Shown piece by piece: positions 1-64,000 of a stretch of 64,000 bases of DNA (the stretch's first letter is position 1; each line of letters begins with the position of its first letter). Source of the stretch: Kineothrix sp. IPX-CK. Lineage in GTDB: Bacteria > Bacillota > Clostridia > Lachnospirales > Lachnospiraceae. Made by a program: the position numbers and the translations under genes. The notes under the pieces were generated by a model. The model was not told where the DNA came from. It worked only from the letters and a program-made list of their open reading frames with translations, and did no database searches. The stretch covers positions 2,418,001 to 2,482,000 of the forward strand of contig NZ_CP146256.1 of the NCBI RefSeq assembly GCF_039134705.1, in the 5' to 3' direction.

Positions 1-78
1 TGCAATCTTGCAGGCGGTGGCAGCCGCAATGCTGGTTTTGCCAACGCCACCTTTACCGGTATATAATATTATTCTCAT
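1..78 (-). CDS. ArsA/Get3-family ATPase, N-terminal fragment (runs off window)
   Basis: Only the first 26 codons are in the window. They begin MRIILYTGKGGVGKTS, the deviant Walker A P-loop of the ArsA/Get3/MinD class. The start is supported by a GGAGG box four bases upstream. It is the third gene of the co-directional set marR, arsA-like, small gene, arsA-like, and is a paralogue of the larger ATPase at 428-1603. ArsA/Get3 proteins work as homodimers or as fused tandem halves, so two separate ArsA-like subunits from one operon could pair. The substrate cannot be judged from this fragment. Confidence 0.85.
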   Translation of the reverse strand, partial: MRIILYTGKGGVGKTSIAAATACKIA

Positions 79-147
79 AATGCCTCCATTTCTGCCGCAT
101 GGCAGTTCAAATCTAATCATAAACAAAAAGTATGTTATATGCTTTTG

Positions 148-372
148 TTAACTAATATCAACCTTTTGGACCTTGCCTTGGTCTGCTCCGCCGTTCTTTT
201 CATCCTCCTTTTTACCCACAATGCATTCTGCTATACACTCCAGAAACATTGCTTTCATTTCCTTCTCAATTACTTCAACATGACCGCGTACGTTCGCTGG
301 CAGGATAAGCATATAGGCTTCCTTTTCCAACTTTTTAGCTTCTTTCATTTTATCGATAAATTCTCTTTTCAT
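148..372 (-). CDS. Small charged protein between two ArsA-type ATPase genes
   Basis: This 74-residue protein has a good AGGAG box six bases before its ATG and lies between, and co-directional with, two ArsA-like ATPase genes. The N-terminal half is rich in Lys and Glu and predicted helical. A short hydrophobic helix, with IEKEMKAMFLECIAEC, carries two cysteines, and the tail is polar and Gly/Lys/Asp-rich. I do not recognise the family. Its position suggests an accessory subunit or cargo factor of the ATPases, which is inference. No signal peptide is visible. Confidence 0.7.
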   Translation of the reverse strand: MKREFIDKMKEAKKLEKEAYMLILPANVRGHVEVIEKEMKAMFLECIAECIVGKKEDEKNGGADQGKVQKVDIS

Positions 373-427
373 ATGCTGCTCCTATCTGCGTGCCTGACAC
401 ACCATAAAATTCCATAGCTTTATTATT

Positions 428-1603
428 TTAATCGACCTCTTTTACAAATCGGATATTTAATATCTGTTCTTCTGCTTTTGCTGATATAATGCGATAATTT
501 CTCAGGGAGTTCGGTATCGGAATATTTCTTTTGAAATTACCGATCTTAATGATTAAGTCCGTTCCTGACTGGCGCAGGTCAATATCCTCCTTTTTAATAC
601 AGGGGAGATATAAACTGAGACGGTATCCCTCTTCTGTTGCTTCGTACATTTCTCCCGGTTGATTCTTCCTGATTTCAAATAACTCGGGCTGGTCAAGAAC
701 CTCCTCACATAACTGATCAATCGCCTCCAGACCGCATAAATCCGTATCATACCAGCGGATATAATAGACCGCCCGGTCGCTGAATACATTCTCAATTTCC
801 TCAATATATTTCTTCTGAATGTCTAACCACTTATCAAAAAACGGATTACCGATATCACCTGGCAGAATGCGATTAATAAACACTCCATCCACATTAAAAT
901 TATAGAGATTCATATACATATAATTGCGCTTTGTCTCCTCTACGACCATCTTTTCGGGAATGGTTACCAATCGTATCGAGGTCACATCGTCATCCTTTAA
1001 TAATTCCTGCAGTTGAATCAGCCTCACATATAGCCGCTCAATGTCACTCATCGCTGCCTTATCCGGCAGCTCTACCTCAAACATCTTTTTTGATATTGGG
1101 GAAAGAACCCGTATCGCCAGCTTGCCGACAGGGAAAAACTTCTCCATATACCAGGACATAAGCTCCGGAAACTTAAGCAAAGACAGTGTTTCTCCCGTAG
1201 GCGCACAGTCCACAATAATACGTTCATATTTGCCGCTTTCATAGATATCAAGTATTTTCAGCAGCGAGAACAGTTCTTCCATTCCCGGAAGCATAACAAC
1301 ATCCTCTTGCGCGCTGCCGTTCCTGTCCGGTGGTGCAATCATATTCATGAAGGCCGTCATGATATTCTTAAAATCATGCTCCATAACATAATTCGGATCA
1401 ATCTCCAGCACATCCAAATATTTGGATATCTCGCTCGTTTCCCTGCCAAAAGACATATCAAATAAATCGCTGAGATTATGGGCCATATCCGTACTGACAA
1501 GCAACGTCTTCTTATTCTCTTTCTCCGATTTTCTGGCATGAGCCGCTGCAACCGAAGTCTTTCCTACTCCGCCTTTTCCTGTAAAAATTAATATTCTGCT
1601 CAT
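428..1603 (-). CDS. ArsA/Get3-family ATPase with C-terminal HSP20-like domain
   Basis: The 391-residue protein opens with MSRILIFTGKGGVGKTS, the deviant Walker A motif, and has the family segment DCAPTGETLSLLKFPE (switch/A-loop region). The last 70 or so residues, after EATEEGYRLSLYLPCI, look like the beta-rich HSP20-like domain found at the end of many bacterial ArsA-like proteins. The ATG at 1603 is preferred over 1612 because AAGGAG lies nine bases before it. Family members are cytosolic ATPases that move client proteins or metalloids. No arsB, arsC or arsD is nearby, so arsenite efflux is not supported here. It sits below a MarR gene and has a MarR-type operator in its leader. Confidence 0.88.
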   Translation of the reverse strand: MSRILIFTGKGGVGKTSVAAAHARKSEKENKKTLLVSTDMAHNLSDLFDMSFGRETSEISKYLDVLEIDPNYVMEHDFKNIMTAFMNMIAPPDRNGSAQEDVVMLPGMEELFSLLKILDIYESGKYERIIVDCAPTGETLSLLKFPELMSWYMEKFFPVGKLAIRVLSPISKKMFEVELPDKAAMSDIERLYVRLIQLQELLKDDDVTSIRLVTIPEKMVVEETKRNYMYMNLYNFNVDGVFINRILPGDIGNPFFDKWLDIQKKYIEEIENVFSDRAVYYIRWYDTDLCGLEAIDQLCEEVLDQPELFEIRKNQPGEMYEATEEGYRLSLYLPCIKKEDIDLRQSGTDLIIKIGNFKRNIPIPNSLRNYRIISAKAEEQILNIRFVKEVD

Positions 1604-1619
1604 AGTAGTCATCTCCTTA

Positions 1620-1634
1620 ATTCGGCCTCCGAAT
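1620..1634. promoter_or_regulatory. Inverted repeat beside the arsA-like Shine-Dalgarno
   Basis: ATTCGG-AGG-CCGAAT (minus-strand reading) is a perfect 6-3-6 inverted repeat that abuts the AAGGAG ribosome binding site of the ATPase gene. As RNA it would form a small hairpin directly against the Shine-Dalgarno, so it could limit translation; it could also be a DNA site. Role inferred from position. Confidence 0.5.
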
Positions 1635-1654
1635 AGTTCTTCTTTCGAAGTATT
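1632..1654. promoter_or_regulatory. MarR-type operator, site 1 (arsA-like leader)
   Basis: The plus strand reads AATAGTTC, seven bases TTCTTTC, then GAAGTATT: an 8-7-8 imperfect inverted repeat (seven of eight positions pair). Two further copies lie before the marR gene. The same spacer TTCTTTC and the GAA[GC]TATT half recur in site 2. Placement between marR and the ATPase suggests a second point of control by the MarR protein. Confidence 0.7.
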
Positions 1655-1694
1655 TGTTATGATTTTAGCTGCCGAATATTACGACAGCTTTTTT

Positions 1695-2189
1695 CTAATC
1701 AATTTGTATTTTTCTGATTTTTGTTCTTTGCTCTGCTTTTTCCCTTTGCTTATATTCATCCATAAGTATATAAATTCCTTTGTCAATCATTTTAAATATT
1801 AACTGCACTTCCTCTGCCGTATAATTGTTAAGTATCACCTGTCCGTAATGCAGGAATTCTTTCATGATTCTTTGAATACATTCCTTCCCCTCGTTCGTTA
1901 AACGAATGGTCACAATTCTCTTATCCTCAGGACTTCTCTCCCGAACAACAATTCCCTTCTTTTCCATGCGGGTTACGATTCCTGTCGCAGTATTGAGCGG
2001 AACATCAATATACTCAGCAACCTGAGTCATGTTAATCTCATCCTGCCGATAAAGTAAAAGAAGGATAAAAAGTTCATTCTTGGAGCAATCCAAGAGAATA
2101 TTCTGCCAGGTTTGGGCTGAAATTAGCAGCTTAATTTTATCAATATATTGAAAAATGATATCTTCCAGATTGTGAAGGTCTTGTTCCAT
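1695..2189 (-). CDS. MarR-family transcriptional regulator
   Basis: The 164-residue protein has the MarR layout: an N-terminal dimerisation helix, a winged helix-turn-helix around residues 50-100 (NMTQVAEYIDVPLNTATGIV followed by RMEKKGIV), the wing motif SPEDKRIVTIRLTNEG, and C-terminal dimerisation helices. The start has a GGGAGTGG ribosome binding site. It heads the minus-strand ATPase operon. Two inverted repeats overlap its own promoter and a third lies before the next gene, so it probably represses itself and the ATPases. The inducer cannot be read from sequence. Confidence 0.88.
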   Translation of the reverse strand: MEQDLHNLEDIIFQYIDKIKLLISAQTWQNILLDCSKNELFILLLLYRQDEINMTQVAEYIDVPLNTATGIVTRMEKKGIVVRERSPEDKRIVTIRLTNEGKECIQRIMKEFLHYGQVILNNYTAEEVQLIFKMIDKGIYILMDEYKQREKAEQRTKIRKIQID

Positions 2190-2205
2190 TATTCCACTCC
2201 CTCAA

Positions 2206-2228
2206 AATATTTCTTCTTTCGAACTATT
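2206..2228. promoter_or_regulatory. MarR-type operator, site 2
   Basis: AATATTTC, spacer TTCTTTC, GAACTATT: an 8-7-8 inverted repeat with seven of eight positions pairing. It lies just downstream of the marR -10 box, over the expected transcription start, and its centre is 22 bp (two helical turns) from site 3. Confidence 0.7.
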
Positions 2229-2250
2229 TTAATTCTACTCTCGAAGTATT
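2228..2250. promoter_or_regulatory. MarR-type operator, site 3
   Basis: TTTAATTC, spacer TACTCTC, GAAGTATT. The left half matches the palindrome at five of eight positions and the right half is identical to site 1. It covers the -10 box and much of the spacer of the marR promoter, a classic position for repression. Confidence 0.6.
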
Positions 2251-2260
2251 TGTTTGTCAA
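2232..2260 (-). promoter_or_regulatory. Sigma-A promoter of marR
   Basis: On the minus strand TTGACA (2260-2255), a 17-bp spacer and TAGAAT (2237-2232) form a near-consensus promoter for the marR/ATPase operon. The operator repeats overlap it. Confidence 0.75.
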
Positions 2261-2405
2261 GAGATTTTTATACTTTATTTTTACTAAAACATTAGGGTAA
2301 AGTATCATTTAAGGTTTAGGATAAAAGGCATGTCCAAAAGCCTGATTAATTCAGGTATTAAGTAGATTTACACAACAACTATTTAGATGGTTTTCAAAAT
2401 AGTTG

Positions 2406-2434
2406 TTGACGGGGCTGTGCGCCTGTGTTATCAT
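2406..2434 (+). promoter_or_regulatory. Sigma-A promoter of the sdpRI-like operon
   Basis: TTGACG at 2406-2411, a 17-bp spacer, and TATCAT at 2429-2434. It is directly followed by two CTAATTAG palindromes and the ArsR-family start. Confidence 0.75.
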
Positions 2435-2458
2435 CTAATTAGAAATCTATCTAATTAG
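2435..2458. promoter_or_regulatory. Twin CTAATTAG operators of the ArsR/SdpR-type repressor
   Basis: The perfect 8-bp palindrome CTAATTAG occurs at 2435-2442 and again at 2451-2458, within a direct repeat ATCTAATTAG of 16-bp period. The pair lies right behind the -10 box, over the expected start of transcription, as expected for autorepression by an SdpR-like protein. Confidence 0.65.
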
Positions 2459-2476
2459 TTTTTTGGAGGTGATGAT

Positions 2477-2764
2477 TTGGGTTTTCCGGAAACATTTAAA
2501 GCGCTCTCCGATCCGGTCCGCAGAGAAATCCTTGTTATACTTAAAGGCGGACGCATGTCTGCCGGGGATATTGCAGGACATTTCGATATGACAAGCGCAA
2601 CTGTATCCTATCATTTATCACAACTCAAAAAAGCCGGGCTCATCTTTGAAACGAAGTATAAGAATTTCATTTATTATGAACTGAACCTGTCCGTATTTGA
2701 GGAAATCATGGTTTGGTTTTCGCAGTTTGGCGGTAAAGATGAAGGAGGAACTGAACATGAATAA
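2477..2764 (+). CDS. sdpR: ArsR-family autorepressor, SdpR-like
   Basis: A 95-residue winged helix-turn-helix protein. FKALSDPVRREILVIL is the usual ArsR opening, and MTSATVSYHLSQLKKAGLI is the recognition helix and wing. No metal-binding cysteines are present, which fits SdpR-type members. TTG is the start, six bases after GGAGGT; the ATG at 2472 is out of frame. The stop overlaps the start of an SdpI-like gene. In Bacillus subtilis SdpR represses the sdpRI operon until SdpI senses the SdpC toxin. No sdpABC toxin genes are in the window. Symbol by analogy. Confidence 0.85.
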   Translation: MGFPETFKALSDPVRREILVILKGGRMSAGDIAGHFDMTSATVSYHLSQLKKAGLIFETKYKNFIYYELNLSVFEEIMVWFSQFGGKDEGGTEHE

Positions 2765-3407
2765 AAAGCGCACTTGGATTACATCATTACTTTGCTTGTT
2801 GCCGATGATTTTCTCGGCGGTTGTGTATACCAGCCTGCCCGGCAAAATCGCAATTCACTGGAATGTTGCCAGTGTAGCCGACAACTATGTTCATAAAGCG
2901 ATTGCAGCATTTGGTATGCCGATAGTTTTTCTCATTATCAATCTGCTGTTATCTAAAATGCGCCTGATGGGTGATCCTAAAGGCGAAAGTCAGTTACGGG
3001 CCAAGGCCGGTGAGCAAATACTCACATGGCTCGCTCCGGCATTGTCAGTAATATCAGTGCCTATCATGCTGTTCATTGCTATGGGAACCGATATCCCGAT
3101 AGCTATGGTCAGTTCGCTGCTAGTAGGACTGTTGCTGATCGTTATCGGCAACTATCTCCCCAAAAGCCGTCAAAATAATTTCATGGGAATTAAACTGCCC
3201 TGGACACTGAATGACACAGCCAACTGGAATAAGACTCATAGATTAGCCGGGTACCTGTATATTGTTTGCGGGGCGCTGCTGATTATCTCCAATTTCCTGT
3301 TAAAAAAAACGTTTGCCTATATATCTGTTGATATTATTGTTATTGCAGCGCTGGCACTTATCCCGGTGTTCTATTCATATTCACTATACAGGCGTGAATC
3401 CAATTAA
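2757..3407 (+). CDS. sdpI: SdpI-like membrane immunity/sensor protein
   Basis: 216 residues starting at ATG 2757, with GGAGG upstream and an 8-base overlap with the repressor gene. About six transmembrane segments are visible. The N-terminal stretch TSLPGKIAIHWNVASVADNY is the DUF1648 signature (P-x-H-W-N), and the later MGIKLPWTLNDTANWNKTHR segment is the SdpI motif. SdpI gives immunity to SdpC and holds the SdpR repressor at the membrane. Coupling to the repressor is seen in the sequence; immunity is inferred from family. Confidence 0.85.
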   Translation: MNKKRTWITSLLCLLPMIFSAVVYTSLPGKIAIHWNVASVADNYVHKAIAAFGMPIVFLIINLLLSKMRLMGDPKGESQLRAKAGEQILTWLAPALSVISVPIMLFIAMGTDIPIAMVSSLLVGLLLIVIGNYLPKSRQNNFMGIKLPWTLNDTANWNKTHRLAGYLYIVCGALLIISNFLLKKTFAYISVDIIVIAALALIPVFYSYSLYRRESN

Positions 3408-3455
3408 TTAGTAGTAAACCCCTCAAAGTAATTACGGAATGGATGAGGTCCCCTT

Positions 3456-4217
3456 ATGTTAAAGAAAATAAAGAATCCTTTGCGATTTGCAGCGACGATG
3501 GTTCCAATCGCGGCCATCGGCGGAGTTTTCACCATTATTTACACCATGAACAGTTATGGGTCAACAGTGCGCCAAGAGCTAATTTCCGCATCCGACGGCT
3601 ACATGGCACTCCTTTTTTCGGGTGCATTGCAGGCTGTGATATTTACCTCAATATGTGGTTTTTTCGGATATATACTTTCGGATAAAACCGGGTTAATGCG
3701 ACCGTTCAAGTTCGAGAAGAAACCGCTTTTATCTACTGCCATTGCTACTCTGATATCCGGCATATTATTCGGTTTGGACTATTGGTTGTTTGGTCAAACA
3801 ATACCCGGCCTTGCGGAAACATACGAAATACAAGTCACACCAGCAAGTTTTATATCATCTATTTTTTATGGAGGCGTCGTGGAAGAAGTATTGATGCGTC
3901 TGTTTTTGATGTCGCTTTTCGCATTTCTGCTGTGGAAGATATTTGTCCGAAAACATGATAAGGCACATATTACTCAAAGCGTTTTTATCGTGGCCAATAT
4001 CCTTGCCGCTGCTTTATTTGCGGCGGGTCATCTGCCCGCAACTATCAGTACCTTTGGCACACTTACACCCATCATTGTTTTTCGCTGCTTCCTGTATAAT
4101 GGTGGTTTAGGACTTGTCTTTGGAGGCCTGTACCACAAATATGGAATACACTATGCTATGTTTGCCCATGCGGGCGTCCATATAGTCTCCAAAATAATAT
4201 GGCTGCTGTTTATATGA
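3456..4217 (+). CDS. CPBP-family intramembrane protease (Abi/Rce1 type)
   Basis: 253 residues with about seven hydrophobic segments. It carries EEVLMR near residue 145 (EExxxR), FAAGHLP near 190 (FxxxH) and HAGVHI near 242, the metal-site motifs of CPBP glutamic proteases. A GAGG box lies seven bases before the ATG. It follows the sdpRI pair on the same strand with a 48-base gap, probably in the same transcript. CPBP proteins often accompany bacteriocin loci as immunity or maturation factors, so it may add to the self-protection role of sdpI. Substrate unknown. Confidence 0.85.
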   Translation: MLKKIKNPLRFAATMVPIAAIGGVFTIIYTMNSYGSTVRQELISASDGYMALLFSGALQAVIFTSICGFFGYILSDKTGLMRPFKFEKKPLLSTAIATLISGILFGLDYWLFGQTIPGLAETYEIQVTPASFISSIFYGGVVEEVLMRLFLMSLFAFLLWKIFVRKHDKAHITQSVFIVANILAAALFAAGHLPATISTFGTLTPIIVFRCFLYNGGLGLVFGGLYHKYGIHYAMFAHAGVHIVSKIIWLLFI

Positions 4218-4238
4218 AAATATCACGAAATCTTTAAC

Positions 4239-6083
4239 TTATTGATTCCTTTTTTCACTAAGCAGCTTCATAGGTTTTATTTTTAAGTTTTGGTTGATTC
4301 TATAGATAGAAATTACCATTCCCAGCAAGTTAATAACTGTAATAGATACTAGAATCGTGATAACTACTACCAGTGTATTTTCATCTTCCTCCAAGATGTT
4401 TTCTTTTACTTCCGCCTCCGCTATATTACTATAACTGGAATCATAATAGATATGATTTAAACTTTCAGCGGAAATATGTCTTGATAAAAAGCCACCCATA
4501 CCACAGCCAATGGTGCTTCCAAGAAAAAGTAAAAGTATGATACCAAAAAGTATAGACCTTCTGGCATTTTTCTTTGTTACTCCCAGGCAGCGTTCAATTG
4601 CTGTTCGCACTTTTTGATAGCCAATAAACAAATGACTATAAAACAGCATGAGAAAAATAATCATAAATAATCCAATGATTAAAAGCACAAGAGACATAAG
4701 CTTCATATTCTCAAGTCCTGATTTAATCTGTGAATATCCCATATCATAAAAGGTGATTTCGAGTTCATCTGTATTATATTTCTCCCATTCGGCCAGAAAA
4801 TCATCTATACTACCATTTGGTATTTGAAAAGAGGTATTATATCCCTTCATCGGACCATACTTTATGATATTGGTTGCCGGATTCTCAATAGATTTCATTG
4901 GGACAACCACTTCATCTCCCCCCATATTATAGTTCATCTGGCTGTTTCCCAGAGTCGCCGTATAGATACCGACAACGGTATACCAGCTGTCTTCAAAAAC
5001 AGAATAGACTTCTCCTTCTGCCCCGTTAGATCGATAAATAGCATCTCGTCCTGCAGAATACTGACTATTCGTACAATAAAGTTGTAAGTTAACTTGTTTT
5101 CCTACTGTAAGATTATTATTTTTTGCAAAAACATCAGAGATAAGACACACCTTTTTTCCATCCTCGTATTCTTCTCCTAAGATATCTCTTCCCTGACTAA
5201 TATAAGCATCTCCACTATAAAATGGCATTAAAAGAGTCGTGGAATTGGTTCCGGTAACAGGCAGAGTCTTATATGACATGTCGTAACCTTTCGCCAGACT
5301 TAACAGCCTTTTTCCAATATCACTGTCATAAAATCCTTCTGTTACTTCATAGTAAGGAGAAGAATTATTCTTTTCATCTTCCAATGGGTCTTTTTTAAGG
5401 GTACCGTCCGATTCATATTCTTCTATGTATATAGAATTTGGACCATATTCAAGGAGTCGTAAAGCTGCATCCCCTGACTTCTCAAAACGGGAACCATGTG
5501 CCCATGCCGACAAATTTATGATAACAGCATAATTTTTCCCTTTTTCCAAAGGCAGGGGAGTTTCATTACGATGGTTGCAGAACCAAATCGTTGTACCCTC
5601 TAACGAGGCATTACCAAAAAACAGTTTGTTAATCTTTACTCTTACGGATTCATCTGGAATACAGTCTTCTAAGGGCGTTACTTCCGCAATCAATAATTCA
5701 ATATAACTTTCATTCGTACGAAATAAAGTATAATTAGGGGCATATGAGCCATAGTATGATCGTTTTTCCGGTTCATGGATATAATTAGCTCCTTCAAAAG
5801 ATAGCATAGAGATAGGAAGCAAGCGCGAATATACCGGCTGCTGTCGTAGATCATAGTCCTTTTTCTCCGCATTCCATCTGGTAGTGGTATTGATGGATAA
5901 TGCTTTTTGTTCCACGGTTCCTATGGTAATAAAAGTATCCTCATAAGTATTAATAACTGAGTTGTTGATGATCCAAAGCACGGCACCCAGTGTAAGAAAC
6001 ATACCGGAAGCAGCAATCAGAAGCAAGAACGAGAAACTTCTGATCGGCATCCGCAATATTTGTTTGATACTGTTTCTAATCAT
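4239..6083 (-). CDS. ABC transporter permease, FtsX/MacB type, large extracellular domain
   Basis: 614 residues. One transmembrane helix at about 16-40 is followed by some 400 residues of presumed extracellular domain and three helices near 455-480, 500-525 and 573-598, the FtsX-like pattern. The start overlaps the ATPase gene by eight bases, so translation is coupled. With the ATPase and a second permease it makes a complete MacB/LolCDE-like machine. Such systems expel peptides or antibiotics or transmit force to wall enzymes; the substrate is not evident. The stop lies 22 bases from the convergent CPBP gene. Confidence 0.85.
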   Translation of the reverse strand: MIRNSIKQILRMPIRSFSFLLLIAASGMFLTLGAVLWIINNSVINTYEDTFITIGTVEQKALSINTTTRWNAEKKDYDLRQQPVYSRLLPISMLSFEGANYIHEPEKRSYYGSYAPNYTLFRTNESYIELLIAEVTPLEDCIPDESVRVKINKLFFGNASLEGTTIWFCNHRNETPLPLEKGKNYAVIINLSAWAHGSRFEKSGDAALRLLEYGPNSIYIEEYESDGTLKKDPLEDEKNNSSPYYEVTEGFYDSDIGKRLLSLAKGYDMSYKTLPVTGTNSTTLLMPFYSGDAYISQGRDILGEEYEDGKKVCLISDVFAKNNNLTVGKQVNLQLYCTNSQYSAGRDAIYRSNGAEGEVYSVFEDSWYTVVGIYTATLGNSQMNYNMGGDEVVVPMKSIENPATNIIKYGPMKGYNTSFQIPNGSIDDFLAEWEKYNTDELEITFYDMGYSQIKSGLENMKLMSLVLLIIGLFMIIFLMLFYSHLFIGYQKVRTAIERCLGVTKKNARRSILFGIILLLFLGSTIGCGMGGFLSRHISAESLNHIYYDSSYSNIAEAEVKENILEEDENTLVVVITILVSITVINLLGMVISIYRINQNLKIKPMKLLSEKRNQ

Positions 6084-6756
6084 TTTTTTGCACCTCGATC
6101 AGTATTCCGTCTTGCATACGTAATATCATATCTGTTTCTGATGCAACTTTCGGATTATGAGTAACGACTATGACCGAATAATTTTCCTCATGGGCTAAAG
6201 CCTTTAACAAATTTACAATATGTACTTCATTCTTCGTATCGAGATTACCGGTCGGTTCATCTGCCAGTAAAATATTTCCGCCCGATGCCATTGCTCTGGC
6301 AATGGCTACTCTTTGCTGCTCTCCTCCGCTCATCATCTGAGGGAACTGTTTTAATATTTTTTCCCCTAGTCCTACTTTAATTATCAGCTCCTTTGCTTTC
6401 GCTTTTGCTTCTTTGATGGGCACACCTTTTAATGTCATTGGAAACATTACATTTTCCAGTGCTGTTAATAATGGAAACAAATGAAACAGTTGATAAACTA
6501 CGGATGCCTTTTCCATCCGATATTTATCCCGATCGATGGAACGGATGTCCTCTCCTTGTATATAAAGAGCACCGGAGCTAGGTAAGTCCAATCCTGCCAG
6601 AAGTGATAAAAAAGTACTCTTTCCGCTTCCGGATTCTCCAACTATGGAATATATTTTACCTGTTTCAAAGGAACAGGTCATATTCTTTACCGCTTCAATT
6701 TTCTGATATTTGGTCTTGTAAACATATCCTACATTTTCAGCTTTTATAATTTCCAT
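6076..6756 (-). CDS. ABC transporter ATPase, MacB/LolD type
   Basis: 226 residues from ATG 6756, which has AGGAG nine bases upstream; a TTG three codons earlier is less likely. Walker A is GESGSGKST, the signature is [14 protein letters not shown], and Walker B is ILLADEPTGNLD. The EPTGNLD form is typical of ATPases that partner FtsX-type permeases. It sits between two permease genes with coupling to the downstream one. Confidence 0.9.
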   Translation of the reverse strand: MEIIKAENVGYVYKTKYQKIEAVKNMTCSFETGKIYSIVGESGSGKSTFLSLLAGLDLPSSGALYIQGEDIRSIDRDKYRMEKASVVYQLFHLFPLLTALENVMFPMTLKGVPIKEAKAKAKELIIKVGLGEKILKQFPQMMSGGEQQRVAIARAMASGGNILLADEPTGNLDTKNEVHIVNLLKALAHEENYSVIVVTHNPKVASETDMILRMQDGILIEVQKND

Positions 6757-6772
6757 TAGCTTCAACTCCTGA

Positions 6773-7990
6773 CTATTCTGTACAAAACAATGCTTCTATT
6801 ACGCTAGTTTTTCCAATTCTCCACAAGGCGACCATGCATCCTAAAAAATAGCTGAACAAAAAGATGTTCCCCGTAGTTACAACTTCTAGTGTTCCTTTTA
6901 ATATCAGGTTCGCTGTCCCACCGCCTATAAACGCTCCTAATATTATCAGAAAGAATTGTTCCAAAAAGAATATTAAAAAACATTTTCCCCTTCCGGCACC
7001 TAACGCCCTCATAAGTGCATATTCTTTTTGCCTGCTGTTAAGCAAAAGAAAACTAGTAATATAACCGATGAATATTACAATGGTTGATATAAATGGAAAG
7101 AATCCTTCTAACGCATCTATACTTTGACGTAATTGACTGGCCAATGTTCGAAACGTAGTATCCCGTACTGTTAATGCAATTCCGTCATAGCTAAGCTTTG
7201 CAGTGGGAACGCTTTCTAAAAGCCCAAAGGATTTCATTTCATCTTTAAAAGCATTTAGCTGCAATGGATCCGCAACATAAAAAGAAGCAGAATCAACATA
7301 GAAATCAATTTTATTCCGATGAAATACTTCTCGAACTGTCTCAAAAGGGATTAGAATGTCTGGGGGCAATTGTAGTGTATTGGTGTTAAACAAATCCATT
7401 GTACCGATGATTTCCAGTGATAAGAGCTCAAGCGGCGCATAATGTAAGTATTCTTTTTCATCATAGTATTGATAATATAAATTCAGTGTAACGGTATCTC
7501 CTATCCTTAATTGATTTTTTTCCATTATAGACTTATTGATAATACAGGTAGGATACGACGAAGTAAAAAAATTTACAACATCATCTTCCATATGAATATC
7601 ATCTAATGAGATACCGGAAACTGCGGTTATGGAATTAACGCCGGCAACATTCAAATTAAGCTTTTTGTTCCAGTCTTCTATGGGAAAATCCCCTATTCCT
7701 GCCACCATACGAATTGAAAAATCAACATTCTTTACTTTAGTACTATTCTCAAGTTTTTTTATCAAGTCTTCAGAAATTTCAAGTCCTACTTGTGATGAAC
7801 CATTAAGGTTAAAAATACTGCAATATATAGGACTGATGTTGGGTAGCTCATTCAATTGCATCCTGCAATTATAAATATAAGTTAAATATAAATTTAGTAA
7901 AATGAAAACAAATATACAGATACTTGCTGTACTTATGCCTTTCCATTTATTTCGTTTTAAGTTGCATAAAACCATATGTAGGTAAAACAT
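6773..7990 (-). CDS. ABC transporter permease, FtsX type
   Basis: 405 residues with an N-terminal helix at about 18-38, an extracellular domain of roughly 250 residues, and three C-terminal helices (near 290-312, 332-353 and 372-390). The stretch NSRQKEYALMRALGAGRGKC is the conserved cytoplasmic coupling region of FtsX permeases. It is the first gene of the three-gene ABC operon; AAGGATG lies upstream of its ATG. It is shorter than its partner and probably forms a heterodimer with it. Confidence 0.85.
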   Translation of the reverse strand: MFYLHMVLCNLKRNKWKGISTASICIFVFILLNLYLTYIYNCRMQLNELPNISPIYCSIFNLNGSSQVGLEISEDLIKKLENSTKVKNVDFSIRMVAGIGDFPIEDWNKKLNLNVAGVNSITAVSGISLDDIHMEDDVVNFFTSSYPTCIINKSIMEKNQLRIGDTVTLNLYYQYYDEKEYLHYAPLELLSLEIIGTMDLFNTNTLQLPPDILIPFETVREVFHRNKIDFYVDSASFYVADPLQLNAFKDEMKSFGLLESVPTAKLSYDGIALTVRDTTFRTLASQLRQSIDALEGFFPFISTIVIFIGYITSFLLLNSRQKEYALMRALGAGRGKCFLIFFLEQFFLIILGAFIGGGTANLILKGTLEVVTTGNIFLFSYFLGCMVALWRIGKTSVIEALFCTE

Positions 7991-8057
7991 ACATCACATC
8001 CTTTTATTTTTTCAAACGGATACACTAAATACAAATATCCTTTTACATAAAATCTTC

Positions 8058-8090
8058 TATAATATTGTCTGCATTGAATTATAATATTGT
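8058..8090. promoter_or_regulatory. Direct repeat upstream of the ABC operon
   Basis: TATAATATTGT occurs at 8058-8068 and 8080-8090 with an 11-bp spacer, so the copies are 22 bp apart on one face of the helix. It lies 68-100 bases before the first ABC gene and resembles the tandem sites used by response regulators. The surrounding 215-bp intergenic region is very AT-rich, which raises the chance of coincidence. Confidence 0.45.
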
Positions 8091-8204
8091 TTATATATAA
8101 AATTATAACCATATATGTTGTACATTTCGATTAAATTCAATCTAATATTTTTTACATTATTATATGTTTTTCTCTAATTCCAATCACCAATAGACTCTCC
8201 GCTC

Positions 8205-10112
8205 CTATTCCTGTATCCACTCCAATAATTCTTTTTTTATTTGTTCTAAGATGGATTGACCTATTCTCTCGTCACCGGCTTCTCCAATCAAGGTGCAATT
8301 TAATGTGCATAGGTTTCGAAATGTACTGATAGAAAGCTGAAAGTCAGGGGAAAGCCGATAAGTGCCCGTCAAATAACATTTTTTAATATAGCAGTCTCGA
8401 AAATATAGCTTTTCATGGTCGATTATTCCTATATTGGTATAAGAAACAGGAAACAAATGATAGCTCTTTTTAATTGCTTTCTTTAATATAAAACGCGGTG
8501 TTTTATGAAATGCAAAGTTAAGCAGCCGAATACTTTCAAAGCAGCGGCAACGTTCTTTTTGGAGAGCCATTTCGATGCAAGTCTGTGATAAGGTTTCGCT
8601 GAACGTAATCTGTTCATTTATTTCCAGAATGATTCTCTTATATATCCCGGTCATATTTGCTACGGTCAGATTATCCTGATGCGGCTGAAATCTACGTAAA
8701 TCAGCCGGACACGATAAAATCACCTTATCTGTGTTTTGTAAACGGGCTATGACACGGGCATATGCTGTTATAAAAACATGGTTGAGTGTTGCGCCGCTTT
8801 TCTTTGCTTTTACATGAATGGTATTCAGATCATCCGAATCAATTGTACTATTCAAACAGAATGACTGCGTACCATTGTTAAAAGCCCGCAAGGGAACTGC
8901 ATTAATCCGCATGCCATATTTTGTTTGCTCTGTTGGCGATCCAACACGAATATTTTTTAAAAAAAGAGAAATATCCCTTGTGTTATGTAATCTTTTATCC
9001 GAAGGGATGTCATTGTAAAGTGACGCTAGCAAATAGAGATATTGTAAAAAACCTACCCCATCAGTCAGAATATGGCTCATTGCGATAACGATATTACTTT
9101 GCTTTTCTTCCTTAGAAAAGACGATTTGTAGCTGGGCATTTTTACTTAAATCCCACCAAAAATCTTCTTCTAATCCGAAACGGTCAAGAATAAGTACATT
9201 TTCAACAGTTAAATCCCGATTAACAAAGACAGCTCTCTTAAAGTCATACGTATAAAGAATCTCAGGGACATATTGACTGGATAGATTAACCGCATCTTTC
9301 AATTTTTCAATGTCGAGATTTCCTTGAATCGCCATTCGGCAATACATCAACGGATACACTTTGTCGCTATGAACTGCTTCAACATAATCCAAACTTTCAC
9401 ATTTTGTCTTATTGCTATGTCCCCCGTTTATTTTCCTGCGGCAAAAATCTATTACTTTGTCCTTGAAGCCGATTCCCGCAATACCTATAAGCCCTGTAAT
9501 AACGAAAACACTCAAAGACAATTTCCAATCGCCCTGACGTATTGTAGAACCAATCATGGTTGAGGATAAAACAGACGGAATACGTGCAAAAGTTGATATG
9601 CCTATAAATTTCCCTGCGCTCATTTCGGTTACTCCTACGATATATGTGAGCATATCTTTTGGTGTGCCCGGGATAAGAAACAGAATAAACGTCACAATTT
9701 CACTTTTATGGCCATCTTGAAGCCATTTCCAGCTCAACACTTTTTCTTCGCCGAACAAGTGATACAGCAGCTTCTTACCGAACCGCTTCGATAATGAAAA
9801 AATGAAAGCGGAAGCAAAAACACAACCGGCAAGGCAAATCAATAGACCGGGAACAGTACCATACAAAGCGCCAGCCATGACTTCCACAGGCTCACCGGGA
9901 ATAAAAGCGATTATGACTTGAACTATCTGTACTGCCAGAATCAGCAGGATACCTGCACCGCCTATCTCGTTTATCCAGTTTTGTATCTCTGCCTGATATT
10001 CAGGTTCTGATAATCGCTGAAAGTAAGGCAGCAAGATGATTGTCACCCCAATGACAAGGCCGATAAATAAAATACAGCAGGCAACCACATGTCTACGAGC
10101 CTTTTTATCCAT
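8205..10112 (-). CDS. TVP38/TMEM64 (VTT) membrane domain fused to a condensation-type acyltransferase domain
   Basis: 635 residues. About 1-225 is a polytopic VTT/DedA-like domain (IPGEPVEVMAGALYG and FLIPGTPKDMLTYIVG are the family's loop motifs). About 245-635 resembles the condensation/PapA/alcohol-acetyltransferase superfamily: SHILTDGVGF matches HHxxxDG with the first His replaced by Ser, while the catalytic-type His, Asp and Gly remain. The domains belong to separate families, so this is a fusion; no stop or frameshift lies between them. It could acylate a lipid or membrane alcohol after flipping or binding it, which is inference. It is the last gene behind tetR and the DUF4097 lipoprotein. 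Confidence 0.8.
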   Translation of the reverse strand: MDKKARRHVVACCILFIGLVIGVTIILLPYFQRLSEPEYQAEIQNWINEIGGAGILLILAVQIVQVIIAFIPGEPVEVMAGALYGTVPGLLICLAGCVFASAFIFSLSKRFGKKLLYHLFGEEKVLSWKWLQDGHKSEIVTFILFLIPGTPKDMLTYIVGVTEMSAGKFIGISTFARIPSVLSSTMIGSTIRQGDWKLSLSVFVITGLIGIAGIGFKDKVIDFCRRKINGGHSNKTKCESLDYVEAVHSDKVYPLMYCRMAIQGNLDIEKLKDAVNLSSQYVPEILYTYDFKRAVFVNRDLTVENVLILDRFGLEEDFWWDLSKNAQLQIVFSKEEKQSNIVIAMSHILTDGVGFLQYLYLLASLYNDIPSDKRLHNTRDISLFLKNIRVGSPTEQTKYGMRINAVPLRAFNNGTQSFCLNSTIDSDDLNTIHVKAKKSGATLNHVFITAYARVIARLQNTDKVILSCPADLRRFQPHQDNLTVANMTGIYKRIILEINEQITFSETLSQTCIEMALQKERCRCFESIRLLNFAFHKTPRFILKKAIKKSYHLFPVSYTNIGIIDHEKLYFRDCYIKKCYLTGTYRLSPDFQLSISTFRNLCTLNCTLIGEAGDERIGQSILEQIKKELLEWIQE

Positions 10113-10148
10113 AAGCCTACTCTCCTCTCCCCGAATTTGTTTCTCATT

Positions 10149-11063
10149 TCATTGCGTTACTTCTATATCCCCGTTGTTTGTTTCTACCTTAACGGTTATG
10201 GTCGGATTACTGCCAACGCTCCCGCTTGTTGTATGCCCATTGACGGTAACGTCTTGTTGAAAGTTCGTAGATACTGAACCGTTTTTGGTCGTGGCTTGAA
10301 ATTCGAACTCCAAATTTTTCGGTAACGTTAAAGTAATATTATCATTTTTATTGAAGAAAGAAAGATCGCCATTTACTTCGGTATACACGACATTCAGGTC
10401 GCCGGAATTGTTGGCTTTATAGTTACCGGAACCAATCGCGGACTTTATATCTGCACTTCCGCTTGTAGAGGTATATATTACATTTCCGTTTAATTTTGTA
10501 CAGATCACGCTGCCGCTTGTTGTTTCCAGACTGATTTGATTTGCCTCAATGTTTCCTAAATATAAAGTCCCGCTGGTAGAAGATAAATGGATATTAGAAG
10601 CAACCGCATTATCCAATCTGATATTCCCGGACGAATTATCAACACGGAGCATAGATAAATCCAAATTCATGCCGGAAAAATCAATATCCCCGTTCGTGGA
10701 AGTAACCGTAAGATTTTCACGGTATGATTCCGGCAAATAAACTTCAATATATCGGGAAAATCCGTCCTTAAAAAATGGTTTGCCCCCTTCGCTTATATAA
10801 ATACTTTCATTACCCTCCGTTACCTTGGCATAATAGCTGCTTTTGTTTTCCGTCATGTATTCTTTGATTACCAGAGCGTCACTGTCACTTTCAAAGATAG
10901 TAATTTTTTCTTCATCGTAGGAAAGCGTCAGAGACGATATTCCTTTAAGAGAAAATCGAAGTTCATTCGTCATTTGAGCGGACTTAGAATTGGAACAGCC
11001 GGCAAATACGAATAAATTTAGAATAAGAAACATGCCTAATGTAATTGCTTTTTTCATCTTCAC
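10149..11063 (-). CDS. DUF4097 beta-repeat lipoprotein
   Basis: 304 residues with a lipoprotein signal: positive MKMKK start, hydrophobic core, then FAGCSN with the lipobox Cys near residue 22. The mature part is a run of short beta repeats with SGNIRLDNAVASN, TSGTLYLGNIEANQ and TSGSADIKSAIGSGN, the repeating xSGxixl pattern of DUF4097. Such proteins are predicted right-handed beta-helix-like adhesin or scaffold domains outside the membrane. It lies 75 bases below tetR, with a TetR-like palindrome in that gap, and 36 bases before the VTT fusion gene. Confidence 0.85.
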   Translation of the reverse strand: MKMKKAITLGMFLILNLFVFAGCSNSKSAQMTNELRFSLKGISSLTLSYDEEKITIFESDSDALVIKEYMTENKSSYYAKVTEGNESIYISEGGKPFFKDGFSRYIEVYLPESYRENLTVTSTNGDIDFSGMNLDLSMLRVDNSSGNIRLDNAVASNIHLSSTSGTLYLGNIEANQISLETTSGSVICTKLNGNVIYTSTSGSADIKSAIGSGNYKANNSGDLNVVYTEVNGDLSFFNKNDNITLTLPKNLEFEFQATTKNGSVSTNFQQDVTVNGHTTSGSVGSNPTITVKVETNNGDIEVTQ

Positions 11064-11081
11064 TTACCTCACTTTAAATAA

Positions 11082-11098
11082 ATGAATTGTTCATTCAT
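11082..11098. promoter_or_regulatory. TetR-type palindrome before the DUF4097 gene
   Basis: ATGAAT-TGTTC-ATTCAT is a perfect 6-5-6 inverted repeat in the gap between tetR and the lipoprotein gene. It contains GTTCATT, shared with the operator before tetR, so it may be a second binding site of the same regulator. Confidence 0.55.
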
Positions 11099-11138
11099 AT
11101 TCTCTGCAAAAATTAGGAGGCTTACATGCCCCGCTAAT

Positions 11139-11801
11139 TTATCTTTTGTATGCAGACAGGATATTGTCCATGCAGATTTTTTTTGCCAATTCCAAAGGAA
11201 TATCTGAAGTTTCAAAAGATGTATACCGTCTATCCATCGCCCACCAAGTAAGAATTTCAATAATAAGGGTCGTGGTTAATTTCAAATGATCAAGGGTACG
11301 TACTGTTCCATTGTTAACGAAAATTGTTAAGTACCTTGACATTGTATCGAGAAATTTCCTGCGGTATGTCTTATAATGTTCAGCCAGAAACGGGAATTCA
11401 AATTGATTCTTTTCAATAAATAAACAGCCGACCGCATACCGGGCAAGAATATCAAATGCGTCTGAAATCAAATCTTCAAAGCGATAACCTGGAGCGTCGT
11501 CTTCAAGGTGTTTTGCAAAGTCATTTTGTGACCGTTCAAACAAAGATGCAATTTCATTTTCCACATCTGAAAACAAATTATCTGTAATAGGTCTTTCAAA
11601 ATCTTTATTTATGAAGTCCGGATCAATCGTGCATTTCAAAACAAAGTGCATGATCTCCTTTTTTCCTGCAAAATCATGATAAATGGTTCCGACAGAAACA
11701 CCTATCGCACCTGCTATGTGACTAATCTGCGTTCCGGCATAACCTTGACGTAAAAATAATAGCGTTGCGGCCTCCAGAATTGATTGAATTCTTGTGTCCA
11801 T
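11139..11801 (-). CDS. TetR/AcrR-family transcriptional regulator
   Basis: 220 residues. The N-terminal helix-turn-helix spans about 5-50, with ILEAATLLFLRQGYAGTQIS then IGVSVGTIYHDFAGKKEIM, the standard TetR DNA-binding signature. The remaining helices form the ligand-binding dimer domain, which I cannot assign to a ligand class. A 15-bp perfect palindrome covers the start of transcription. It leads the set tetR, DUF4097 lipoprotein, VTT fusion and probably controls all three. Confidence 0.9.
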   Translation of the reverse strand: MDTRIQSILEAATLLFLRQGYAGTQISHIAGAIGVSVGTIYHDFAGKKEIMHFVLKCTIDPDFINKDFERPITDNLFSDVENEIASLFERSQNDFAKHLEDDAPGYRFEDLISDAFDILARYAVGCLFIEKNQFEFPFLAEHYKTYRRKFLDTMSRYLTIFVNNGTVRTLDHLKLTTTLIIEILTWWAMDRRYTSFETSDIPLELAKKICMDNILSAYKR

Positions 11802-11819
11802 TGCTTCCCATCCTTTTGT

Positions 11820-11834
11820 TGAACGAATCGTTCA
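11820..11834. promoter_or_regulatory. TetR operator (perfect 15-bp palindrome)
   Basis: TGAACGA-A-TCGTTCA is a perfect palindrome located immediately downstream of the tetR -10 box, over the predicted transcription start, the expected position for an autorepressing TetR protein. Confidence 0.75.
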
Positions 11835-11839
11835 TTTTT

Positions 11840-11868
11840 ATGGTATACTACAATTGTACGATTGTCAA
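11840..11868 (-). promoter_or_regulatory. Sigma-A promoter of tetR
   Basis: Minus strand TTGACA (11868-11863), 17-bp spacer, TACCAT (11845-11840). The operator palindrome follows it directly. Confidence 0.65.
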
Positions 11869-11906
11869 CAAAAATAAATGTGAACTAGATTTTATATATC
11901 TATTTA

Positions 11907-12536
11907 TTATAATGACGGGAATTTAATTTGTATGTACTCTTTTATAACACGAACACAATTTTCTATTCCTACCCGTTCGCTATTCAATGTCAGATCATAA
12001 TTGACCGGATTAGTCCAATAATTCCCTCCGGTATAATGCGAATAATAATCTGCCCGGTACTTATCTGTTTTTTCTATGGAAGCATGGGCCGTTTCTTCAC
12101 TAACATTCATCTTTTCCATGATTCTCTTTACGCAAAAGGAACGCGGTGCCTCAATGTACACACTGATTACATTGTCATAATCCTTTAAAACCCAATCTGC
12201 GCATTTTCCTACAATGACACAGGACTCCGATTGAACAAGATTCTCTATTATTTCTTTTTGAAACTCGAATAACCGTTCATCCGATACAAAGTCAACCGCA
12301 GCCGGATTAGGATTCCCTGTTTTCGGCAGACCTTTTAATAGACCGGAAAACTTCTTGCCTCGCATTTTTTCATTTACTTCCGAAAACAATTGCTCATCCA
12401 ATCCGCTGAGCTGCGATGCAAGTGTAAGAATTCTATTCTCATAACAATGAATTCCCAGTTCTTTTGCAATTTTAGAAGCAACTTCTTTTCCGCCGCTTCC
12501 AAATCCTCTCGCTACAGTAATTGCATAAGTCTCCAT
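11907..12536 (-). CDS. Cytidylate-kinase-like family protein (paralogue 1)
   Basis: 209 residues beginning METYAITVARGFGSGGKEVA, the opening of the cytidylate-kinase-like family (AAA_33/CK2-like P-loop fold), with GFGSGGKE in place of a textbook Walker A. Later IVGKCADWVLKDYDNVISVY and the basic lid region (RIMEKMNVSEETA, then KTDKYRADYYSHYTGGNYW) also match the family. It is not the housekeeping cmk; substrate and role are unknown. It follows the polar amino-acid ABC genes with a 60-base gap. A second copy is at 27114-27746. Confidence 0.85.
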   Translation of the reverse strand: METYAITVARGFGSGGKEVASKIAKELGIHCYENRILTLASQLSGLDEQLFSEVNEKMRGKKFSGLLKGLPKTGNPNPAAVDFVSDERLFEFQKEIIENLVQSESCVIVGKCADWVLKDYDNVISVYIEAPRSFCVKRIMEKMNVSEETAHASIEKTDKYRADYYSHYTGGNYWTNPVNYDLTLNSERVGIENCVRVIKEYIQIKFPSL

Positions 12537-12596
12537 ATATGTAACACTTCCTTTCGTTTACAAATCTAATTTCACTTATCATCTGACAGATACATC

Positions 12597-13349
12597 TTAT
12601 GAATTCTTACCATCTCCGATGTATCTGCTTAAAAACTCTCTCATTCTTGGATTCTTAGGATTCTCAAATAGATTCTCAGGTATATCATCTTCTACAATAT
12701 ACCCTTCATCCATAAATATTGTTCTGGTCGATACGTCCTTTGCAAACGACATTTCATGAGTGACGATTACCATGGTCAATCCTTCACTTGCGAGTTTTTT
12801 CATTACCTGAAGTACTTCGCCAACCATTTCCGGATCAAGTGCAGAAGTCGGTTCATCAAAAAGCAGAACCTGCGGCTGCATAGTAAGCGCTCTCGCGATA
12901 GCCACTCTTTGTTTTTGTCCGCCGGATAACTGGGCTGGTTTCGCATTTATATAAGGTGCCATTCCTACTTGTTTCAAGTGTTTTATAGCGCGCTCCTTTG
13001 ATTCTTTTGGGTTAAGCTTTAGTACTTTTCTGGTTCCAACCATACAATTTTGCAATACTGTCATATTGTTAAATAAGTTAAACGATTGAAATACCATGCC
13101 AACATTAGCTCTGAACTTATTTAATTCCTTTTCTCCGCGGCCAACCGACTCTCCCTGAAAATGGATTGTACCGGAAGTTAATGATTCCAATCCGTTAATG
13201 CACCTCAATAAAGTCGATTTCCCGGAACCGGACGAACCGATCACACAAACCACTTCGCCTTTGGAGATTGAAAAATGCAGATCTTTTAATACCTCATGGT
13301 TACCAAATGACTTTACCAAATGCTCAACATTAATAATTGGCTCCTTCAT
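12597..13349 (-). CDS. Polar amino-acid ABC transporter ATPase
   Basis: 250 residues of GlnQ/HisP type: Walker [10 protein letters not shown] near 38-46, signature [14 protein letters not shown] near 141, Walker [15 protein letters not shown], and the switch His in VIVTHEM. It starts ten bases after the permease stop, in the order binding protein, permease, ATPase. Energises import of an amino acid or related amine at the inner face of the membrane. Substrate not determined by sequence. Confidence 0.92.
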
Positions 13350-13359
13350 ACTAACCCTC

Positions 13360-14103
13360 CTATTCTGCTTCCATGTATTCTACTGCCAGTTCATAATTCT
13401 TCTTTCCATCCAGTTTCTTTTCCAAAACAGAAAAAACTCTGGTAAATAATGTACAGAGTACAAAATAGATAAGGCCACAAATAATATAAGCTTCAAAGTA
13501 TCTGTAATAAGTACCGGCTGCTGTCTTTGTAACAAAATACAATTCTGCCACATTAATAACGTTTAAAACAGATGTCATTTTTAGATTCGTAAGATACATA
13601 TTAACCATTTCCGGTATTATATTACGAAATGCCTGCGGCAATATTACGGAATACATAGTGGCAACATGACTCATTCCTAAAGCCTTTGCCCCCTCCTGCT
13701 GTCCATAATCAATAGAAATGATCCCGCCTCTTACGGTTTCAGACATATAAGCTCCTGTATTTAACATGGTTACCAGTACCGCTGCCCAAAATGACGATAA
13801 CCCCGGACCGAAGGATTTAAGTCCATAGAATATTACCATGCCCTGAACCATCATTGGTGTACTTCTGAATATTTCAACATAAATACGACTTAGTAATAAC
13901 AATAATCGAAATACTGTTTTTTTGAATACATTATCATTTTTTACAATAGGTGCGGACTGAAGTATTCCAATCAAAAATCCTAATAAGAATCCTAATATGG
14001 TTCCCAGTATAGCAACTTCTAACGTAACAATGGTTCCTTTTAAAAAAAACGGCCAATATTCGTTCCATATATATATCACCCATCCAGCAAAACCTTTATC
14101 CAT
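13360..14103 (-). CDS. Polar amino-acid ABC transporter permease
   Basis: 247 residues, about five transmembrane helices, with the EAA coupling loop [20 protein letters not shown] of HisM/GlnP permeases. It lies between the binding-protein and ATPase genes and probably forms a homodimeric channel. A strong stem-loop sits in the gap after the binding-protein gene and before this one. Confidence 0.92.
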
Positions 14104-14137
14104 ACCATAGACCTCCTATATCCTTTTCACAGGCCAA

Positions 14138-14158
14138 GGGTCTGCAATATGCAGACCC
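14138..14158. promoter_or_regulatory. Intercistronic stem-loop between binding-protein and permease genes
   Basis: GGGTCTGC-AATAT-GCAGACCC is a perfect 8-bp stem with a 5-base loop. No U-run follows in the direction of transcription, so it is more likely a 3'-end stabiliser or partial attenuator that keeps binding-protein mRNA more abundant than the membrane genes, a known pattern in ABC operons. Confidence 0.65.
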
Positions 14159-14192
14159 CTTTAGTCCTCACCTGAATTCCGTTATTCAATTT

Positions 14193-15149
14193 TTAGTTAC
14201 TTAAAGGCTGTACCATAATTCCCAGGTCCATATATTCATCCATATCAGCCTGATCCCATCCGATGGCATCCATTGCGGTTTCGATGGCATCCTTTAATAC
14301 GGTATTTCCTTCGTCTACGGCTACCGAAACAGCCTCAGACATACCTTCCGGTGTAGTAAAGTCATTATCATCCGCCAGCTTAATGACCTTAACAGCGGTA
14401 TTACTTAATGCTGCAGAATAAGCAGTTGGATAATCTAATACAGCACAGTCAGCCGCACCTGTTGCAACCTGCATGATTACTTCGGATGTTGTTTCAGGGA
14501 AGGTTCCTGCTTTCACATTCGGAATCTGGGTCACATAGTCTGCCCATGATGTATTAATCTGCGTAACAGCCGAACAGCCATCAAAATCCGACAAGCCCGT
14601 TGCATTTGCATAAGGTCCGTCTGCCGCTACCACCATAACGTTATCTCTATTGTAATATGCCCTGGTAAAGTCTACTGTTTTATCTCTTTCTTCCGTATAA
14701 ACCATTCCGGCGATAATGCAATCATAATCACCTGACTGCATTCCAAGGACAATACTTGACCATTCAATCTTATGTACCTCTAATGTCCATCCCATTTCAT
14801 CTGCTATTTTTTGTGCAAACATAACATCATAACCAAATCCATAATCACTTGTACCGAATATGGGAACCGCTTCCCAACCGTCTGCATCAACGGCGGCAGT
14901 AGACTGTGTCCAGTTAAACGGTGCATATGCACATTCCATTCCCACTCTTAATACACCGCCTGTTAACTCTGTTGCCGCCGCATAAGGACCATCTGAAGCA
15001 GCCGTTTCCTCCGTGCTTTCCGTTTCTTCGGTTGTCGTCTCCTTCTCCGCTGCTGCTGTCGTTTCTTTAGATGAAGATGCTGCGCATCCACTCATCACAC
15101 TAATACTCATAATTGTTGCAAATAAAATTGCCAAAGTCCTTTTTTTCAT
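14193..15149 (-). CDS. Amino-acid ABC transporter substrate-binding lipoprotein
   Basis: 318 residues from ATG 15149, with AAAGGAG upstream; a longer reading to 15191 lacks a ribosome binding site. A lipoprotein signal ends at MSGCAASS (Cys near 22), followed by a Thr/Glu-rich linker (about 25-50) and an SBP_bac_3 domain (VLRVGMECAYAPFNW, then DYGFGYDVMFAQKIADEMGW, and IIAGMVYTEERDKTVDFTRA). It captures a polar amino acid or amine outside the membrane. Upstream genes encode an aminotransferase and an alcohol dehydrogenase, so an amine that they degrade is a plausible ligand. Confidence 0.92.
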   Translation of the reverse strand: MKKRTLAILFATIMSISVMSGCAASSSKETTAAAEKETTTEETESTEETAASDGPYAAATELTGGVLRVGMECAYAPFNWTQSTAAVDADGWEAVPIFGTSDYGFGYDVMFAQKIADEMGWTLEVHKIEWSSIVLGMQSGDYDCIIAGMVYTEERDKTVDFTRAYYNRDNVMVVAADGPYANATGLSDFDGCSAVTQINTSWADYVTQIPNVKAGTFPETTSEVIMQVATGAADCAVLDYPTAYSAALSNTAVKVIKLADDNDFTTPEGMSEAVSVAVDEGNTVLKDAIETAMDAIGWDQADMDEYMDLGIMVQPLSN

Positions 15150-15222
15150 AATTTTTCTCCTTTCAAAATTAGATGTATCGATATTTTTCAATAACGATCA
15201 GTAAAACTTTTTAATTAAAACA

Positions 15223-15264
15223 GGGAGCCCTGCAGGTAAGAATAATTTCTCCTGCATGACTCCC
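15223..15264 (-). terminator. Rho-independent terminator of the aminotransferase gene
   Basis: The arms GGGAGCCCTGCAGG (15223-15236) and CCTGCATGACTCCC (15251-15264) make a 14-bp stem with one mismatch and one wobble. Minus-strand reading continues TGTTTTAATT; plus-strand reading has a run of T, so it may work both ways. Confidence 0.75.
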
Positions 15265-15288
15265 TTGTCTTTTTTTTATTTCACATTT

Positions 15289-16611
15289 CTATAATTGCTC
15301 ATCCGCAAATGTTAATGCTTCCTCTAATGCACCAAACATTTCTTCCAACTGTACTTCTGTAATGATAAGCGGAGGAGCTATCATGATTGTCGCTCCATGT
15401 CCGAAGGTTGCGAGTCCGAATTTATATAGATTCGCGATCATTTGGGATAAAAACGGCTTTCCGTCCTTGCCCTTTAGCATACTCGTATGCTTCTCCCTAT
15501 CGGTCACAAACTCTATCGCACCAAACAATCCAATATATCTGACATCACCGATCGCCAAGTGTTTTTCTTTTAATTTTTCCATCCCCTGAGCAAATTTTCC
15601 GGCCAATGTCTGAACATTAGTTTTAATATCCAGCCTCTGGTACTCTCTGATGCACGCTATAGCGGCCGCGACTCCAAGCGCATGCGAATTATAGGTCAGT
15701 CCGCTTGGAAGTGCATGCACATCAAAATAGTCTGCAATTTTTTTATTGATTATTACTCCTCCCAAAGGTGCATATCCGCTATTAACTCCTTTTGCAAAAG
15801 TAATGATATCCGGTTCTATTCCCTCTGCCTGACAGGCAAACCACTCACCACATCTTAAAAAACCTGCCATAACTTCGTCACACACCATTACAATCTCATA
15901 TTTATCACAGAGTTTACGAACTCCTTTCAAATACCCCTTCGGGTACAGATAAGTTCCGTTACTTCCGGTAACCGATTCTATAAACAAAGCTGCAATACTG
16001 TCGGAACCTTCCATAATAATCTGATATTCTAACCGACTCAGAAAATGTTTTGTTGCTTCTTCTTCTGTTGAGAACTGAATGTCATAAGTATATAAGTGCG
16101 GAGGTTGGAATTTAATGAATCCTGAAATGGTAGGAAACGGTGAAGAGCGTTCCGCCTCACCTGTTAAATTGGCTGCTCCATAGGTGGAACCGTGATAGGA
16201 TTCATATTTTGAAAACACTTTATCTTTGCCGGTAAAAGCTTTTGCAAGCCGTATCGCATATTCGTTCGCATCGGCACCTCCTAGTGTAAATAAAACTTTT
16301 TCCATATTGGGGGGTGCGATTTCTTCGATTATTATTTTTCCCAGTTCGGCCCTCTTATCATAGGTATGCTTTGGTGCAATATACGGTAAAGCTGCCGCTT
16401 GCTCCTGGATGGCTTTAATAATATTCTCATTGTTAAAGCCAATGTTAACGTTAACTAATTGTGAACTTAAATCCATATATCGGATTCCGTCATAGTCCCA
16501 CATATAGATACCTTCCGCTTTTTCTATTACCAGCGGTTTAAATTTCTCTTGTGCTACCCAGGTGAAAACAGTATATTTTTTAGAATCATTAAATATTTCC
16601 TCTCTATTCAT
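15289..16611 (-). CDS. Class III aminotransferase (taurine/GABA/beta-alanine type)
   Basis: 440 residues from ATG 16611, five bases after AGGAGG. PLP-fold type I, class III: the Asp in FIESVTG...MVCDEVMAGF and the Schiff-base Lys in FAKGVNSGYAPLGG. The opening YTVFTWVAQEKFKPLVIEKA and length suit omega-amino-acid:pyruvate or 2-oxoglutarate aminotransferases, including taurine and GABA enzymes. An iron alcohol dehydrogenase gene upstream could reduce the aldehyde product (sulfoacetaldehyde, succinic or malonic semialdehyde). The exact amine donor is inference. Confidence 0.88.
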   Translation of the reverse strand: MNREEIFNDSKKYTVFTWVAQEKFKPLVIEKAEGIYMWDYDGIRYMDLSSQLVNVNIGFNNENIIKAIQEQAAALPYIAPKHTYDKRAELGKIIIEEIAPPNMEKVLFTLGGADANEYAIRLAKAFTGKDKVFSKYESYHGSTYGAANLTGEAERSSPFPTISGFIKFQPPHLYTYDIQFSTEEEATKHFLSRLEYQIIMEGSDSIAALFIESVTGSNGTYLYPKGYLKGVRKLCDKYEIVMVCDEVMAGFLRCGEWFACQAEGIEPDIITFAKGVNSGYAPLGGVIINKKIADYFDVHALPSGLTYNSHALGVAAAIACIREYQRLDIKTNVQTLAGKFAQGMEKLKEKHLAIGDVRYIGLFGAIEFVTDREKHTSMLKGKDGKPFLSQMIANLYKFGLATFGHGATIMIAPPLIITEVQLEEMFGALEEALTFADEQL

Positions 16612-16763
16612 GGTATCCTCCTGCATTTATGGTAAGCCTTAATAACTATGTCTCTAATGGCTTTTCTTTTTTGGCTGTTATGCCCTGCCTATTTAAGTCA
16701 TATTAGCATTGGTTTTTCTCTGGTTATTGTAAAAAGTAGCCCTAATATATAAAACAAGCCCGG

Positions 16764-17906
16764 CTAAAACGTAACCTTTATGCCGAAATACACGCAATTA
16801 ATAAATTTTTCCATATCTTCCGGAGATACTTTAATTGGATTAACAACTGTTGCTCCCTTCATGGAATTTTGCAAAATCTCATGAAAATCTCTCTTAAACT
16901 CTTCTTCTGTGATTCCAATATCTGCAATGCATGCTGGAATATCCAGTTCGCGATTCATTTGCTTAACACCTTCTATAATATCCTTTTCCAGTATACGGGA
17001 TAATTTTGTGTACTTAGCAGCAACCTCTGCATCCTTTTTATTATAATTCATTGAGTACGGAAGAATTATGGCATTAACAAGTCCGTGTGCAAGATTATAT
17101 TTCCCCCCAAAAGCATGTGACACGCCGTGTACCATACCAAGTCCCGCATTGGAAAATGCCATACCGGCCATACATTGGAAATTATGGATTTTTTCTCTGC
17201 TTTGCACAGTTCCTTCTTTATACGAAATTGGCAGCCATTCCATGATACCTTCAATAGCTTCCTTAGCAAGGGCATCCGTGAAATCATTTCCATTTTTGTT
17301 TATGTATGCTTCCAGTGCATGGGTTAAGGCATCCATTCCTGTTTCAGCAACGATATGAGCGGGTAATGTTACAGGAAGATTCGGATCCAATATGGCAATA
17401 TCCGGTCTTATATGTTCGGTTTTAATCGCTAATTTGAACTGTTGTTCTTCCAATGTAATAACGCTGACTTGTGTTACTTCTGATGCTGTTCCTGATGTGG
17501 AAGGTATGGCTATCAATTTAGTTTTTAAATTTTTATCCTCAAGAGACATAGAAAATACAGTATCCCAGGTTATTTCCGGATGCTCATAGAAAAGAAGCAT
17601 AACTTTTGCGGCATCAATCGCAGATCCTCCGCCGAGCGCCAATACGACATCCGGTTTTTCTTTATGAAAAAATGCAACGCCTTCTTCCACCTGTCTGGTT
17701 GTGGGATTTTTACTGATTCCACTGTATAAAACAACCTCACATGCTTCTCTATGCATAATCGCTTTTACTCTATCGATGACACCTGTTCTTACCATGGATT
17801 GACCGCCGGTTACAATAACCGCCTTTTTATACTCTATATTTCTCAAATAATCAAGTGCATCTCTTCCCGTGATCAGTGCCGTTTTGGTAAATACAATTTT
17901 CTTCAT
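16764..17906 (-). CDS. Iron-containing (group III) alcohol dehydrogenase
   Basis: 380 residues from ATG 17906. NAD(P) loop ALGGGSAIDAAK near residues 92-103, metal-site segments ETGMDALTHALEAY and GMVHGVSHAFGGKYNLAHG with the Asp and three His ligands of the family. A longer reading to 17975 lacks a ribosome binding site. Members reduce aldehydes such as sulfoacetaldehyde (SarD), succinic semialdehyde (4HbD) or butanal. It precedes the aminotransferase gene by 153 bases on the same strand, which suggests deamination followed by reduction. Confidence 0.9.
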   Translation of the reverse strand: MKKIVFTKTALITGRDALDYLRNIEYKKAVIVTGGQSMVRTGVIDRVKAIMHREACEVVLYSGISKNPTTRQVEEGVAFFHKEKPDVVLALGGGSAIDAAKVMLLFYEHPEITWDTVFSMSLEDKNLKTKLIAIPSTSGTASEVTQVSVITLEEQQFKLAIKTEHIRPDIAILDPNLPVTLPAHIVAETGMDALTHALEAYINKNGNDFTDALAKEAIEGIMEWLPISYKEGTVQSREKIHNFQCMAGMAFSNAGLGMVHGVSHAFGGKYNLAHGLVNAIILPYSMNYNKKDAEVAAKYTKLSRILEKDIIEGVKQMNRELDIPACIADIGITEEEFKRDFHEILQNSMKGATVVNPIKVSPEDMEKFINCVYFGIKVTF

Positions 17907-17963
17907 ACCTATTGTCTTCCTTTCTGCCAGCTGCTTGTATGGTCTTTGTAATAGTGCGAAAAA

Positions 17964-17991
17964 GAGCAATATCATCTGTAAGACATTGCTC
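17964..17991 (-). terminator. Terminator downstream of araC-type gene
   Basis: GAGCAAT (17964-17970) and ATTGCTC (17985-17991) form a 7-bp stem with a 14-base loop, followed on the minus strand by TTTTT. It separates the AraC gene from the alcohol dehydrogenase. Confidence 0.7.
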
Positions 17992-18071
17992 CTTTTCTTT
18001 TTATAGAATCATAATATAATTGTTTTTATAAAAGTAATTGTAAAAAATCGGCTAATCCGATTTTTAAAATA

Positions 18072-18827
18072 TTATACAAAATTTATATCCTGTATTTTTT
18101 TCATAGCATTCGGTGTAAATGAAGAAAACTTCTTAAAGTCGTGAATAAAGTGAGCTTGATCATAATATCCCAATTTACTGTAGATATCATCTTCTCTTTG
18201 AAGTCTGATATATCGTAAACTTTCCTGTAAACGAACAATATTGGCATAATTCTTAATGGACAAACCCACGTTGCTTTTAAAGACGCGGTTTGTATAACGG
18301 TGACTGTACCCTAAGGTTTCAACCATATCACCTATAATTACATTTCCGTGCTCTTTTTCAATCTTATTAATAATATGTTTGGTAATGATGTTCTCATTGG
18401 TTATCATTGCATTTTCAAGCAGGGATAACATACAATCCGCCTTTTGCTCCAAGGGTAAATCAAAGCTTATCATATCCTCCATCTCCGGTATCCTGAGAAA
18501 AGATTCTATAGGAATTCTGTTGCTGATAATATCCTCCATAAACCCTTTAAAGCATGACGGAACAACCCCTCTGATCAATCTTCCGCCAAAGCATTTGTCA
18601 TATTCTGTAAGAAGAGAGGTTCCTCCTTCACGAAAACTTCCTACTATCAATACCTTCAGCTTGTTATTTCTCCATAGGCATTGAATGTCAATGCTTCCAT
18701 CCGGTATGGTAATTAATTTATCATTACACGGATTATCAATTTCATAGAATTTTTCAAACAAATTACCGTTTGCGATCACTTCCTGATAATTGATATTGCG
18801 CTTAATGCAAAATGTCTTCATTTTCAT
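18072..18827 (-). CDS. AraC-family transcriptional regulator
   Basis: 251 residues from ATG 18827, which has AAGGAG eight bases upstream. The N-terminal region (about 1-140, with ITIPDGSIDIQCLW and FGGRLIRGVVP) is the DUF6597-like sensor seen in many AraC proteins. The C-terminal 100 residues hold two helix-turn-helices (VIIGDMVETLGYSHRYTNRV and LGYYDQAHFIHDFKKFSSFT). It lies just before the alcohol dehydrogenase and aminotransferase genes, so it may control them, though a terminator separates it from them. Confidence 0.88.
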   Translation of the reverse strand: MKMKTFCIKRNINYQEVIANGNLFEKFYEIDNPCNDKLITIPDGSIDIQCLWRNNKLKVLIVGSFREGGTSLLTEYDKCFGGRLIRGVVPSCFKGFMEDIISNRIPIESFLRIPEMEDMISFDLPLEQKADCMLSLLENAMITNENIITKHIINKIEKEHGNVIIGDMVETLGYSHRYTNRVFKSNVGLSIKNYANIVRLQESLRYIRLQREDDIYSKLGYYDQAHFIHDFKKFSSFTPNAMKKIQDINFV

Positions 18828-18890
18828 AAGCATCACTCCTTAGAAAAATTCTGATAATAGGATATACTTATCAATTTAATGAAAATAAAA

Positions 18891-18922
18891 AAGCAAGAAC
18901 GTTTATTTTAACGCCCTTGCTT
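18891..18922 (-). terminator. Terminator/attenuator hairpin overlapping the araC leader
   Basis: AAGCAAG-AA-CGTT-TATTTT-AACG-CC-CTTGCTT: outer 7-bp and inner 4-bp stems with an AA/CC internal mismatch, followed on the minus strand by CTTTTTTATTTT. It can end the nitroreductase transcript; it also lies directly after the araC promoter, so it would sit at the 5' end of that mRNA. Confidence 0.75.
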
Positions 18923-18928
18923 GAAAAT

Positions 18929-18957
18929 TTTATATCATATTATTTTTAATATGTCAA
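18929..18957 (-). promoter_or_regulatory. Near-consensus sigma-A promoter of araC-type gene
   Basis: Minus strand TTGACA (18957-18952), 17-bp spacer, TATAAA (18934-18929). The predicted start falls at the base of the terminator-like hairpin 18891-18922. Confidence 0.7.
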
Positions 18958-18982
18958 TAACAAAATATTTCTAAAGGATTCA

Positions 18983-19522
18983 TCACCATCTTTCATACCG
19001 GACGATTTCTTCCAACTCTTTCCTTGGCCTCTGCTTTGGTGTTTCATCACCATATCCCAGCGTAATTATTCCGCACACATATTTATCTTCCGGAATATTC
19101 AAGATAGATCTGACATCATCTTGTTCAAACCATGCCGTCCAGCACGTTGCCAATCCTAAATGCTCCGCTTCAAGCAAAATATGCTCCATCGCAATGGCTG
19201 TATCCCTGATAATTTGCTTGAGCTCCGGTTCAGGACTGTTCTCATCCAGCCTTACGCTGATACCTTCCGAAATACGACAACGAATATCCGCTACACACAC
19301 GACAAATACAGGGGCTGTCATCATCCACTGTTGTTGGTGATCAGCATTTGATAATTTCTCTTTCATTTCCTCTGATTCAACTACAATGAACACCCAAGGC
19401 TGCGTATTGCTTCCGGATGGTGCCAATCTGGCGCTTTCTAATATTTGGACAAGCTTCACTTTTTCAACTTTTTTATTAAGATATTTACGGATGCTCCTTC
19501 TGCTTTCTATTTGTTCTAACAT
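18983..19522 (-). CDS. Nitroreductase-family FMN protein
   Basis: 179 residues with SRRSIRKY near the start and LAPSGSNTQPWVFIVV near 35-50, the FMN-binding features of the family, and the C-terminal LGYGDETPKQRPRKELEEIV typical of NfnB-like proteins. Uses NAD(P)H to reduce nitro, quinone or flavin substrates in the cytosol. It starts fifteen bases after the methionine aminopeptidase stop, so the two are probably co-transcribed. Confidence 0.9.
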   Translation of the reverse strand: MLEQIESRRSIRKYLNKKVEKVKLVQILESARLAPSGSNTQPWVFIVVESEEMKEKLSNADHQQQWMMTAPVFVVCVADIRCRISEGISVRLDENSPEPELKQIIRDTAIAMEHILLEAEHLGLATCWTAWFEQDDVRSILNIPEDKYVCGIITLGYGDETPKQRPRKELEEIVRYERW

Positions 19523-19536
19523 GGTAATCTCCTTTA

Positions 19537-20412
19537 CTAATATGTCAACACCTCATAACCGGTCTCGGTAACTAATACTGTTTTTTCCCATTGAGCAGAA
19601 GGCTTCCCGTCAGCGGTACGAACAGTCCAATTATCAGATTTATCCGTTACTATATTGGATTTTCCCATATTTATCATAGGTTCTACCGTAAAAACAAGCC
19701 CCGGAACTAAGAGCATTCCAGTTCCTTTCTTTGTTACATAACCGACCCAGGGTTCTTCGTGAAATTGCAGACCAATACCATGGCCTCCGATTTCTCTAAC
19801 AACAGAATACCCATTTCCCCTTGCATGGTCATGAACCGCTTGCCCAACATCTCCAAGAAATCCCCACGGTTTTACTTGTTCAATGCCAAGCTCCACACAC
19901 TCTTTCGCAACATCAACCAGTTTTTGTTTCCCGGCAGAAACATCACCAATGCAAAACATGCGTGAAGAATCCGAAAAAAAACCATTGAAAATTGTAGACA
20001 CATCAATATTTACAATATCCCCGTTTCGCAATAATATACGATCAGAGGGTATACCATGACACACAACATCATTGATCGAGATACACACGCTCTTGGGGTA
20101 ACCGTTGTAATTAAGTGTTGCCGGAACTCCTCCCAATTCCTTGGTTTTCTCAAAGATGAGCCGGTCAAGTTCTTCCGTAGTGACTCCATCAGCCACATAA
20201 TTTGTAATAAAATCCAGCAAAGCGATGTTTCGTTTGCTGCTTTCCCGCATACCTTCAATCTGCTGTTTTGTTTTAAGCAATTTCCGATGAGGTACTTCAC
20301 ATCCCTTTAAGCGGTAAATTTCAATTTGCTCTTCAATAGGGCCATGACATTTCTTATATTTCCGACCGCTGCCACACCAGCAGAGATCATTTCTTCCAAA
20401 TTTATCAGACAT
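19537..20412 (-). CDS. map: Type I methionine aminopeptidase with N-terminal SEC-C zinc motif
   Basis: 291 residues. Residues 8-25 hold the SEC-C motif (NDLCWCGSGRKYKKCHG), followed by the pita-bread aminopeptidase fold. Metal ligands: Asp in NIDVS, Asp in FSDSSR, His in GGHGIGLQFHEEP, Glu in FTVEPMIN and Glu in QWEKTV. It removes the initiator Met from new proteins; the SEC-C part is thought to help ribosome docking. A typical clostridial genome also carries a shorter map in its ribosomal protein cluster, so this is likely a second copy. Confidence 0.92.
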   Translation of the reverse strand: MSDKFGRNDLCWCGSGRKYKKCHGPIEEQIEIYRLKGCEVPHRKLLKTKQQIEGMRESSKRNIALLDFITNYVADGVTTEELDRLIFEKTKELGGVPATLNYNGYPKSVCISINDVVCHGIPSDRILLRNGDIVNIDVSTIFNGFFSDSSRMFCIGDVSAGKQKLVDVAKECVELGIEQVKPWGFLGDVGQAVHDHARGNGYSVVREIGGHGIGLQFHEEPWVGYVTKKGTGMLLVPGLVFTVEPMINMGKSNIVTDKSDNWTVRTADGKPSAQWEKTVLVTETGYEVLTY

Positions 20413-20454
20413 TTTATCTCCTCACATCTATAAATTCGGAGGGAGCAATATGCC

Positions 20455-20796
20455 CTAAAGGGAATCCGGCAGAAAACCGAAAGCATTCCGATATTGGCGC
20501 GGCGAACATTGAAACGCTTTAGAAAAAGCTCTGGCAAACGATTCAGATGACGAGTATCCGTATCGGAACGCAATATCAATTATTTTGTCATTGGTTACGC
20601 AAAGATCATAAGCGGCACCTTTTAATTTACATTGAGCAAGAAACTGTTTATATGTCATACCCATGTGCTCCCGAAACTTCGTAGAGCAGTAATACGGCGA
20701 ATATCCAACATATGATGACATATCCTGCAGACTCGGATTTTCCGTTATGTTATTTTCTACCCACTTTGCCATTGTTTCTATTGTTTGTACAGACAT
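20455..20796 (-). CDS. Stand-alone AraC-type DNA-binding protein
   Basis: 113 residues, essentially only the AraC/XylS double helix-turn-helix (SLQDMSSYVGYSPYYCSTKF and IIDIAFRYGYSSSESFARAF, then CSPRQYR). ATG 20796 is six bases after AAGGAGTG. No sensor domain is present, so activity may be set by level of expression, as for MarA/SoxS-like proteins. It lies between gapN and the methionine aminopeptidase gene on the same strand. A truncated full-length regulator is possible, but the start and ribosome binding site look intact. Confidence 0.85.
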   Translation of the reverse strand: MSVQTIETMAKWVENNITENPSLQDMSSYVGYSPYYCSTKFREHMGMTYKQFLAQCKLKGAAYDLCVTNDKIIDIAFRYGYSSSESFARAFSKAFQCSPRQYRNAFGFLPDSL

Positions 20797-20952
20797 TTGC
20801 TTCACTCCTTTTTACAGTATATCAATTTCAGCAGACAATTACATGATATAAGTTGCACATATGAAATAATATATCGATAATCTCCATAATTTGAATACAG
20901 CAAGAGTTAAGAATGCCTCTAATTATAAAAAGTCTTAAAAATATATAATACG

Positions 20953-22419
20953 CTATTCCTGATGCGGCAAATTAATGACAGTTACCTTAGGTCTGGACAT
21001 AGACTCAATGGAATAACGAATTCCCTGCGTACCAATCCCGGAAGCTTTTACTCCAAGAAACGGGAAGTGATCGGGACCTCTTTCCGTTTTGTTATTCACT
21101 TGAACAGTGCCTACCTCTAATTTGTCTGCCACATAAAAGGCATCATTGATATTCTGCGTAAACACTGCAGATTGAAGTCCGTATTCGGATGCATTTGCTA
21201 TCTCTATTGCCTCGTCTTTATCTTTCACACGTATGATCGGAAGCACAGGACCAAATGGTTCTTCCCAGGCAATTCTCATGTCAGTCGTAACGTAATCGAA
21301 CAAAGTCGGAGTGATAATATTTCCTTCTCTGTTCCCTCCAACGAGCAGCTTAGCACCTTTTTCTTTCGCATCATCTATCAATTCACATACAAAATCCGCT
21401 GCCTTCGAACTGATTAATGGTACAATATCAACATCCTTTTCTAATGGATTCCCATAGGCTAACTTTTCCATCTTAGACATTATCTTTTCTACCAATTGAT
21501 CTGCTATTTGATCTACTGCTAAAATTCGCTTAACTGCAGTACATCTTTGACCGGAATAAGAATACCCTCCCGCAACAATATTATTGGCTGTCAAATCTAA
21601 ATCCGCGTCTTCCAAAACAATAGCGGCATCCTTTCCGCCAAGTTCCATCAACAGCGGTACCATATTAGTTATTTGTGAAATATGCTGCCCAACTTCTGTA
21701 CTGCCGGTAAAATTAATAAAATTAATTCCCGGATGAGTAGTGATATAATCTCCTATTTCACTGCCTTTTCCGGTAACAGTATTTAAAACCCCGTCAGGAA
21801 CTCCCGCTTCCTGAAAAGCTCTTGCTAAATATAGTCCGCATAAGCTGCCTTGAGTTGCCGGTTTTAAAATAACAGAATTCCCAGCCATCAATCCTGGCGC
21901 AATCTTAGATGCAGCCAAATTCACAGGATAGTTAAATGGAGAGATCGCTAAAACAACTCCAAGAGGTTCTCTTCTTACAATCGAAACTTTATTTGTTTTT
22001 CCCCCCGGAAAACTATCCCCCGGAATGCTTTCGCCGGAAATATTCTTGGCGGTATCTGCCGTAAACTTGATGAAATCGGCCGTTCTTTCCACTTCGGAAA
22101 GACCGCTCTTTCTGTCTTTTGCTATTTCTTTTACCATGAGGCCGGCCAGTTCCTCCTTGTTTTTCAGAAGAATATCAGCTGCATGATACAAAATTTCCGC
22201 TTTTTCATCTATTGTCACATGCTTCCAGTCCTTCTGCGCTTCCTTTGCCGCTTGTACCGCCAAATCCACCTCATTTTTTGTCATTGCAGGTACACTTCCA
22301 ATAACTGAATTATCAATAGGGGATGTTACAGTAATATACTTACCGTCTTTACTCTCAACCCATTCACCATTTATGAGATTTCTATATAGATTATTATCAT
22401 CCTTGATTAAAGTCATCAT
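20953..22419 (-). CDS. gapN: NADP-dependent non-phosphorylating glyceraldehyde-3-phosphate dehydrogenase
   Basis: 488 residues from ATG 22419, with AGGAGG seven bases upstream. Aldehyde dehydrogenase fold with the catalytic Glu in ELGGKDAAI and catalytic Cys in YSYSGQRCTAVKR. The segments RGPDHFPFLGVKASG and SPFNYPVNLAASKIAPGLMA are characteristic of GapN. It oxidises glyceraldehyde-3-phosphate to 3-phosphoglycerate with NADP, giving NADPH but no ATP. It has its own promoter. Specificity for GAP is inferred from close motif resemblance. Confidence 0.9.
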   Translation of the reverse strand: MMTLIKDDNNLYRNLINGEWVESKDGKYITVTSPIDNSVIGSVPAMTKNEVDLAVQAAKEAQKDWKHVTIDEKAEILYHAADILLKNKEELAGLMVKEIAKDRKSGLSEVERTADFIKFTADTAKNISGESIPGDSFPGGKTNKVSIVRREPLGVVLAISPFNYPVNLAASKIAPGLMAGNSVILKPATQGSLCGLYLARAFQEAGVPDGVLNTVTGKGSEIGDYITTHPGINFINFTGSTEVGQHISQITNMVPLLMELGGKDAAIVLEDADLDLTANNIVAGGYSYSGQRCTAVKRILAVDQIADQLVEKIMSKMEKLAYGNPLEKDVDIVPLISSKAADFVCELIDDAKEKGAKLLVGGNREGNIITPTLFDYVTTDMRIAWEEPFGPVLPIIRVKDKDEAIEIANASEYGLQSAVFTQNINDAFYVADKLEVGTVQVNNKTERGPDHFPFLGVKASGIGTQGIRYSIESMSRPKVTVINLPHQE

Positions 22420-22483
22420 TTTATTTCCTCCTGTCATTCACCTTGCAAAAAGTTATAAATGAATATGTTAATAGTTAAAAGAT

Positions 22484-22511
22484 ATTCTAACATATAGTTA
22501 ATTTATGTCAA
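22484..22511 (-). promoter_or_regulatory. Promoter of gapN
   Basis: Minus strand TTGACA (22511-22506), 16-bp spacer, TAGAAT (22489-22484). The 291-bp region shared with the divergent gene at 22710 also holds an inverted repeat TGCACTT (22572-22578) with AAGTGCA (22597-22603). Confidence 0.6.
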
Positions 22512-22709
22512 TAAGGCACTAATTAGTAAGATAGTACCGAAAAGTTACTATATGCCTTAAGGTTGATGTCATGCACTTTTATCCAACAATTCAATCAAGT
22601 GCAAAATGTAACCAAATGTGACATGAGCTCGATTTATTGAATATACTGTTATAGACTTATTCTCATCGATGTGATTCAAATTGAAAAATTGTAAGAGGTA
22701 AAGTTAACA

Positions 22710-23414
22710 ATGAATAATATGATACCATTATCAGTTATCAATAGACAAGATTTTACTTTACTTTATTTTGACCTTAATGACGTTAAAACACCCGAAAGAA
22801 TCGACAAGGCATATATTTTGAGTAACAACTATTGCGGAGATGCTGCCGAAAAACCAGTGGAGGTTTTTATAAATGATTCCTTATCCGAAGAAGATTACGA
22901 GTTTCTAAATGATTCCTTAAAAGGGGCAAGGACTTATGGACAATCCGGCAATGTTATAGCAGATATAAGTGAAAATGTTAAAATGTTAGTATCGGAATAT
23001 ATTCCCAATTGGGGGATTACTATTAAAAAACAGCTTCAAAATCCAAGACTGATGATTACTTACCACAAGGATACAATCTACCCAAACTGTGAATGTAATC
23101 CCTTCTTTGATAAGGAGATTTTTCTTTCAGGTTACAACCATAATATCCAATCGCCGTGGTTTTGTACCGCTTACTCTCAAACAATTACTTTTTTTGCTCA
23201 AAACGCCGGATGTAATGATATTGCGATTTATCTTCAATATAGTCCGGATCGTGTCCGTTCTGTAAACGATCCGCAGCAGCTGATAATCAGACCGGAAGAA
23301 ACAGTGGATATTATTCCCTATAAATTCTCGAAATTTACACGTATGGCCGCCCATTCGGAGCATAAGCAAATTGCTCTGCGCATGTGGTTCCAAACGCAGC
23401 TGACGAACCACTAA
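22710..23414 (+). CDS. DUF6385-like protein, function unknown
   Basis: 234 residues, ATG preceded by AGAGG. No signal peptide or membrane helix is seen. The C-terminal 90 residues (ITFFAQNAGCNDIAIYLQYS, then a fixed PDRV and IIRPEETVDIIPY) resemble the end of the next gene's product (VNNTGTNAITVTLQISPDG), so both probably share a beta-sandwich DUF6385-type domain. It is the first of three plus-strand genes ending with a glycosyltransferase. I infer a surface or spore-layer protein; this is weak. Confidence 0.75.
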   Translation: MNNMIPLSVINRQDFTLLYFDLNDVKTPERIDKAYILSNNYCGDAAEKPVEVFINDSLSEEDYEFLNDSLKGARTYGQSGNVIADISENVKMLVSEYIPNWGITIKKQLQNPRLMITYHKDTIYPNCECNPFFDKEIFLSGYNHNIQSPWFCTAYSQTITFFAQNAGCNDIAIYLQYSPDRVRSVNDPQQLIIRPEETVDIIPYKFSKFTRMAAHSEHKQIALRMWFQTQLTNH

Positions 23415-23475
23415 TATATGTCCTGCATATTATGTATTATCCTCTTTTATGAGGAAATAACCTTGGAGGAAAATT

Positions 23476-24153
23476 ATGAACAATCTAGTTTTTAATACAA
23501 CTGCCAGCCAGTTATTATCCAGCGTATATGGCTATAACCAAGGTACCGGGACATTACAACTCTTGCAACTAAATTCGGCAGGCGAACTACTTGTCGCCTC
23601 CGCTTCCATGACGGTGGCAGGTGACGTAACCATCACCAATGCCCTGCTCACCGTGGCCGGCGATGTAACAATCGCTAACCCGATCACCATTGCCAACGGC
23701 AGCCTGACTGTAAACGGTGAAATTTCGGTCGAGGGTGACGTAACCATCACTAATGCCCTGCTTACCGTGGCCGGCGATGTGACGGTTGCTAACCCGATTA
23801 CCATTGCCAATTCCAATTTGACAGTTTTGGTTCAGGGTAATGAGTTCTTCTCGGCAACCGACCCTCACAATGGTGCATCCTCAACAGGTATTGCACTTGC
23901 CGCGACAGATATCTCGCAATTGAGAACCGCCACCATGTTCGTCAACAATACGGGAACAAACGCCATTACTGTAACCCTTCAAATCAGTCCTGACGGAGTG
24001 ATTTATTTCGATGACGTAAAATATGATGACGTATTAGTCGCAGGTGGATCGTATACCATCATGGTCGTAGAAACATTTGCGCAGTATGCTCAGATCAGCT
24101 ATGACGCCGGAACCCTTGCAACCTTTACGGCTTATTATAACGGCCAGGCTTAA
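23476..24153 (+). CDS. Repeat-containing DUF6385-like structural protein
   Basis: 225 residues with GGAGG six bases before ATG. Residues about 48-115 carry two near-identical copies of a 26-residue beta repeat (GDVTITNALLTVAGDVTIAN-PITIAN) with a 38-residue (114-bp) period. The C-terminal 100 residues form a DUF6385-like domain. Composition is Thr/Val/Ala/Asn-rich with very few charges and no Cys, and GC content is higher than in its neighbours. No signal peptide. It looks like a self-assembling or displayed structural protein, possibly the substrate of the glycosyltransferase that follows. Confidence 0.78.
   Translation: MNNLVFNTTASQLLSSVYGYNQGTGTLQLLQLNSAGELLVASASMTVAGDVTITNALLTVAGDVTIANPITIANGSLTVNGEISVEGDVTITNALLTVAGDVTVANPITIANSNLTVLVQGNEFFSATDPHNGASSTGIALAATDISQLRTATMFVNNTGTNAITVTLQISPDGVIYFDDVKYDDVLVAGGSYTIMVVETFAQYAQISYDAGTLATFTAYYNGQA
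23620..23811 (+). repeat. Two-copy 78-bp coding repeat, 114-bp period
   Basis: A copy starts at 23620 (GGTGACGTAACCATCAC) and another at 23734 with the same opening; each runs about 78 bp with mostly third-position differences, indicating internal duplication retained under protein selection. Confidence 0.8.
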
Positions 24154-24175
24154 AAGAATGTATGATTTGAAAAGA

Positions 24176-24198
24176 GCCACGGAGTGTTGCTCCGTGGC
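24176..24198 (+). terminator. Stem-loop between repeat-protein and glycosyltransferase genes
   Basis: GCCACGGAG-TGTTG-CTCCGTGGC, a perfect 9-bp stem followed by TTATATC. The U-run is short, so it probably ends most but not all transcripts, keeping the structural protein more abundant than the glycosyltransferase. Confidence 0.65.
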
Positions 24199-24251
24199 TT
24201 ATATCACATTTGCATGTGAGTAAGAAGGTTGAAAGGAGCATGGATATAAAT

Positions 24252-26024
24252 ATGAAAACATTAAGTCTTTGCATTATCGTAAAAAATGGAGAAAAATATA
24301 TAGAACAGTGTATTGAAAGCGTATTCCAGGCTGTATCCGAGGTAATTGTAGTAGATACAGGTTCCACAGATAACACTCTTGCCTGTATACAGCGGTTTCA
24401 CCCGCAAATTTTTCATTATGAATGGGATGATAATTTTGCCGATGCCCGCAACTTTTCCCTGCAGCAGGCAACATGTGATTTTATTCTGGTTTTGGATGCC
24501 GACGAAGTTCTATATCCAGAAGATTTGCCAAAACTGATAGCACTTCTGGAAACCACAACTGCCGATGGAATATCTATATTGTTTCATAACTTTACAGATG
24601 AAAAATCCGAGGAAATCTTTAATACACATATAGGTTTACGTTTATTTAAAAATGGATGCTTCCACTATGAAGGCGCAATCCATGAGCAGCTGACTTTTAA
24701 TCAAACCGAAAAAAAACCGTTTTTGGAAATTTCCGAGTTAAGACTTAAGCATTATGGGTATCTGAAATCCAACGCCGGATTAAAAAAACACAACCGCAAC
24801 ATTCCCATCTTGCAGACGATGCTGGACAAAAATCCCAATGATGCTTTTCATCTATTCAATATGGGCAATGAATATATGAGTTTGGAGGATTACACAAAGG
24901 CACTTGACTACTTCGAAAAAGCAGATCAGCACAAAGATATTTCTATGGCATATTCACCACATCTGATATACAGACGTGCCACCTGCCTGCACAACATGAA
25001 ACGGAATGAAGAAAGCCTAACGGTTCTTGCTGATGGCCTTCGCTGTTATCCTGCCTGTACGGATATGGAATATCTCCGTGGAATCATACTCAAAAAAATG
25101 AAACGTTTTACTTTGGCTCTGGATAGTTTCAATAAATGTCTTTCTATGGGTGAACCTCCTCCCACACTGCACTTTTTTAATGAAACCTCTAATTTCAGGC
25201 CTTTAATTGAAATGGCAGAAATCTATTTCCTTATGGATGATTACAATAAATCGTTGGATTGCTACATGAAAGCAATGCGTGCGAACGGAAAAAAATATCA
25301 TGTAATATATGAAATCGGCAAAGTCTTAAACAAAATATTGGCCGATAGAGACCGTGTCGCCGAGAACCTGCGTAATCTCTATGCCGATCACCGTTTTAAG
25401 GCCAATGTAATGGTCACTACCGATGTTCTGCTCAATGAAAGAATGCCTGAGCAGGCCCGAAGCGAATTTGAAGAGTATATGAACGAAGACGGAAACTTGG
25501 ATGCAGATATATATTTTCTCAGAGGAAGGCTGTTGTTCTGCAATAAAGAATATGAAAAGGCATTTAAGTCGTTTGCCGAATGTATAGCTTCCGATACGTT
25601 AAAAGGAATACTGCCTAATGCAAGAAGCCGCTCGTTTGAATATATGACGGCTTGCTGTGTACTTTGCAGACAACTAAAGGACGACTTTCTCAGTATAGCC
25701 CGCACGGTGGAAGAAAAGACCGAACGCATAATATATTTGGCTTTTATAGAAGCACATGGCGAACCGCTGGAGAAAGAATCCCTTTCAACAATTGCGTCGG
25801 TATTATCAATTGTTCTATCGACAAATGAATACCAGGTATTTGAGGACGTTTTGAGCATCCTCAACCTTGTAGAAGGAGACGAAGCTCTGTTGGCTTTGGC
25901 AGAGGTCTATTATCACAATAATTACCATGATATGGCAGTTAAGACTATCCTGAGATCCGTTAAGGAGCTGGACTGTATTAATTCAACAGCCGTTTCGATA
26001 TTAAACAAAGAATTTATTCTATAA
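24252..26024 (+). CDS. TPR-containing family 2 glycosyltransferase
   Basis: 590 residues if started at ATG 24252 (MKTLSLCIIVKNGEKYIEQC), the usual opening; ATG 24240 and TTG 24210 are alternatives. The GT-A domain covers about 1-220 with VDTGSTDNT and the metal DxD-type LVLDADE. TPR-like repeats fill the remainder (AFHLFNMGNEYMSLEDYTKA, AEIYFLMDDYNKSLDCYMKA). Proteins of this layout include SunS-type peptide glycosyltransferases and clostridial surface-protein glycosylators. Acceptor inferred from neighbours: one of the two DUF6385-like proteins. Confidence 0.85.
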   Translation: MKTLSLCIIVKNGEKYIEQCIESVFQAVSEVIVVDTGSTDNTLACIQRFHPQIFHYEWDDNFADARNFSLQQATCDFILVLDADEVLYPEDLPKLIALLETTTADGISILFHNFTDEKSEEIFNTHIGLRLFKNGCFHYEGAIHEQLTFNQTEKKPFLEISELRLKHYGYLKSNAGLKKHNRNIPILQTMLDKNPNDAFHLFNMGNEYMSLEDYTKALDYFEKADQHKDISMAYSPHLIYRRATCLHNMKRNEESLTVLADGLRCYPACTDMEYLRGIILKKMKRFTLALDSFNKCLSMGEPPPTLHFFNETSNFRPLIEMAEIYFLMDDYNKSLDCYMKAMRANGKKYHVIYEIGKVLNKILADRDRVAENLRNLYADHRFKANVMVTTDVLLNERMPEQARSEFEEYMNEDGNLDADIYFLRGRLLFCNKEYEKAFKSFAECIASDTLKGILPNARSRSFEYMTACCVLCRQLKDDFLSIARTVEEKTERIIYLAFIEAHGEPLEKESLSTIASVLSIVLSTNEYQVFEDVLSILNLVEGDEALLALAEVYYHNNYHDMAVKTILRSVKELDCINSTAVSILNKEFIL

Positions 26025-26064
26025 TGATTTTTATGGAAATAATCTTTATGGACGATTGATTTGC

Positions 26065-26829
26065 TTAACCTCTTACCCGATACACGCTGCAATCAGCAGA
26101 CCGGTCCAGAAATCCGTATTCGATTAATGCCCGCCGTATCGTTGAAAAATCGTCATAAATTCTTTCCAGGATTCTGTTTACTTCAGCTTCACTGTATTCC
26201 TGCTCCGGCCTAAAGTTATTTGCAATTTCCCTCAAAACAATAATCTTCTTTTTTTCCTTTGCAGGAAATTGCTTGATGGCGCCGGTTTCATCCATATAAG
26301 CCCTAATTGTCTTTTCTCTCTCCACATCGGTAATATTGTATCTGTCATCAATCATCGTTGCGGCGGCGTGAAGCTCTTCGATGATACCAATATCCGATTG
26401 ATCTATGGAACGATTCGTCTTCTCTTCCAGTGAATTCATAAGAGAGAGAAAGACTTTCGCCTGTTTTTCCTTTTCTCTCAGTTTAAAACGATGATTTCTT
26501 ACTGTAGAAGGGGCGATCCCGACGCTTTGAGAAATCACTTTATCGTCTTTTCCTTCGGACATCAATTTCAACACTTGCTGCTGTACCTCCGATATTCCGC
26601 TAGAGGAAGGACTTTGCTCCAATATATAATCTACTGTAAAGCCATGCTCTGTCGCTCGATGTTCGTTAACCGCACCGAAGGCATCATATAAATTCTCGTT
26701 TATCGTAAAGATTGAGCCCTTTTTAAATTTTCTGCCGCACAGAGTACATGTATAGAAACCTCTCTCTTCCTTATAGCCTGACACAATCTCTTCTATGCTT
26801 GAATTCCAAATACAATACTTCTCTTCCAC
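26065..26829 (-). CDS. DUF2087 regulator with N-terminal zinc-ribbon-like motif and LuxR-type HTH
   Basis: 254 residues, GTG start with AGGAGGAG eight bases upstream. Residues 27-62 hold CTLCGRKF and HRATEH, a C2H2-like metal site. A LuxR/GerE-like helix-turn-helix lies at about 80-125 (LKLMSEGKDDKVISQSVGIA, then STVRNHRFKLREK). The C-terminal DUF2087 domain is visible in FPAKEKKKIIVLREIANNF and EAEVNRILERIYDDFSTIRR. A predicted cytosolic DNA-binding protein; the target is unknown. It converges on the glycosyltransferase gene. Confidence 0.85.
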   Translation of the reverse strand: MEEKYCIWNSSIEEIVSGYKEERGFYTCTLCGRKFKKGSIFTINENLYDAFGAVNEHRATEHGFTVDYILEQSPSSSGISEVQQQVLKLMSEGKDDKVISQSVGIAPSTVRNHRFKLREKEKQAKVFLSLMNSLEEKTNRSIDQSDIGIIEELHAAATMIDDRYNITDVEREKTIRAYMDETGAIKQFPAKEKKKIIVLREIANNFRPEQEYSEAEVNRILERIYDDFSTIRRALIEYGFLDRSADCSVYRVRG

Positions 26830-27058
26830 AGCTTGCGCTCCTCCTAACCTTCATATTTATGATTATTAATCTTATATTTTATAATTATACAACTATATTT
26901 ACATAATGTCTATATATAAGCAAACATTATTTTGAATCGTTTATAAAAAGGTGCAGTCTGAAATATCATAAGAAACTACCTGAAGGATATTATAAATCAC
27001 ATCATTCACTTGAAGAACATTATCTCATGGGGCCGGAATATAGCGCAAATCGCAAAAT

Positions 27059-27083
27059 AAGGGAAGCCGTAACGGCTTCCCTT
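27059..27083 (-). terminator. Terminator of the second cytidylate-kinase-like gene
   Basis: AAGGGAAGCCG-TAA-CGGCTTCCCTT, an 11-bp perfect stem with a 3-base loop, followed on the minus strand by ATTTTGCG. It lies 31 bases after the stop codon. Confidence 0.8.
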
Positions 27084-27113
27084 ACCTTATTAAAAATTTT
27101 ATATCGCTTCTTT

Positions 27114-27746
27114 TTATCTTTTTCTGCTTTCGAAATCTTCAACAAACTGAACAATCAGGTTGGTAGTCCCTTCGACTCCCAGTACGCTGCTGTTAATACA
27201 CAGATCATAGCTGTCTGCGCGGCCCCATTTCTTTGAAGAATAATAATTATAATAGCTCTGACGCTGTTTATCCTTTTTCGCCATCATATCCTTCGCTTTT
27301 GCTTCTGTTAAATTATATTTATTCATAATACGTTTTACCTTAGTCTCTTCATCACCGTAAATAAATAAGTGAACGCAGTTCTTGTAATCGCTGAGAGCAT
27401 AATCTGCACAGCGGCCGACAATAATGCAGGGGCCTTCGTCGGCAATCTTTTTAATCGTATTGAATTGGGCGAGAAATACCTTATGACTGATTGGCATATC
27501 CACGAAAGAAGATGCATTATAGCCAAACGAATATGTATCCATAACCAAATTATAAAGGAAGGAATTCGTCGGCCTTTCATCGTGTGTCTGGATCATTTCT
27601 TCACAAAAACCGCTTTCTTGCGCTGCCCTTGTGAGCAGCTCCTTATCATAGCAAGGAATATTAAAACATTTTGCTACCTGCTCCCCTATTTCTCTTCCTG
27701 CTGAGCCGAATTGTCTCGCGATCGTAATAATTGTATCCATACTCAT
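27114..27746 (-). CDS. Cytidylate-kinase-like family protein (paralogue 2)
   Basis: 210 residues, same family as the protein at 11907-12536: MDTIITIARQFGSAGREIGE at the start, IIVGRCADYALSDYKNCVHL in the middle and a lid with KDKQRQSYYNYYSSKKWGRAD. Shared residues such as ITxARxFGSxGxE and GxCADxxLxDY show homology to paralogue 1. It is a single-gene unit with its own terminator. Nucleotide-kinase fold expected in the cytosol; the true substrate is unknown. Confidence 0.85.
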   Translation of the reverse strand: MSMDTIITIARQFGSAGREIGEQVAKCFNIPCYDKELLTRAAQESGFCEEMIQTHDERPTNSFLYNLVMDTYSFGYNASSFVDMPISHKVFLAQFNTIKKIADEGPCIIVGRCADYALSDYKNCVHLFIYGDEETKVKRIMNKYNLTEAKAKDMMAKKDKQRQSYYNYYSSKKWGRADSYDLCINSSVLGVEGTTNLIVQFVEDFESRKR

Positions 27747-28035
27747 TCCTCCATTCTATTGCTATTGATATAATCAACGATAAGGCTAAGATTATAATTA
27801 TTATATATATTATATATAATTGACTCTAAAAATTCAATAAATATACAATTTTAACACGTTTTATTTGTGCAAATCACCTTGAGTTTACATAATTATTTTA
27901 TGTCAACTATTATTCATTTTACCTCATTATCTGAAATTGACTGCATAAAAACACAAATTAAAAAGTCAATATTATACAAGAAGAAATCATCAAGTTGTGC
28001 TACAATCTATACGAAATACATAGGAGGATAATATT
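27747..28035. other. Divergent intergenic region, no gene seen
   Basis: This 289-bp AT-rich stretch separates the kinase-like gene (minus) from the AraC gene (plus). A TACAAT box near 28000 may serve the AraC gene but has no clear -35 partner, as is common for activator-dependent promoters. A TA-rich run with ATATATTATATAT lies near 27800. I see no small gene or RNA structure here. Confidence 0.5.
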
Positions 28036-28860
28036 ATGACAGACCGGGAACAACGCTTAGTGCGTTACGATAATGAATTAAAAATTGAAGCACATCAATT
28101 CAACGGAATAATGCAAAAATTCCCAAATCACTTCCATGAATACTATGTAATCGGTTTTGTGGAAGGAGGGAGTCGGCATCTATCCTGTAAGAATAAAGAT
28201 TACACTATAGGAGCAGGTGATTTGTTGCTATTTAATCCATTAGATAATCATACCTGCCAACAAATTGATGATAAACCTCTCGACTGGAGAAGCATCAATA
28301 TCAATGAGAATATAATGAGGGAAACAGCCGTACAAATTACCGGTATGGACTATCTTCCCCAGTTTACCACTACGGTGGCATACCATAGTGAAATCGTCCC
28401 GTCTTTACGCGAGCTTCATGGATTGATTATGGAGCAGAGGAAAGATTTTGAAAAGGAGGAAATTTTCTTTTTCCTCATTGAACAGCTAATTACAGAATTC
28501 ACCGGACCCGAAAAAGAAAAACGCACAGAAGTAAGTGCGGAAATTCAAGAGTCCTGCTATTATATGGAAAACCATTATACCGAATTAATAACATTAGATG
28601 ATTTAAGCAGGCTGTCCAATTTAAACAAATACACTTTGCTAAGAAACTTTACAAAGCAAAGAGGAGTCACACCATACCAATATCTTGAAACTATCCGGAT
28701 AAGCGAAGCAAAAAAGCTGCTGGAAGAAGGCATAGATCCCATGGATGCCGCCTTACAGACAGGTTTTGCAGATCAAAGCCATTTCACAAAATTTTTCAAG
28801 AAACTAATCGGACTTACTCCAAAACAATATGGGGATATATTTAAGGAAAACAGAGACTAG
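28036..28860 (+). CDS. AraC-family regulator with cupin sensor domain
   Basis: 274 residues, AGGAGG eight bases before ATG. The N-terminal cupin (about 15-110) shows FPNHFHEYYVIGFVEGGSRH and a later LLLFNPLDNHTC. The C-terminal 100 residues hold two HTHs (ITLDDLSRLSNLNKYTLLRN; MDAALQTGFADQSHFTKFFK) and GLTPKQYG. It lies 29 bases before an EamA transporter gene on the same strand. AraC regulators of this layout often govern LysE or EamA exporters and sense their substrates, so control of the neighbour is likely. Confidence 0.92.
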   Translation: MTDREQRLVRYDNELKIEAHQFNGIMQKFPNHFHEYYVIGFVEGGSRHLSCKNKDYTIGAGDLLLFNPLDNHTCQQIDDKPLDWRSININENIMRETAVQITGMDYLPQFTTTVAYHSEIVPSLRELHGLIMEQRKDFEKEEIFFFLIEQLITEFTGPEKEKRTEVSAEIQESCYYMENHYTELITLDDLSRLSNLNKYTLLRNFTKQRGVTPYQYLETIRISEAKKLLEEGIDPMDAALQTGFADQSHFTKFFKKLIGLTPKQYGDIFKENRD

Positions 28861-28889
28861 ACCTTAAGCGAGGAGCACATAAATAATAT

Positions 28890-29807
28890 ATGAGAACGAA
28901 CAAAGAAATTGCCGGACATCTTTTGGCCGCCATTACAGTTTTAATATGGGGAACAACTTTTATATCAACAAAAATATTACTCGTAAGCTTTACTCCCATT
29001 GAAATATTATTTTACCGTTTCGCCATAGGACTGATCGCATTAACAGTAGTTTTTCCATATAGGTTAAAATGGACAAGAATAAGACAGGAAATCTTTTTTG
29101 CCAGTGCAGGCTTATGCGGGGTTACGCTTTATTTCCTCTTGGAAAATATTGCTTTGACCTATACGCTTGCATCCAATGTCGGAGTGATTATTTCTATTGC
29201 ACCGTTTTTCACGGCACTACTTTCCCATCGTTTTTTGGGTAATGAGAAGCTAAGGATAAACTTCTTTATTGGATTCGTTATTGCTATGATAGGAATTATC
29301 CTTATCAATTTTAACGGAAGCATGATTTTGAAACTGAATCCGGTCGGAGATCTGTTAGCGGTAATTGCAGCTCTTGTATGGGCACTTTATTCAATACTTA
29401 CAAGAAAAATCAGCCAATTCGGGTATAACACAATACAGACTACCCGAAGAATATTTCTTTACGGAATACTTTTTATGCTTCCTGCTCTTTTTGTATTCCC
29501 TTTTGAATGGAAAATAGAAAAGTTCACACAGCCTATTATTGTATTCAATATTTTATTCCTTGGATTAGGAGCATCGGCCCTTTGCTTTGTTACATGGAAT
29601 ACGGCAGTTAAGCTGTTAGGAGCAATAAAAACGAGCATTTACATTTACATGGTTCCAGCTATTACCGTAATCACATCGATTCTTGTATTAAATGAAATAA
29701 TCACATGGATTGCCGCTTGCGGAACGTTACTTACATTGGCCGGACTATTCATATCTGAAAGAAAAACACTATTTTTCTATAGAATTTCAAGTAAATGCGT
29801 AAAATAA
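28890..29807 (+). CDS. EamA/DMT-family transporter
   Basis: 305 residues, ten predicted transmembrane helices in two EamA halves (first half with ITVLIWGTTFISTKILL, second half from about residue 150 with LAVIAALVWALYSILTRKIS). DMT proteins export amino acids or other metabolites. It follows the AraC gene in a likely two-gene operon. The 3' end overlaps the end of the convergent pseudouridine synthase gene by 31 bases. Confidence 0.9.
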   Translation: MRTNKEIAGHLLAAITVLIWGTTFISTKILLVSFTPIEILFYRFAIGLIALTVVFPYRLKWTRIRQEIFFASAGLCGVTLYFLLENIALTYTLASNVGVIISIAPFFTALLSHRFLGNEKLRINFFIGFVIAMIGIILINFNGSMILKLNPVGDLLAVIAALVWALYSILTRKISQFGYNTIQTTRRIFLYGILFMLPALFVFPFEWKIEKFTQPIIVFNILFLGLGASALCFVTWNTAVKLLGAIKTSIYIYMVPAITVITSILVLNEIITWIAACGTLLTLAGLFISERKTLFFYRISSKCVK

Positions 29808-30700
29808 TCAGGCAATGGTGCATTCGTTTCGATATACTTTAAGCTTCGCGGATGAACAAATCCAAGCGTTTTCGCATGAAGGCACTGTCCCTCCAGCTTA
29901 AAAGGCGATTTCCGGTTGCCGGCGTACACCTCGTCCCCCAGCAGAGGATGTCCTATGCTGGCCATATGGACGCGGATCTGATGGGTTCTTCCGGTCTCCA
30001 ACATACATTCGATATAAGTATATCCATTGAATCTTTTTAATACCTTATAGTGAGTAACAGCATACTTCCCGTTTTTTTCATTAACGGCCATTCTCTTGCG
30101 GTCGGTAGGATGTCTTCCCACGGGAGCATTTACGGAACCTTCCTCCTCCTTTATCACCCCATAACAAATGGCGTGATATTTTCTTACGATAGAATGTTCT
30201 TTAAGCTGGCATGCGATGTGGTTATGAGAAAAGTCGTTCTTGCAAATGATAACGGAACCGGTAGTATCCCGGTCAATTCTATGAACAATGCCCGGACGCA
30301 TCACACCGTTAATACCGGAAAGCTCTCCATGGCAATGAAACATGACCGCATTTACCAAAGTATTGTTGTAATGTCCTGCCGCAGGATGGACGACCATGCC
30401 CTTGGGTTTATTCACAACGAGAACATCCGCATCCTCATAGAGAATATCCAGCGGAATATCCTCCGGCAGTATATCAGGCTCCTCGGCAGGCGGCACATCA
30501 AAGCGTATTTCATCGTCGACCTTCACCTTGTAATTCGCTTTGACGACGATACCATTTACTGTGATCTTTTCATCCTTTAACAGCTTTTGTATATAAGAGC
30601 GCGACAAAGAATCGATAAGCACGCTTAAGCACTTATCAATCCTCTCATCTCCCATATCCTCGTTTATTTGAAAACAAAGCTGACCGCTGTCTTGAATCAT
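29777..30700 (-). CDS. RluA-family ribosomal RNA pseudouridine synthase (RluD-like)
   Basis: 307 residues: N-terminal S4 RNA-binding domain (RIDKCLSVLIDSLSRSYIQK) then the catalytic domain with GIVHRIDRDTTGSVIIC, whose Asp in HRxDRDT is the nucleophile, and TGRTHQIRVH. It converts uridines in 23S rRNA to pseudouridine. It starts at the base after the lspA stop, the common lspA-rluD arrangement of Firmicutes. Confidence 0.93.
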   Translation of the reverse strand: MIQDSGQLCFQINEDMGDERIDKCLSVLIDSLSRSYIQKLLKDEKITVNGIVVKANYKVKVDDEIRFDVPPAEEPDILPEDIPLDILYEDADVLVVNKPKGMVVHPAAGHYNNTLVNAVMFHCHGELSGINGVMRPGIVHRIDRDTTGSVIICKNDFSHNHIACQLKEHSIVRKYHAICYGVIKEEEGSVNAPVGRHPTDRKRMAVNEKNGKYAVTHYKVLKRFNGYTYIECMLETGRTHQIRVHMASIGHPLLGDEVYAGNRKSPFKLEGQCLHAKTLGFVHPRSLKYIETNAPLPDYFTHLLEIL

Positions 30701-31228
30701 CTATTTCAGTTCCCTGTACTTATTTTGTTTGAAATTGAGGAAATTTAAGTCCTCTTCCTTATAATAAAAAAGCAATAATATAAAAAGCACTACCGAGGCC
30801 ATTGTCACATACATATCAGCTACATTAAATATGGGAAAATTGATACATACGAAATAAATAAAATCCACCACATAATCCAAACGGATACGATCTATCATAT
30901 TTCCTGCCGCACCTCCCGCAATCGTCACGAGAAGAATATGCAAAAACGTATACCGGCGGCCGCCAGGAGTCTTATAAAGAATATAAACGATTGTACATAA
31001 AAATATGATTCCGACAAATAGAAACAAAACCTTTTGATTTTGCAAAAGCCCAAACGCTGCGCCCCTGTTCTCCAGATAATTGAATTCCAAGATGCCTTCA
31101 ATCACACTGTAAGCTGGCTGGTGCCTTAATTTAAGGACTGCAAAGTATTTGGAAAGCTGATCCGTGGCAATCAGCACGCTTAAAAGAAATACATCGAAGA
31201 CAAGCAATTTTTTCTTTGACTTACTCAT
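30701..31228 (-). CDS. lspA: Lipoprotein signal peptidase II
   Basis: 175 residues, four transmembrane helices, with DQLSKYFAV near the start, the NRGAAFGLL motif, and the catalytic Asp residues in GGAAGNMIDRIR and FNVADMYV. It cleaves signal peptides of prolipoproteins at the lipobox Cys; this window encodes several such substrates (binding protein, DUF4097 protein, DacF-like protein). Directly abuts the pseudouridine synthase gene. Confidence 0.95.
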   Translation of the reverse strand: MSKSKKKLLVFDVFLLSVLIATDQLSKYFAVLKLRHQPAYSVIEGILEFNYLENRGAAFGLLQNQKVLFLFVGIIFLCTIVYILYKTPGGRRYTFLHILLVTIAGGAAGNMIDRIRLDYVVDFIYFVCINFPIFNVADMYVTMASVVLFILLLFYYKEEDLNFLNFKQNKYRELK

Positions 31229-31283
31229 GAAAAATCCTCACGTTTCTTTGAATCGATAAGTATTTATGCGTACTTATCAATTA

Positions 31284-32393
31284 TTATTCAGACATATCCT
31301 CTTCGTTAAAGCTGATTTCCTCTACCGCCGCTTTAATATCTTCCTCCGTGACACTCATATCGATAACGGCTTTTCCTACTTTTTTGAGAAGGACAAATTT
31401 AATCTTACCAGCGTCCATCTTTTTATCTGATTTTGTAAGGGCCGTTATTTCCTGCGAATCGATGTCTTCTATGGAAATCGGTAAATTGAAGGGCACGAAC
31501 ATATCCCTGATTTCATAATACTCCTCCATAGACAAAAGCTCGTGCTTCCATGAAATGAAAGCTGCCGCCACACATCCTAAGGCGACGCATTCCCCATGGT
31601 AAAGCTCAAAATTTTTCGCTTTTTCTATAGCATGTCCAATCGTATGTCCGAAGTTAAGGAGAGCCCTGTCTCCCATCTCCTTCGGGTCCTTTTCCACCAC
31701 CGCTTTTTTGATGGAACAGCTCTTAATTACCATCTCCTCCAAGACGGAAGGCTCTCTCTCGCATATCTCATACATGTTATTAAGCAGCCACTCATAAAAA
31801 ATATGGTCGCGAATCAAACCATGTTTCATAATTTCAGCAAAACCAGAGTAATATTGCCGTTCCTCCAGGGTCTTAAGCGCAGAAACATTCATATAAACCA
31901 GCTTGGGCATATGAAAAGCTCCCACCATGTTCTTGTACCCGTCAAAATCGACACCGGTCTTTCCGCCGATGCTGCTGTCCGCTTGTGCCAAGAGCGTGGT
32001 CGGAATCTGTATGAAATCGATTCCGCGCAAATAAGTTGCTGCAGTGAAGCCGGTCAGGTCTCCGACAACGCCGCCGCCCAATGCGATGAGCAAATCCTTT
32101 CTATCGAACTCTTCTTCAATAAGAAAGGTATAGGCTTTCTTCACCGTATCCAGCGTCTTGTTCTGTTCTCCCGCAGGGAAAGAAAAAACTACAGCTTTCT
32201 TACATTTATCCTTTATTAAATCCAAGATAGTCTGTGCATATAAGGCCTCCACCGAAGAGTCCGTCACAATGCAGAGCCGCCTGTTCCCAGTTCCAAGCTC
32301 TTCCAGTTCAAAAGCAAACTCGTCAAAGGTCTGCGAAAATACAATATCATAACAAGGCTTTTTTTCATAATTTATGGTCAATCTCTGGGCCAT
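31284..32393 (-). CDS. aroB: 3-dehydroquinate synthase
   Basis: 369 residues, of usual length. NAD and metal sites are visible: IALGGGVVGDLTGFTAATYL, IPTTLLAQADSSIGGKTGVD, and the zinc ligands around LLNFGHTIGHAIE and LYHGECVALG. It catalyses the second step of the shikimate pathway from DAHP. It leads aroB-lspA-rluD behind the sepF terminator. Confidence 0.95.
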   Translation of the reverse strand: MAQRLTINYEKKPCYDIVFSQTFDEFAFELEELGTGNRRLCIVTDSSVEALYAQTILDLIKDKCKKAVVFSFPAGEQNKTLDTVKKAYTFLIEEEFDRKDLLIALGGGVVGDLTGFTAATYLRGIDFIQIPTTLLAQADSSIGGKTGVDFDGYKNMVGAFHMPKLVYMNVSALKTLEERQYYSGFAEIMKHGLIRDHIFYEWLLNNMYEICEREPSVLEEMVIKSCSIKKAVVEKDPKEMGDRALLNFGHTIGHAIEKAKNFELYHGECVALGCVAAAFISWKHELLSMEEYYEIRDMFVPFNLPISIEDIDSQEITALTKSDKKMDAGKIKFVLLKKVGKAVIDMSVTEEDIKAAVEEISFNEEDMSE

Positions 32394-32421
32394 ACATTTT
32401 TCCTCCGGCTTACATTATATA

Positions 32422-32450
32422 AAAACTTCCCTGATAAAAAGGGAAGTTTT
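32422..32450 (-). terminator. Terminator between sepF and aroB
   Basis: AAAACTTCCC-TGATAAAAA-GGGAAGTTTT, a perfect 10-bp stem with a 9-base loop; on the minus strand the stem ends in TTTT and is followed by TATATAA. It ends the hlyD-like/yggS/sepF transcript. Confidence 0.8.
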
Positions 32451-32455
32451 CAACT

Positions 32456-32956
32456 TTATTTATTAATAGGTACATCGAAAGCTCCTGATAACAGCTCTTG
32501 AAAGTCTCCTGAAATATCTACGCTCGCTGGAGTAATGATGAATATGTAGTGAGATATTTTCTGCAGGTTGCCGCTCATCGCGAAGCAGGAACCGGAGGTG
32601 AAATCAATGATCCGCTGAGCGATATCCACGTCCAGGCCTTCCAGATTAAGCACTACCGTTCTGTTGGCTAACAATGTCTCTGTAATCTCCCTCGCATCCT
32701 CCACGGAAGTAGGTTTGATTACGCACACCTCCATGCCTGCGCCTATCATCTTCCTCGGCTGTCTTGCCATTGGAGTGATCTTGGGCGAAGACTTTTTAGC
32801 AGAGACATCCTCTAATATCGGAGATTCTTCCTTGGGAACTACCGTCTTTTTAGAAGACTGGTGCTCGTCGGAATCATCATAATAATCCTCATCATAATAA
32901 TCCTCATCTTCATCATTCAACTTCATATAGTTTAAAAATTTATCCATTACTCCCAT
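32456..32956 (-). CDS. sepF: Cell division protein SepF
   Basis: 166 residues: an N-terminal membrane-binding helix (MDKFLNYMKL), an acidic linker rich in Asp, Glu and Tyr, then the SepF domain (VMLNLEGLD-type segment VVLNLEGLDVDIAQRIIDF and SGSCFAMSGNLQKISHYIF). SepF polymerises on FtsZ and ties the Z ring to the membrane. It starts twelve bases after yggS. Confidence 0.94.
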   Translation of the reverse strand: MGVMDKFLNYMKLNDEDEDYYDEDYYDDSDEHQSSKKTVVPKEESPILEDVSAKKSSPKITPMARQPRKMIGAGMEVCVIKPTSVEDAREITETLLANRTVVLNLEGLDVDIAQRIIDFTSGSCFAMSGNLQKISHYIFIITPASVDISGDFQELLSGAFDVPINK

Positions 32957-32968
32957 CGTAATATCTCC

Positions 32969-33715
32969 TTAACTGTTATAATTCCTTTCGCCAAATATGC
33001 CTGTCCCAACTCGAACATAAGTCGCGCCCTCTTCAATCGCGACTTCGTAATCTCCAGTCATCCCCATCGACAAAACATTCATATTAACATTATCATTGTT
33101 TTTTTTCATTATGTCAACAGATAATTGGCGTAAGCTTACAAAGTATTGTCTGTTTTCTTCCGAATTTTCAACATATGGCGCTATCATCATCAAGCCTTCG
33201 ACTTCTATCGACGGCAGCCTGGAAATATTTTCAAGAAGCCCAGCAGTCTCATCAATGCTCACCCCGAACTTGGTATCCTCCTGCGCAGCATTTACCTCTA
33301 TAAGAATATGAGCGGTAACATTCTTCTTCACCGCTTCCTTACTTATTTCTTCCGCCAGCCTCAAAGAATCCACCCCATGAATAAGATAAGCCTTATCAAC
33401 AATATACTTCACCTTATTCCGCTGAAGATGCCCAATCATATGCCATCTGATATCCTTCGGCATCTGCTCATACTTGTCCACCAGTTCCTGCACCTTATTC
33501 TCCCCAAAGTCCCTGCATCCACACTCATACGCCGCTTTCAGTGCCTCCACCGGCATCGTCTTGCTGACCGCTATAAGCATCACTTCCTCGATATTCCGAT
33601 CAGAACGCTTGCAGGCACTAAGAATATTGTTCTCTACCACCTTTATATTATCGGCAATATAACCATAACCGATGCCACTCTTCTCAGTACACACCTTATC
33701 TTTATCCTCACCCAT
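32969..33715 (-). CDS. YggS/YlmE-family PLP-binding protein
   Basis: 248 residues from ATG 33715, six bases after AAAGGAG; a reading to 33796 has no such site. TIM-barrel PLP protein with the cofactor Lys in LIAVSKTMPVEAL, and signature segments FGENKVQELVDKYE, WHMIGHLQRNKVKYI and LSMGMTGDYEVAIEEG. No known enzymatic activity; it acts in PLP homeostasis. The yggS-sepF (ylmE-ylmF) pairing is conserved in Firmicutes. Confidence 0.93.
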   Translation of the reverse strand: MGEDKDKVCTEKSGIGYGYIADNIKVVENNILSACKRSDRNIEEVMLIAVSKTMPVEALKAAYECGCRDFGENKVQELVDKYEQMPKDIRWHMIGHLQRNKVKYIVDKAYLIHGVDSLRLAEEISKEAVKKNVTAHILIEVNAAQEDTKFGVSIDETAGLLENISRLPSIEVEGLMMIAPYVENSEENRQYFVSLRQLSVDIMKKNNDNVNMNVLSMGMTGDYEVAIEEGATYVRVGTGIFGERNYNS

Positions 33716-33799
33716 ACCTATCTCCTTTCCTACACCACCATAATTTAAAGCTAAAGAATCCTCCCACCTATCAGCGCAGTTGTTTTCTACAGGCACCCA

Positions 33800-35197
33800 T
33801 TATTCATATATCAATTCATCCTCACTCACCGTCGCCGCATCCAAGACGATATAGTCGTACACATTCAGTCCATATGCCGTATTGGACTGCACAACGGAAT
33901 ATTCATCATTGCTGTATAAAATATTGACCTGCTTGAAATCAGCATATCCCTTATTGATGTTATATACCCCAATCAGGCTTCCTCTCTTGCTCACCGCATA
34001 TTTCTCCGTACCTTCAGGAATTATAAGATAATCCCCTATTCGAAGGGTGGAATCATCCACATAATATTCCTCATCCTCTTCATTGTAAATCGTAGTCTCC
34101 ACAAACTCCGTCGTAGCTGTTCCGTCCTCCGTGTAAGCTTCTCTCAACACTCCATAGGAACTACTGTTTCCGCCTTTTGTAACGAAGCTCTTGGGTACAA
34201 TGAAAAATTCCTTTTCCACTATAGCGGAATTGGGAACCTTTAATCCCGATTCGTCTTCCAGAATGAGCTCAATATCTACAAAACGATCCGTACAGAACGT
34301 GATCATAGAATTGGTGAAGGCGAGCTTGACAAAAATATCGCCGTCTTCATTTGTATAAGAGTCCACCTTGCCCCAGGACGTTTCCTGGTTTTTTAAGAAT
34401 TTTACCTTTACGTATTCCGCTTCGAGAAGCTCCGCTTCTCTGTCCTTATCGACCTGGATAACTAGCGACCAGTCTTCGCTTGTGGATAATTTATAAACAG
34501 GGTCACCCGCCGCAATCAATTCATTGCCTATTAACTGTTTTTTTTCGTAGTTCTCTTGTGAATACAACGCCTCGGTCATCTGCTCTAAGGTCAGCGCCTC
34601 ATACCCATCCGTGGAATAGACGACAATACCTGCCGCAGGCGAAATACACTGCTTTACCAGCCCCTCCAGCCCTGAAGTCTGAATGGCATCTATGCTCTCC
34701 AAGATATTATAATTGGCCAGCTTCAGGACAGTCCCCTGCATACTGTATTTAAAGTCATAAGCCGCTGCAAAACTTTTCGGATCGAAGGTGCTGGAAAATC
34801 CTACGATTTCCGTCTTCAATTCTGACAAATCCGCCTTGGACAAAGAGTTTTCTCCCGAAGAGTTGGCGTTGATATAATCGGAGAGTTTGCCAGACTCATC
34901 CACGGCATAAACGAGGTCGCCCGCCGCCACTCTCGCTCCCTCTCTGGCAAAATAATTCACATATCCGGCATCGTCGGCCATCACCACCGTCTCGTCCCTG
35001 AGCGCCACCGCCTTGTATATATTATTGATAGATAGAGCACCCGCCTTGACCTCATAAGCAACGACATGCTTGGAGGTAAAATACATGAAGGTACAAATGA
35101 TGATATAAATGAAAATAACAGCAAAAATTATCATCCCTATATTAAGATTGAGCGGCTTTCTATATTTTGTTACCTTATTGGAATTCTGATTGTTCAA
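33800..35197 (-). CDS. HlyD-like single-pass membrane protein of the sepF cluster
   Basis: 465 residues from TTG 35197, seven bases after GGGAGG (no ATG fits). A basic N-terminus, one transmembrane helix at about 22-45 (GMIIFAVIFIYIIICTFMYF) and an extracellular barrel/lipoyl-like region (VVMADDAGYVNYFAREGARV, AAGDLVYAVDESGKLSDYI) give an HlyD/adaptor resemblance. No ABC or RND partner is adjacent. It lies 84 bases before yggS-sepF, so a wall or division role is more likely than export; this is inference. Confidence 0.8.
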   Translation of the reverse strand: MNNQNSNKVTKYRKPLNLNIGMIIFAVIFIYIIICTFMYFTSKHVVAYEVKAGALSINNIYKAVALRDETVVMADDAGYVNYFAREGARVAAGDLVYAVDESGKLSDYINANSSGENSLSKADLSELKTEIVGFSSTFDPKSFAAAYDFKYSMQGTVLKLANYNILESIDAIQTSGLEGLVKQCISPAAGIVVYSTDGYEALTLEQMTEALYSQENYEKKQLIGNELIAAGDPVYKLSTSEDWSLVIQVDKDREAELLEAEYVKVKFLKNQETSWGKVDSYTNEDGDIFVKLAFTNSMITFCTDRFVDIELILEDESGLKVPNSAIVEKEFFIVPKSFVTKGGNSSSYGVLREAYTEDGTATTEFVETTIYNEEDEEYYVDDSTLRIGDYLIIPEGTEKYAVSKRGSLIGVYNINKGYADFKQVNILYSNDEYSVVQSNTAYGLNVYDYIVLDAATVSEDELIYE

Positions 35198-35232
35198 TCC
35201 AAGACCTCCCAGGCTTTGCTTTGCAAAGGAAA

Positions 35233-35256
35233 GGCCCCGGCAAGGTATCCGAGGCC
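35233..35256 (-). terminator. Weak terminator after the small P-loop gene
   Basis: GGCCCCGG-CAAGGTAT-CCGAGGCC, an 8-bp GC-rich stem with one wobble; minus-strand tail TTTCCTTT. It lies between the P-loop gene and the HlyD-like start. Confidence 0.55.
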
Positions 35257-35311
35257 AATTAAAATCAGTAAAACGAATCCACAATACTTTCCTGATTTAA
35301 AACTACTATAA

Positions 35312-35731
35312 TTAAAGAGCTACAATAACCTTTGATTTCATAACTTCAGGCAATTCATGTTCATCTAATGAAATACTCAAAACGAAATCTACGCCAAACG
35401 ATTCTCCAATTTTTTCTAATTTTTCAATTGCAGGAAGGGTGTCCTTGCCTTCCAGACAAGCTATCTTCAGGAAGCTGTCGAAATACATCTGTTGTAGATC
35501 GTGATCCTGAGATATAATACCACAGATAAATCCAAGAAACTCATCGCTGTTAGTGATCATATAATCCATTACGTTAATTAAACGAATCTTGTTGTTCAAT
35601 TCATACATATGCTTTGTACTTTTGTCTAAATATGTAATATTTCCCGATGCTGTTTTCACCTCGGCATTTACCTTATCCAGTAAATGTTTTGTCTTACCTT
35701 TTCCCTTATTGCCTACTATTAATTGAACCAT
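35312..35731 (-). CDS. Small P-loop protein (sometimes labelled PilT-like)
   Basis: 139 residues with a Walker A-like GNKGKGKTKHLLDKV at 7-21 and then short beta/alpha segments ending in LSISLDEHELPEVMKSKVIV. No clear Walker B or secretion-ATPase motifs, and it is far smaller than PilT, so the PilT label would mislead. It sits upstream of the HlyD-like/yggS/sepF group. Probably a cytosolic nucleotide-binding protein of unknown role. Confidence 0.8.
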   Translation of the reverse strand: MVQLIVGNKGKGKTKHLLDKVNAEVKTASGNITYLDKSTKHMYELNNKIRLINVMDYMITNSDEFLGFICGIISQDHDLQQMYFDSFLKIACLEGKDTLPAIEKLEKIGESFGVDFVLSISLDEHELPEVMKSKVIVAL

Positions 35732-35821
35732 TGGTGAACCCTCCTATAGTAAATTCGGCCCATAAAAACTTATTAATAGGCCTATTTATATTATAGTTTA
35801 TATTATATTAAAAAACAACTG

Positions 35822-36808
35822 TTAATTCTTTATTTCGCTCAACAAATCAGTCATATCCTGGTAAAGAATATCCTTATCGTCTGCGCGCAGAATTACGGAA
35901 ATATATGGCTTACCCGTAGAATCCCTGGAGAGAATAATCAGACAGTGTCCTGCCGCATTAGTAGTCCCCGTCTTTCCGCCGATAACCGTTATCGCATCAG
36001 GAGCGTTCTTCTCCCCCTGAAGGTAAAGATTCGTTGTATTTACAGAAATCTCTTTATCGTTTCCGTTCTTGTCCTTGTACACGGTTGTATAGGACGGCAT
36101 GGAAATAATTTCATTGATCAGATTATATTCCAGGGCTGCATTAAAAATCAGATACATGTCATAAGCCGTCACGTAATGATTGTCCGCAGTAAGCCCGTGA
36201 GGATTCACAAAATTGCTGTTCGTGGCTCCTATCTCCTTCGCTTCCTGATTCATCAGTTCGCTAAAGCCCTCCACAGAACCACCCACGCCCTCCGCAATCA
36301 TTACCGCAGCATCGTTTGCGGAGTTGATGAGAAGCAGATGGAGCGCCTGCGTCAGTGTCATCTTGTCCCCTTCCTTTATTCCCACGGTCTGGGCGCCTGA
36401 TTCCGTAATCTTTACATTGGCGGAGGCAGCCAGAACTTCGTCGGGAGAGCCGTATTTCAACGCTACCAGAGCAGTCATGATTTTGGTCAGGCTGGCTGGC
36501 GCCAGCTTCTCGTATACGTTTTTCGCTAAAATGGTCTCATTGGTAGACAAGGAAAAAAGTGCTGCGGAGCTGACCTGACTAAGATCCAGGTCCTCTGCAA
36601 CAATATCTCCATCCACAACACATAAATCCGCCGCGAAAGGCGTAGCAGTATCCACAGCTTCTTCCGAAACGGAAATGCGGTAGCTGCTTACCGGATAGTC
36701 GGGCGAATACGCCATTTCATAAGGCGTGCTGCCGCAGCCGGTAAGAATGCTTCCTAATAAAACTGTACTTATACTCAAACAAAAAATTCTGTTATCTATA
36801 CATCTCAC
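35822..36808 (-). CDS. D-alanyl-D-alanine carboxypeptidase (S11), lipoprotein form
   Basis: 328 residues, GTG start overlapping the end of mgsA by 17 bases. Instead of the cleaved signal and C-terminal amphipathic anchor of DacA/DacF it has a lipobox (ILTGCGS, Cys near 25). The active-site set is complete: SLTK in [15 protein letters not shown] in [12 protein letters not shown], and KTG in [13 protein letters not shown]. It trims the terminal D-Ala of peptidoglycan stem peptides at the outer face of the membrane. Confidence 0.92.
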
Positions 36809-37187
36809 GCCACTCTAAATCTCCTCTATCCAGCGATTTTATCAGTAGTTCTGCCGAAGCCAGATTAGTCGCCAACGGAATGTTGTAAACATCACATAAA
36901 CGTACTACATTATTAACGTCAGGCTCATGAGGCTTAGGAGTCAGCGGATCGCGGAGAAAAATAACGAGATCCATTTCATTGTGCTCAATTTGTGCACCTA
37001 TCTGCTGTTCACCCCCCAGATGACCTGCCAGAAATTTATGCACGTTCAGATTCGTAACCTCTTCAATCAGTCTCCCTGTCGTTCCCGTTGCAAAAAGTTC
37101 GTTCTTGCTTAAAATCCCTTTGTAAGCAATACAAAAATTCTGCATCAATTTCTTTTTTGCATCGTGTGCAATCAGTGCAATGTTCAT
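36792..37187 (-). CDS. mgsA: Methylglyoxal synthase
   Basis: 131 residues from ATG 37187 (GAGAGGG seven bases upstream). Matches MgsA across its length: [27 protein letters not shown], the catalytic Asp region [20 protein letters not shown] and [13 protein letters not shown]. It turns dihydroxyacetone phosphate into methylglyoxal, a phosphate-releasing bypass of glycolysis. It is embedded between rodA and the carboxypeptidase gene. Confidence 0.94.
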
Positions 37188-37206
37188 AGTTATACCCTCT
37201 CTTATG

Positions 37207-38316
37207 TTAATATTTATTTTTACATTGTAAACCAACGTTTAAAACGAAACCGATCCCTATATACAAGCTGACTAAGGACGTCAGCCCGTAGCTTACAAAG
37301 GGAAGCGTGACTCCCGTATTCGGAAGCAGTCCCGTTGTTACGCCTATATTCAGGAAACCTTGGAAACCAATCAGTCCGGCCATTCCGGAAGCTATAATGG
37401 CACCGGCGACATCTTTCGACCTGCGCGCCACCAGAATACATTCCAAGGTGATGAGAATGATGAGTACGATTACAGTACAGGTACCTATGAAGCCAAATTC
37501 CTCTCCGATTACCGCAAAGATAAAGTCCGTCTGAGGCTCCGAAATGAAATTGCCGTTTTTAACAGAGCTGATAACGTTCGTGTTATATCCTTTTCCATGA
37601 AGCTGTCCGGAACCAATCGCCATAATGGAATTCAACTGCTGATAAGCCTCCGTCGTGGCATACTCCTCCGGATACAGCCACGCGAGGATACGCGTCTGCT
37701 GATAGTCTTGAATCAGATCCTGATCCGGCTGAAGGACGATGGTCATTACTATGATAAACGCAGGAACCGTAACTGCCAATATTCCGGCCACCAGCTTCCA
37801 ATGAACACCGCCTACAAACATAATAACACAAAATACTACAGCAAGCACTATCGTAGTTGATAAATTCGGCTGCTCGTAAATTAAAAACAACGGGGGAAGT
37901 ATGAGCAGGCAGCATATTGCAATGTTTTTGAAGGTGTTCAATTTTTCCCTATGTCTCATTATAAACTGTGCGTAAAACAGAATCAACAAAATTTTCGCAG
38001 TTTCCGACGGCTGAAACTGAATTCCGAACAGTTCCACCCATCGCTGGGCGCCGTTTACCAGCTCGCCCATCACGGCAACCAGCACGAGAAGGACGATATT
38101 GGCCAGATAACAGAGCCAGTACAGCTTAAGCAGCACAGAATAATCAAAAAGAGAAATTACGACCATGAGAAATAAACCGAGTATAAATCCGGCAATCTGC
38201 GTTTTCTGCACTGATTCTTTTGCACTGCCCACGGCTAAAATACCAATAACAGTGAGGGAAATCACCAAGATAATAAGCTTAAAGTCATAATCCCGTATTC
38301 TGTATTGTTTCAGCAT
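37207..38316 (-). CDS. rodA: SEDS-family peptidoglycan polymerase RodA
   Basis: 369 residues from ATG 38316 (GGAGGG seven bases upstream). About ten transmembrane helices; the SEDS motifs [20 protein letters not shown] and [20 protein letters not shown] and the end [16 protein letters not shown] are all present. With the PBP2 encoded nearby it makes side-wall peptidoglycan from lipid II. Confidence 0.94.
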
Positions 38317-38363
38317 CTTTTTTCCCTCCAAGTTAAGCCGCTTTTTATTTTGAGGCCGCTTTT

Positions 38364-38627
38364 TTATTTATTCACGTCAATAATCGGAATGTTGGCATAT
38401 AAAGACGGAGTCTTCATGCGCCCCTTTGTTCCCGTTTTCGTGATTTGTATTTCCATGCTTTTTGCATCGATTTTCATGTATTTTGAAATGACCTTTGCGA
38501 TGTCCGTTTTTATCATGTCCATCATTTCCGGAGAGCAGTTTACCCGGTCGGATATCAATAATATTTTCAATCTATCCTTGGCTATTTCCCGGGAACTCTT
38601 CCTCTTAAAAAAATTTCCGAATCCCAT
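38364..38627 (-). CDS. minE: Cell division topological specificity factor MinE
   Basis: 87 residues from ATG 38627; the TTG one codon earlier is too near the GGAGG box. The N-terminal MinD-binding part and the beta-strand MinE fold (AKDRLKILLISDRVNCSPEM, then IQITKTGTKGRMKTPSLYAN) are recognisable. It releases MinD from the membrane and sets up the Min oscillation. It follows minD by twelve bases. Confidence 0.93.
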   Translation of the reverse strand: MGFGNFFKRKSSREIAKDRLKILLISDRVNCSPEMMDMIKTDIAKVISKYMKIDAKSMEIQITKTGTKGRMKTPSLYANIPIIDVNK

Positions 38628-38639
38628 CAAAACTCCTCC

Positions 38640-39431
38640 TTAATTTTTGTGAAATATACCAGTTACTCTTGTCCAGAAAGAAATCGTCTTCTCGAAATCG
38701 ATAAAAGGGATTTCTTTGCCGAGTACACGTTCGCATATGTTCTGATACGCGCGCCCTGCCATAGTATCATTTCCTACAAGAGGTTCTCCCTGATTGGTAG
38801 CTATCACTACATTTTCATCGTCCGGTACAATACCAATAAGAGGAATGGAAAGGATGTCCACAACGTCCGCTGCGCTCATCATATCTCCTCTCTTTACCAT
38901 ATCGTACCGTATTCTGTTGATAATTAAGTCGATTTGTTTGAATTCGTTGGCCTCCAAAAGACCGATAATTCTGTCGGCGTCCCTAATAGCCGAGACCTCC
39001 GGTGTGGTCACCACAAGTGCCCTGTCTGCGCCGGCTATGGCGTTTTGAAAGCCTTGTTCGATTCCGGCCGGACAATCCAGAATGATATAATCGAACTGCT
39101 CCTTCAGCTGATGAATCATTTTTATCATCTGCTGAGGAGTGACTGCAGTCTTATCCTTCGTCTGGGCGGAGGGCATAAGATACAGGCTCTGGTGACGCTT
39201 GTCCTTGATGAGCGCCTGCTTTACCCTGCACTTTCCTTCGATAACATCCACCAGATTATATACAATCCGGTTCTCCAGTCCCATGACGACATCAAGATTC
39301 CTGAGCCCGATATCCGTATCGATGAGGACCACTTTCTTTCCCATGGCTGCCAAACCCGTTCCTACGTTTGCAGAGGTGGTGGTCTTTCCTACCCCGCCTT
39401 TTCCTGATGTGACGACAATTACTTCACTCAT
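38640..39431 (-). CDS. minD: Septum site-determining ATPase MinD
   Basis: 263 residues from ATG 39431 (GGAGG upstream). Deviant Walker A SGKGGVGKTTTSAN, switch I/II regions LIDTDIGLRNLDVVMGLENR and YIILDCPAGIEQGFQNAIAG. The C-terminus ends in a short region (IDFEKTISFWTRVTGIFHKN) suited to the amphipathic membrane-targeting helix. It recruits MinC to the poles. Confidence 0.95.
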   Translation of the reverse strand: MSEVIVVTSGKGGVGKTTTSANVGTGLAAMGKKVVLIDTDIGLRNLDVVMGLENRIVYNLVDVIEGKCRVKQALIKDKRHQSLYLMPSAQTKDKTAVTPQQMIKMIHQLKEQFDYIILDCPAGIEQGFQNAIAGADRALVVTTPEVSAIRDADRIIGLLEANEFKQIDLIINRIRYDMVKRGDMMSAADVVDILSIPLIGIVPDDENVVIATNQGEPLVGNDTMAGRAYQNICERVLGKEIPFIDFEKTISFWTRVTGIFHKN

Positions 39432-39508
39432 ACCGATTCCTCCAAGATGAATAATTTCGTCCACTAAGCCTGTCCGGGCGGACAATAATCCTTACCTATT
39501 ACCCATTA

Positions 39509-40189
39509 TTATAGTGTAAGGTCGCTCAGTAATTCTTTTGTTATAGATTCCATCACTACTCTGTTGTTTTTCACGTAAGCAATTTTCGGCTGTACCTTCT
39601 GTTTAATAGGCCATTTTATCTGTTTATCGTTATTTTTATATTTGAAATCGCCGATTTTTAATTTCTCCGGCGACATTTCAAGCGCAACTACAAAATGTCC
39701 TTCATTTCCGCTTCCTCCGGCATAAGCCTTGCCGAAAAGTCCTCCCAGGATAACAATGTCCTTCGTGGAAATGATAGCGCTGCCGGGATAAACGTCTCCC
39801 AGCACGACGATACTCGATTCGGTCTCCAATATCTGACCGTTTCTCAAGGTCCCCCGGTAAAAATGGCCGTCGTTTTCCTGCTCGCTGTTTCGATATTCTA
39901 ATTGCTGCAAAGCCCTTAAATAATTCTGGTTAGTCTCCTCATCCTTTCCTACGAGGCAGACAATATGTAAATCCGAATTAGTAATTATAGTATCCAGTAC
40001 GTACCGCTCCTCCTCCTCCGATAAATGCCTTCCTTCCAATGAAATAGCCATTTTTGCATCTTTAAAAAAATGGTTGGACTCCTTGAACTTAAAGGCGATT
40101 TCATTCAAAAGCTCCTCAAAAGAAAGCATCGGATCCAGATAGACCGATATCCCGTTTTGAAAGCTCTTAATAATTACAGCATTTCTCAT
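39509..40189 (-). CDS. minC: Septum site-determining protein MinC
   Basis: 226 residues if started at ATG 40189; ATG 40201 is an alternative. N-terminal MinC_N-like domain (AVIIKSFQNGISVYLDPMLS) then the C-terminal right-handed beta helix (SSIVVLGDVYPGSAIISTKD and IVILGGLFGKAYAGGSGN). It blocks FtsZ assembly together with MinD. It begins the minC-minD-minE trio. Confidence 0.93.
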   Translation of the reverse strand: MRNAVIIKSFQNGISVYLDPMLSFEELLNEIAFKFKESNHFFKDAKMAISLEGRHLSEEEERYVLDTIITNSDLHIVCLVGKDEETNQNYLRALQQLEYRNSEQENDGHFYRGTLRNGQILETESSIVVLGDVYPGSAIISTKDIVILGGLFGKAYAGGSGNEGHFVVALEMSPEKLKIGDFKYKNNDKQIKWPIKQKVQPKIAYVKNNRVVMESITKELLSDLTL

Positions 40190-40248
40190 TATGATCTCCA
40201 TTCCGCTTCGACGCCGCAATTCCTGCGTCGAAACACATTCCTTTTTGA

Positions 40249-43143
40249 TTAATCCGTATTGATGCTGCCTCCGGTAAGAGCCTCGGCAGTACCAGTTATA
40301 TCTTCTTCGTCCACCAGATCATAGTAATACTGAATGACATCTTTTGCTATCTGCGCCGCATAATCCGACGTATATCCGTTGGCCACTCTCGTCGCAATAG
40401 CGATTTCGGGATTCTCATAAGGAGCATAGCATACGAACAAAGCATGGTTAGGACGGCTCTTGCTTTCCTGTGCGGTACCGGTTTTTCCGGCAACATTCAC
40501 ACCCAGGCCGCTGTAATAGCTCTTCGCCTCCACAACCGCGCGCATGCCGGAATGAATGCTGTCCCAATAGGATGCATCCATATCGATAGTATTGCGCACT
40601 TCGGCGGAATAATCCTCCAAAGTATTTTTATTGTGATCTGTCAATTTGTCCAATAATGTTAAATTATAACACGTTCCACTGTTTGCGACCGTTGTAACGT
40701 ATCGCGCAAGTCCGACAGTGGTGTAGTTATTCGTACCTTGTCCGATGGCGGAACGAACCGCGTCTTCGTCGGATACTTGTGGCTGGGATTCTTCTATTTC
40801 CACACCGGAGGTCTCTGTCAGCCCGTACAGATCCGCATATTGTGTCAGCTTTTGGAGGCCCAGATCGGGAAGGTATCTGTCACCCAAAGTTCCAAGCCTA
40901 TAGCCTACCTCATAGAAAAAGCTGTTGCAGGAATTCTTAATGCCCCCCGCTACGTTCAGCGAACCGTGGCTGCCTCTCGGCCATATCCAGCAGTGAGGCG
41001 GCGGATCGATTTTATCGAAGGTACCGGTACACACAATAGTGCTGGAAGTATTGATAACGCCCTCCATGAGCCCGGCAGTGGCCGTCACCATTTTAAAGGT
41101 GGAACCGGGGGCCGTCTTTTGGTAAGTGGCATAATTGATCATCGGTGTGGACAAGTCGTTTAGCAGAGAGGAGAAATAGTCCGCATCTACGCCGTTCGCC
41201 ATTCGGTTATTATCATATCCGGGATAGGAAACAAGGGCCAGCACCTCTCCGGTATTGACATCTGTCACCACCGACGAAGCGGAATGCGGATCAAGGGCCA
41301 GCTGAGCCGGAGTGATATCCAGATTTCCTATACGCTCCAGCATGAAATCATAAGGCGAAAGAAGGCCCGAATTAAACCGCTCCAGCTCCTCCTCCTCCAC
41401 TTCTACCAACTTCTGCTCCAGTAGAATGCTGCAAATCTGTCTTCCAGAAATATCGTTATTACGTATCATATACTTATATATCTTTTTATTAAATCCCGAA
41501 TTGTTATCGATATTTTCGAAAATATACTCTAACAGCTGAGCATATATTTCATCGGAATTGGAATACTGACTATCCAAGTCAAGCTTCGTTACATCCACCC
41601 AGTTCTTGGAAATCACATAATTAAGGTATTCGTTCAAGCTGATGACCTCATCCGTAGCCCATGCTTTATATGTGGGGTCAGACTTATCAATTTCAGATTC
41701 CATAATTACCGAGTTAGAATTCAGCATCGAGGTAATGAAACTTTCATAAACCTGATACTCCAAAGACAGATTGTTATACGTTGTCTTCGTCTCCGTAAGC
41801 TCCTGGCGCAAAGTATTCACCACCGCATCCTTCTTGACAAGGAAGCTTTCATATACAGCCTTCTCATTTTCTCCCGCTGTCTTGTTCGAGAAATTGTTCA
41901 TATCTATGACGTTATTGTTAAGCAATGCGAAATATACGTCGTCGATGGGGATGAGAATATCACTGCTGGAGGAATTTTCCCCCGGCTGGTATTCTTTGAT
42001 ATTGCGTATCTTCGTAAGAAGTATGCTGGCCAGCTTGGATTCCAGAATATCGTAAACCGTCTCTTGCAAATCTTTATCGATCGTAAGGAACAAATCGTTG
42101 CCCGCAATTGGTTCCACCCGATTGCTGGTCTCGATAACCTTTCCCATATTGTCCACCACCACGTCCTCAGAGCCCTTAGTTCCCTGAAGCTGTGCCTCCA
42201 TGGAATATTCGATACCGGACTTTCCTACGGTATCGTTCAGATCATACTTGCTGTTCTGCTCCTGCAGAGTATTAAGCTCCTCCTGCGACACCTTGCCCGT
42301 GTAACCGATGATCTGGGAAAAATAAACGCTGTCCACATACTTTCTCACCGTATCTTCGGCCACATCCACACCGTCCAGCTCGTCGGTGTTTTCCATGACC
42401 ACCGCTACCGTTTCCTCGCTTACGTTATATGCCACTGTTGTAGCGATATATTTCTGAAAGCTGTTTGTGCTTAGTGCATAGCGAATCGTCAGAATCTTTA
42501 ATATCTCTTCCTTAGTATATCCCATCCCTGATACAAAGGACTTGCTGTCATCGGGATCCGTATAGGTACCGATTCCGAAGCGTTCGGTCTTGCACAAATC
42601 GTTTACTACCTCTGCCGCAGTCTTGGTCGCATACTTGTAGCCTTTTTCCATCATCTCATCGATGGTGGTATAGCCGTAAACATCTGCCAGAAAGCGCATG
42701 AGCTGTCTGTCCTCCACCGCAAAAGCATAATTGCCGTCGTTGTCGAGAATAATATTGAAATCGTTGACTACACTATCTCCATTTTTCTCAATCATCTGAA
42801 TCAGCCGGTAAATCGTATCGTTTAAATTGGCATTTTTCGTTCTTCCCGACTCATAGACGTCTTCAATAGTCACGTTATAAGCCAGTTCATTATAAGCCAG
42901 GTAATTTCCTTCTCTGTCATAAATATTTCCCCGCGTACTGGCAAGGCTTTTTGTCTTCGTTGTCTTGAGTCTGAAATCGTTCAGATAGGTTTCTCCCTTT
43001 ACGATTTGAAGATCGAAGACTCGGTAAACCATTAACGCCCCCAGTGCGATGAATAGGGCGGATAGTATGAGTAAGCGTATATTTACAGCATTCAGTAAGT
43101 TTTCTTTTAGATGTTGAAAGCGGTTAAACAAATTTCTTCGCAC
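40249..43143 (-). CDS. mrdA: Penicillin-binding protein 2, class B, with large insertion
   Basis: 964 residues, against roughly 600-700 for usual PBP2. Helix at about 22-44, dimerisation domain to about 350, then the transpeptidase domain with the nucleophile Ser in APGSTFKMVTATAGL, SCN in GIKNSCNSFFYEVG, and KTG in VAGKTGTAQESKSRPNHALF. An Asn/Ser/Glu-rich insertion of about 240 residues (near 370-615) splits the start of the transpeptidase domain, just after FLTIDKDLQETVYDILE. GTG start, with a ribosome binding site that is too close, so the exact start is uncertain; it overlaps mreD by 20 bases. Partner of RodA. Confidence 0.92.
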   Translation of the reverse strand: MRRNLFNRFQHLKENLLNAVNIRLLILSALFIALGALMVYRVFDLQIVKGETYLNDFRLKTTKTKSLASTRGNIYDREGNYLAYNELAYNVTIEDVYESGRTKNANLNDTIYRLIQMIEKNGDSVVNDFNIILDNDGNYAFAVEDRQLMRFLADVYGYTTIDEMMEKGYKYATKTAAEVVNDLCKTERFGIGTYTDPDDSKSFVSGMGYTKEEILKILTIRYALSTNSFQKYIATTVAYNVSEETVAVVMENTDELDGVDVAEDTVRKYVDSVYFSQIIGYTGKVSQEELNTLQEQNSKYDLNDTVGKSGIEYSMEAQLQGTKGSEDVVVDNMGKVIETSNRVEPIAGNDLFLTIDKDLQETVYDILESKLASILLTKIRNIKEYQPGENSSSSDILIPIDDVYFALLNNNVIDMNNFSNKTAGENEKAVYESFLVKKDAVVNTLRQELTETKTTYNNLSLEYQVYESFITSMLNSNSVIMESEIDKSDPTYKAWATDEVISLNEYLNYVISKNWVDVTKLDLDSQYSNSDEIYAQLLEYIFENIDNNSGFNKKIYKYMIRNNDISGRQICSILLEQKLVEVEEEELERFNSGLLSPYDFMLERIGNLDITPAQLALDPHSASSVVTDVNTGEVLALVSYPGYDNNRMANGVDADYFSSLLNDLSTPMINYATYQKTAPGSTFKMVTATAGLMEGVINTSSTIVCTGTFDKIDPPPHCWIWPRGSHGSLNVAGGIKNSCNSFFYEVGYRLGTLGDRYLPDLGLQKLTQYADLYGLTETSGVEIEESQPQVSDEDAVRSAIGQGTNNYTTVGLARYVTTVANSGTCYNLTLLDKLTDHNKNTLEDYSAEVRNTIDMDASYWDSIHSGMRAVVEAKSYYSGLGVNVAGKTGTAQESKSRPNHALFVCYAPYENPEIAIATRVANGYTSDYAAQIAKDVIQYYYDLVDEEDITGTAEALTGGSINTD

Positions 43144-43642
43144 CTCTTTTCTCGCTGGTTTCCAACTTGCGGTTTATCCAAAGTATTACGGGATATAAAA
43201 CGATCGTAATAACGATCGTATAAACGATCTCAGGCAATATAATATGCCTGAAATAATAGCCTATATTGAATCTCGCTCTCATTAAAAACAGCAGAGTATA
43301 GCACATCAGGCCATAAAACAAATCGCTTCCGATAATGAGCACGATCGGAAGCTTTATATCCTCCGGATAAAAAATACGGTTGAATTTCCCGTTAGTATAT
43401 CCTATGTACATATAGAGCAGAGCGTAGAAGCCGATTACTTCCCCGAAGAACACATCGATGAAAAGACCGCTGAAAAATCCGATGAAAAGCCCGCTCCGTT
43501 CTCCTCTCATAAAGCCGAAAGACGCAGTGAGCACAATCAACAGGTTAGGAACGATTCCGCCAAAAGCTAAGGACGGGAATACCGTACATTGCAGTAAAAA
43601 ACAGACGAAAATCAATAACGCCATCACTATCGTTCTTTTCAT
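43124..43642 (-). CDS. mreD: Rod shape-determining protein MreD
   Basis: 172 residues, AAAGGAG nine bases before ATG. Five to six transmembrane helices; SGLFIGFFSGLFIDVFFGEV and GFYALLYMYIGYTNGKFNRI fit MreD. It links MreC to the elongation machinery in the membrane. Typical order mreB-mreC-mreD-PBP2. Confidence 0.92.
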   Translation of the reverse strand: MKRTIVMALLIFVCFLLQCTVFPSLAFGGIVPNLLIVLTASFGFMRGERSGLFIGFFSGLFIDVFFGEVIGFYALLYMYIGYTNGKFNRIFYPEDIKLPIVLIIGSDLFYGLMCYTLLFLMRARFNIGYYFRHIILPEIVYTIVITIVLYPVILWINRKLETSEKRGAKKFV

Positions 43643-43678
43643 GTGCTCATCTCCTTTCTTCGTCTTTAAAAATACTTG

Positions 43679-44545
43679 TTAATTTACTGTCTGCTTAAGC
43701 TCCAATATGACGAGTACCTCCTCCAAATGCTCGAAGTCCACAGCCGGAGTGAGAAGACCTGATTTCGTGATATTGTTAGAATCTACATTCAGTGTGCTGA
43801 TATAACCGATTAAAATATTAGGCAGATATTTATCGCTTATATTGGAGGTGACGATCTTATCGCCCTCTACCACCTTGTCCGCGCTGTCAACGAGCTGTTC
43901 GAAGCGAATCACGCCAGCTGCATACAGCTCCAAATCACCGGATACGATCAGATTGTCCGCCGTGGCAAGCACCTGCCCGCTGACATTGGAATTGTCCGCA
44001 ATAATCGAGGACACCTTGGCCCAATTAGGCCCTACATCCACGATGCGTCCCACCAGACCTCCTGCAGCCATCACATTCATGTCCACCGCAATGCCGTCCT
44101 GTTCTCCTTTGTCGATAACGAAGGAATGGAACCAGTTACCCGCATCTCTTGCGATAATTCTGGCTCCGATTTTCTCGTAGCCCTCATATTGAGAGCCCAG
44201 TTTATACAGCTCTCTTAGATTGGTAAGCTCGTACCTGTCCTGCTGAAGCTCCGTATTATCGATGGTAAGCTGGTCAATCTGGGCCTTCAGCTCCTCGTTC
44301 TCGCTAAGCAGTTCCCTAATTTGCTGAAGCTCCTCAGTGCGGTTCGACAGCCATTTTCCCACCGAACTGATTCCCTGTTCAAAAGGTACAATAACATAAC
44401 CCACCACTGTATTTAAGGGGCCGCTGAAAATATTCGTATTGAATGTGAGGATAATAGTTCCTGCACAGAGAATTGTTAAAATAAAAAGGAGATATTTACT
44501 TGGTAACGTAAACTTCTCTCCTCTTTTTTTTATGATTGGACTCAT
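43679..44545 (-). CDS. mreC: Rod shape-determining protein MreC
   Basis: 288 residues with one N-terminal helix (YLLFILTILCAGTIILTF), a coiled coil at about 65-110 (ELQQIRELLSENEELKAQID) and the beta-domains (GARIIARDAGNWFHSFVIDK, VMAAGGLVGRIVDVGPNWAK). Start overlaps the mreB stop by four bases. Scaffold for the elongasome outside the membrane. Confidence 0.94.
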   Translation of the reverse strand: MSPIIKKRGEKFTLPSKYLLFILTILCAGTIILTFNTNIFSGPLNTVVGYVIVPFEQGISSVGKWLSNRTEELQQIRELLSENEELKAQIDQLTIDNTELQQDRYELTNLRELYKLGSQYEGYEKIGARIIARDAGNWFHSFVIDKGEQDGIAVDMNVMAAGGLVGRIVDVGPNWAKVSSIIADNSNVSGQVLATADNLIVSGDLELYAAGVIRFEQLVDSADKVVEGDKIVTSNISDKYLPNILIGYISTLNVDSNNITKSGLLTPAVDFEHLEEVLVILELKQTVN

Positions 44546-45552
44546 TTGCTCATTCCTTCAATCGCATATGCTACCGATTTATAATTATCTTCTTTAATGA
44601 TTTTCGCAAATCCCAGCGCTACGCTCGTCATGGGGCTTTCGGAGACCTGAACCTTAAGTCCGGTGCCGTTACTCATAAGCTCTGCCAGATGACTTACCTG
44701 CGAAGCACCTCCAGTCAGATAGATTCCGTGTTTATAGATATCCGCTGCAAGTTCGGGGGGAGTTCTTTCCAAAATGACTTTTACATTATCAATAATCGTA
44801 TTAAAGTTTTCCTTCAGGGATTCATCCACAAGGGTAGTCGGAATCTCGCGCTCCACCGGAAGCCCTGTAACGATATCTCTGCCATATACTACTGCGTCCT
44901 TCTGTGCCTTCTCCAAATCCTTCAAGGCGATCTTCACATTTTCTGCCGTCTTTCCACCGATAATCAAGCTGAATTCACGGCGTATCGCAGCGCGGATGGC
45001 ATCGTCAAATTTCTGTCCGCCCACCTTGATCAATCTGCTCAGAACGATTCCTCCTAAAGAAAGTATGGAGATCTCTGTCGTATCATAGCCTACATTCACT
45101 ACGAGCACACCCTGCGAGTTCTTTACGTCGATGTCCATGCCGAGTCCGTCGGCCACCGCTTTCTCTACCACCATAATCTTTCGCGATTTTACATTGGCAT
45201 CTTTAATTAAATCGTAAAAAGCCCTCTTTTCCACTTCCGTAACATCAGTGGGCACCGCGATATAATAATCGGCGGGCTTTACATTACCCTTTGTCAGATC
45301 TCCGATAAAATATTTTATCAAAGTCTGCATGTTTTTAATATCAGCGATTACGCCGTTGCTAAGCGGATAAGAAATATGGATGTTGGCAGGTGCCTTCTCG
45401 TACATTTCAAAAGCAGAATTTCCGTAAGCAAAAAGAGTGTTCTTATTCTCGATGGCAATCATATTTTTTTCTATTATGACATTGTCATCGCTCTTGTTGT
45501 AGATTTTGATATTGCTCGTTCCCAAGTCAATACCGAATGCGTTGTTTCCCAA
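44542..45552 (-). CDS. mreB: MreB-family actin with altered phosphate-2 loop
   Basis: 336 residues, TTG start nine bases after AAAGGGG. Actin fold: phosphate-1 FGIDLGTSNIKIYN and adenosine motif YLTGGASQVSHLAEL. The phosphate-2 loop reads LVVNVGYDTTEISI where MreB normally has VVDIGGGTTE, so the Asp is Asn and two Gly are replaced. Position before mreC-mreD supports a shape function. ATP turnover may be weak; another MreB/Mbl elsewhere in the genome is likely. Confidence 0.9.
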   Translation of the reverse strand: MGNNAFGIDLGTSNIKIYNKSDDNVIIEKNMIAIENKNTLFAYGNSAFEMYEKAPANIHISYPLSNGVIADIKNMQTLIKYFIGDLTKGNVKPADYYIAVPTDVTEVEKRAFYDLIKDANVKSRKIMVVEKAVADGLGMDIDVKNSQGVLVVNVGYDTTEISILSLGGIVLSRLIKVGGQKFDDAIRAAIRREFSLIIGGKTAENVKIALKDLEKAQKDAVVYGRDIVTGLPVEREIPTTLVDESLKENFNTIIDNVKVILERTPPELAADIYKHGIYLTGGASQVSHLAELMSNGTGLKVQVSESPMTSVALGFAKIIKEDNYKSVAYAIEGMSK

Positions 45553-45568
45553 AGCGACAAACCCCTTT

Positions 45569-46270
45569 CTATAGTAAACCGGCTTCCTTGAAGCTCATAT
45601 ATTTGTTATCTCCGATGATGATGTGGTCCAGCAGGACGATATCGATCATGCTGCCAATCTTCTTCACTTTGTCCGTAATGAGAACATCCTGCCTGCTAGG
45701 GGCCGGATCTCCGCTGGGATGATTGTGCAGAAGCATAATGTGGACGGCTTCTGCCTTCAGTGCCGCTAAAAATACCTCTCTCGGAGAAAGCAGGGAGGTG
45801 TTCACCGTCCCTATGGATAAAAGGCATTCCTCCAAAAGGCAGGAACGATTATCCAAAAGAAGCAAAATTACCTTCTCCTTCTTCTCGTGCCTCAGCTTTT
45901 CCATGTAATATTCGGCAACTGAGGAGGGATTCAAAAACTGCAGCTTATCTCCGGCTCTGGACATAGCCATGCGCATGGAAAGCTCCGCAAGGCATTTTAT
46001 CTTTACTGCCTTCACTTCGCCGATTCCTTTAATACTCATAAGCTCCTTTACCGTTACATGATGAAGCCCGCACAGCCCATTCTCCTTGACGGAGGGAAGA
46101 GCCAGCACTTGTTTCCCCAGCTCCACCGGGGAGTTGTCCGCAGTACCCGTTCGAATAATTATGGCAAGAAGCTCGGCTTCCGTCAAGACGCAGGCGCCTA
46201 AGCGCATGAATTTCTCATAGGGCATTTCCACGTTCGTAACTGTTGTCTGCAATAGACGATTGCTGTTCAT
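45569..46270 (-). CDS. radC: RadC-family JAB/MPN domain protein
   Basis: 233 residues from ATG 46270 (weak AAGAAG). N-terminal helix-hairpin-helix region (LMSIKGIGEVKAVKIKCLAE) and C-terminal JAB domain with the metal motif LLHNHPSGDPAPSRQD. Named for DNA repair, but the biochemical role is unsettled. The radC-mreB order is standard. Confidence 0.92.
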   Translation of the reverse strand: MNSNRLLQTTVTNVEMPYEKFMRLGACVLTEAELLAIIIRTGTADNSPVELGKQVLALPSVKENGLCGLHHVTVKELMSIKGIGEVKAVKIKCLAELSMRMAMSRAGDKLQFLNPSSVAEYYMEKLRHEKKEKVILLLLDNRSCLLEECLLSIGTVNTSLLSPREVFLAALKAEAVHIMLLHNHPSGDPAPSRQDVLITDKVKKIGSMIDIVLLDHIIIGDNKYMSFKEAGLL

Positions 46271-46358
46271 AACACACTTCTTTCCCAAGCGCTCTCCGGG
46301 CAAAAGGAAAAGATGACAATGAGTCGAATACATTCATAAGTAAGATATACTCATAAGC

Positions 46359-46598
46359 TCATATAAAGCGATAAATAACAATGGCGGCAAAAATACCGAT
46401 GATGCTTCCTATCGTTATTTTTATCGTGAGGCCGAAGGTGACGCTCAATATTCCCAAATCCAAAATAAAAGGGCTGGTAAGACCGAAGGTCTGTCCGAAA
46501 TTAACCCATGAACCCGGGAAAAGGCTTCCAATGAACCCGCCGAGAACAATACCTGCGAGGATTAGCAGAAAGCAAGTCCAATTATTTTTCTTTCGCAT
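46359..46598 (-). CDS. DUF4321 small membrane protein
   Basis: 79 residues, two transmembrane helices (CFLLILAGIVLGGFIGSLFP and TIGSIIGIFAAIVIYRFI) joined by a loop with NFGQTFGLTSPFILDLGI. Matches DUF4321, a family found next to radC-mre genes in Clostridia. Function unknown; position hints at envelope growth. Confidence 0.85.
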   Translation of the reverse strand: MRKKNNWTCFLLILAGIVLGGFIGSLFPGSWVNFGQTFGLTSPFILDLGILSVTFGLTIKITIGSIIGIFAAIVIYRFI

Positions 46599-46754
46599 AT
46601 AATGCCTCCATATTCAATAGCATAACTAATATTCATAATATCACACATCGCTTTTCATGTACATAAAATTCCAATTTTTTTTTCTTAACTTTTCTTTAAA
46701 TAAATGTATTTCTTTACGAAATACGACAAAATTCCAAATGAAATATCAAAATGT

Positions 46755-48071
46755 TCACCCGGCTATTTTTTCGGCGGAAATCACCCCGTCATCCATTAGC
46801 CGCTGTATGGTTTTCAGTATGCCGAATTTGGCGTGGGGCCATGTAAGACCTCCCTGAAAGTATACCGCATAAGGAGGCTTGATCGGTCCGTCCGCGGACA
46901 GCTCAATGGAGGAGCCGGATACGAAGGCTCCCGCAGCCATGATCACCTGACTGTCATAGCCCGGCATATCCCATGGCTCAGGCGTAACGAAGCTGTCCAC
47001 CGGCGCAGCGCTCTGGACGCCCTTGCAGAAAGAAATCACGCCCTCCGGGGAACCGAAGGTAACCGCCTGAATGATATCGTGGCGGCTCTGGGAACCGTCC
47101 GGTACCACCGCAAAACCTAAGCGCTCGTAGAGATTCGCAGCAAAAACAGCTCCCTTCAATGCGCTTGCCGTAACCGTAGGTGCCAGAAAAAGGCCCTGGT
47201 AAAAAGAAGGCAGTATGCCGAGGGAGGCTCCCACTTCCTTGGAAAGCCCGGGAGAGGTGAGACGGCACGCCGCATTTTCCACACACTCTCTTTTTCCCGC
47301 AATATAGCCGCCGGTAGGTGCTAACCCGCCTCCCGGATTCTTAATGAGAGAGCCGACCACCATATCCGCCCCTGCATCGGAGGGCTCTATGGTCTCAACG
47401 AATTCTCCATAACAGTTGTCTACCATGCAGATAACATCCGGCTTGATATTTTTGATAAAGGAAATCAGCTCTCCGATCCGCTCTACCGAAAGAGTAGGTC
47501 TTGTCTGATATCCTTTGGAGCGCTGTATGGTAACGAGCTTTGTTTTATCGTTTATTGCCTTTTTAATATTCTCATAATCAAAGGCTCCGTCAGAAAGCAA
47601 ATCCACTTGCCTGTAAGAGACCCCATATTCTGCCAGAGAGCCTCTGGAAGGACGAATGCCGATAACTTCCTCCAAGGTATCATAAGGCTTTCCAACCGGG
47701 GAAAGAAGTTCTTCTCCCGGACGCAGGTTGCTCATAAGCGCCAGCGCCAGCGCATGGGTCCCGCAGGTAATCTGAGGGCGCACTAAGGCGTCCTGGGTAT
47801 GGAACAGCTTAGCATACACTGTCTCTAAAGTATCCCTTCCCAAATCGTTATATCCATATCCCGTGGTCCCAAGCAGGCAGGCTTCGCTTACCTTCGCCTC
47901 CTGCATGGCATTTATCACCTTTAGCTGATTGTATTCGGCAACGCGGTCTATCTGCGCAAAGCGGCCGGACAACTCCACCCATACTTTTTCTCCGAAAGCG
48001 TATACTTTCTCTGTTATGCCGAGAGTCTTATAAATTTCATTATTGTTAGGCACTTCTATATTTTCAGACAT
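46755..48071 (-). CDS. Methionine gamma-lyase-like PLP protein (aluminium-resistance/YnbB family)
   Basis: 438 residues. Fold type I PLP enzyme of the family labelled methionine gamma-lyase family or aluminium resistance protein: cofactor Lys in VVGSLIKNPGGGLAPTGGYI, plus TRPQITCGTHALALALMSNL and CMVDNCYGEFVETIEP. The true substrate is unclear. The gene end of miaA overlaps its start by eight bases, as is common in Firmicutes. Confidence 0.9.
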   Translation of the reverse strand: MSENIEVPNNNEIYKTLGITEKVYAFGEKVWVELSGRFAQIDRVAEYNQLKVINAMQEAKVSEACLLGTTGYGYNDLGRDTLETVYAKLFHTQDALVRPQITCGTHALALALMSNLRPGEELLSPVGKPYDTLEEVIGIRPSRGSLAEYGVSYRQVDLLSDGAFDYENIKKAINDKTKLVTIQRSKGYQTRPTLSVERIGELISFIKNIKPDVICMVDNCYGEFVETIEPSDAGADMVVGSLIKNPGGGLAPTGGYIAGKRECVENAACRLTSPGLSKEVGASLGILPSFYQGLFLAPTVTASALKGAVFAANLYERLGFAVVPDGSQSRHDIIQAVTFGSPEGVISFCKGVQSAAPVDSFVTPEPWDMPGYDSQVIMAAGAFVSGSSIELSADGPIKPPYAVYFQGGLTWPHAKFGILKTIQRLMDDGVISAEKIAG

Positions 48072-49020
48072 GTTTTCGTATCTCCTCGCATTTCATCAGC
48101 ATATAATTAAGAATCGCTTCGCCGTCGTAGGCAAACTCATTCTTATTTATCCAAATAACGTCTTTTTCCCGACGAAACCATGTGAGCTGTCTCTTGGCAA
48201 AATGCCTCGTATCCCGTTTAATCAGGTAAACGGCCCTTTCCAAATCGATTTCTCCGGCCAGATAACTCAATATCTCCTTGTACCCGAGGCCCTGCATGGA
48301 TACCATATTCCCGGTGCAGCCTTCTTTTTTCAGGCATTCGACCTCTTCCACCAACCCATCCCGAAGCATCTTGTCAACACGTTCATCTATTTTCTCATAG
48401 AGAAGGCTTCTTAAGTCATTCAAGACGAAATAACGGGATAAATAAGCAGACTTCTTCTCTCTTTGCTCTTCATTATGCTCCGATATTTTCTCGCCGGTGA
48501 GCATATGAAATTCTAAAGCACGGATAACACGCTTCACGTTATTTTCATGAATGGCCTCAGCGGCTCTTTTATCCACCTTCTCAAGCATCTCATGAAGGAA
48601 CGCGTTTCCTCTTTCCTCCGCAAGCGCTTCTAATTCTCTTCGGTATACAGTATTTTCCTCATTATCCGTAAAATCGATATCGTAGAGAATCGACTGGATA
48701 TAAAATCCGGTTCCACCCACTAAAAGGGGAATCCTTCCCCGCTCATAAATGCCTTTCATGCACTCTTTCACGTACTTCTGGAAAAGCACTACATTAAACT
48801 CTTCCTCCGGCTCTAAAATATCCACCATATGATGAGGAATACCCTGCATTTCCTCCGGACGTATTTTCGCAGAGCCCACGTCCATACGCTTATATACCTG
48901 CATGGAATCGGCGGAGATAATTTCTCCGCCCACTTTTTTCGCCAACTCGATGGATATCGCCGTCTTCCCCACAGCCGTGGGACCTGTCAAAATAATGAGA
49001 GGCTTTTTTGCATCTGTCAT
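48064..49020 (-). CDS. miaA: tRNA dimethylallyltransferase
   Basis: 318 residues: P-loop ILTGPTAVGKTAISIELA, the substrate region EIISADSMQVYKRMDVGSAK and the family segments PHHMVDILEPEEEF and VGGTGFYIQSILY. It isopentenylates A37 of tRNAs reading UNN codons; MiaB, encoded at 53950, adds the methylthio group. Starts 39 bases after mutL. Confidence 0.95.
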   Translation of the reverse strand: MTDAKKPLIILTGPTAVGKTAISIELAKKVGGEIISADSMQVYKRMDVGSAKIRPEEMQGIPHHMVDILEPEEEFNVVLFQKYVKECMKGIYERGRIPLLVGGTGFYIQSILYDIDFTDNEENTVYRRELEALAEERGNAFLHEMLEKVDKRAAEAIHENNVKRVIRALEFHMLTGEKISEHNEEQREKKSAYLSRYFVLNDLRSLLYEKIDERVDKMLRDGLVEEVECLKKEGCTGNMVSMQGLGYKEILSYLAGEIDLERAVYLIKRDTRHFAKRQLTWFRREKDVIWINKNEFAYDGEAILNYMLMKCEEIRKHV

Positions 49021-49059
49021 AAGTTATTTCCTCATGAGTATATATACTCATTATAAACA

Positions 49060-51117
49060 TCAAACAATTCTTTTAAATTTCTTCTCTAATTCATATTTGC
49101 TCATAGATATAATGGTAGGCCTTCCGTGAGGGCAATGATAAGGATCCTCCAAAGCCAGCAGTTCATCGATCAGGGCCTCCATTTCCATAATACTAAAGGA
49201 CATATTTCCCTTTACCGCCGCCTTGCACGCCATAGTTGCGATTCTCCTATTAATCACTGCCGGAGTCCCCTTAGGTGCTCCCTCAGCCAACTCATCCAGC
49301 ATTTCAGTGAAAAACCTGCTCTCACTGCAGCCGTACAGTTCCGTAGGTACGCTTCTGATGGCATACTCGTTGCCGCCAAAAAGCTCTATTTCAAATCCCA
49401 TATCCGCAAAGGATACTTCATATTCTTTCAGAACACTTTCCTCCCTGCCTGATAAAGTTACGATAACAGGCGGCTCTAAAAGCTGAGATTGTACCTGACA
49501 TTCCTCCAACCCCCTTATGAACTTCTCGTATTTCACCTTTTCGTGAGCTGCGTGCTGGTCAATGATAAACAGCTTATCCGAGAATGCAACAAGCCAGTAG
49601 GTATCAAATATCTGTCCCATAATGCGGTACTGTGTCCTGGCTTCCCTAGTCAGCATTTTTTCTTCGAACAAGTTGAGCTGTGTCGGTTTTTCGACAAAAA
49701 TATGCTCGCCTGCTTTTATGATATTTGCATGATTCTTTGCATTCTCTTGAATATCCGAACGGTTTTCCGTTCCTATTATCCGACCCGCCGGAGGATTCTG
49801 CAGGACATCCTTCATTTTATCCTCCATCTGCTGTGTTTCTTCTTTTTTCGGCATAATTCGGTTTTCGACAAAAAAATCGCTTTCTGTATCGGTATTTTCT
49901 TCGCGTGCATCTCCGTAAGTATTCTCTTCTCTCACGGCATCTTCTGCTTTTACAAGGCTCTCGTTTTTCGTGAGAATTCCTGCGTTTATCAGACTTTCTG
50001 CACTTGCAAAGCCTTCTCCCCTGCCCCCGTACAACCGTTTCGCCTCAAAAGGCTCAGGAATTGCACCCGCAGGAATTATCTCCGGAGCTTCCTTCTTCCT
50101 CTCCTCCAATATGACGGCTGGAATCAGCTCCGTTTCATGAAGGCTCTTTGTAATATGTTCGGAAATAAAGTCATAGAGCTTCATCTGGTTCGTGAACCTG
50201 ACCTCCATTTTGGTAGGATGCACATTCACGTCCATTTCCTGAGAATCGATCTGAAGGTGAAGGACTACAAAAGGAAACTTGTGCTGCATTACATATTTTT
50301 TATAGCCTTCTTCAATCGCTTTGCCGATGATACCGCTCTTTATAAAACGACCGTTAACAAAGTAGATTTCAAAGCTTCTGTTCGCTCTGTTGATTTCCGG
50401 CTTCCCTATAAAACCTGACATATGAATGCCGCTTTCCGAGATATCCACAGGAATCAGTGAAGAGGAAATATCCTTGCCGTAAATCCGGTAGATGATTTCC
50501 TGCAGATTGCCGTTTCCCGAAGTGTAAAAGCGAGTCTGTCCGTTATTGATATATTTGAAAGAAACTCCGGGATTAGACATCGCCATATGCTCCATCAAAT
50601 CGGAAACATAACCACCCTCAGTCTGTGGCTGCTTTAGGAATTTCTTCCGCACGGGAGTGTTGAAAAAGAGATTTCTCACGAGAATCGTTGTACCGTCCGG
50701 AGCGCCCACCTCTTCCGCCTCTTTTTCCAAGCCGCCCTCTATCGAATAACGTATTCCGGTAAGCTCATTCTTCGTCTTCGTAATCAGCTCGAGCTTCGAT
50801 ACGGCAGCGATGCTGGACAGTGCTTCTCCTCGAAAGCCGAGGCTTACGATATGCAGCAGATCCTCCACCGTATTGATTTTGCTGGTGGCATGTCTTAAAA
50901 AGGCCTTCGGAACCTCGCTCTTGTCGATGCCTGAACCGTTATCGGTCACACGAATCAACGAGATGCCCCCCTCCTTGATTTCCACCGTGATTACCGTGGC
51001 GCCTGCATCTATCGCATTTTCCAATAGTTCCTTCACCACGCTGGCGGGGCGTTCCACAACCTCGCCGGCGGCTATTTTATCTATCGTGTCTTTGCTTAAT
51101 ACGTTTATCTGTGCCAT
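49060..51117 (-). CDS. mutL: DNA mismatch repair protein MutL
   Basis: 685 residues. N-terminal GHKL ATPase: VVKELLENAIDAGA, RVTDNGSGID, RHATSKI and SLGFRGEALSSIA. A variable acidic linker (about 350-470) leads to the C-terminal dimer domain with the endonuclease motif IDQHAAHEKVKYEKF (DQHAxxExxxE type) and CPHGRPTI near the end, so it should nick DNA as in other organisms without MutH. It lies 30 bases after mutS. Confidence 0.95.
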   Translation of the reverse strand: MAQINVLSKDTIDKIAAGEVVERPASVVKELLENAIDAGATVITVEIKEGGISLIRVTDNGSGIDKSEVPKAFLRHATSKINTVEDLLHIVSLGFRGEALSSIAAVSKLELITKTKNELTGIRYSIEGGLEKEAEEVGAPDGTTILVRNLFFNTPVRKKFLKQPQTEGGYVSDLMEHMAMSNPGVSFKYINNGQTRFYTSGNGNLQEIIYRIYGKDISSSLIPVDISESGIHMSGFIGKPEINRANRSFEIYFVNGRFIKSGIIGKAIEEGYKKYVMQHKFPFVVLHLQIDSQEMDVNVHPTKMEVRFTNQMKLYDFISEHITKSLHETELIPAVILEERKKEAPEIIPAGAIPEPFEAKRLYGGRGEGFASAESLINAGILTKNESLVKAEDAVREENTYGDAREENTDTESDFFVENRIMPKKEETQQMEDKMKDVLQNPPAGRIIGTENRSDIQENAKNHANIIKAGEHIFVEKPTQLNLFEEKMLTREARTQYRIMGQIFDTYWLVAFSDKLFIIDQHAAHEKVKYEKFIRGLEECQVQSQLLEPPVIVTLSGREESVLKEYEVSFADMGFEIELFGGNEYAIRSVPTELYGCSESRFFTEMLDELAEGAPKGTPAVINRRIATMACKAAVKGNMSFSIMEMEALIDELLALEDPYHCPHGRPTIISMSKYELEKKFKRIV

Positions 51118-51147
51118 GTTTTCTACCCTTTCCGTCCCTTCCTGCGT

Positions 51148-53793
51148 TTACCAGCGGTTCTTTAGCTTGCTCTGCAATCGGTACAAAGTATTCAGTGCAT
51201 CTAAAGGCGTTAGATTGGTAACATCTACCTCTTTCAATTCCTTAATCACATCTTCATCGCTTACCGTATCGAATAGGGAAATCTGCTCCAAATCTACCTC
51301 GTCATATTTCTTTGCCGTCTTTTTATCTGTTTTATTATCGATTGCAATATTCTGCACCTTTTCCGTAATGTCGTTATCGCTGAGCTGCTCCACGATTTCT
51401 TTTGCTCTGTCGATTACCATGTCGGGAACGCCTGCCAGCTTGGCGACCTGAATGCCGTAACTCTTATCCGCTCCGCCCTTTATGATCTTACGAAGAAAGA
51501 CGATATCATCCCCTTTCTCCTTCACGGCGATACAGTAATTGTTCACATTGCTCATCTTCCCTTCCAACTCGGTCAGTTCGTGGTAATGGGTGGCAAAAAG
51601 AGTCTTTGCTCCCAGATATTTTCGATTGCTGATATGCTCGATCACCGCCCAAGCGATACTGAGCCCATCGAAAGTAGATGTTCCTCTGCCGATTTCGTCC
51701 AGCACCAACAGGCTGTCCGGCGTGGCGTTTCGCAAAATATTCGCCACCTCGTTCATCTCCACCATAAAGGTACTTTGTCCGCTGGCCAAATCGTCGGAGG
51801 CACCCACTCTCGTAAAAATCCGATCCACAATGCCGATATTCGCCGCAGAAGCGGGCACAAAACTTCCGATCTGCGCCATCAGTACGATAAGGGCAGCCTG
51901 TCTCATATAGGTAGACTTTCCTGCCATATTCGGCCCCGTAATGACGGAAATACAGTTTTTATTATTATCCAGATAAGTATCGTTGGAGATGAACATATCG
52001 TTAACAATCATCTTCTCCACCACCGGATGTCTGCCGTCCCTAATGTCGATGATGCCCTTTTCATTTATTTTCGGGCGTACATATTTGTTTCGTTCCGCCG
52101 TCAGCGAAAGTGACGCGAATACGTCCAACGCCGCCACCGCCTTTGCCGTCTTCTGGATTCTCTCGATTTCTTCAGCGATAGTATCTCTCACCTTGCAGAA
52201 TATATCATATTCCAAAGCGAATAATTTATCCTCCGCATTTAAAATCGTGTCCTCCAGCTCCTTCAGCCGGGGGGTAGTGTACCTTTCAGCATTGGAAAGC
52301 GTCTGCTTTCTTATGTAGTCGTCCGGCACCATCCCTAAGTAAGAATTCGTCACCTCGAAATAATAGCCGAATACTTTGTTGTATTTGATGCGCAGGTTTT
52401 TGATTCCCGTACGCTCCTTATCATCATTTTCCAGCTTCGCAAGCCAGTTTTTACCTTCCGTCTTGGCTCTCCGCAAGCTGTCTATCGTCTCGTCAAAACC
52501 CTCTTTTATAATTCCACCTTCCTTTATGGCGATAGGAGGCTCGTCCACGATCGCATTTTCTATAAGGCGGCAAATATCCTCCAAGCCGTCGATATCTTTG
52601 TCGATACCCTGCAAAAGCTGGCTGTCGAGATCGTGCAAAACGGTCTTTATATGGGGCAGCATTTCGAGAGAATTACGAAAGGCGGTCAAATCTCTGGGAT
52701 TGGCGGTTTTATAGCTGACTTTGCCAAGAAGCCTCTCCAAATCATAAATCGGATTCAAATATTCTCTGATTTCATCTCTGGACACGGCATTATCACACAG
52801 CACCTCGATAGCATCCTGACGTGCGGCAATGCTCACGGCATCGATCAAAGGCTGTTCGATATAACTTCTGAGCGTTCTGGCTCCCATGGCAGTCTTCGTC
52901 TTATCTAACACCCACAAAAGAGACCCTCTTTTCTGCTTTTCCCGTAAGGTCTCCGTCAGCTCCAGATTGCGTCTGGTGGAGCTGTCCAAAAGCATATATT
53001 TACTCGTAAGATAGGGATATAAATGAGTGAAATGGGCCAAGGAAGTTCTTTGCGTCTCATAAAGGTACTGCAAAAGCGCTCCGGCCGCTATCATTCCTAC
53101 AGGGAAATCCTCAATACCCAGTCCCGTCAGGACCTGAACGCGGAAATGCCGCATCAGGCATTTTTTACATCCATCATCATCAAAATAATGCGAATCCAGC
53201 GAATATAGGGTAATGCCCAACCTGTTTTTTAAGTCCTCCACATCGGCACCACTGACTAAAAAGGCGTCGTTGCAAATGATTTCCGAAGGCATATATTTAT
53301 TGATTTCATCTGAAAGCCTGCGCAGGTCCTCCACTTCCGTCAGGTAATAATCGCCGGTGGTCACATCGGCAATGGAGATACCTATTTTGCCCGGAAAATA
53401 GGAAATACACATCAGATAGTTGTTCTGCGTCTCTTCCAACGCCTGCATGTTCAAGTTCGTACCCGGTGTAACGATGCGGACTACCTCTCGTTTCACGAGC
53501 CCCTTTGCGAACTTCGGATCCTCCATCTGCTCGCAGATGGCCACCTTGTATCCCTTGGAAACCAGCTTATTCAAATATCCGTCTACCGCATGATAAGGAA
53601 TTCCGCACATCGGTGCACGTTCCTCCTGTCCGCAGTTCTTTCCGGTCAATGTAATTTCCAGCTCTTTCGATGCGGTCAGCGCGTCCTCGAAAAACATCTC
53701 ATAGAAATCGCCGAGTCGGTAAAAAAGAATACAGTCCTTGTATTCTTCCTTCGTTTCCATATATTGCTGCATCATAGGAGTTAATTCCGCCAC
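51148..53793 (-). CDS. mutS: DNA mismatch repair protein MutS
   Basis: 881 residues from GTG 53793, four bases after a purine-rich AGAGGAGAGG box; the reading further upstream is not family-like. Mismatch-binding Phe-x-Glu is in FYRLGDFYEMFFEDA. ATPase domain: ITGPNMAGKSTYMRQ, STFMVEMNEVANIL, LVLDEIGRGTSTFDG and FATHYHEL. Recognises mispairs and recruits MutL. Confidence 0.96.
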   Translation of the reverse strand: MAELTPMMQQYMETKEEYKDCILFYRLGDFYEMFFEDALTASKELEITLTGKNCGQEERAPMCGIPYHAVDGYLNKLVSKGYKVAICEQMEDPKFAKGLVKREVVRIVTPGTNLNMQALEETQNNYLMCISYFPGKIGISIADVTTGDYYLTEVEDLRRLSDEINKYMPSEIICNDAFLVSGADVEDLKNRLGITLYSLDSHYFDDDGCKKCLMRHFRVQVLTGLGIEDFPVGMIAAGALLQYLYETQRTSLAHFTHLYPYLTSKYMLLDSSTRRNLELTETLREKQKRGSLLWVLDKTKTAMGARTLRSYIEQPLIDAVSIAARQDAIEVLCDNAVSRDEIREYLNPIYDLERLLGKVSYKTANPRDLTAFRNSLEMLPHIKTVLHDLDSQLLQGIDKDIDGLEDICRLIENAIVDEPPIAIKEGGIIKEGFDETIDSLRRAKTEGKNWLAKLENDDKERTGIKNLRIKYNKVFGYYFEVTNSYLGMVPDDYIRKQTLSNAERYTTPRLKELEDTILNAEDKLFALEYDIFCKVRDTIAEEIERIQKTAKAVAALDVFASLSLTAERNKYVRPKINEKGIIDIRDGRHPVVEKMIVNDMFISNDTYLDNNKNCISVITGPNMAGKSTYMRQAALIVLMAQIGSFVPASAANIGIVDRIFTRVGASDDLASGQSTFMVEMNEVANILRNATPDSLLVLDEIGRGTSTFDGLSIAWAVIEHISNRKYLGAKTLFATHYHELTELEGKMSNVNNYCIAVKEKGDDIVFLRKIIKGGADKSYGIQVAKLAGVPDMVIDRAKEIVEQLSDNDITEKVQNIAIDNKTDKKTAKKYDEVDLEQISLFDTVSDEDVIKELKEVDVTNLTPLDALNTLYRLQSKLKNRW

Positions 53794-53949
53794 TGTTCCT
53801 CTCCTCTGTTCCTCTGTAATTGAATAAACGGGCATACTCCATATGTACACCCGTCTTTAATATACCACAAAATGTAGGGGTTGTAAATCGACCGCTATTG
53901 ATAGTATCTATCATTTCAAGCGCGGATTCTATTCAAATGTAAGTGTGCT

Positions 53950-55362
53950 TTAAACTTCCTGCAGCATTTCACCGGCATAATAAAAGCCATGACATTCCTT
54001 TAGCTTTACCTTCACTATCCTGCCGATAAGAGACGCGTCTCCGGGAAAATGTACGATAGTGTTATTGGAAAGCCTTCCTGTAACGAGAGAATCATTCTGC
54101 TCATTCACCTCTTCCACAAGCGCAGTCTGAATCTGTCCCTGCAGAAGCTTGGTGCGCTCTTTCGCAGTATCCTGAACTACCTTCAAAAGCTTGTCGAAGC
54201 CCTCCTTCACCACCTTCTGCGACACCTGATTATCCATGGCCGCAGCCGGAGTTCCGGTCCGCTTGGAATAGATAAAGGTAAAAGCGTTGTCGTACTGCAC
54301 CCTCTTTACAACATCGATGGTCTCCTCCACATCCTCGAGGGTCTCTCCCGGAAAACCTACCATGATGTCCGTGGTAATAGACATATCAGGGATTTCTTTC
54401 CGGATCCTCTCGGCAATGGCAAGATACTGCTCCTTGGTGTAGCTGCGGTTCATAGCCGCCAGGATACTGGTGGAACCGGATTGAAGCGGCAGATGAAGAT
54501 GACGGCATATCTTCTTCGATTCCTTCATGACCTGAATCAGATCTTCCGACAAATCCTTAGGATGAGAGGTCATAAAGCGGATTCTCTCGATTCCTTCTAC
54601 CTTTTCCACCTCGCGCAGAAGATCTGCGAAACTCATAGGCTCCTCTAATGTCCTGCCGTAAGAGTTCACATTCTGACCTAACAGCATAATCTCTACCACA
54701 CCGTCCGCCGCAATGCTTTCTATTTCCTTTATAATATCCTTAGGACTGCGGCTGCGCTCGCGTCCTCTCACATAAGGCACGATACAGTAACTGCAGAAGT
54801 TATTGCAGCCAAACATGATATTGATACCTGATTTGAACGGATATTTGCGCTCTACCGGTAAATCCTCAACAATCTGATCAGTATCCTTCCATATATCGAT
54901 TACCATATCCTCGGATTCGAACATAGTACATAAAAGCTCTGCAAACTTAAAAATATTGTGGGTACCGAAAATCAAATCCACGAACCGGTAGCTCTTCTTG
55001 ATCTTTTCAATGACTACGTCCTCCTGCATCATGCAGCCGCAGAGGGCGATTTTCATATGGGGCTTTTTCTGCTTCATACTATTTAGGAATCCCAGTCGCC
55101 CATATACTCTTTGGTTGGCATTGTCTCTGACCGTACATGTATTGTAGATTACGAGATCGGCGTCCTCAGACTCTATCAGCTCGTAGCCCACCTGCTCTAA
55201 TATGCCTGCCAGCTTTTCCGAGTCTCTGGCATTCATCTGGCAGCCGAACGTAGTTACGTTGCAGAGAGGTCTGCGGCCCAGCTTCTTCGCCAGTTCATCT
55301 ACATGCTCCTTTGCTTTTTCGATAAATAAAAACTGACGGGCAGTTTCTGTTTGTGTTGTCAT
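53950..55362 (-). CDS. miaB: tRNA-2-methylthio-N6-dimethylallyladenosine synthase
   Basis: 470 residues. N-terminal UPF0004 domain with three Cys (TTFGCQMNARDSE, IYNTCTVRDNA, ALCGCMMQED), radical SAM cluster CNNFCSYCIVPYVRGRERSR and C-terminal TRAM domain (LVTGRLSNNTIVHFPGD). It carries two Fe-S clusters and methylthiolates i6A37 made by MiaA. It directly follows the kinase pseudogene. Confidence 0.95.
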   Translation of the reverse strand: MTTQTETARQFLFIEKAKEHVDELAKKLGRRPLCNVTTFGCQMNARDSEKLAGILEQVGYELIESEDADLVIYNTCTVRDNANQRVYGRLGFLNSMKQKKPHMKIALCGCMMQEDVVIEKIKKSYRFVDLIFGTHNIFKFAELLCTMFESEDMVIDIWKDTDQIVEDLPVERKYPFKSGINIMFGCNNFCSYCIVPYVRGRERSRSPKDIIKEIESIAADGVVEIMLLGQNVNSYGRTLEEPMSFADLLREVEKVEGIERIRFMTSHPKDLSEDLIQVMKESKKICRHLHLPLQSGSTSILAAMNRSYTKEQYLAIAERIRKEIPDMSITTDIMVGFPGETLEDVEETIDVVKRVQYDNAFTFIYSKRTGTPAAAMDNQVSQKVVKEGFDKLLKVVQDTAKERTKLLQGQIQTALVEEVNEQNDSLVTGRLSNNTIVHFPGDASLIGRIVKVKLKECHGFYYAGEMLQEV

Positions 55363-55370
55363 AAAAATCC

Positions 55371-56876
55371 TTACTCCTCTTCTTCCTTCTGACGGATTAT
55401 CATGGACGCTGGAAGGTATTCCATCAGCTGGCGGTATAGCTCGTCAATGCTGATGGGCTTGGATAAGTTTCATCTGCCTGATTTTCTTAAAGGTCTCGAT
55501 TCCATCCATTCCCGGCATCATGTGATCCATCAATATTATATCATAATGACTTTTGCTCACTTTGTCCAGACATTCCGGTCCGCTGAGCGCATCATCCGTC
55601 TGAATTTCACATCTTTTCAGAAGCCCCGCACTACGGTAATATTGACGGCGTTATCATCCACGACAAGAGCCCTCGCTTCAGGTGCCGTAAATAGATAAGC
55701 GGACTTGTGGGGAGATGTATTGTTTACATTTTGCAGCTTAAGCTTTCCTATCGGAGCGGAAGCCTGAAGCTTATTCGGTATTCCCTGCGGAATCTCAAAG
55801 CGAAAGGTACTGCCCTCGCCATAAACGCTTTCAACACTCAGGCTTCCGCCCATAAGGTTCACCAGTTCCTTCGTAATAATTTCATTTCGTACTGATCCGC
55901 CTTTACCTCCAATTTACCCGATTCTATCTTGGAAATATCCAGTACATCGTTGATGAGGGCAAGAAGCGCCCGTCCTGCTTCCCTTATATTTCCAGCATAT
56001 TCATTTATGTTCTCCGAAGTGCTCTCCCGTAAAATAAGCTCGTCCATACCCACGATAGCGTTGAGCGGCGTGCGTATTTCGTGGCTCATATTCGTTAAGA
56101 ACATGCTCTTTGCCCTGTTCGCTTTTTCCGCATCGTTTTTCAGCTCCAGCAGCTTGTTGGTATGTTCGTAGGTCTCGGTATGATCAACGATGCGGACAAT
56201 CTCGCCTAAAAGCCGCTTTTTGCCGTCGAACATAGCCTTTCTCTTCCACTGATAATAACGCCCATCACGTGAAAATCCATCCCCGTTTTTTTAAAGGAAG
56301 GAGCGTCATCGGCCCGATATCATAATCTCCGAACACATGAAATATGTTCAGTGGCCAGGACAGCGTGGCTATGGCAGAGGCCGCAATGATCCGCGCGTAT
56401 TCCGGATGGTTCTTGCTCTTATATCCCATATAGGCACAACTTGCTATGTAGACCACCAACAGGCCTAACATGCCGGAGGAAATAACCCACCAGTAATAAA
56501 AAATACCGTATTCCATATCCACATAGGTAATGCCTCCTTCAATGCGCATACTTATGCCTTTGTAGTATAACGTATGATTGGGATAGGTCAGGACAAGAAA
56601 TAAGATGAACAAATTATTGATCAGATAAAAAAACTTCCAAAAACGATAGCTCTTCTGCGGACTGTAAATGCACACGAACTTAATACCGAGAATCGCGGTT
56701 TCTACTGTTTTCGAGGTCAATTCGAAATAATAACCCAGCATATTGATATAGACAAAAATCGTTCCTGCCAAAAGAACCTTCTGCGGCTCGGAGGACTTTG
56801 CTCTATAAACAAGTATGATCAGCGCAAACGCTGCAAATGAACCTAATAGCTGAACTATAACCAATATATTCCCCAT
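55371..56876 (-). pseudogene. Degraded hybrid sensor histidine kinase
   Basis: Fragments of one hybrid kinase lie in order but in different frames. 56876-56265: multi-helix membrane sensor. About 56275-55885: linker, then HisKA with SMFLTNMSHEIRTPLNAIVG. About 55895-55617: only the end of the ATPase domain (ITKELVNLMGGSLSVESVYG) and the receiver start ALVVDDNAVNITVV. About 55618-55460: receiver core DIILMDHMMPGMDGIETFKK. 55473-55371: receiver end SKPISIDELYRQLMEYLPAS. The lesions are a frameshift near 56265, a deletion plus shift near 55890 that removes most of the ATPase domain, a one-base shift near 55620, and a deletion near 55470 removing about 40 receiver residues. It cannot make a working kinase. 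Confidence 0.88.
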
Positions 56877-56888
56877 GCTTTTTCCTCT

Positions 56889-57635
56889 TTAGCCCAAACC
56901 CTCCGCAATCCTGTATAAATAGGAGCGGCTTTTTTTGCCAATCCGCTCCACCACCTCCATGAAAAGAAGGATATTCAAAACGAGATTAGCCGTTTGTGAC
57001 GGAATCTTCGCGCTTTTTGCCAAATCGGACGAGGTGAACTCCCCTGGAAGCTCATAAGGAAGAAACTGAAGGTAGTCCTCCCGTCTTTCGATAACCACTT
57101 CATCGAAAAGAGCCACCGGAATTCTGTCATAGCGGCAGGAGCCCTTTTTCTTATCCTTGCTCCATCCGTTTAATAACCGGTACTCCTCCACATCCATTAT
57201 CGGAAAGCAAAATTTCAAATTCGCATTTTTCAGATATGGTTTAATTCTGTATAACTCTTTGAAAGCCAGGTATGCACTTCCCGTCGCCGGGCTTTTTCTC
57301 TTCCTGGAAAGCTCTCCTGTCGTCTCATCAATCCATATGAGCCACTTCGTATGGGGAATGGGATAAACCACAGTGACCGGATACTCTTCAAGAAATACCT
57401 CCAGTTTGGTGCGGATTTTATAAAAATTACCGTTTTGAATTTCGATGATTTCATTTCCCGTATAAATATCCGCCACATAATTGCAAAGAGAAACCTCATG
57501 CATCTCCACATCCGGCGCATAATAGTTCTTAAGCACCGCATGCACAGTCTTTTCCTGCAGGGTACCGATTCCACCACGATTTCTCTGTATGCCTATAATT
57601 TTGCTTTTAGCCTCTTCAAAACGTTTTTCATTCAT
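56889..57635 (-). CDS. Uncharacterised protein: nuclease-like N-terminus, winged-helix C-terminus
   Basis: 248 residues. Residues 25-100 read like a PD-(D/E)XK-type fold: TLQEKTVHAVLKNYYAPD, then a beta hairpin VADIYTGNEIIEIQNGNFYK (Asp, Glu-x-Gln and a Lys) and TKLEVFLEEYPVTVVYPIPH. Residues 185-248 look like a winged helix (FTSSDLAKSAKIPSQTANLV, VVERIGKKSRSYLYRI). No family name is certain. It lies 25 bases behind trpS on the same strand and just before the decayed kinase. The nuclease reading is by eye only. Confidence 0.75.
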   Translation of the reverse strand: MNEKRFEEAKSKIIGIQRNRGGIGTLQEKTVHAVLKNYYAPDVEMHEVSLCNYVADIYTGNEIIEIQNGNFYKIRTKLEVFLEEYPVTVVYPIPHTKWLIWIDETTGELSRKRKSPATGSAYLAFKELYRIKPYLKNANLKFCFPIMDVEEYRLLNGWSKDKKKGSCRYDRIPVALFDEVVIERREDYLQFLPYELPGEFTSSDLAKSAKIPSQTANLVLNILLFMEVVERIGKKSRSYLYRIAEGLG

Positions 57636-57659
57636 ATTCGCTTTTTACTTAACTTTATT

Positions 57660-58664
57660 TTATTTGATTTTCTCAGGAAAACCAACCTTCTTCTGAACCT
57701 TTCGCAAGGTCTTCGTCGAATAATAGCCGGCCTTATCCGCATTTTCTTTTATAATTCCATCGATATAGGATTTATCCTGGATCAGCTCTGCAAATCGATC
57801 CTGAACGGGCTTTAACACGCCCACTACCGATTCTCCTACCGCAAGCTTGAAATCGCCATAGCCTTTACCATCAAATTCTCTCTCCGTCTCCTCCGGAGTC
57901 TTTCCGGTGCAGGAGCAGTAAATATCAATCAGATTCTTAATGCCGGGCTGTTCCTCACGATACCTCACCGCCCCCTCGGAATCTGTCACAGCCCTCTTGA
58001 ACTTGCGGATAATCGTATCCGGGTCATCCATAAGATAAATGCTCGCATTGGGATTTTCATCCGACTTCGACATCTTTTTTTCCGGGTCCTGTAAACTCAT
58101 GATTTTCGCTCCGGCTTTTCCGATATAAGGCTCCGGTATCGTAAACACATCGCCGTATATGGCGTTAAACCTCTGAGCGATATCTCTTGTAATCTCTAAA
58201 TGTTGAAGCTGATCTTTACCTACGGGAACTACGTCAGCCTGATATAAGAGAATGTCTGCCGCCATGAGTACCGGATAGGTGAAAAGTCCGGCGTTGATAT
58301 TGTCCGCATGCTTGGATGATTTATCCTTAAACTGTGTCATTCGGTTAAGTTCACCCATATAGGTAAAGCAGTTTAATATCCACGAAAGCTCCGCATGGCC
58401 CGACACGTGCGACTGATAATAAATACAGTTTTTCTTAGGATCGAGACCTGCCGCAATATATAAGGTCAATAAATTTCTAGCCCTTTTTCTAAGCTCTGCA
58501 GGGTCTTGTCTGACCGTTATGGAATGTAAGTCTACAACGGAATAAAAGCATTCGTACTCGTCGCTTAAGGTTACCCAGTTTTTAAGTGCTCCCAAATAGT
58601 TACCGAGAGTCAAGGTTCCCGTCGCCTGCATTCCGCTGAAAAGTATCTTTTTGCCGTCTATCAT
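57660..58664 (-). CDS. trpS: Tryptophanyl-tRNA synthetase
   Basis: 334 residues from ATG 58664, GGAGG eight bases upstream. Class I motifs: TGTLTLGNYLGALKNW (HIGH equivalent) and KKMSKSDENP (KMSKS). Length is usual for bacterial TrpRS. A sigma-A promoter lies close upstream and no T-box elements are seen in the short leader. Confidence 0.96.
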   Translation of the reverse strand: MIDGKKILFSGMQATGTLTLGNYLGALKNWVTLSDEYECFYSVVDLHSITVRQDPAELRKRARNLLTLYIAAGLDPKKNCIYYQSHVSGHAELSWILNCFTYMGELNRMTQFKDKSSKHADNINAGLFTYPVLMAADILLYQADVVPVGKDQLQHLEITRDIAQRFNAIYGDVFTIPEPYIGKAGAKIMSLQDPEKKMSKSDENPNASIYLMDDPDTIIRKFKRAVTDSEGAVRYREEQPGIKNLIDIYCSCTGKTPEETEREFDGKGYGDFKLAVGESVVGVLKPVQDRFAELIQDKSYIDGIIKENADKAGYYSTKTLRKVQKKVGFPEKIK

Positions 58665-58711
58665 GATGATTGCCTCCAAATTTTAGAATGTAACATTTTT
58701 TGAATGTAATA

Positions 58712-58740
58712 AGTTTAGCATTGGTACTCCATTTCGTCAA
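58712..58740 (-). promoter_or_regulatory. Sigma-A promoter of trpS
   Basis: Minus strand TTGACG (58740-58735), 17-bp spacer, TAAACT (58717-58712), giving a leader of about 40 bases, too short for a T-box riboswitch. Confidence 0.7.
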
Positions 58741-58798
58741 GGCAAGGGCGGACGAACCGTAGATTTTATGAGTTTGATAAACCCGAAAATTTGGATAC

Positions 58799-58838
58799 AA
58801 AAAAACCGCCTGCATGCGTCCCATCGGACACTGCAGAC
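58799..58838 (-). terminator. Terminator of the peptide/small-gene transcript
   Basis: Minus strand GTCTGCA ... TGCAGGC outer stem with an inner GTCC-GATG-GGAC hairpin and a small internal loop, followed by GG and seven T (58805-58799). It closes the unit that starts at the peptide promoter (59212-59184) and insulates trpS. Confidence 0.75.
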
Positions 58839-58844
58839 AGTGAT

Positions 58845-59080
58845 TCAAAAAAGCTTGTCCATTTCACCGGAACCGGACTTTTCGTCGATATCGATCCACT
58901 CGATAACGCATATATATAATTCCCCTTTTGCCCTCTCAATGATGTCTGCATCTCTCAAAGGAACATATATCGACGAAAATAGAAAACGTTGGAAAGCTCT
59001 CTTTCGGTCCCATTCCAGTAAAATCCTGCAAGCTCTTATACTTTGACAGCAAAGCAAACCGCTTTTTTAAATGCTCCCAT
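58845..59080 (-). pseudogene. Possible small frameshifted gene downstream of the peptide gene
   Basis: The clearest coding signal is the last 45 residues of the frame ending at 58845 (YVPLRDADIIERAKGELYIC, then VIEWIDIDEKSGSGEMDKLF). Its only start is a TTG at 59057 without a ribosome binding site. Stitching three frames gives a more gene-like reading from ATG 59080 (MGAFKKAVCFAVK, then YKSLQDFTGMGPKESFPTFS, then the end above), implying two shifts near 59040 and 58980. It is followed by a terminator. It may be a decayed small gene, or only the end is real. Alternatively a 14-residue peptide could be read at 59080-59036. Confidence 0.35.
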
Positions 59081-59097
59081 ACTGTCAAAAATATAAA

Positions 59098-59160
59098 TTA
59101 ATTACCCCCACCCAATAACCAATTCCAAAAGTTGCCGAACACACTCAATACTGTATACAT
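59098..59160 (-). CDS. 20-residue peptide, candidate signal peptide or leaderless bacteriocin
   Basis: ATG at 59160 lies nine bases after AAAGGAGG and encodes MYTVLSVFGNFWNWLLGGGN, then TAA. Two nearer ATGs give only MMRCIQY-type heptamers with poor spacing. The peptide has two Trp and two Phe, no charged residue, no Cys or Pro, and a Gly-rich tail. It has its own extended -10 promoter and lies just behind an AgrC-like kinase gene and a LytTR regulator gene on the same strand. It is not AgrD-like (no Cys or Ser thiolactone core with an acidic tail) and no AgrB is in the window. Candidate ligand or product of the two-component system. Confidence 0.6.
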   Translation of the reverse strand: MYTVLSVFGNFWNWLLGGGN

Positions 59161-59183
59161 CGCATCATACCTCCTTTTTCAAC

Positions 59184-59212
59184 AAAATATCATATGGGTA
59201 TGACATTTTCAA
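59184..59212 (-). promoter_or_regulatory. Promoter of the 20-residue peptide gene
   Basis: Minus strand TTGAAA (59212-59207), 17-bp spacer, TATTTT (59189-59184) with an extended TG one base before it. Just upstream are GTT-containing nonamers (ACCGTTAAA, ATGGTTGAA) that weakly resemble LytTR half-sites but not with the usual 21-22 bp spacing. Confidence 0.6.
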
Positions 59213-59291
59213 CCATTTCTCGTTTAACGGTTACATAACTACATTATCGGTACATTTATTAAACACTTTATCAATCTTTTTATTGGGTACT

Positions 59292-60611
59292 CTATTTATC
59301 GTCATATGGTATCGTCACTTTTACCACGAACTCACCATTTCCAACGTTTATTCTAAAATCTCCGCCATTCTTTTCTACGGTTTCTTTCACGTTTCGCATT
59401 CCGATACCATGATTTTCCTTATCCGCTTTCGTAGTGGCCATTAACCCATTTACTAACGTTTCTTTTTTATCTGCCTCCGGCGCACTGTTTATTACCTCGA
59501 ACTTCATATAATTATTGTTATTGGCAACAACTATTTTCAAATAGCGCTCATTGCATTCCGTTTTATTCAACGCCTCAACCGCATTCTGAGTAAGATTTGA
59601 CACGATGGTGCAAAGCTCTACCCTATTTATCCTTATATTATCGGGACATTTACCGTTCACGTCGACCTTAACCTCTTTATCAAGCAAGGAAATATAATAA
59701 TTAAGTACCGCGTCAATAACATCATTTCCAACCGAATAAGTTATGTTCTTAATTTCAAGAAGCTGGCCTTCCATTCCCGACACATAATCCTTCACCTTGG
59801 AAACATCTCCGCGATGAGCCAGTTCGTTCAGGCATATAAGATGACTCTGTATATCGTGTCGGAACCTCCTTGTCTCCTCGTTTTTAGCCAGCATAGCCTT
59901 ATACAGGTTTCTTTGTGTTTCTAAAAGCAAAGCATCCGTTTCCAGATACTTCTTTATAGTTTTATTTTCATTATCAATATAGATCATAATTAAAATAAGG
60001 CATGCAACACTTACAAAAGAAATAATCGATATAACCTTTGAAAACAAAATAATCTTTTCATTGGGAGTATATCTGGAGATAGTTTGAAACCCGGCAATAG
60101 TCAAAAATATAGCCATCCCCATTACAAAAACGGAAACATATATTATAAACTTATAGATTTTTTTCCATTTTTCATTATCAGGCAATTTAACTTTTTTCTT
60201 TATTACAGCGGCTATACTTATTAATACAATTACTATACTATTATTAATTAAATATATGATTTTTTCTTCGGCAAAAGGAATATTTTGTCCTGCTGAAAAA
60301 GGCGAAATGATTCCTCCGACTATTTCTCCCATACATATTATTAGAAATCCGGCTCTGAAAATGTTCAGTGCCTTCTCTCCTTTATCACAATCCAAAACAA
60401 ATATATATGCTATGATAGAGAGAGTACTCCACCATAATAGCAATGTATTCTCATCCACAACCCCAAGCAATGTGAACACCGCAAAGCCTGTTACCGCCGC
60501 CGCTCCTATCCAAAGACGTTTTATCTTCAAAGAATAAACTCCACAGAACCATATTCCATACTTAAGCAGCTCCGTAATAAAAATAATCAACAGCAGACAA
60601 AATATCTTCAT
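59292..60611 (-). CDS. AgrC-like GHKL sensor histidine kinase
   Basis: 439 residues from ATG 60611; GTG 60626 overlaps the regulator stop and is the coupled alternative. About six to seven transmembrane helices fill residues 1-215, then a dimer/His region (RRFRHDIQSHLICLNELAHR) and a GHKL ATPase (VSNLTQNAVEALNKTE, NHGIGMRNVKETVEKNGGDF). This is the HPK10 class that senses peptides such as AgrD or ComC products. It shares an operon with the LytTR regulator and is followed by the 20-residue peptide gene. Confidence 0.9.
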   Translation of the reverse strand: MKIFCLLLIIFITELLKYGIWFCGVYSLKIKRLWIGAAAVTGFAVFTLLGVVDENTLLLWWSTLSIIAYIFVLDCDKGEKALNIFRAGFLIICMGEIVGGIISPFSAGQNIPFAEEKIIYLINNSIVIVLISIAAVIKKKVKLPDNEKWKKIYKFIIYVSVFVMGMAIFLTIAGFQTISRYTPNEKIILFSKVISIISFVSVACLILIMIYIDNENKTIKKYLETDALLLETQRNLYKAMLAKNEETRRFRHDIQSHLICLNELAHRGDVSKVKDYVSGMEGQLLEIKNITYSVGNDVIDAVLNYYISLLDKEVKVDVNGKCPDNIRINRVELCTIVSNLTQNAVEALNKTECNERYLKIVVANNNNYMKFEVINSAPEADKKETLVNGLMATTKADKENHGIGMRNVKETVEKNGGDFRINVGNGEFVVKVTIPYDDK

Positions 60612-60622
60612 ATCATCTATCC

Positions 60623-61321
60623 TCACGTATATTCCGCTTGATACAGCAAATATGCTTTATAAAAGCTGCTCTTTCTCCTTCGCGAAAGTATAAATTCATT
60701 TCTGTCTATCCATATTTTTTCATCTTTATATTTATCTATCCAAAGGATATTTACGATATATTTTTTATCGATCCTAAAAAACAAGCGCATATCCAGTTCA
60801 TTTTCTGCTCCCTTTAGGGATACTTCTTTTCTGAATATTTCGTTTCCCGCAAAATACTCCGTATAGCTGTTATACGCCCGTATGTATTTTATATTCCTTT
60901 GAAGAATCTGGTACTTGTTCCGCTCCTTATACACCTCGACACTTTTCATCCCAAGGGATAAATTAATCACCCTCGTCAAAGCCTCCATGATCCCCTCCTT
61001 ATGGAAAGGCTTCCGCAAATACCAAACCGCGTTTATCTTAAAGGCTTCCTCAAAATGCTCGGTTTCTCCTGTCGCCATAATGATACGGCAGCCCGGATTG
61101 AGCTTGTTTATCTGCTTCCCGGTTTCATAGCCATTCAAAACCGGCATGATGACATCCAGGAAAACCGCATCCAGCTCTTGCACTTTTTCAAGCAGTCCGC
61201 TTCCCGAGAGAAACGTATATATTTCATAGTCCTGCCCGATTTCCCGCAAGCATTCTCCGATCATTCGCTCCAGTCTCTCCGTTATCAATTTTTCATCGTC
61301 GCAAATACCTATTTTTATCAT
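60623..61321 (-). CDS. LytTR-family response regulator (AgrA-like)
   Basis: 232 residues from ATG 61321 (ATG 61327 and 61348 are alternatives; none has a strong ribosome binding site). Receiver domain IKIGICDDEKLITERLERMI with phospho-acceptor Asp in LDAVFLDVIMPVLNGYE and Lys in YLRKPFHKEG. The C-terminal LytTR DNA-binding domain is at about 130-232 (IKYIRAYNSYTEYFAGNEIF, LFFRIDKKYIVNI). Typical partner of GHKL kinases in peptide quorum sensing. Confidence 0.92.
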   Translation of the reverse strand: MIKIGICDDEKLITERLERMIGECLREIGQDYEIYTFLSGSGLLEKVQELDAVFLDVIMPVLNGYETGKQINKLNPGCRIIMATGETEHFEEAFKINAVWYLRKPFHKEGIMEALTRVINLSLGMKSVEVYKERNKYQILQRNIKYIRAYNSYTEYFAGNEIFRKEVSLKGAENELDMRLFFRIDKKYIVNILWIDKYKDEKIWIDRNEFILSRRRKSSFYKAYLLYQAEYT

Positions 61322-61359
61322 TAGCATCCCGCGCCATCCTATTTCCATTTACTGGTAAT

Positions 61360-61388
61360 ATTTTACAACCACTCTTCTTTATTGACAA
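61360..61388 (-). promoter_or_regulatory. Promoter of the regulator-kinase operon
   Basis: Minus strand TTGTCA (61388-61383), 17-bp spacer, TAAAAT (61365-61360), about 35 bases before the regulator start. Confidence 0.7.
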
Positions 61389-61542
61389 GTTTCGGGGCAG
61401 CTTTTTCCGTATTTATGCCGCTTTTACAACAAATATATGTAGTCATATTGAGCCTGTACATTAAAGTAAAAAGAACAAAAGCTTGCGCATCCTGCCCGAA
61501 GGGCTTTTATCTTATAGGACGTACTTTCCTAAATTATATAAA

Positions 61543-61569
61543 AAAATCCGGGACAAAGCCCCGGATTTT
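61543..61569 (-). terminator. Terminator of the Cys/Gly/Asn-rich protein gene
   Basis: AAAATCCGGG-ACAAAGC-CCCGGATTTT, a perfect 10-bp stem; minus-strand tail TTTTATATAA. It lies 23 bases after the stop codon. Confidence 0.85.
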
Positions 61570-61591
61570 ATCCTAAAACTATTACACAAAA

Positions 61592-61927
61592 TTATTCTTC
61601 ACATCCACATGTATTCCCCGGTGAAGGAAACGAATTAAAACCCCTGTCTCTGTCTCTGCGTACATCATCGACATAAGGTTCATTCATCATTTGTCTGCCG
61701 TCATATCTTTGTTCAGGTCCCCGGCTGCGTCCGCCGGTTCCTTGATTGTTATCCGGGGTACTGCATCCGCATGTATTGTTATTTCGACAGCCTGAGTTGT
61801 CGCCCCAGCCTGAATTGTTGCCGCAGCCTAAATCATTTCCGCAGCCCGAATTGTTCCCCCAGCCTATATCGTTATTGCCGCAGCATAAAAGTAAAATTAA
61901 CAAAATAAGACAATTCATATTCTTCAA
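61592..61927 (-). CDS. Small Cys/Gly/Asn-rich repeat protein
   Basis: 111 residues. A short hydrophobic start MNCLILLILLLCCGNN is followed by hexapeptide repeats of the form GWGNNS, GCGNDL, GCGNNS, GWGDNS encoded by an 18-bp tandem repeat. After that come CGCSTPDNNQ, a polar Arg/Gly/Asp-rich region and a final NTCGCEE. Nine cysteines. An AGGAG box precedes the ATG, and a strong terminator follows. I do not know the family; its cysteine- and glycine-rich make-up resembles spore-coat or secreted metal-binding microproteins. The hydrophobic start ending in CC may be an export or lipobox-like signal. Confidence 0.7.
   Translation of the reverse strand: MKNMNCLILLILLLCCGNNDIGWGNNSGCGNDLGCGNNSGWGDNSGCRNNNTCGCSTPDNNQGTGGRSRGPEQRYDGRQMMNEPYVDDVRRDRDRGFNSFPSPGNTCGCEE
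61788..61880. repeat. 18-bp tandem repeat (five units) inside the small Cys/Gly/Asn-rich gene
   Basis: Units CAGCCTGAGTTGTCGCCC, CAGCCTGAATTGTTGCCG, CAGCCTAAATCATTTCCG and CAGCCCGAATTGTTCCCC run from 61788 to 61859, then a 21-bp variant to 61880. Repeat number could vary between strains without breaking the frame. Confidence 0.85.
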
Positions 61928-61982
61928 CTCCTTTATGGTATGCTTTATCTTATGTGATATCTCATAAAGGGTTACTTATTTC

Positions 61983-62558
61983 TTATCCACTTTTTTGCTG
62001 CGATTCCGCCTGCAACACATGTCCGCGCTTTTTCAACACCTCTTTTTTTATATAAGAGAAAGTCTTTTTTTCTCCCTCTTTCGCCAGCATATGCAAAAGC
62101 CTTTCCAGCAGTTCCTTCGTCTTCTCATGAAGGGGAGCCGGGTCTTTGCCCGAAAGGTAATATTCCAAAGGGGCATGGTCAGTATAATTGCCCTTTCGGT
62201 ACACCTTGCATGCAGCTATGCGGTCCATGAGCATTTCCACGATATAGCGTTCCGGCATGGGCGCCGGAGCCATACCTCCGGGAATATTCTTTGTGCTGTA
62301 ATCCAGCCAGTACTCGTAATGATGCTTGTTCCTTCCCTTATGGTGCAGCCATGCGGCGGAATAGCCAATGTCTTCTCTCTCCGCATTGTTCGGACTTCTG
62401 TCCCCCTGATAGTACTTCGCACCAACTAAGAATTCCGTGGGGCTGTATTTGGATAAATCATGTGTTAGTCCCTGCCAATAAAGCCCCACCTTAAAGCAGC
62501 CTTTCAACACGAGATATTTATGATAAGTTATCGTTTTAAAATGCTTCCAGATTTTCAT
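61983..62558 (-). CDS. DUF5662 family protein
   Basis: 191 residues from ATG 62558 (AGGTG upstream; GTG 62567 is the alternative). Has the family look: HFKTITYHKYLVLKGCFKVG, LTHDLSKYSPTEF, AAWLHHKGRNKHHYEYWLDY and AKEGEKKTFSYIKKEVL. The conserved His and Asp residues (HDLSK, HHKGRNKHH) suggest a metal-dependent, possibly HD-like hydrolase, but this is inference. It follows the debranching-enzyme homologue by 33 bases. Confidence 0.85.
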   Translation of the reverse strand: MKIWKHFKTITYHKYLVLKGCFKVGLYWQGLTHDLSKYSPTEFLVGAKYYQGDRSPNNAEREDIGYSAAWLHHKGRNKHHYEYWLDYSTKNIPGGMAPAPMPERYIVEMLMDRIAACKVYRKGNYTDHAPLEYYLSGKDPAPLHEKTKELLERLLHMLAKEGEKKTFSYIKKEVLKKRGHVLQAESQQKSG

Positions 62559-62591
62559 ATTGTTCACCTACAAAAGACTGTCTGTGCCGGA

Positions 62592-64000
62592 TTAAAATGC
62601 AGTCCTCACATATTGCCTTTTTTCAGGCTTCTGTCCTTTCTTCTGTTTTGAAATATATATATGAACCGTGCGGGGCTTCACCTCGGCCCTGGGCTGTTCT
62701 TCCGCCTCGGCTAAAGACTCCGATAAAAACATATCCCCGCTTTCCCTTCCCGTATCTGCAAGCAATTGCCATTCCATGCCCTTGGGAAGCTTGGGAAGTG
62801 CGAAATCGTGAGGAAGCCAGTGCATATTATATGCGATATAAAAGAAATTGTCGTCCTCTTTCTTATCTAATTTACCGTAGCAGCCACAGTACATGATTCC
62901 GGCGTAACGGCTGTAGCCGCTAAGCTCAGGGCGCCACGCTTCCTCTCCATGATAAGAGACATCGGGATAACCGCAGCCGATATAATCAAGAAGCTTGGGT
63001 TCCTGTTCATTTCTAAGCACCGGATGCTCCTTCTTAAGGGAAATCAGGCTCTTCATACAGGAAAAAATGCTCTGTCCGGAACCGGTACTGTTCCATTTCA
63101 CAAAGCCGGTCTCGTTGTCCTGACAATAAGGGTTATTATTTCCATACCGGGTATTTCCGAATTCATCGCCGCTGTATATGAGGGGCGTTCCCTGAGAGGT
63201 AAAGAGCATGACGAGTACGTTTTTCATCTGCCTTTCCCGCAGCTTAAGTATGTCCTTTTTCCTCGTCGTACCTTCCGTTCCGCAGTTCCATGTAAAGTTG
63301 TTGTCATTGCCGTCTCTGCCTCCTTCGCCATTTTCCTCGTTATGCTTCTTCTCGTAGGAGACCATATCCGATAGTGTAAAGCCGTAATAATTAGTCACAT
63401 AATTTATCACGCCATGGCGGGCAGGATTTTTACGCTGTAATTCCAGAAAACATCCCAGCATATTGTCGTCGCCCTTTAGAAAACGGCGGGCCGTATACAT
63501 ATAATCATCATTATAGGAGGCCAGATTGCGGAATTCCGGTACTTCTTCCTCTCCATATATTTCTTCATAAGGAAAATTATCATAGAATAATTTAGTTTCC
63601 GTAAAGAGCGGATCCGAGGCGACAGCGCGTACCGGAAGCCTTTCTCCCTTTAAATGAATACCGTCAATGTGATATTCCAACACCCAGTATCTTAATGCCT
63701 CTAAGATCACTCCCTGATTTACTGAATCCGGAAAATAAAATTGCATAATTACCTCAATACCGTTCCTATGCAACTCCTTTACCATATCCTTAAACTCAGA
63801 AACCGCATCCCCATTGGAACTGAAGGCAGCCTTAGGTGCAAAATAAAATCCCTCTATATATCCCCAGCAATTGTACTTTTCCTTCTTCTCACTCTCCTGA
63901 GGCGGAGCGAATTTATTCTTTACCATCTCCTCCATGGATGCCTCGGCAGTAGGAAGTCTATGTCTTTCCGTCTCATCGAACTCATAGGCGGGCATCAACT
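62592..64000 (-). CDS. GH13 debranching-enzyme (GlgX/isoamylase-type) homologue lacking catalytic residues, 5' end outside window
   Basis: About 469 C-terminal residues are visible; the reading stays open at the window edge. The fold is clearly GlgX/TreX-like: MPAYEFDE, CWGYIEGFYFAPKAAFS, YNDDYMYTARRFLKGD, GFTLSDMVSYEKKHNEENGE, NFTWNCGTEG, GTPLIYSGDEFGNTRYGNNN. Yet the four conserved GH13 regions are altered: VIMQFYFPD for VILDVVYNH, DGIHLKGER for DGFRFDLA, LFYDNFP for IAEPWD, and VTNYYGF for VTAHDGF. The nucleophile Asp, acid/base Glu and stabilising Asp are all gone, so it is unlikely to cut glucan; it may bind glycogen or regulate. Confidence 0.82.
   Translation of the reverse strand, partial: LMPAYEFDETERHRLPTAEASMEEMVKNKFAPPQESEKKEKYNCWGYIEGFYFAPKAAFSSNGDAVSEFKDMVKELHRNGIEVIMQFYFPDSVNQGVILEALRYWVLEYHIDGIHLKGERLPVRAVASDPLFTETKLFYDNFPYEEIYGEEEVPEFRNLASYNDDYMYTARRFLKGDDNMLGCFLELQRKNPARHGVINYVTNYYGFTLSDMVSYEKKHNEENGEGGRDGNDNNFTWNCGTEGTTRKKDILKLRERQMKNVLVMLFTSQGTPLIYSGDEFGNTRYGNNNPYCQDNETGFVKWNSTGSGQSIFSCMKSLISLKKEHPVLRNEQEPKLLDYIGCGYPDVSYHGEEAWRPELSGYSRYAGIMYCGCYGKLDKKEDDNFFYIAYNMHWLPHDFALPKLPKGMEWQLLADTGRESGDMFLSESLAEAEEQPRAEVKPRTVHIYISKQKKGQKPEKRQYVRTAF

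Follow-up and report, generated by a model that had tools for sequence, protein, structure and literature searches.

In streptococci, the very short XIP and SHP peptides arise by cleavage of precursors, and their targets are cytoplasmic Rgg/ComR regulators. Aureocin A53-type bacteriocins and phenol-soluble modulins are mostly larger, and they are not known to signal to a neighbouring GHKL kinase. To our knowledge, many GHKL kinases of the family Lachnospiraceae are themselves without a known signal. For LytTR regulators, the part of PMC6193735 drawn on here describes direct repeats that are mostly separated by 12 bp (in a minority by 11 or 13 bp) and are strongly biased toward a position 10 bp upstream of the -35 element. 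For the LytTR Regulatory Systems HdrRM/BrsRM, the same part gives direct repeats about 10 bp upstream of -35 and proposes positive autoregulation.

We analyzed a 64,000-nucleotide stretch (the window) of the genome of Kineothrix sp. IPX-CK, in which the genes of a LytTR regulator and a GHKL kinase are followed by an ORF of 20 codons. We consider it fairly probable that this unit is a peptide-signalling module, namely a regulator-kinase operon with a separately promoted leaderless micropeptide that acts as the signal of the kinase.

The locus in Kineothrix sp. IPX-CK

The genome (G000) is a single contig of 4,723,253 bases. On the minus strand of the window, the order is LytTR regulator, GHKL kinase, 131 bp, the 20-codon ORF, about 257 bp, a terminator and a W/Y-type tRNA synthetase gene, which we take to be trpS. 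A gene closely resembling this synthetase gene is also found at a more distant peptide locus, that of a Herbinix MAG (L054), from 2.6 kb downstream of the kinase and with other genes between. The regulator (60623..61321, minus strand) is an entry of the ORF list with 232 aa from the ATG at 61321, an alternative in-frame ATG at 61348 also being possible, and its receiver and LytTR domains match Pfam Response_reg (59.5 bits) and LytTR (40.5 bits) above the cut-offs. The AgrC-like sensor kinase (59292..60626, minus strand; 444 aa, GTG start) has a GHKL-type ATPase domain, matched above the cut-off by HATPase_c_5 with 71.6 bits. The two genes overlap by 4 bases. The AlphaFold2 prediction on 31 peptide-linked kinases (mean pLDDT 81.4, pTM 0.56) has six N-terminal helices followed by a long helix. 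The conserved His H257 as well as N and G residues are invariant in 31 kinases, and the best PDB fold match of the predicted kinase model is the AgrC cytoplasmic domain. Upstream of the regulator lies a 111-aa ORF with Gly/Asn/Cys-rich repeats (61592-61927, minus strand), and a similar ORF is found upstream in one relative (G007).

The 20-codon gene (59098..59160, minus strand), present in the ORF list, encodes the candidate leaderless aromatic micropeptide MYTVLSVFGNFWNWLLGGGN and is presumably translated, as suggested by its strong Shine-Dalgarno sequence AAAGGAGG (59170..59177, minus strand) 9 bases before the ATG, by synonymous conservation and by analogous ORFs behind related kinases, both described below. 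The gene has two Trp codons; the peptide has no Cys, and its GGG stands at the C-terminal end. The open frame surrounding the ORF spans only 26 aa, so that a leader cannot fit. Upstream there is a promoter-like site (59184..59212, minus strand) made of TTGAAA (59207-59212), a 17-bp spacer and TATTTT (59184-59189) with TG before the -10; since scanning gives 15 such sites versus 9.7 in shuffled sequence, this match is weak on its own. It is preceded by two 9-bp LytTR-type direct repeats that the initial annotation had not mentioned, ACCGATAAT (59243..59251, minus strand) and, 20 bp after it, ACCGTTAAA (59223..59231, minus strand), the second ending exactly 10 bp before the -35. These predicted sites, with their 10-bp gap, thus stand upstream of the promoter of the putative target. 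Their layout is that described in the consulted part of PMC6193735, and this agreement favours, though it does not prove, a role of the neighbouring regulator as activator of the peptide gene. The tandem pattern has one perfect match in the genome, the one at the peptide promoter. When up to two mismatches are allowed, there are 17 matches, the perfect one included, versus 30 for a reversed control, and therefore a second target promoter is not seen in the genome.

About 257 bases beyond the peptide stop, a strong intrinsic terminator (58799..58841, minus strand) combines a fold of -26.8 kcal/mol (shuffle mean -11.9, z -5.64) with a T run; a simple terminator scan did not detect it. The initial annotation, made from the letters and a list of their ORFs, had described one operon of a LytTR regulator and an AgrC-like GHKL kinase, a 20-codon ORF with a Shine-Dalgarno sequence at nine bases, a product without Cys, an extended -10 promoter of its own and a terminator about 260 bases past the stop. 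These elements are all recovered here, the promoter with the reservation given above. Between the peptide stop and the terminator there is also a remnant-like frame (58845-59097, minus strand), with ..LQDFTGMG.. and ..SSIYVPLRDADIIERAKGELYICVIE.. in two frames. In Kineothrix alysoides a 49-residue part of it is 69% identical and one ORF (L032, 5079-5456) unites both parts, so it may be a decaying gene formerly carried on the peptide transcript.

Conservation in close relatives

A search of 16 genomes of the genus gave kinase matches at E <= 1e-40 in four, one of them G000 itself. In G007, whose kinase is 69% identical, the locus encodes MFTTLSVFGNFWNWLLGGGN, which shares 18 of 20 residues with the window peptide. 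The residue changes fall at codons 2 and 4, and in codons 5-20 there are 4 nucleotide differences, all four synonymous (about 0.0009 under random placement). A substitution pattern typical of noncoding DNA had been named in the initial annotation as grounds for giving up the peptide, and what is found in these codons speaks for a coding frame instead. The more distant kinase of G009 (45% identical) is accompanied by MVSTYSAFDEIWHWILGRF, with the same ribosome site as in the window. The nearest orthologous kinase (84%) belongs to K. alysoides KNHs209 (G014, locus L032) of the same genus group as G000; here the regulator and kinase frames are open and the peptide frame is broken, and an SD-led small ORF was not found. 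In the K. alysoides kinase, Pro replaces the window's Leu in the conserved SNLxQNA stretch and the tail is longer. A broken peptide gene beside an altered kinase (L032, 3501-5200) resembles the joint decay of a signal and its receptor.

About 440 bases downstream of the peptide ORF begins a W/Y-family tRNA synthetase gene, which is also present there in K. alysoides and G007. With two Trp codons in the ORF and a terminator between the two genes, the ORF might be a leader peptide controlling the downstream tryptophanyl-tRNA synthetase-like gene by attenuation. However, the conserved part of the ORF is the C-terminal 16 codons of the peptide, a search against Rfam gave no match above the cut-off, T-box included, and analogous peptides elsewhere precede unrelated genes while staying tied to the kinase. 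We have rejected the attenuation leader, which we regard as highly improbable, on account of these unrelated downstream genes and the lack of a T-box match.

Peptide genes behind related kinases

Related kinases were collected from 61 relatives and from GTDB contigs (80 of 87 loci kept), and further from 397 genomes of the family (30 loci) and 398 genomes of the phylum (30 loci); to these were added 40 stretches chosen from the resulting lists. Within the family sample, 311 of 397 genomes have a kinase match at E <= 1e-20. This yielded 194 kinases differing in their C-terminal 120 residues, of which 188 had at least 300 bp downstream. Using a criterion derived from the first loci examined (ATG or GTG start, 12-32 aa, a Shine-Dalgarno sequence of at least 5 letters, at least 1 Trp and at least 3 aromatic residues, within 350 bp), we found an ORF on the coding strand downstream of 42/188 kinases and none downstream of the other 146. 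The controls gave 1/188 on the other strand, a mean of 4.0/188 in dinucleotide shuffles and 1/183 in a window 500 bp further on. Among kinases fetched after the criterion had been set, it was satisfied in 7/34 (picked stretches) and 1/26 (phylum sample), with no reverse-strand ORF in either set. Since the sole positive of the phylum sample (genome G300) comes from the same family as the window organism, the trait seems to be largely one of this family, although such an ORF is also present at a locus titled Ruminococcus flavefaciens (L052) and at two titled uncultured Clostridia (L063, L065).

The criterion undercounts, as eight further peptides with weak or variant ribosome sites are visible by eye; these were left out of the counts (L093, L051, L119, L045 and L139 from 12 inspected loci; L131, L044 and L200 from 18). 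Also uncounted are L039 and L057, which lack Trp, and L181, where the ORF lies beyond 350 bp. A motif search without the Shine-Dalgarno requirement was less clean (28/188 forward, 7/188 reverse, 9/183 far). In a FastTree phylogeny of 173 kinases the ORF label is clustered, with 26 changes versus 37.7 in shuffles (0 of 500 as low), and 40 of the 42 ORF loci fall into one group of 110 rows that also holds 70 without an ORF; many branches are long. A similar-looking SD-led peptide, MFSTFNVIDFLIGTLFGRK, is located upstream rather than downstream of the kinase in L141 (277 to ~335, plus strand), so the position of the peptide gene relative to the kinase may vary.

An ORF this short, whose sequence diverges strongly between loci, might be a chance reading frame. 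Such a reading is hard to reconcile with the difference between 42/188 forward ORFs and 1 on the reverse strand or a mean of 4.0 in shuffled sequence, and with the synonymous pattern and the core that is common to many of the peptides. Given the control counts and the synonymous substitutions, we have rejected it as having very little probability.

After removal of L007 and L074, which are probable chance ORFs outside the main kinase group, the 42 loci gave a list of 40 peptides. Their median length is 20 residues (12-32), their median charge 0 (-6 to +2), and Cys occurs in 6; upstream of the start, a median of 10.5 codons is open (maximum 38). Sequences differ strongly between loci (examples are MGSNNNQNARDIWSELWKWLFG, MLRSNNEDLWEWLKRLFGW and MLLSASSEIWEWIWGLLRN), and many of the peptides have in common a core near W-x-W-[L/I]-[F/L]-G. 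Aligning 33 selected peptides, by-eye ones among them, yields the consensus W-x-W-L-F-G, frequently preceded by one acidic and one aliphatic residue. NCBIfam models had no match among 10 scanned peptides. AgrB-like ORFs were sought with a profile grown from one locus and applied to the fetched flanks, where they were found in 0/42 peptide loci versus 8/146 other loci. The candidates AgrD and double-glycine peptide were rejected on these grounds, together with the few Cys residues and the 26-aa open frame in the window. Similarity of peptides and similarity of kinases are weakly related (Mantel test: sensor part, rho 0.09, p 0.025; core, rho 0.10, p 0.022), and the covariation test points to no special link between the peptide and the sensor part of the kinase.

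The promoter layout of the window recurs in the wider family. Direct repeats with periods of 20 and 21 are concentrated between kinase and peptide: near the kinase stop they have period 20 in 18/42 and 21 in 9/42 loci, versus 0/40 and 1/40 in the far window. ACC-type tandem boxes are found at 20/42 peptide loci (0/42 reverse, 0/40 far), and a tandem box followed by a -35 element at 20/42 (1/42 reverse), with a gap of exactly 10 in 14, of which ten also have a -10 element. Neither tested kind of repeat is present in 11/42 peptide loci. Among loci without a scored peptide, tandem boxes occur in 19/146 (2/146 reverse, 1/143 far); some of these box-bearing loci carry by-eye peptides and others, such as L036, none. 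In L036 (Anaerosacchariphilus polymeriproducens), tandem LytTR-type repeats after the kinase are followed directly by a protein gene, with no recognisable peptide. Judging by these repeats, the adjacent LytTR regulator probably controls the peptide genes.

To see what follows the peptide genes, 20 proteins of 14 loci, selected by eye, were scanned against Pfam. RiPP or bacteriocin machinery was found in 8/14 loci: LanM-type synthetases in L037 and, as an N-terminal part, in L134; radical SAM enzymes in L038, L108 and L128, with ABC transporters also in L038 and L108; and C39-peptidase ABC exporters in L046, L058 and L106, most scanned loci being without a C39 exporter. The other six loci gave subtilase-like (L039), ABC/FtsX (L061), VWA/TSP3 (L063) and DUF4474 (L132) matches or nothing (L115, L181). 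By eye, small ORFs with double-glycine-like leaders and no Pfam match follow in L046 and L058, and the first downstream proteins of L061, L096 and L135 look secreted.

These data bear on two further explanations. According to the first, the ORF product is a bacteriocin made without a leader, or else acts on membranes; the two-component system controls its production, and the kinase senses something else. Some leaderless bacteriocins are Trp-rich, and a Trp-rich product without a leader, encoded behind a LytTR-type promoter, might fit. However, leaderless bacteriocins are mostly larger and cationic, and the peptides described here have a median charge of 0; other RiPP or bacteriocin genes follow in eight loci, and an immunity gene was not identified beside the peptide among the partly scanned window neighbours. 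The initial annotation had offered this alternative alongside a peptide signal; with roughly neutral peptides and separate RiPP or bacteriocin genes in several loci, it has lost ground and seems to us improbable. The strongest rival is a cell-internal membrane regulator: the micropeptide would stay unsecreted at the inner membrane face and tune the neighbouring kinase from within, a feedback by a small regulator protein. Small-protein regulators of kinases exist, and a leaderless, hydrophobic and aromatic peptide that adjoins a membrane kinase and has a LytTR-type promoter would suit this role. Against it, several peptides have only 12-16 residues, which is short for a membrane span, and the strong sequence difference between loci is what one would expect if the peptide were a specific signal. 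In several loci, moreover, typical targets of cell-cell signals lie downstream, namely RiPP and exoprotein genes. We therefore regard internal regulation as possible, though rather unlikely.

A signalling model and its relation to known systems

The most likely interpretation is that of a leaderless micropeptide family linked to adjacent GHKL/LytTR systems and acting as their signal. The peptide would be made at a basal level, would exit the cell with neither leader nor maturation and would then accumulate until sensed by the multi-helix membrane domain of the kinase. The phosphorylated LytTR regulator would bind the two repeats, so that the peptide gene is transcribed more strongly and, in relatives, the RiPP or exoprotein genes behind it as well. 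While translation, export, direct sensing, phosphorylation and DNA binding are thus steps we infer, gene order, the conserved peptide frame, the recurring core, the LytTR-type promoter layout and the absence of AgrB-like ORFs from the flanks are properties of the DNA itself. Supporting the module are the 42/188 ORFs, the synonymous conservation, the shared core, the repeats, the count of 0/42 for AgrB-like ORFs, the RiPP neighbours and the clustering on the tree. Speaking against a signal are the weak covariation, the lack of a second target promoter, the broken K. alysoides copy, the 11/42 peptide loci with neither kind of repeat and the many kinases without a scored peptide. On balance, the peptide signalling unit of the initial annotation has been strengthened by the frame conservation, the LytTR-type promoter and the peptide family behind related kinases.

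It is tempting to go further and to propose an undescribed, widespread quorum-sensing class of Lachnospiraceae and some relatives, and here we see the chances as about even. In such a class, leaderless micropeptides of some 12-32 residues with a core near W-x-W-[L/I]-[F/L]-G, needing no maturation enzyme, would be sensed directly by AgrC-like membrane kinases and would regulate the gene that encodes them, together with RiPP antibiotics and exoproteins in many species. Searches of titles and abstract starts in the open-access PMC literature gave no description of such a system; most subscription papers and all bioRxiv preprints lie outside this body, and it may be in print there. If the proposal is true, neither a leader nor processing is indispensable for a peptide signal, and one has to ask how a peptide made without a leader gets out of the cell. 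With a candidate ligand recognisable in the DNA beside dozens of GHKL kinases, synthetic peptides can be used to test these kinases, and there is a way to approach the silent RiPP clusters of gut and rumen bacteria. Their short length makes micropeptide genes easily missed by gene finders.

The described systems each share some traits with the module proposed here. XIP and SHP of streptococci are likewise very short, Trp-containing and leaderless-looking, whereas here a membrane kinase is the neighbour. Leaderless bacteriocins, aureocin A53 among them, and phenol-soluble modulins also have no leader, are aromatic or amphipathic and possibly keep the start Met. HdrRM/BrsRM differ in that, as far as the consulted part of PMC6193735 goes, the LytTR regulator is paired with an inhibitory membrane protein and not with a histidine kinase and a micropeptide. 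In ComCDE/Blp, too, the peptide gene adjoins those of a kinase and a LytTR regulator, and C39 exporters and bacteriocin-like genes occur in some of our loci; however, a double-glycine leader is absent from the peptides, as seen from the median of 10.5 open upstream codons in the 40 peptides and the C-terminal position of GGG in the window peptide. Agr (AgrC/AgrA with AgrB/AgrD) is similar in its AgrC-like GHKL kinase, LytTR regulator and adjacent small peptide gene with a LytTR-type promoter. It differs in that an AgrB-like ORF is found in none of the 42 peptide loci and no leader or tail surrounds the core; since Cys is absent from the window peptide and present in only 6/40, most peptides also lack a thiolactone core. 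The early view that the peptide is unlike AgrD or ComC has thus proved sound. In summary, the module would work like Agr- or Com-type peptide sensing. The lack of AgrB and of an AgrD core sets it apart from Agr systems, and the lack of a leader from double-glycine systems.
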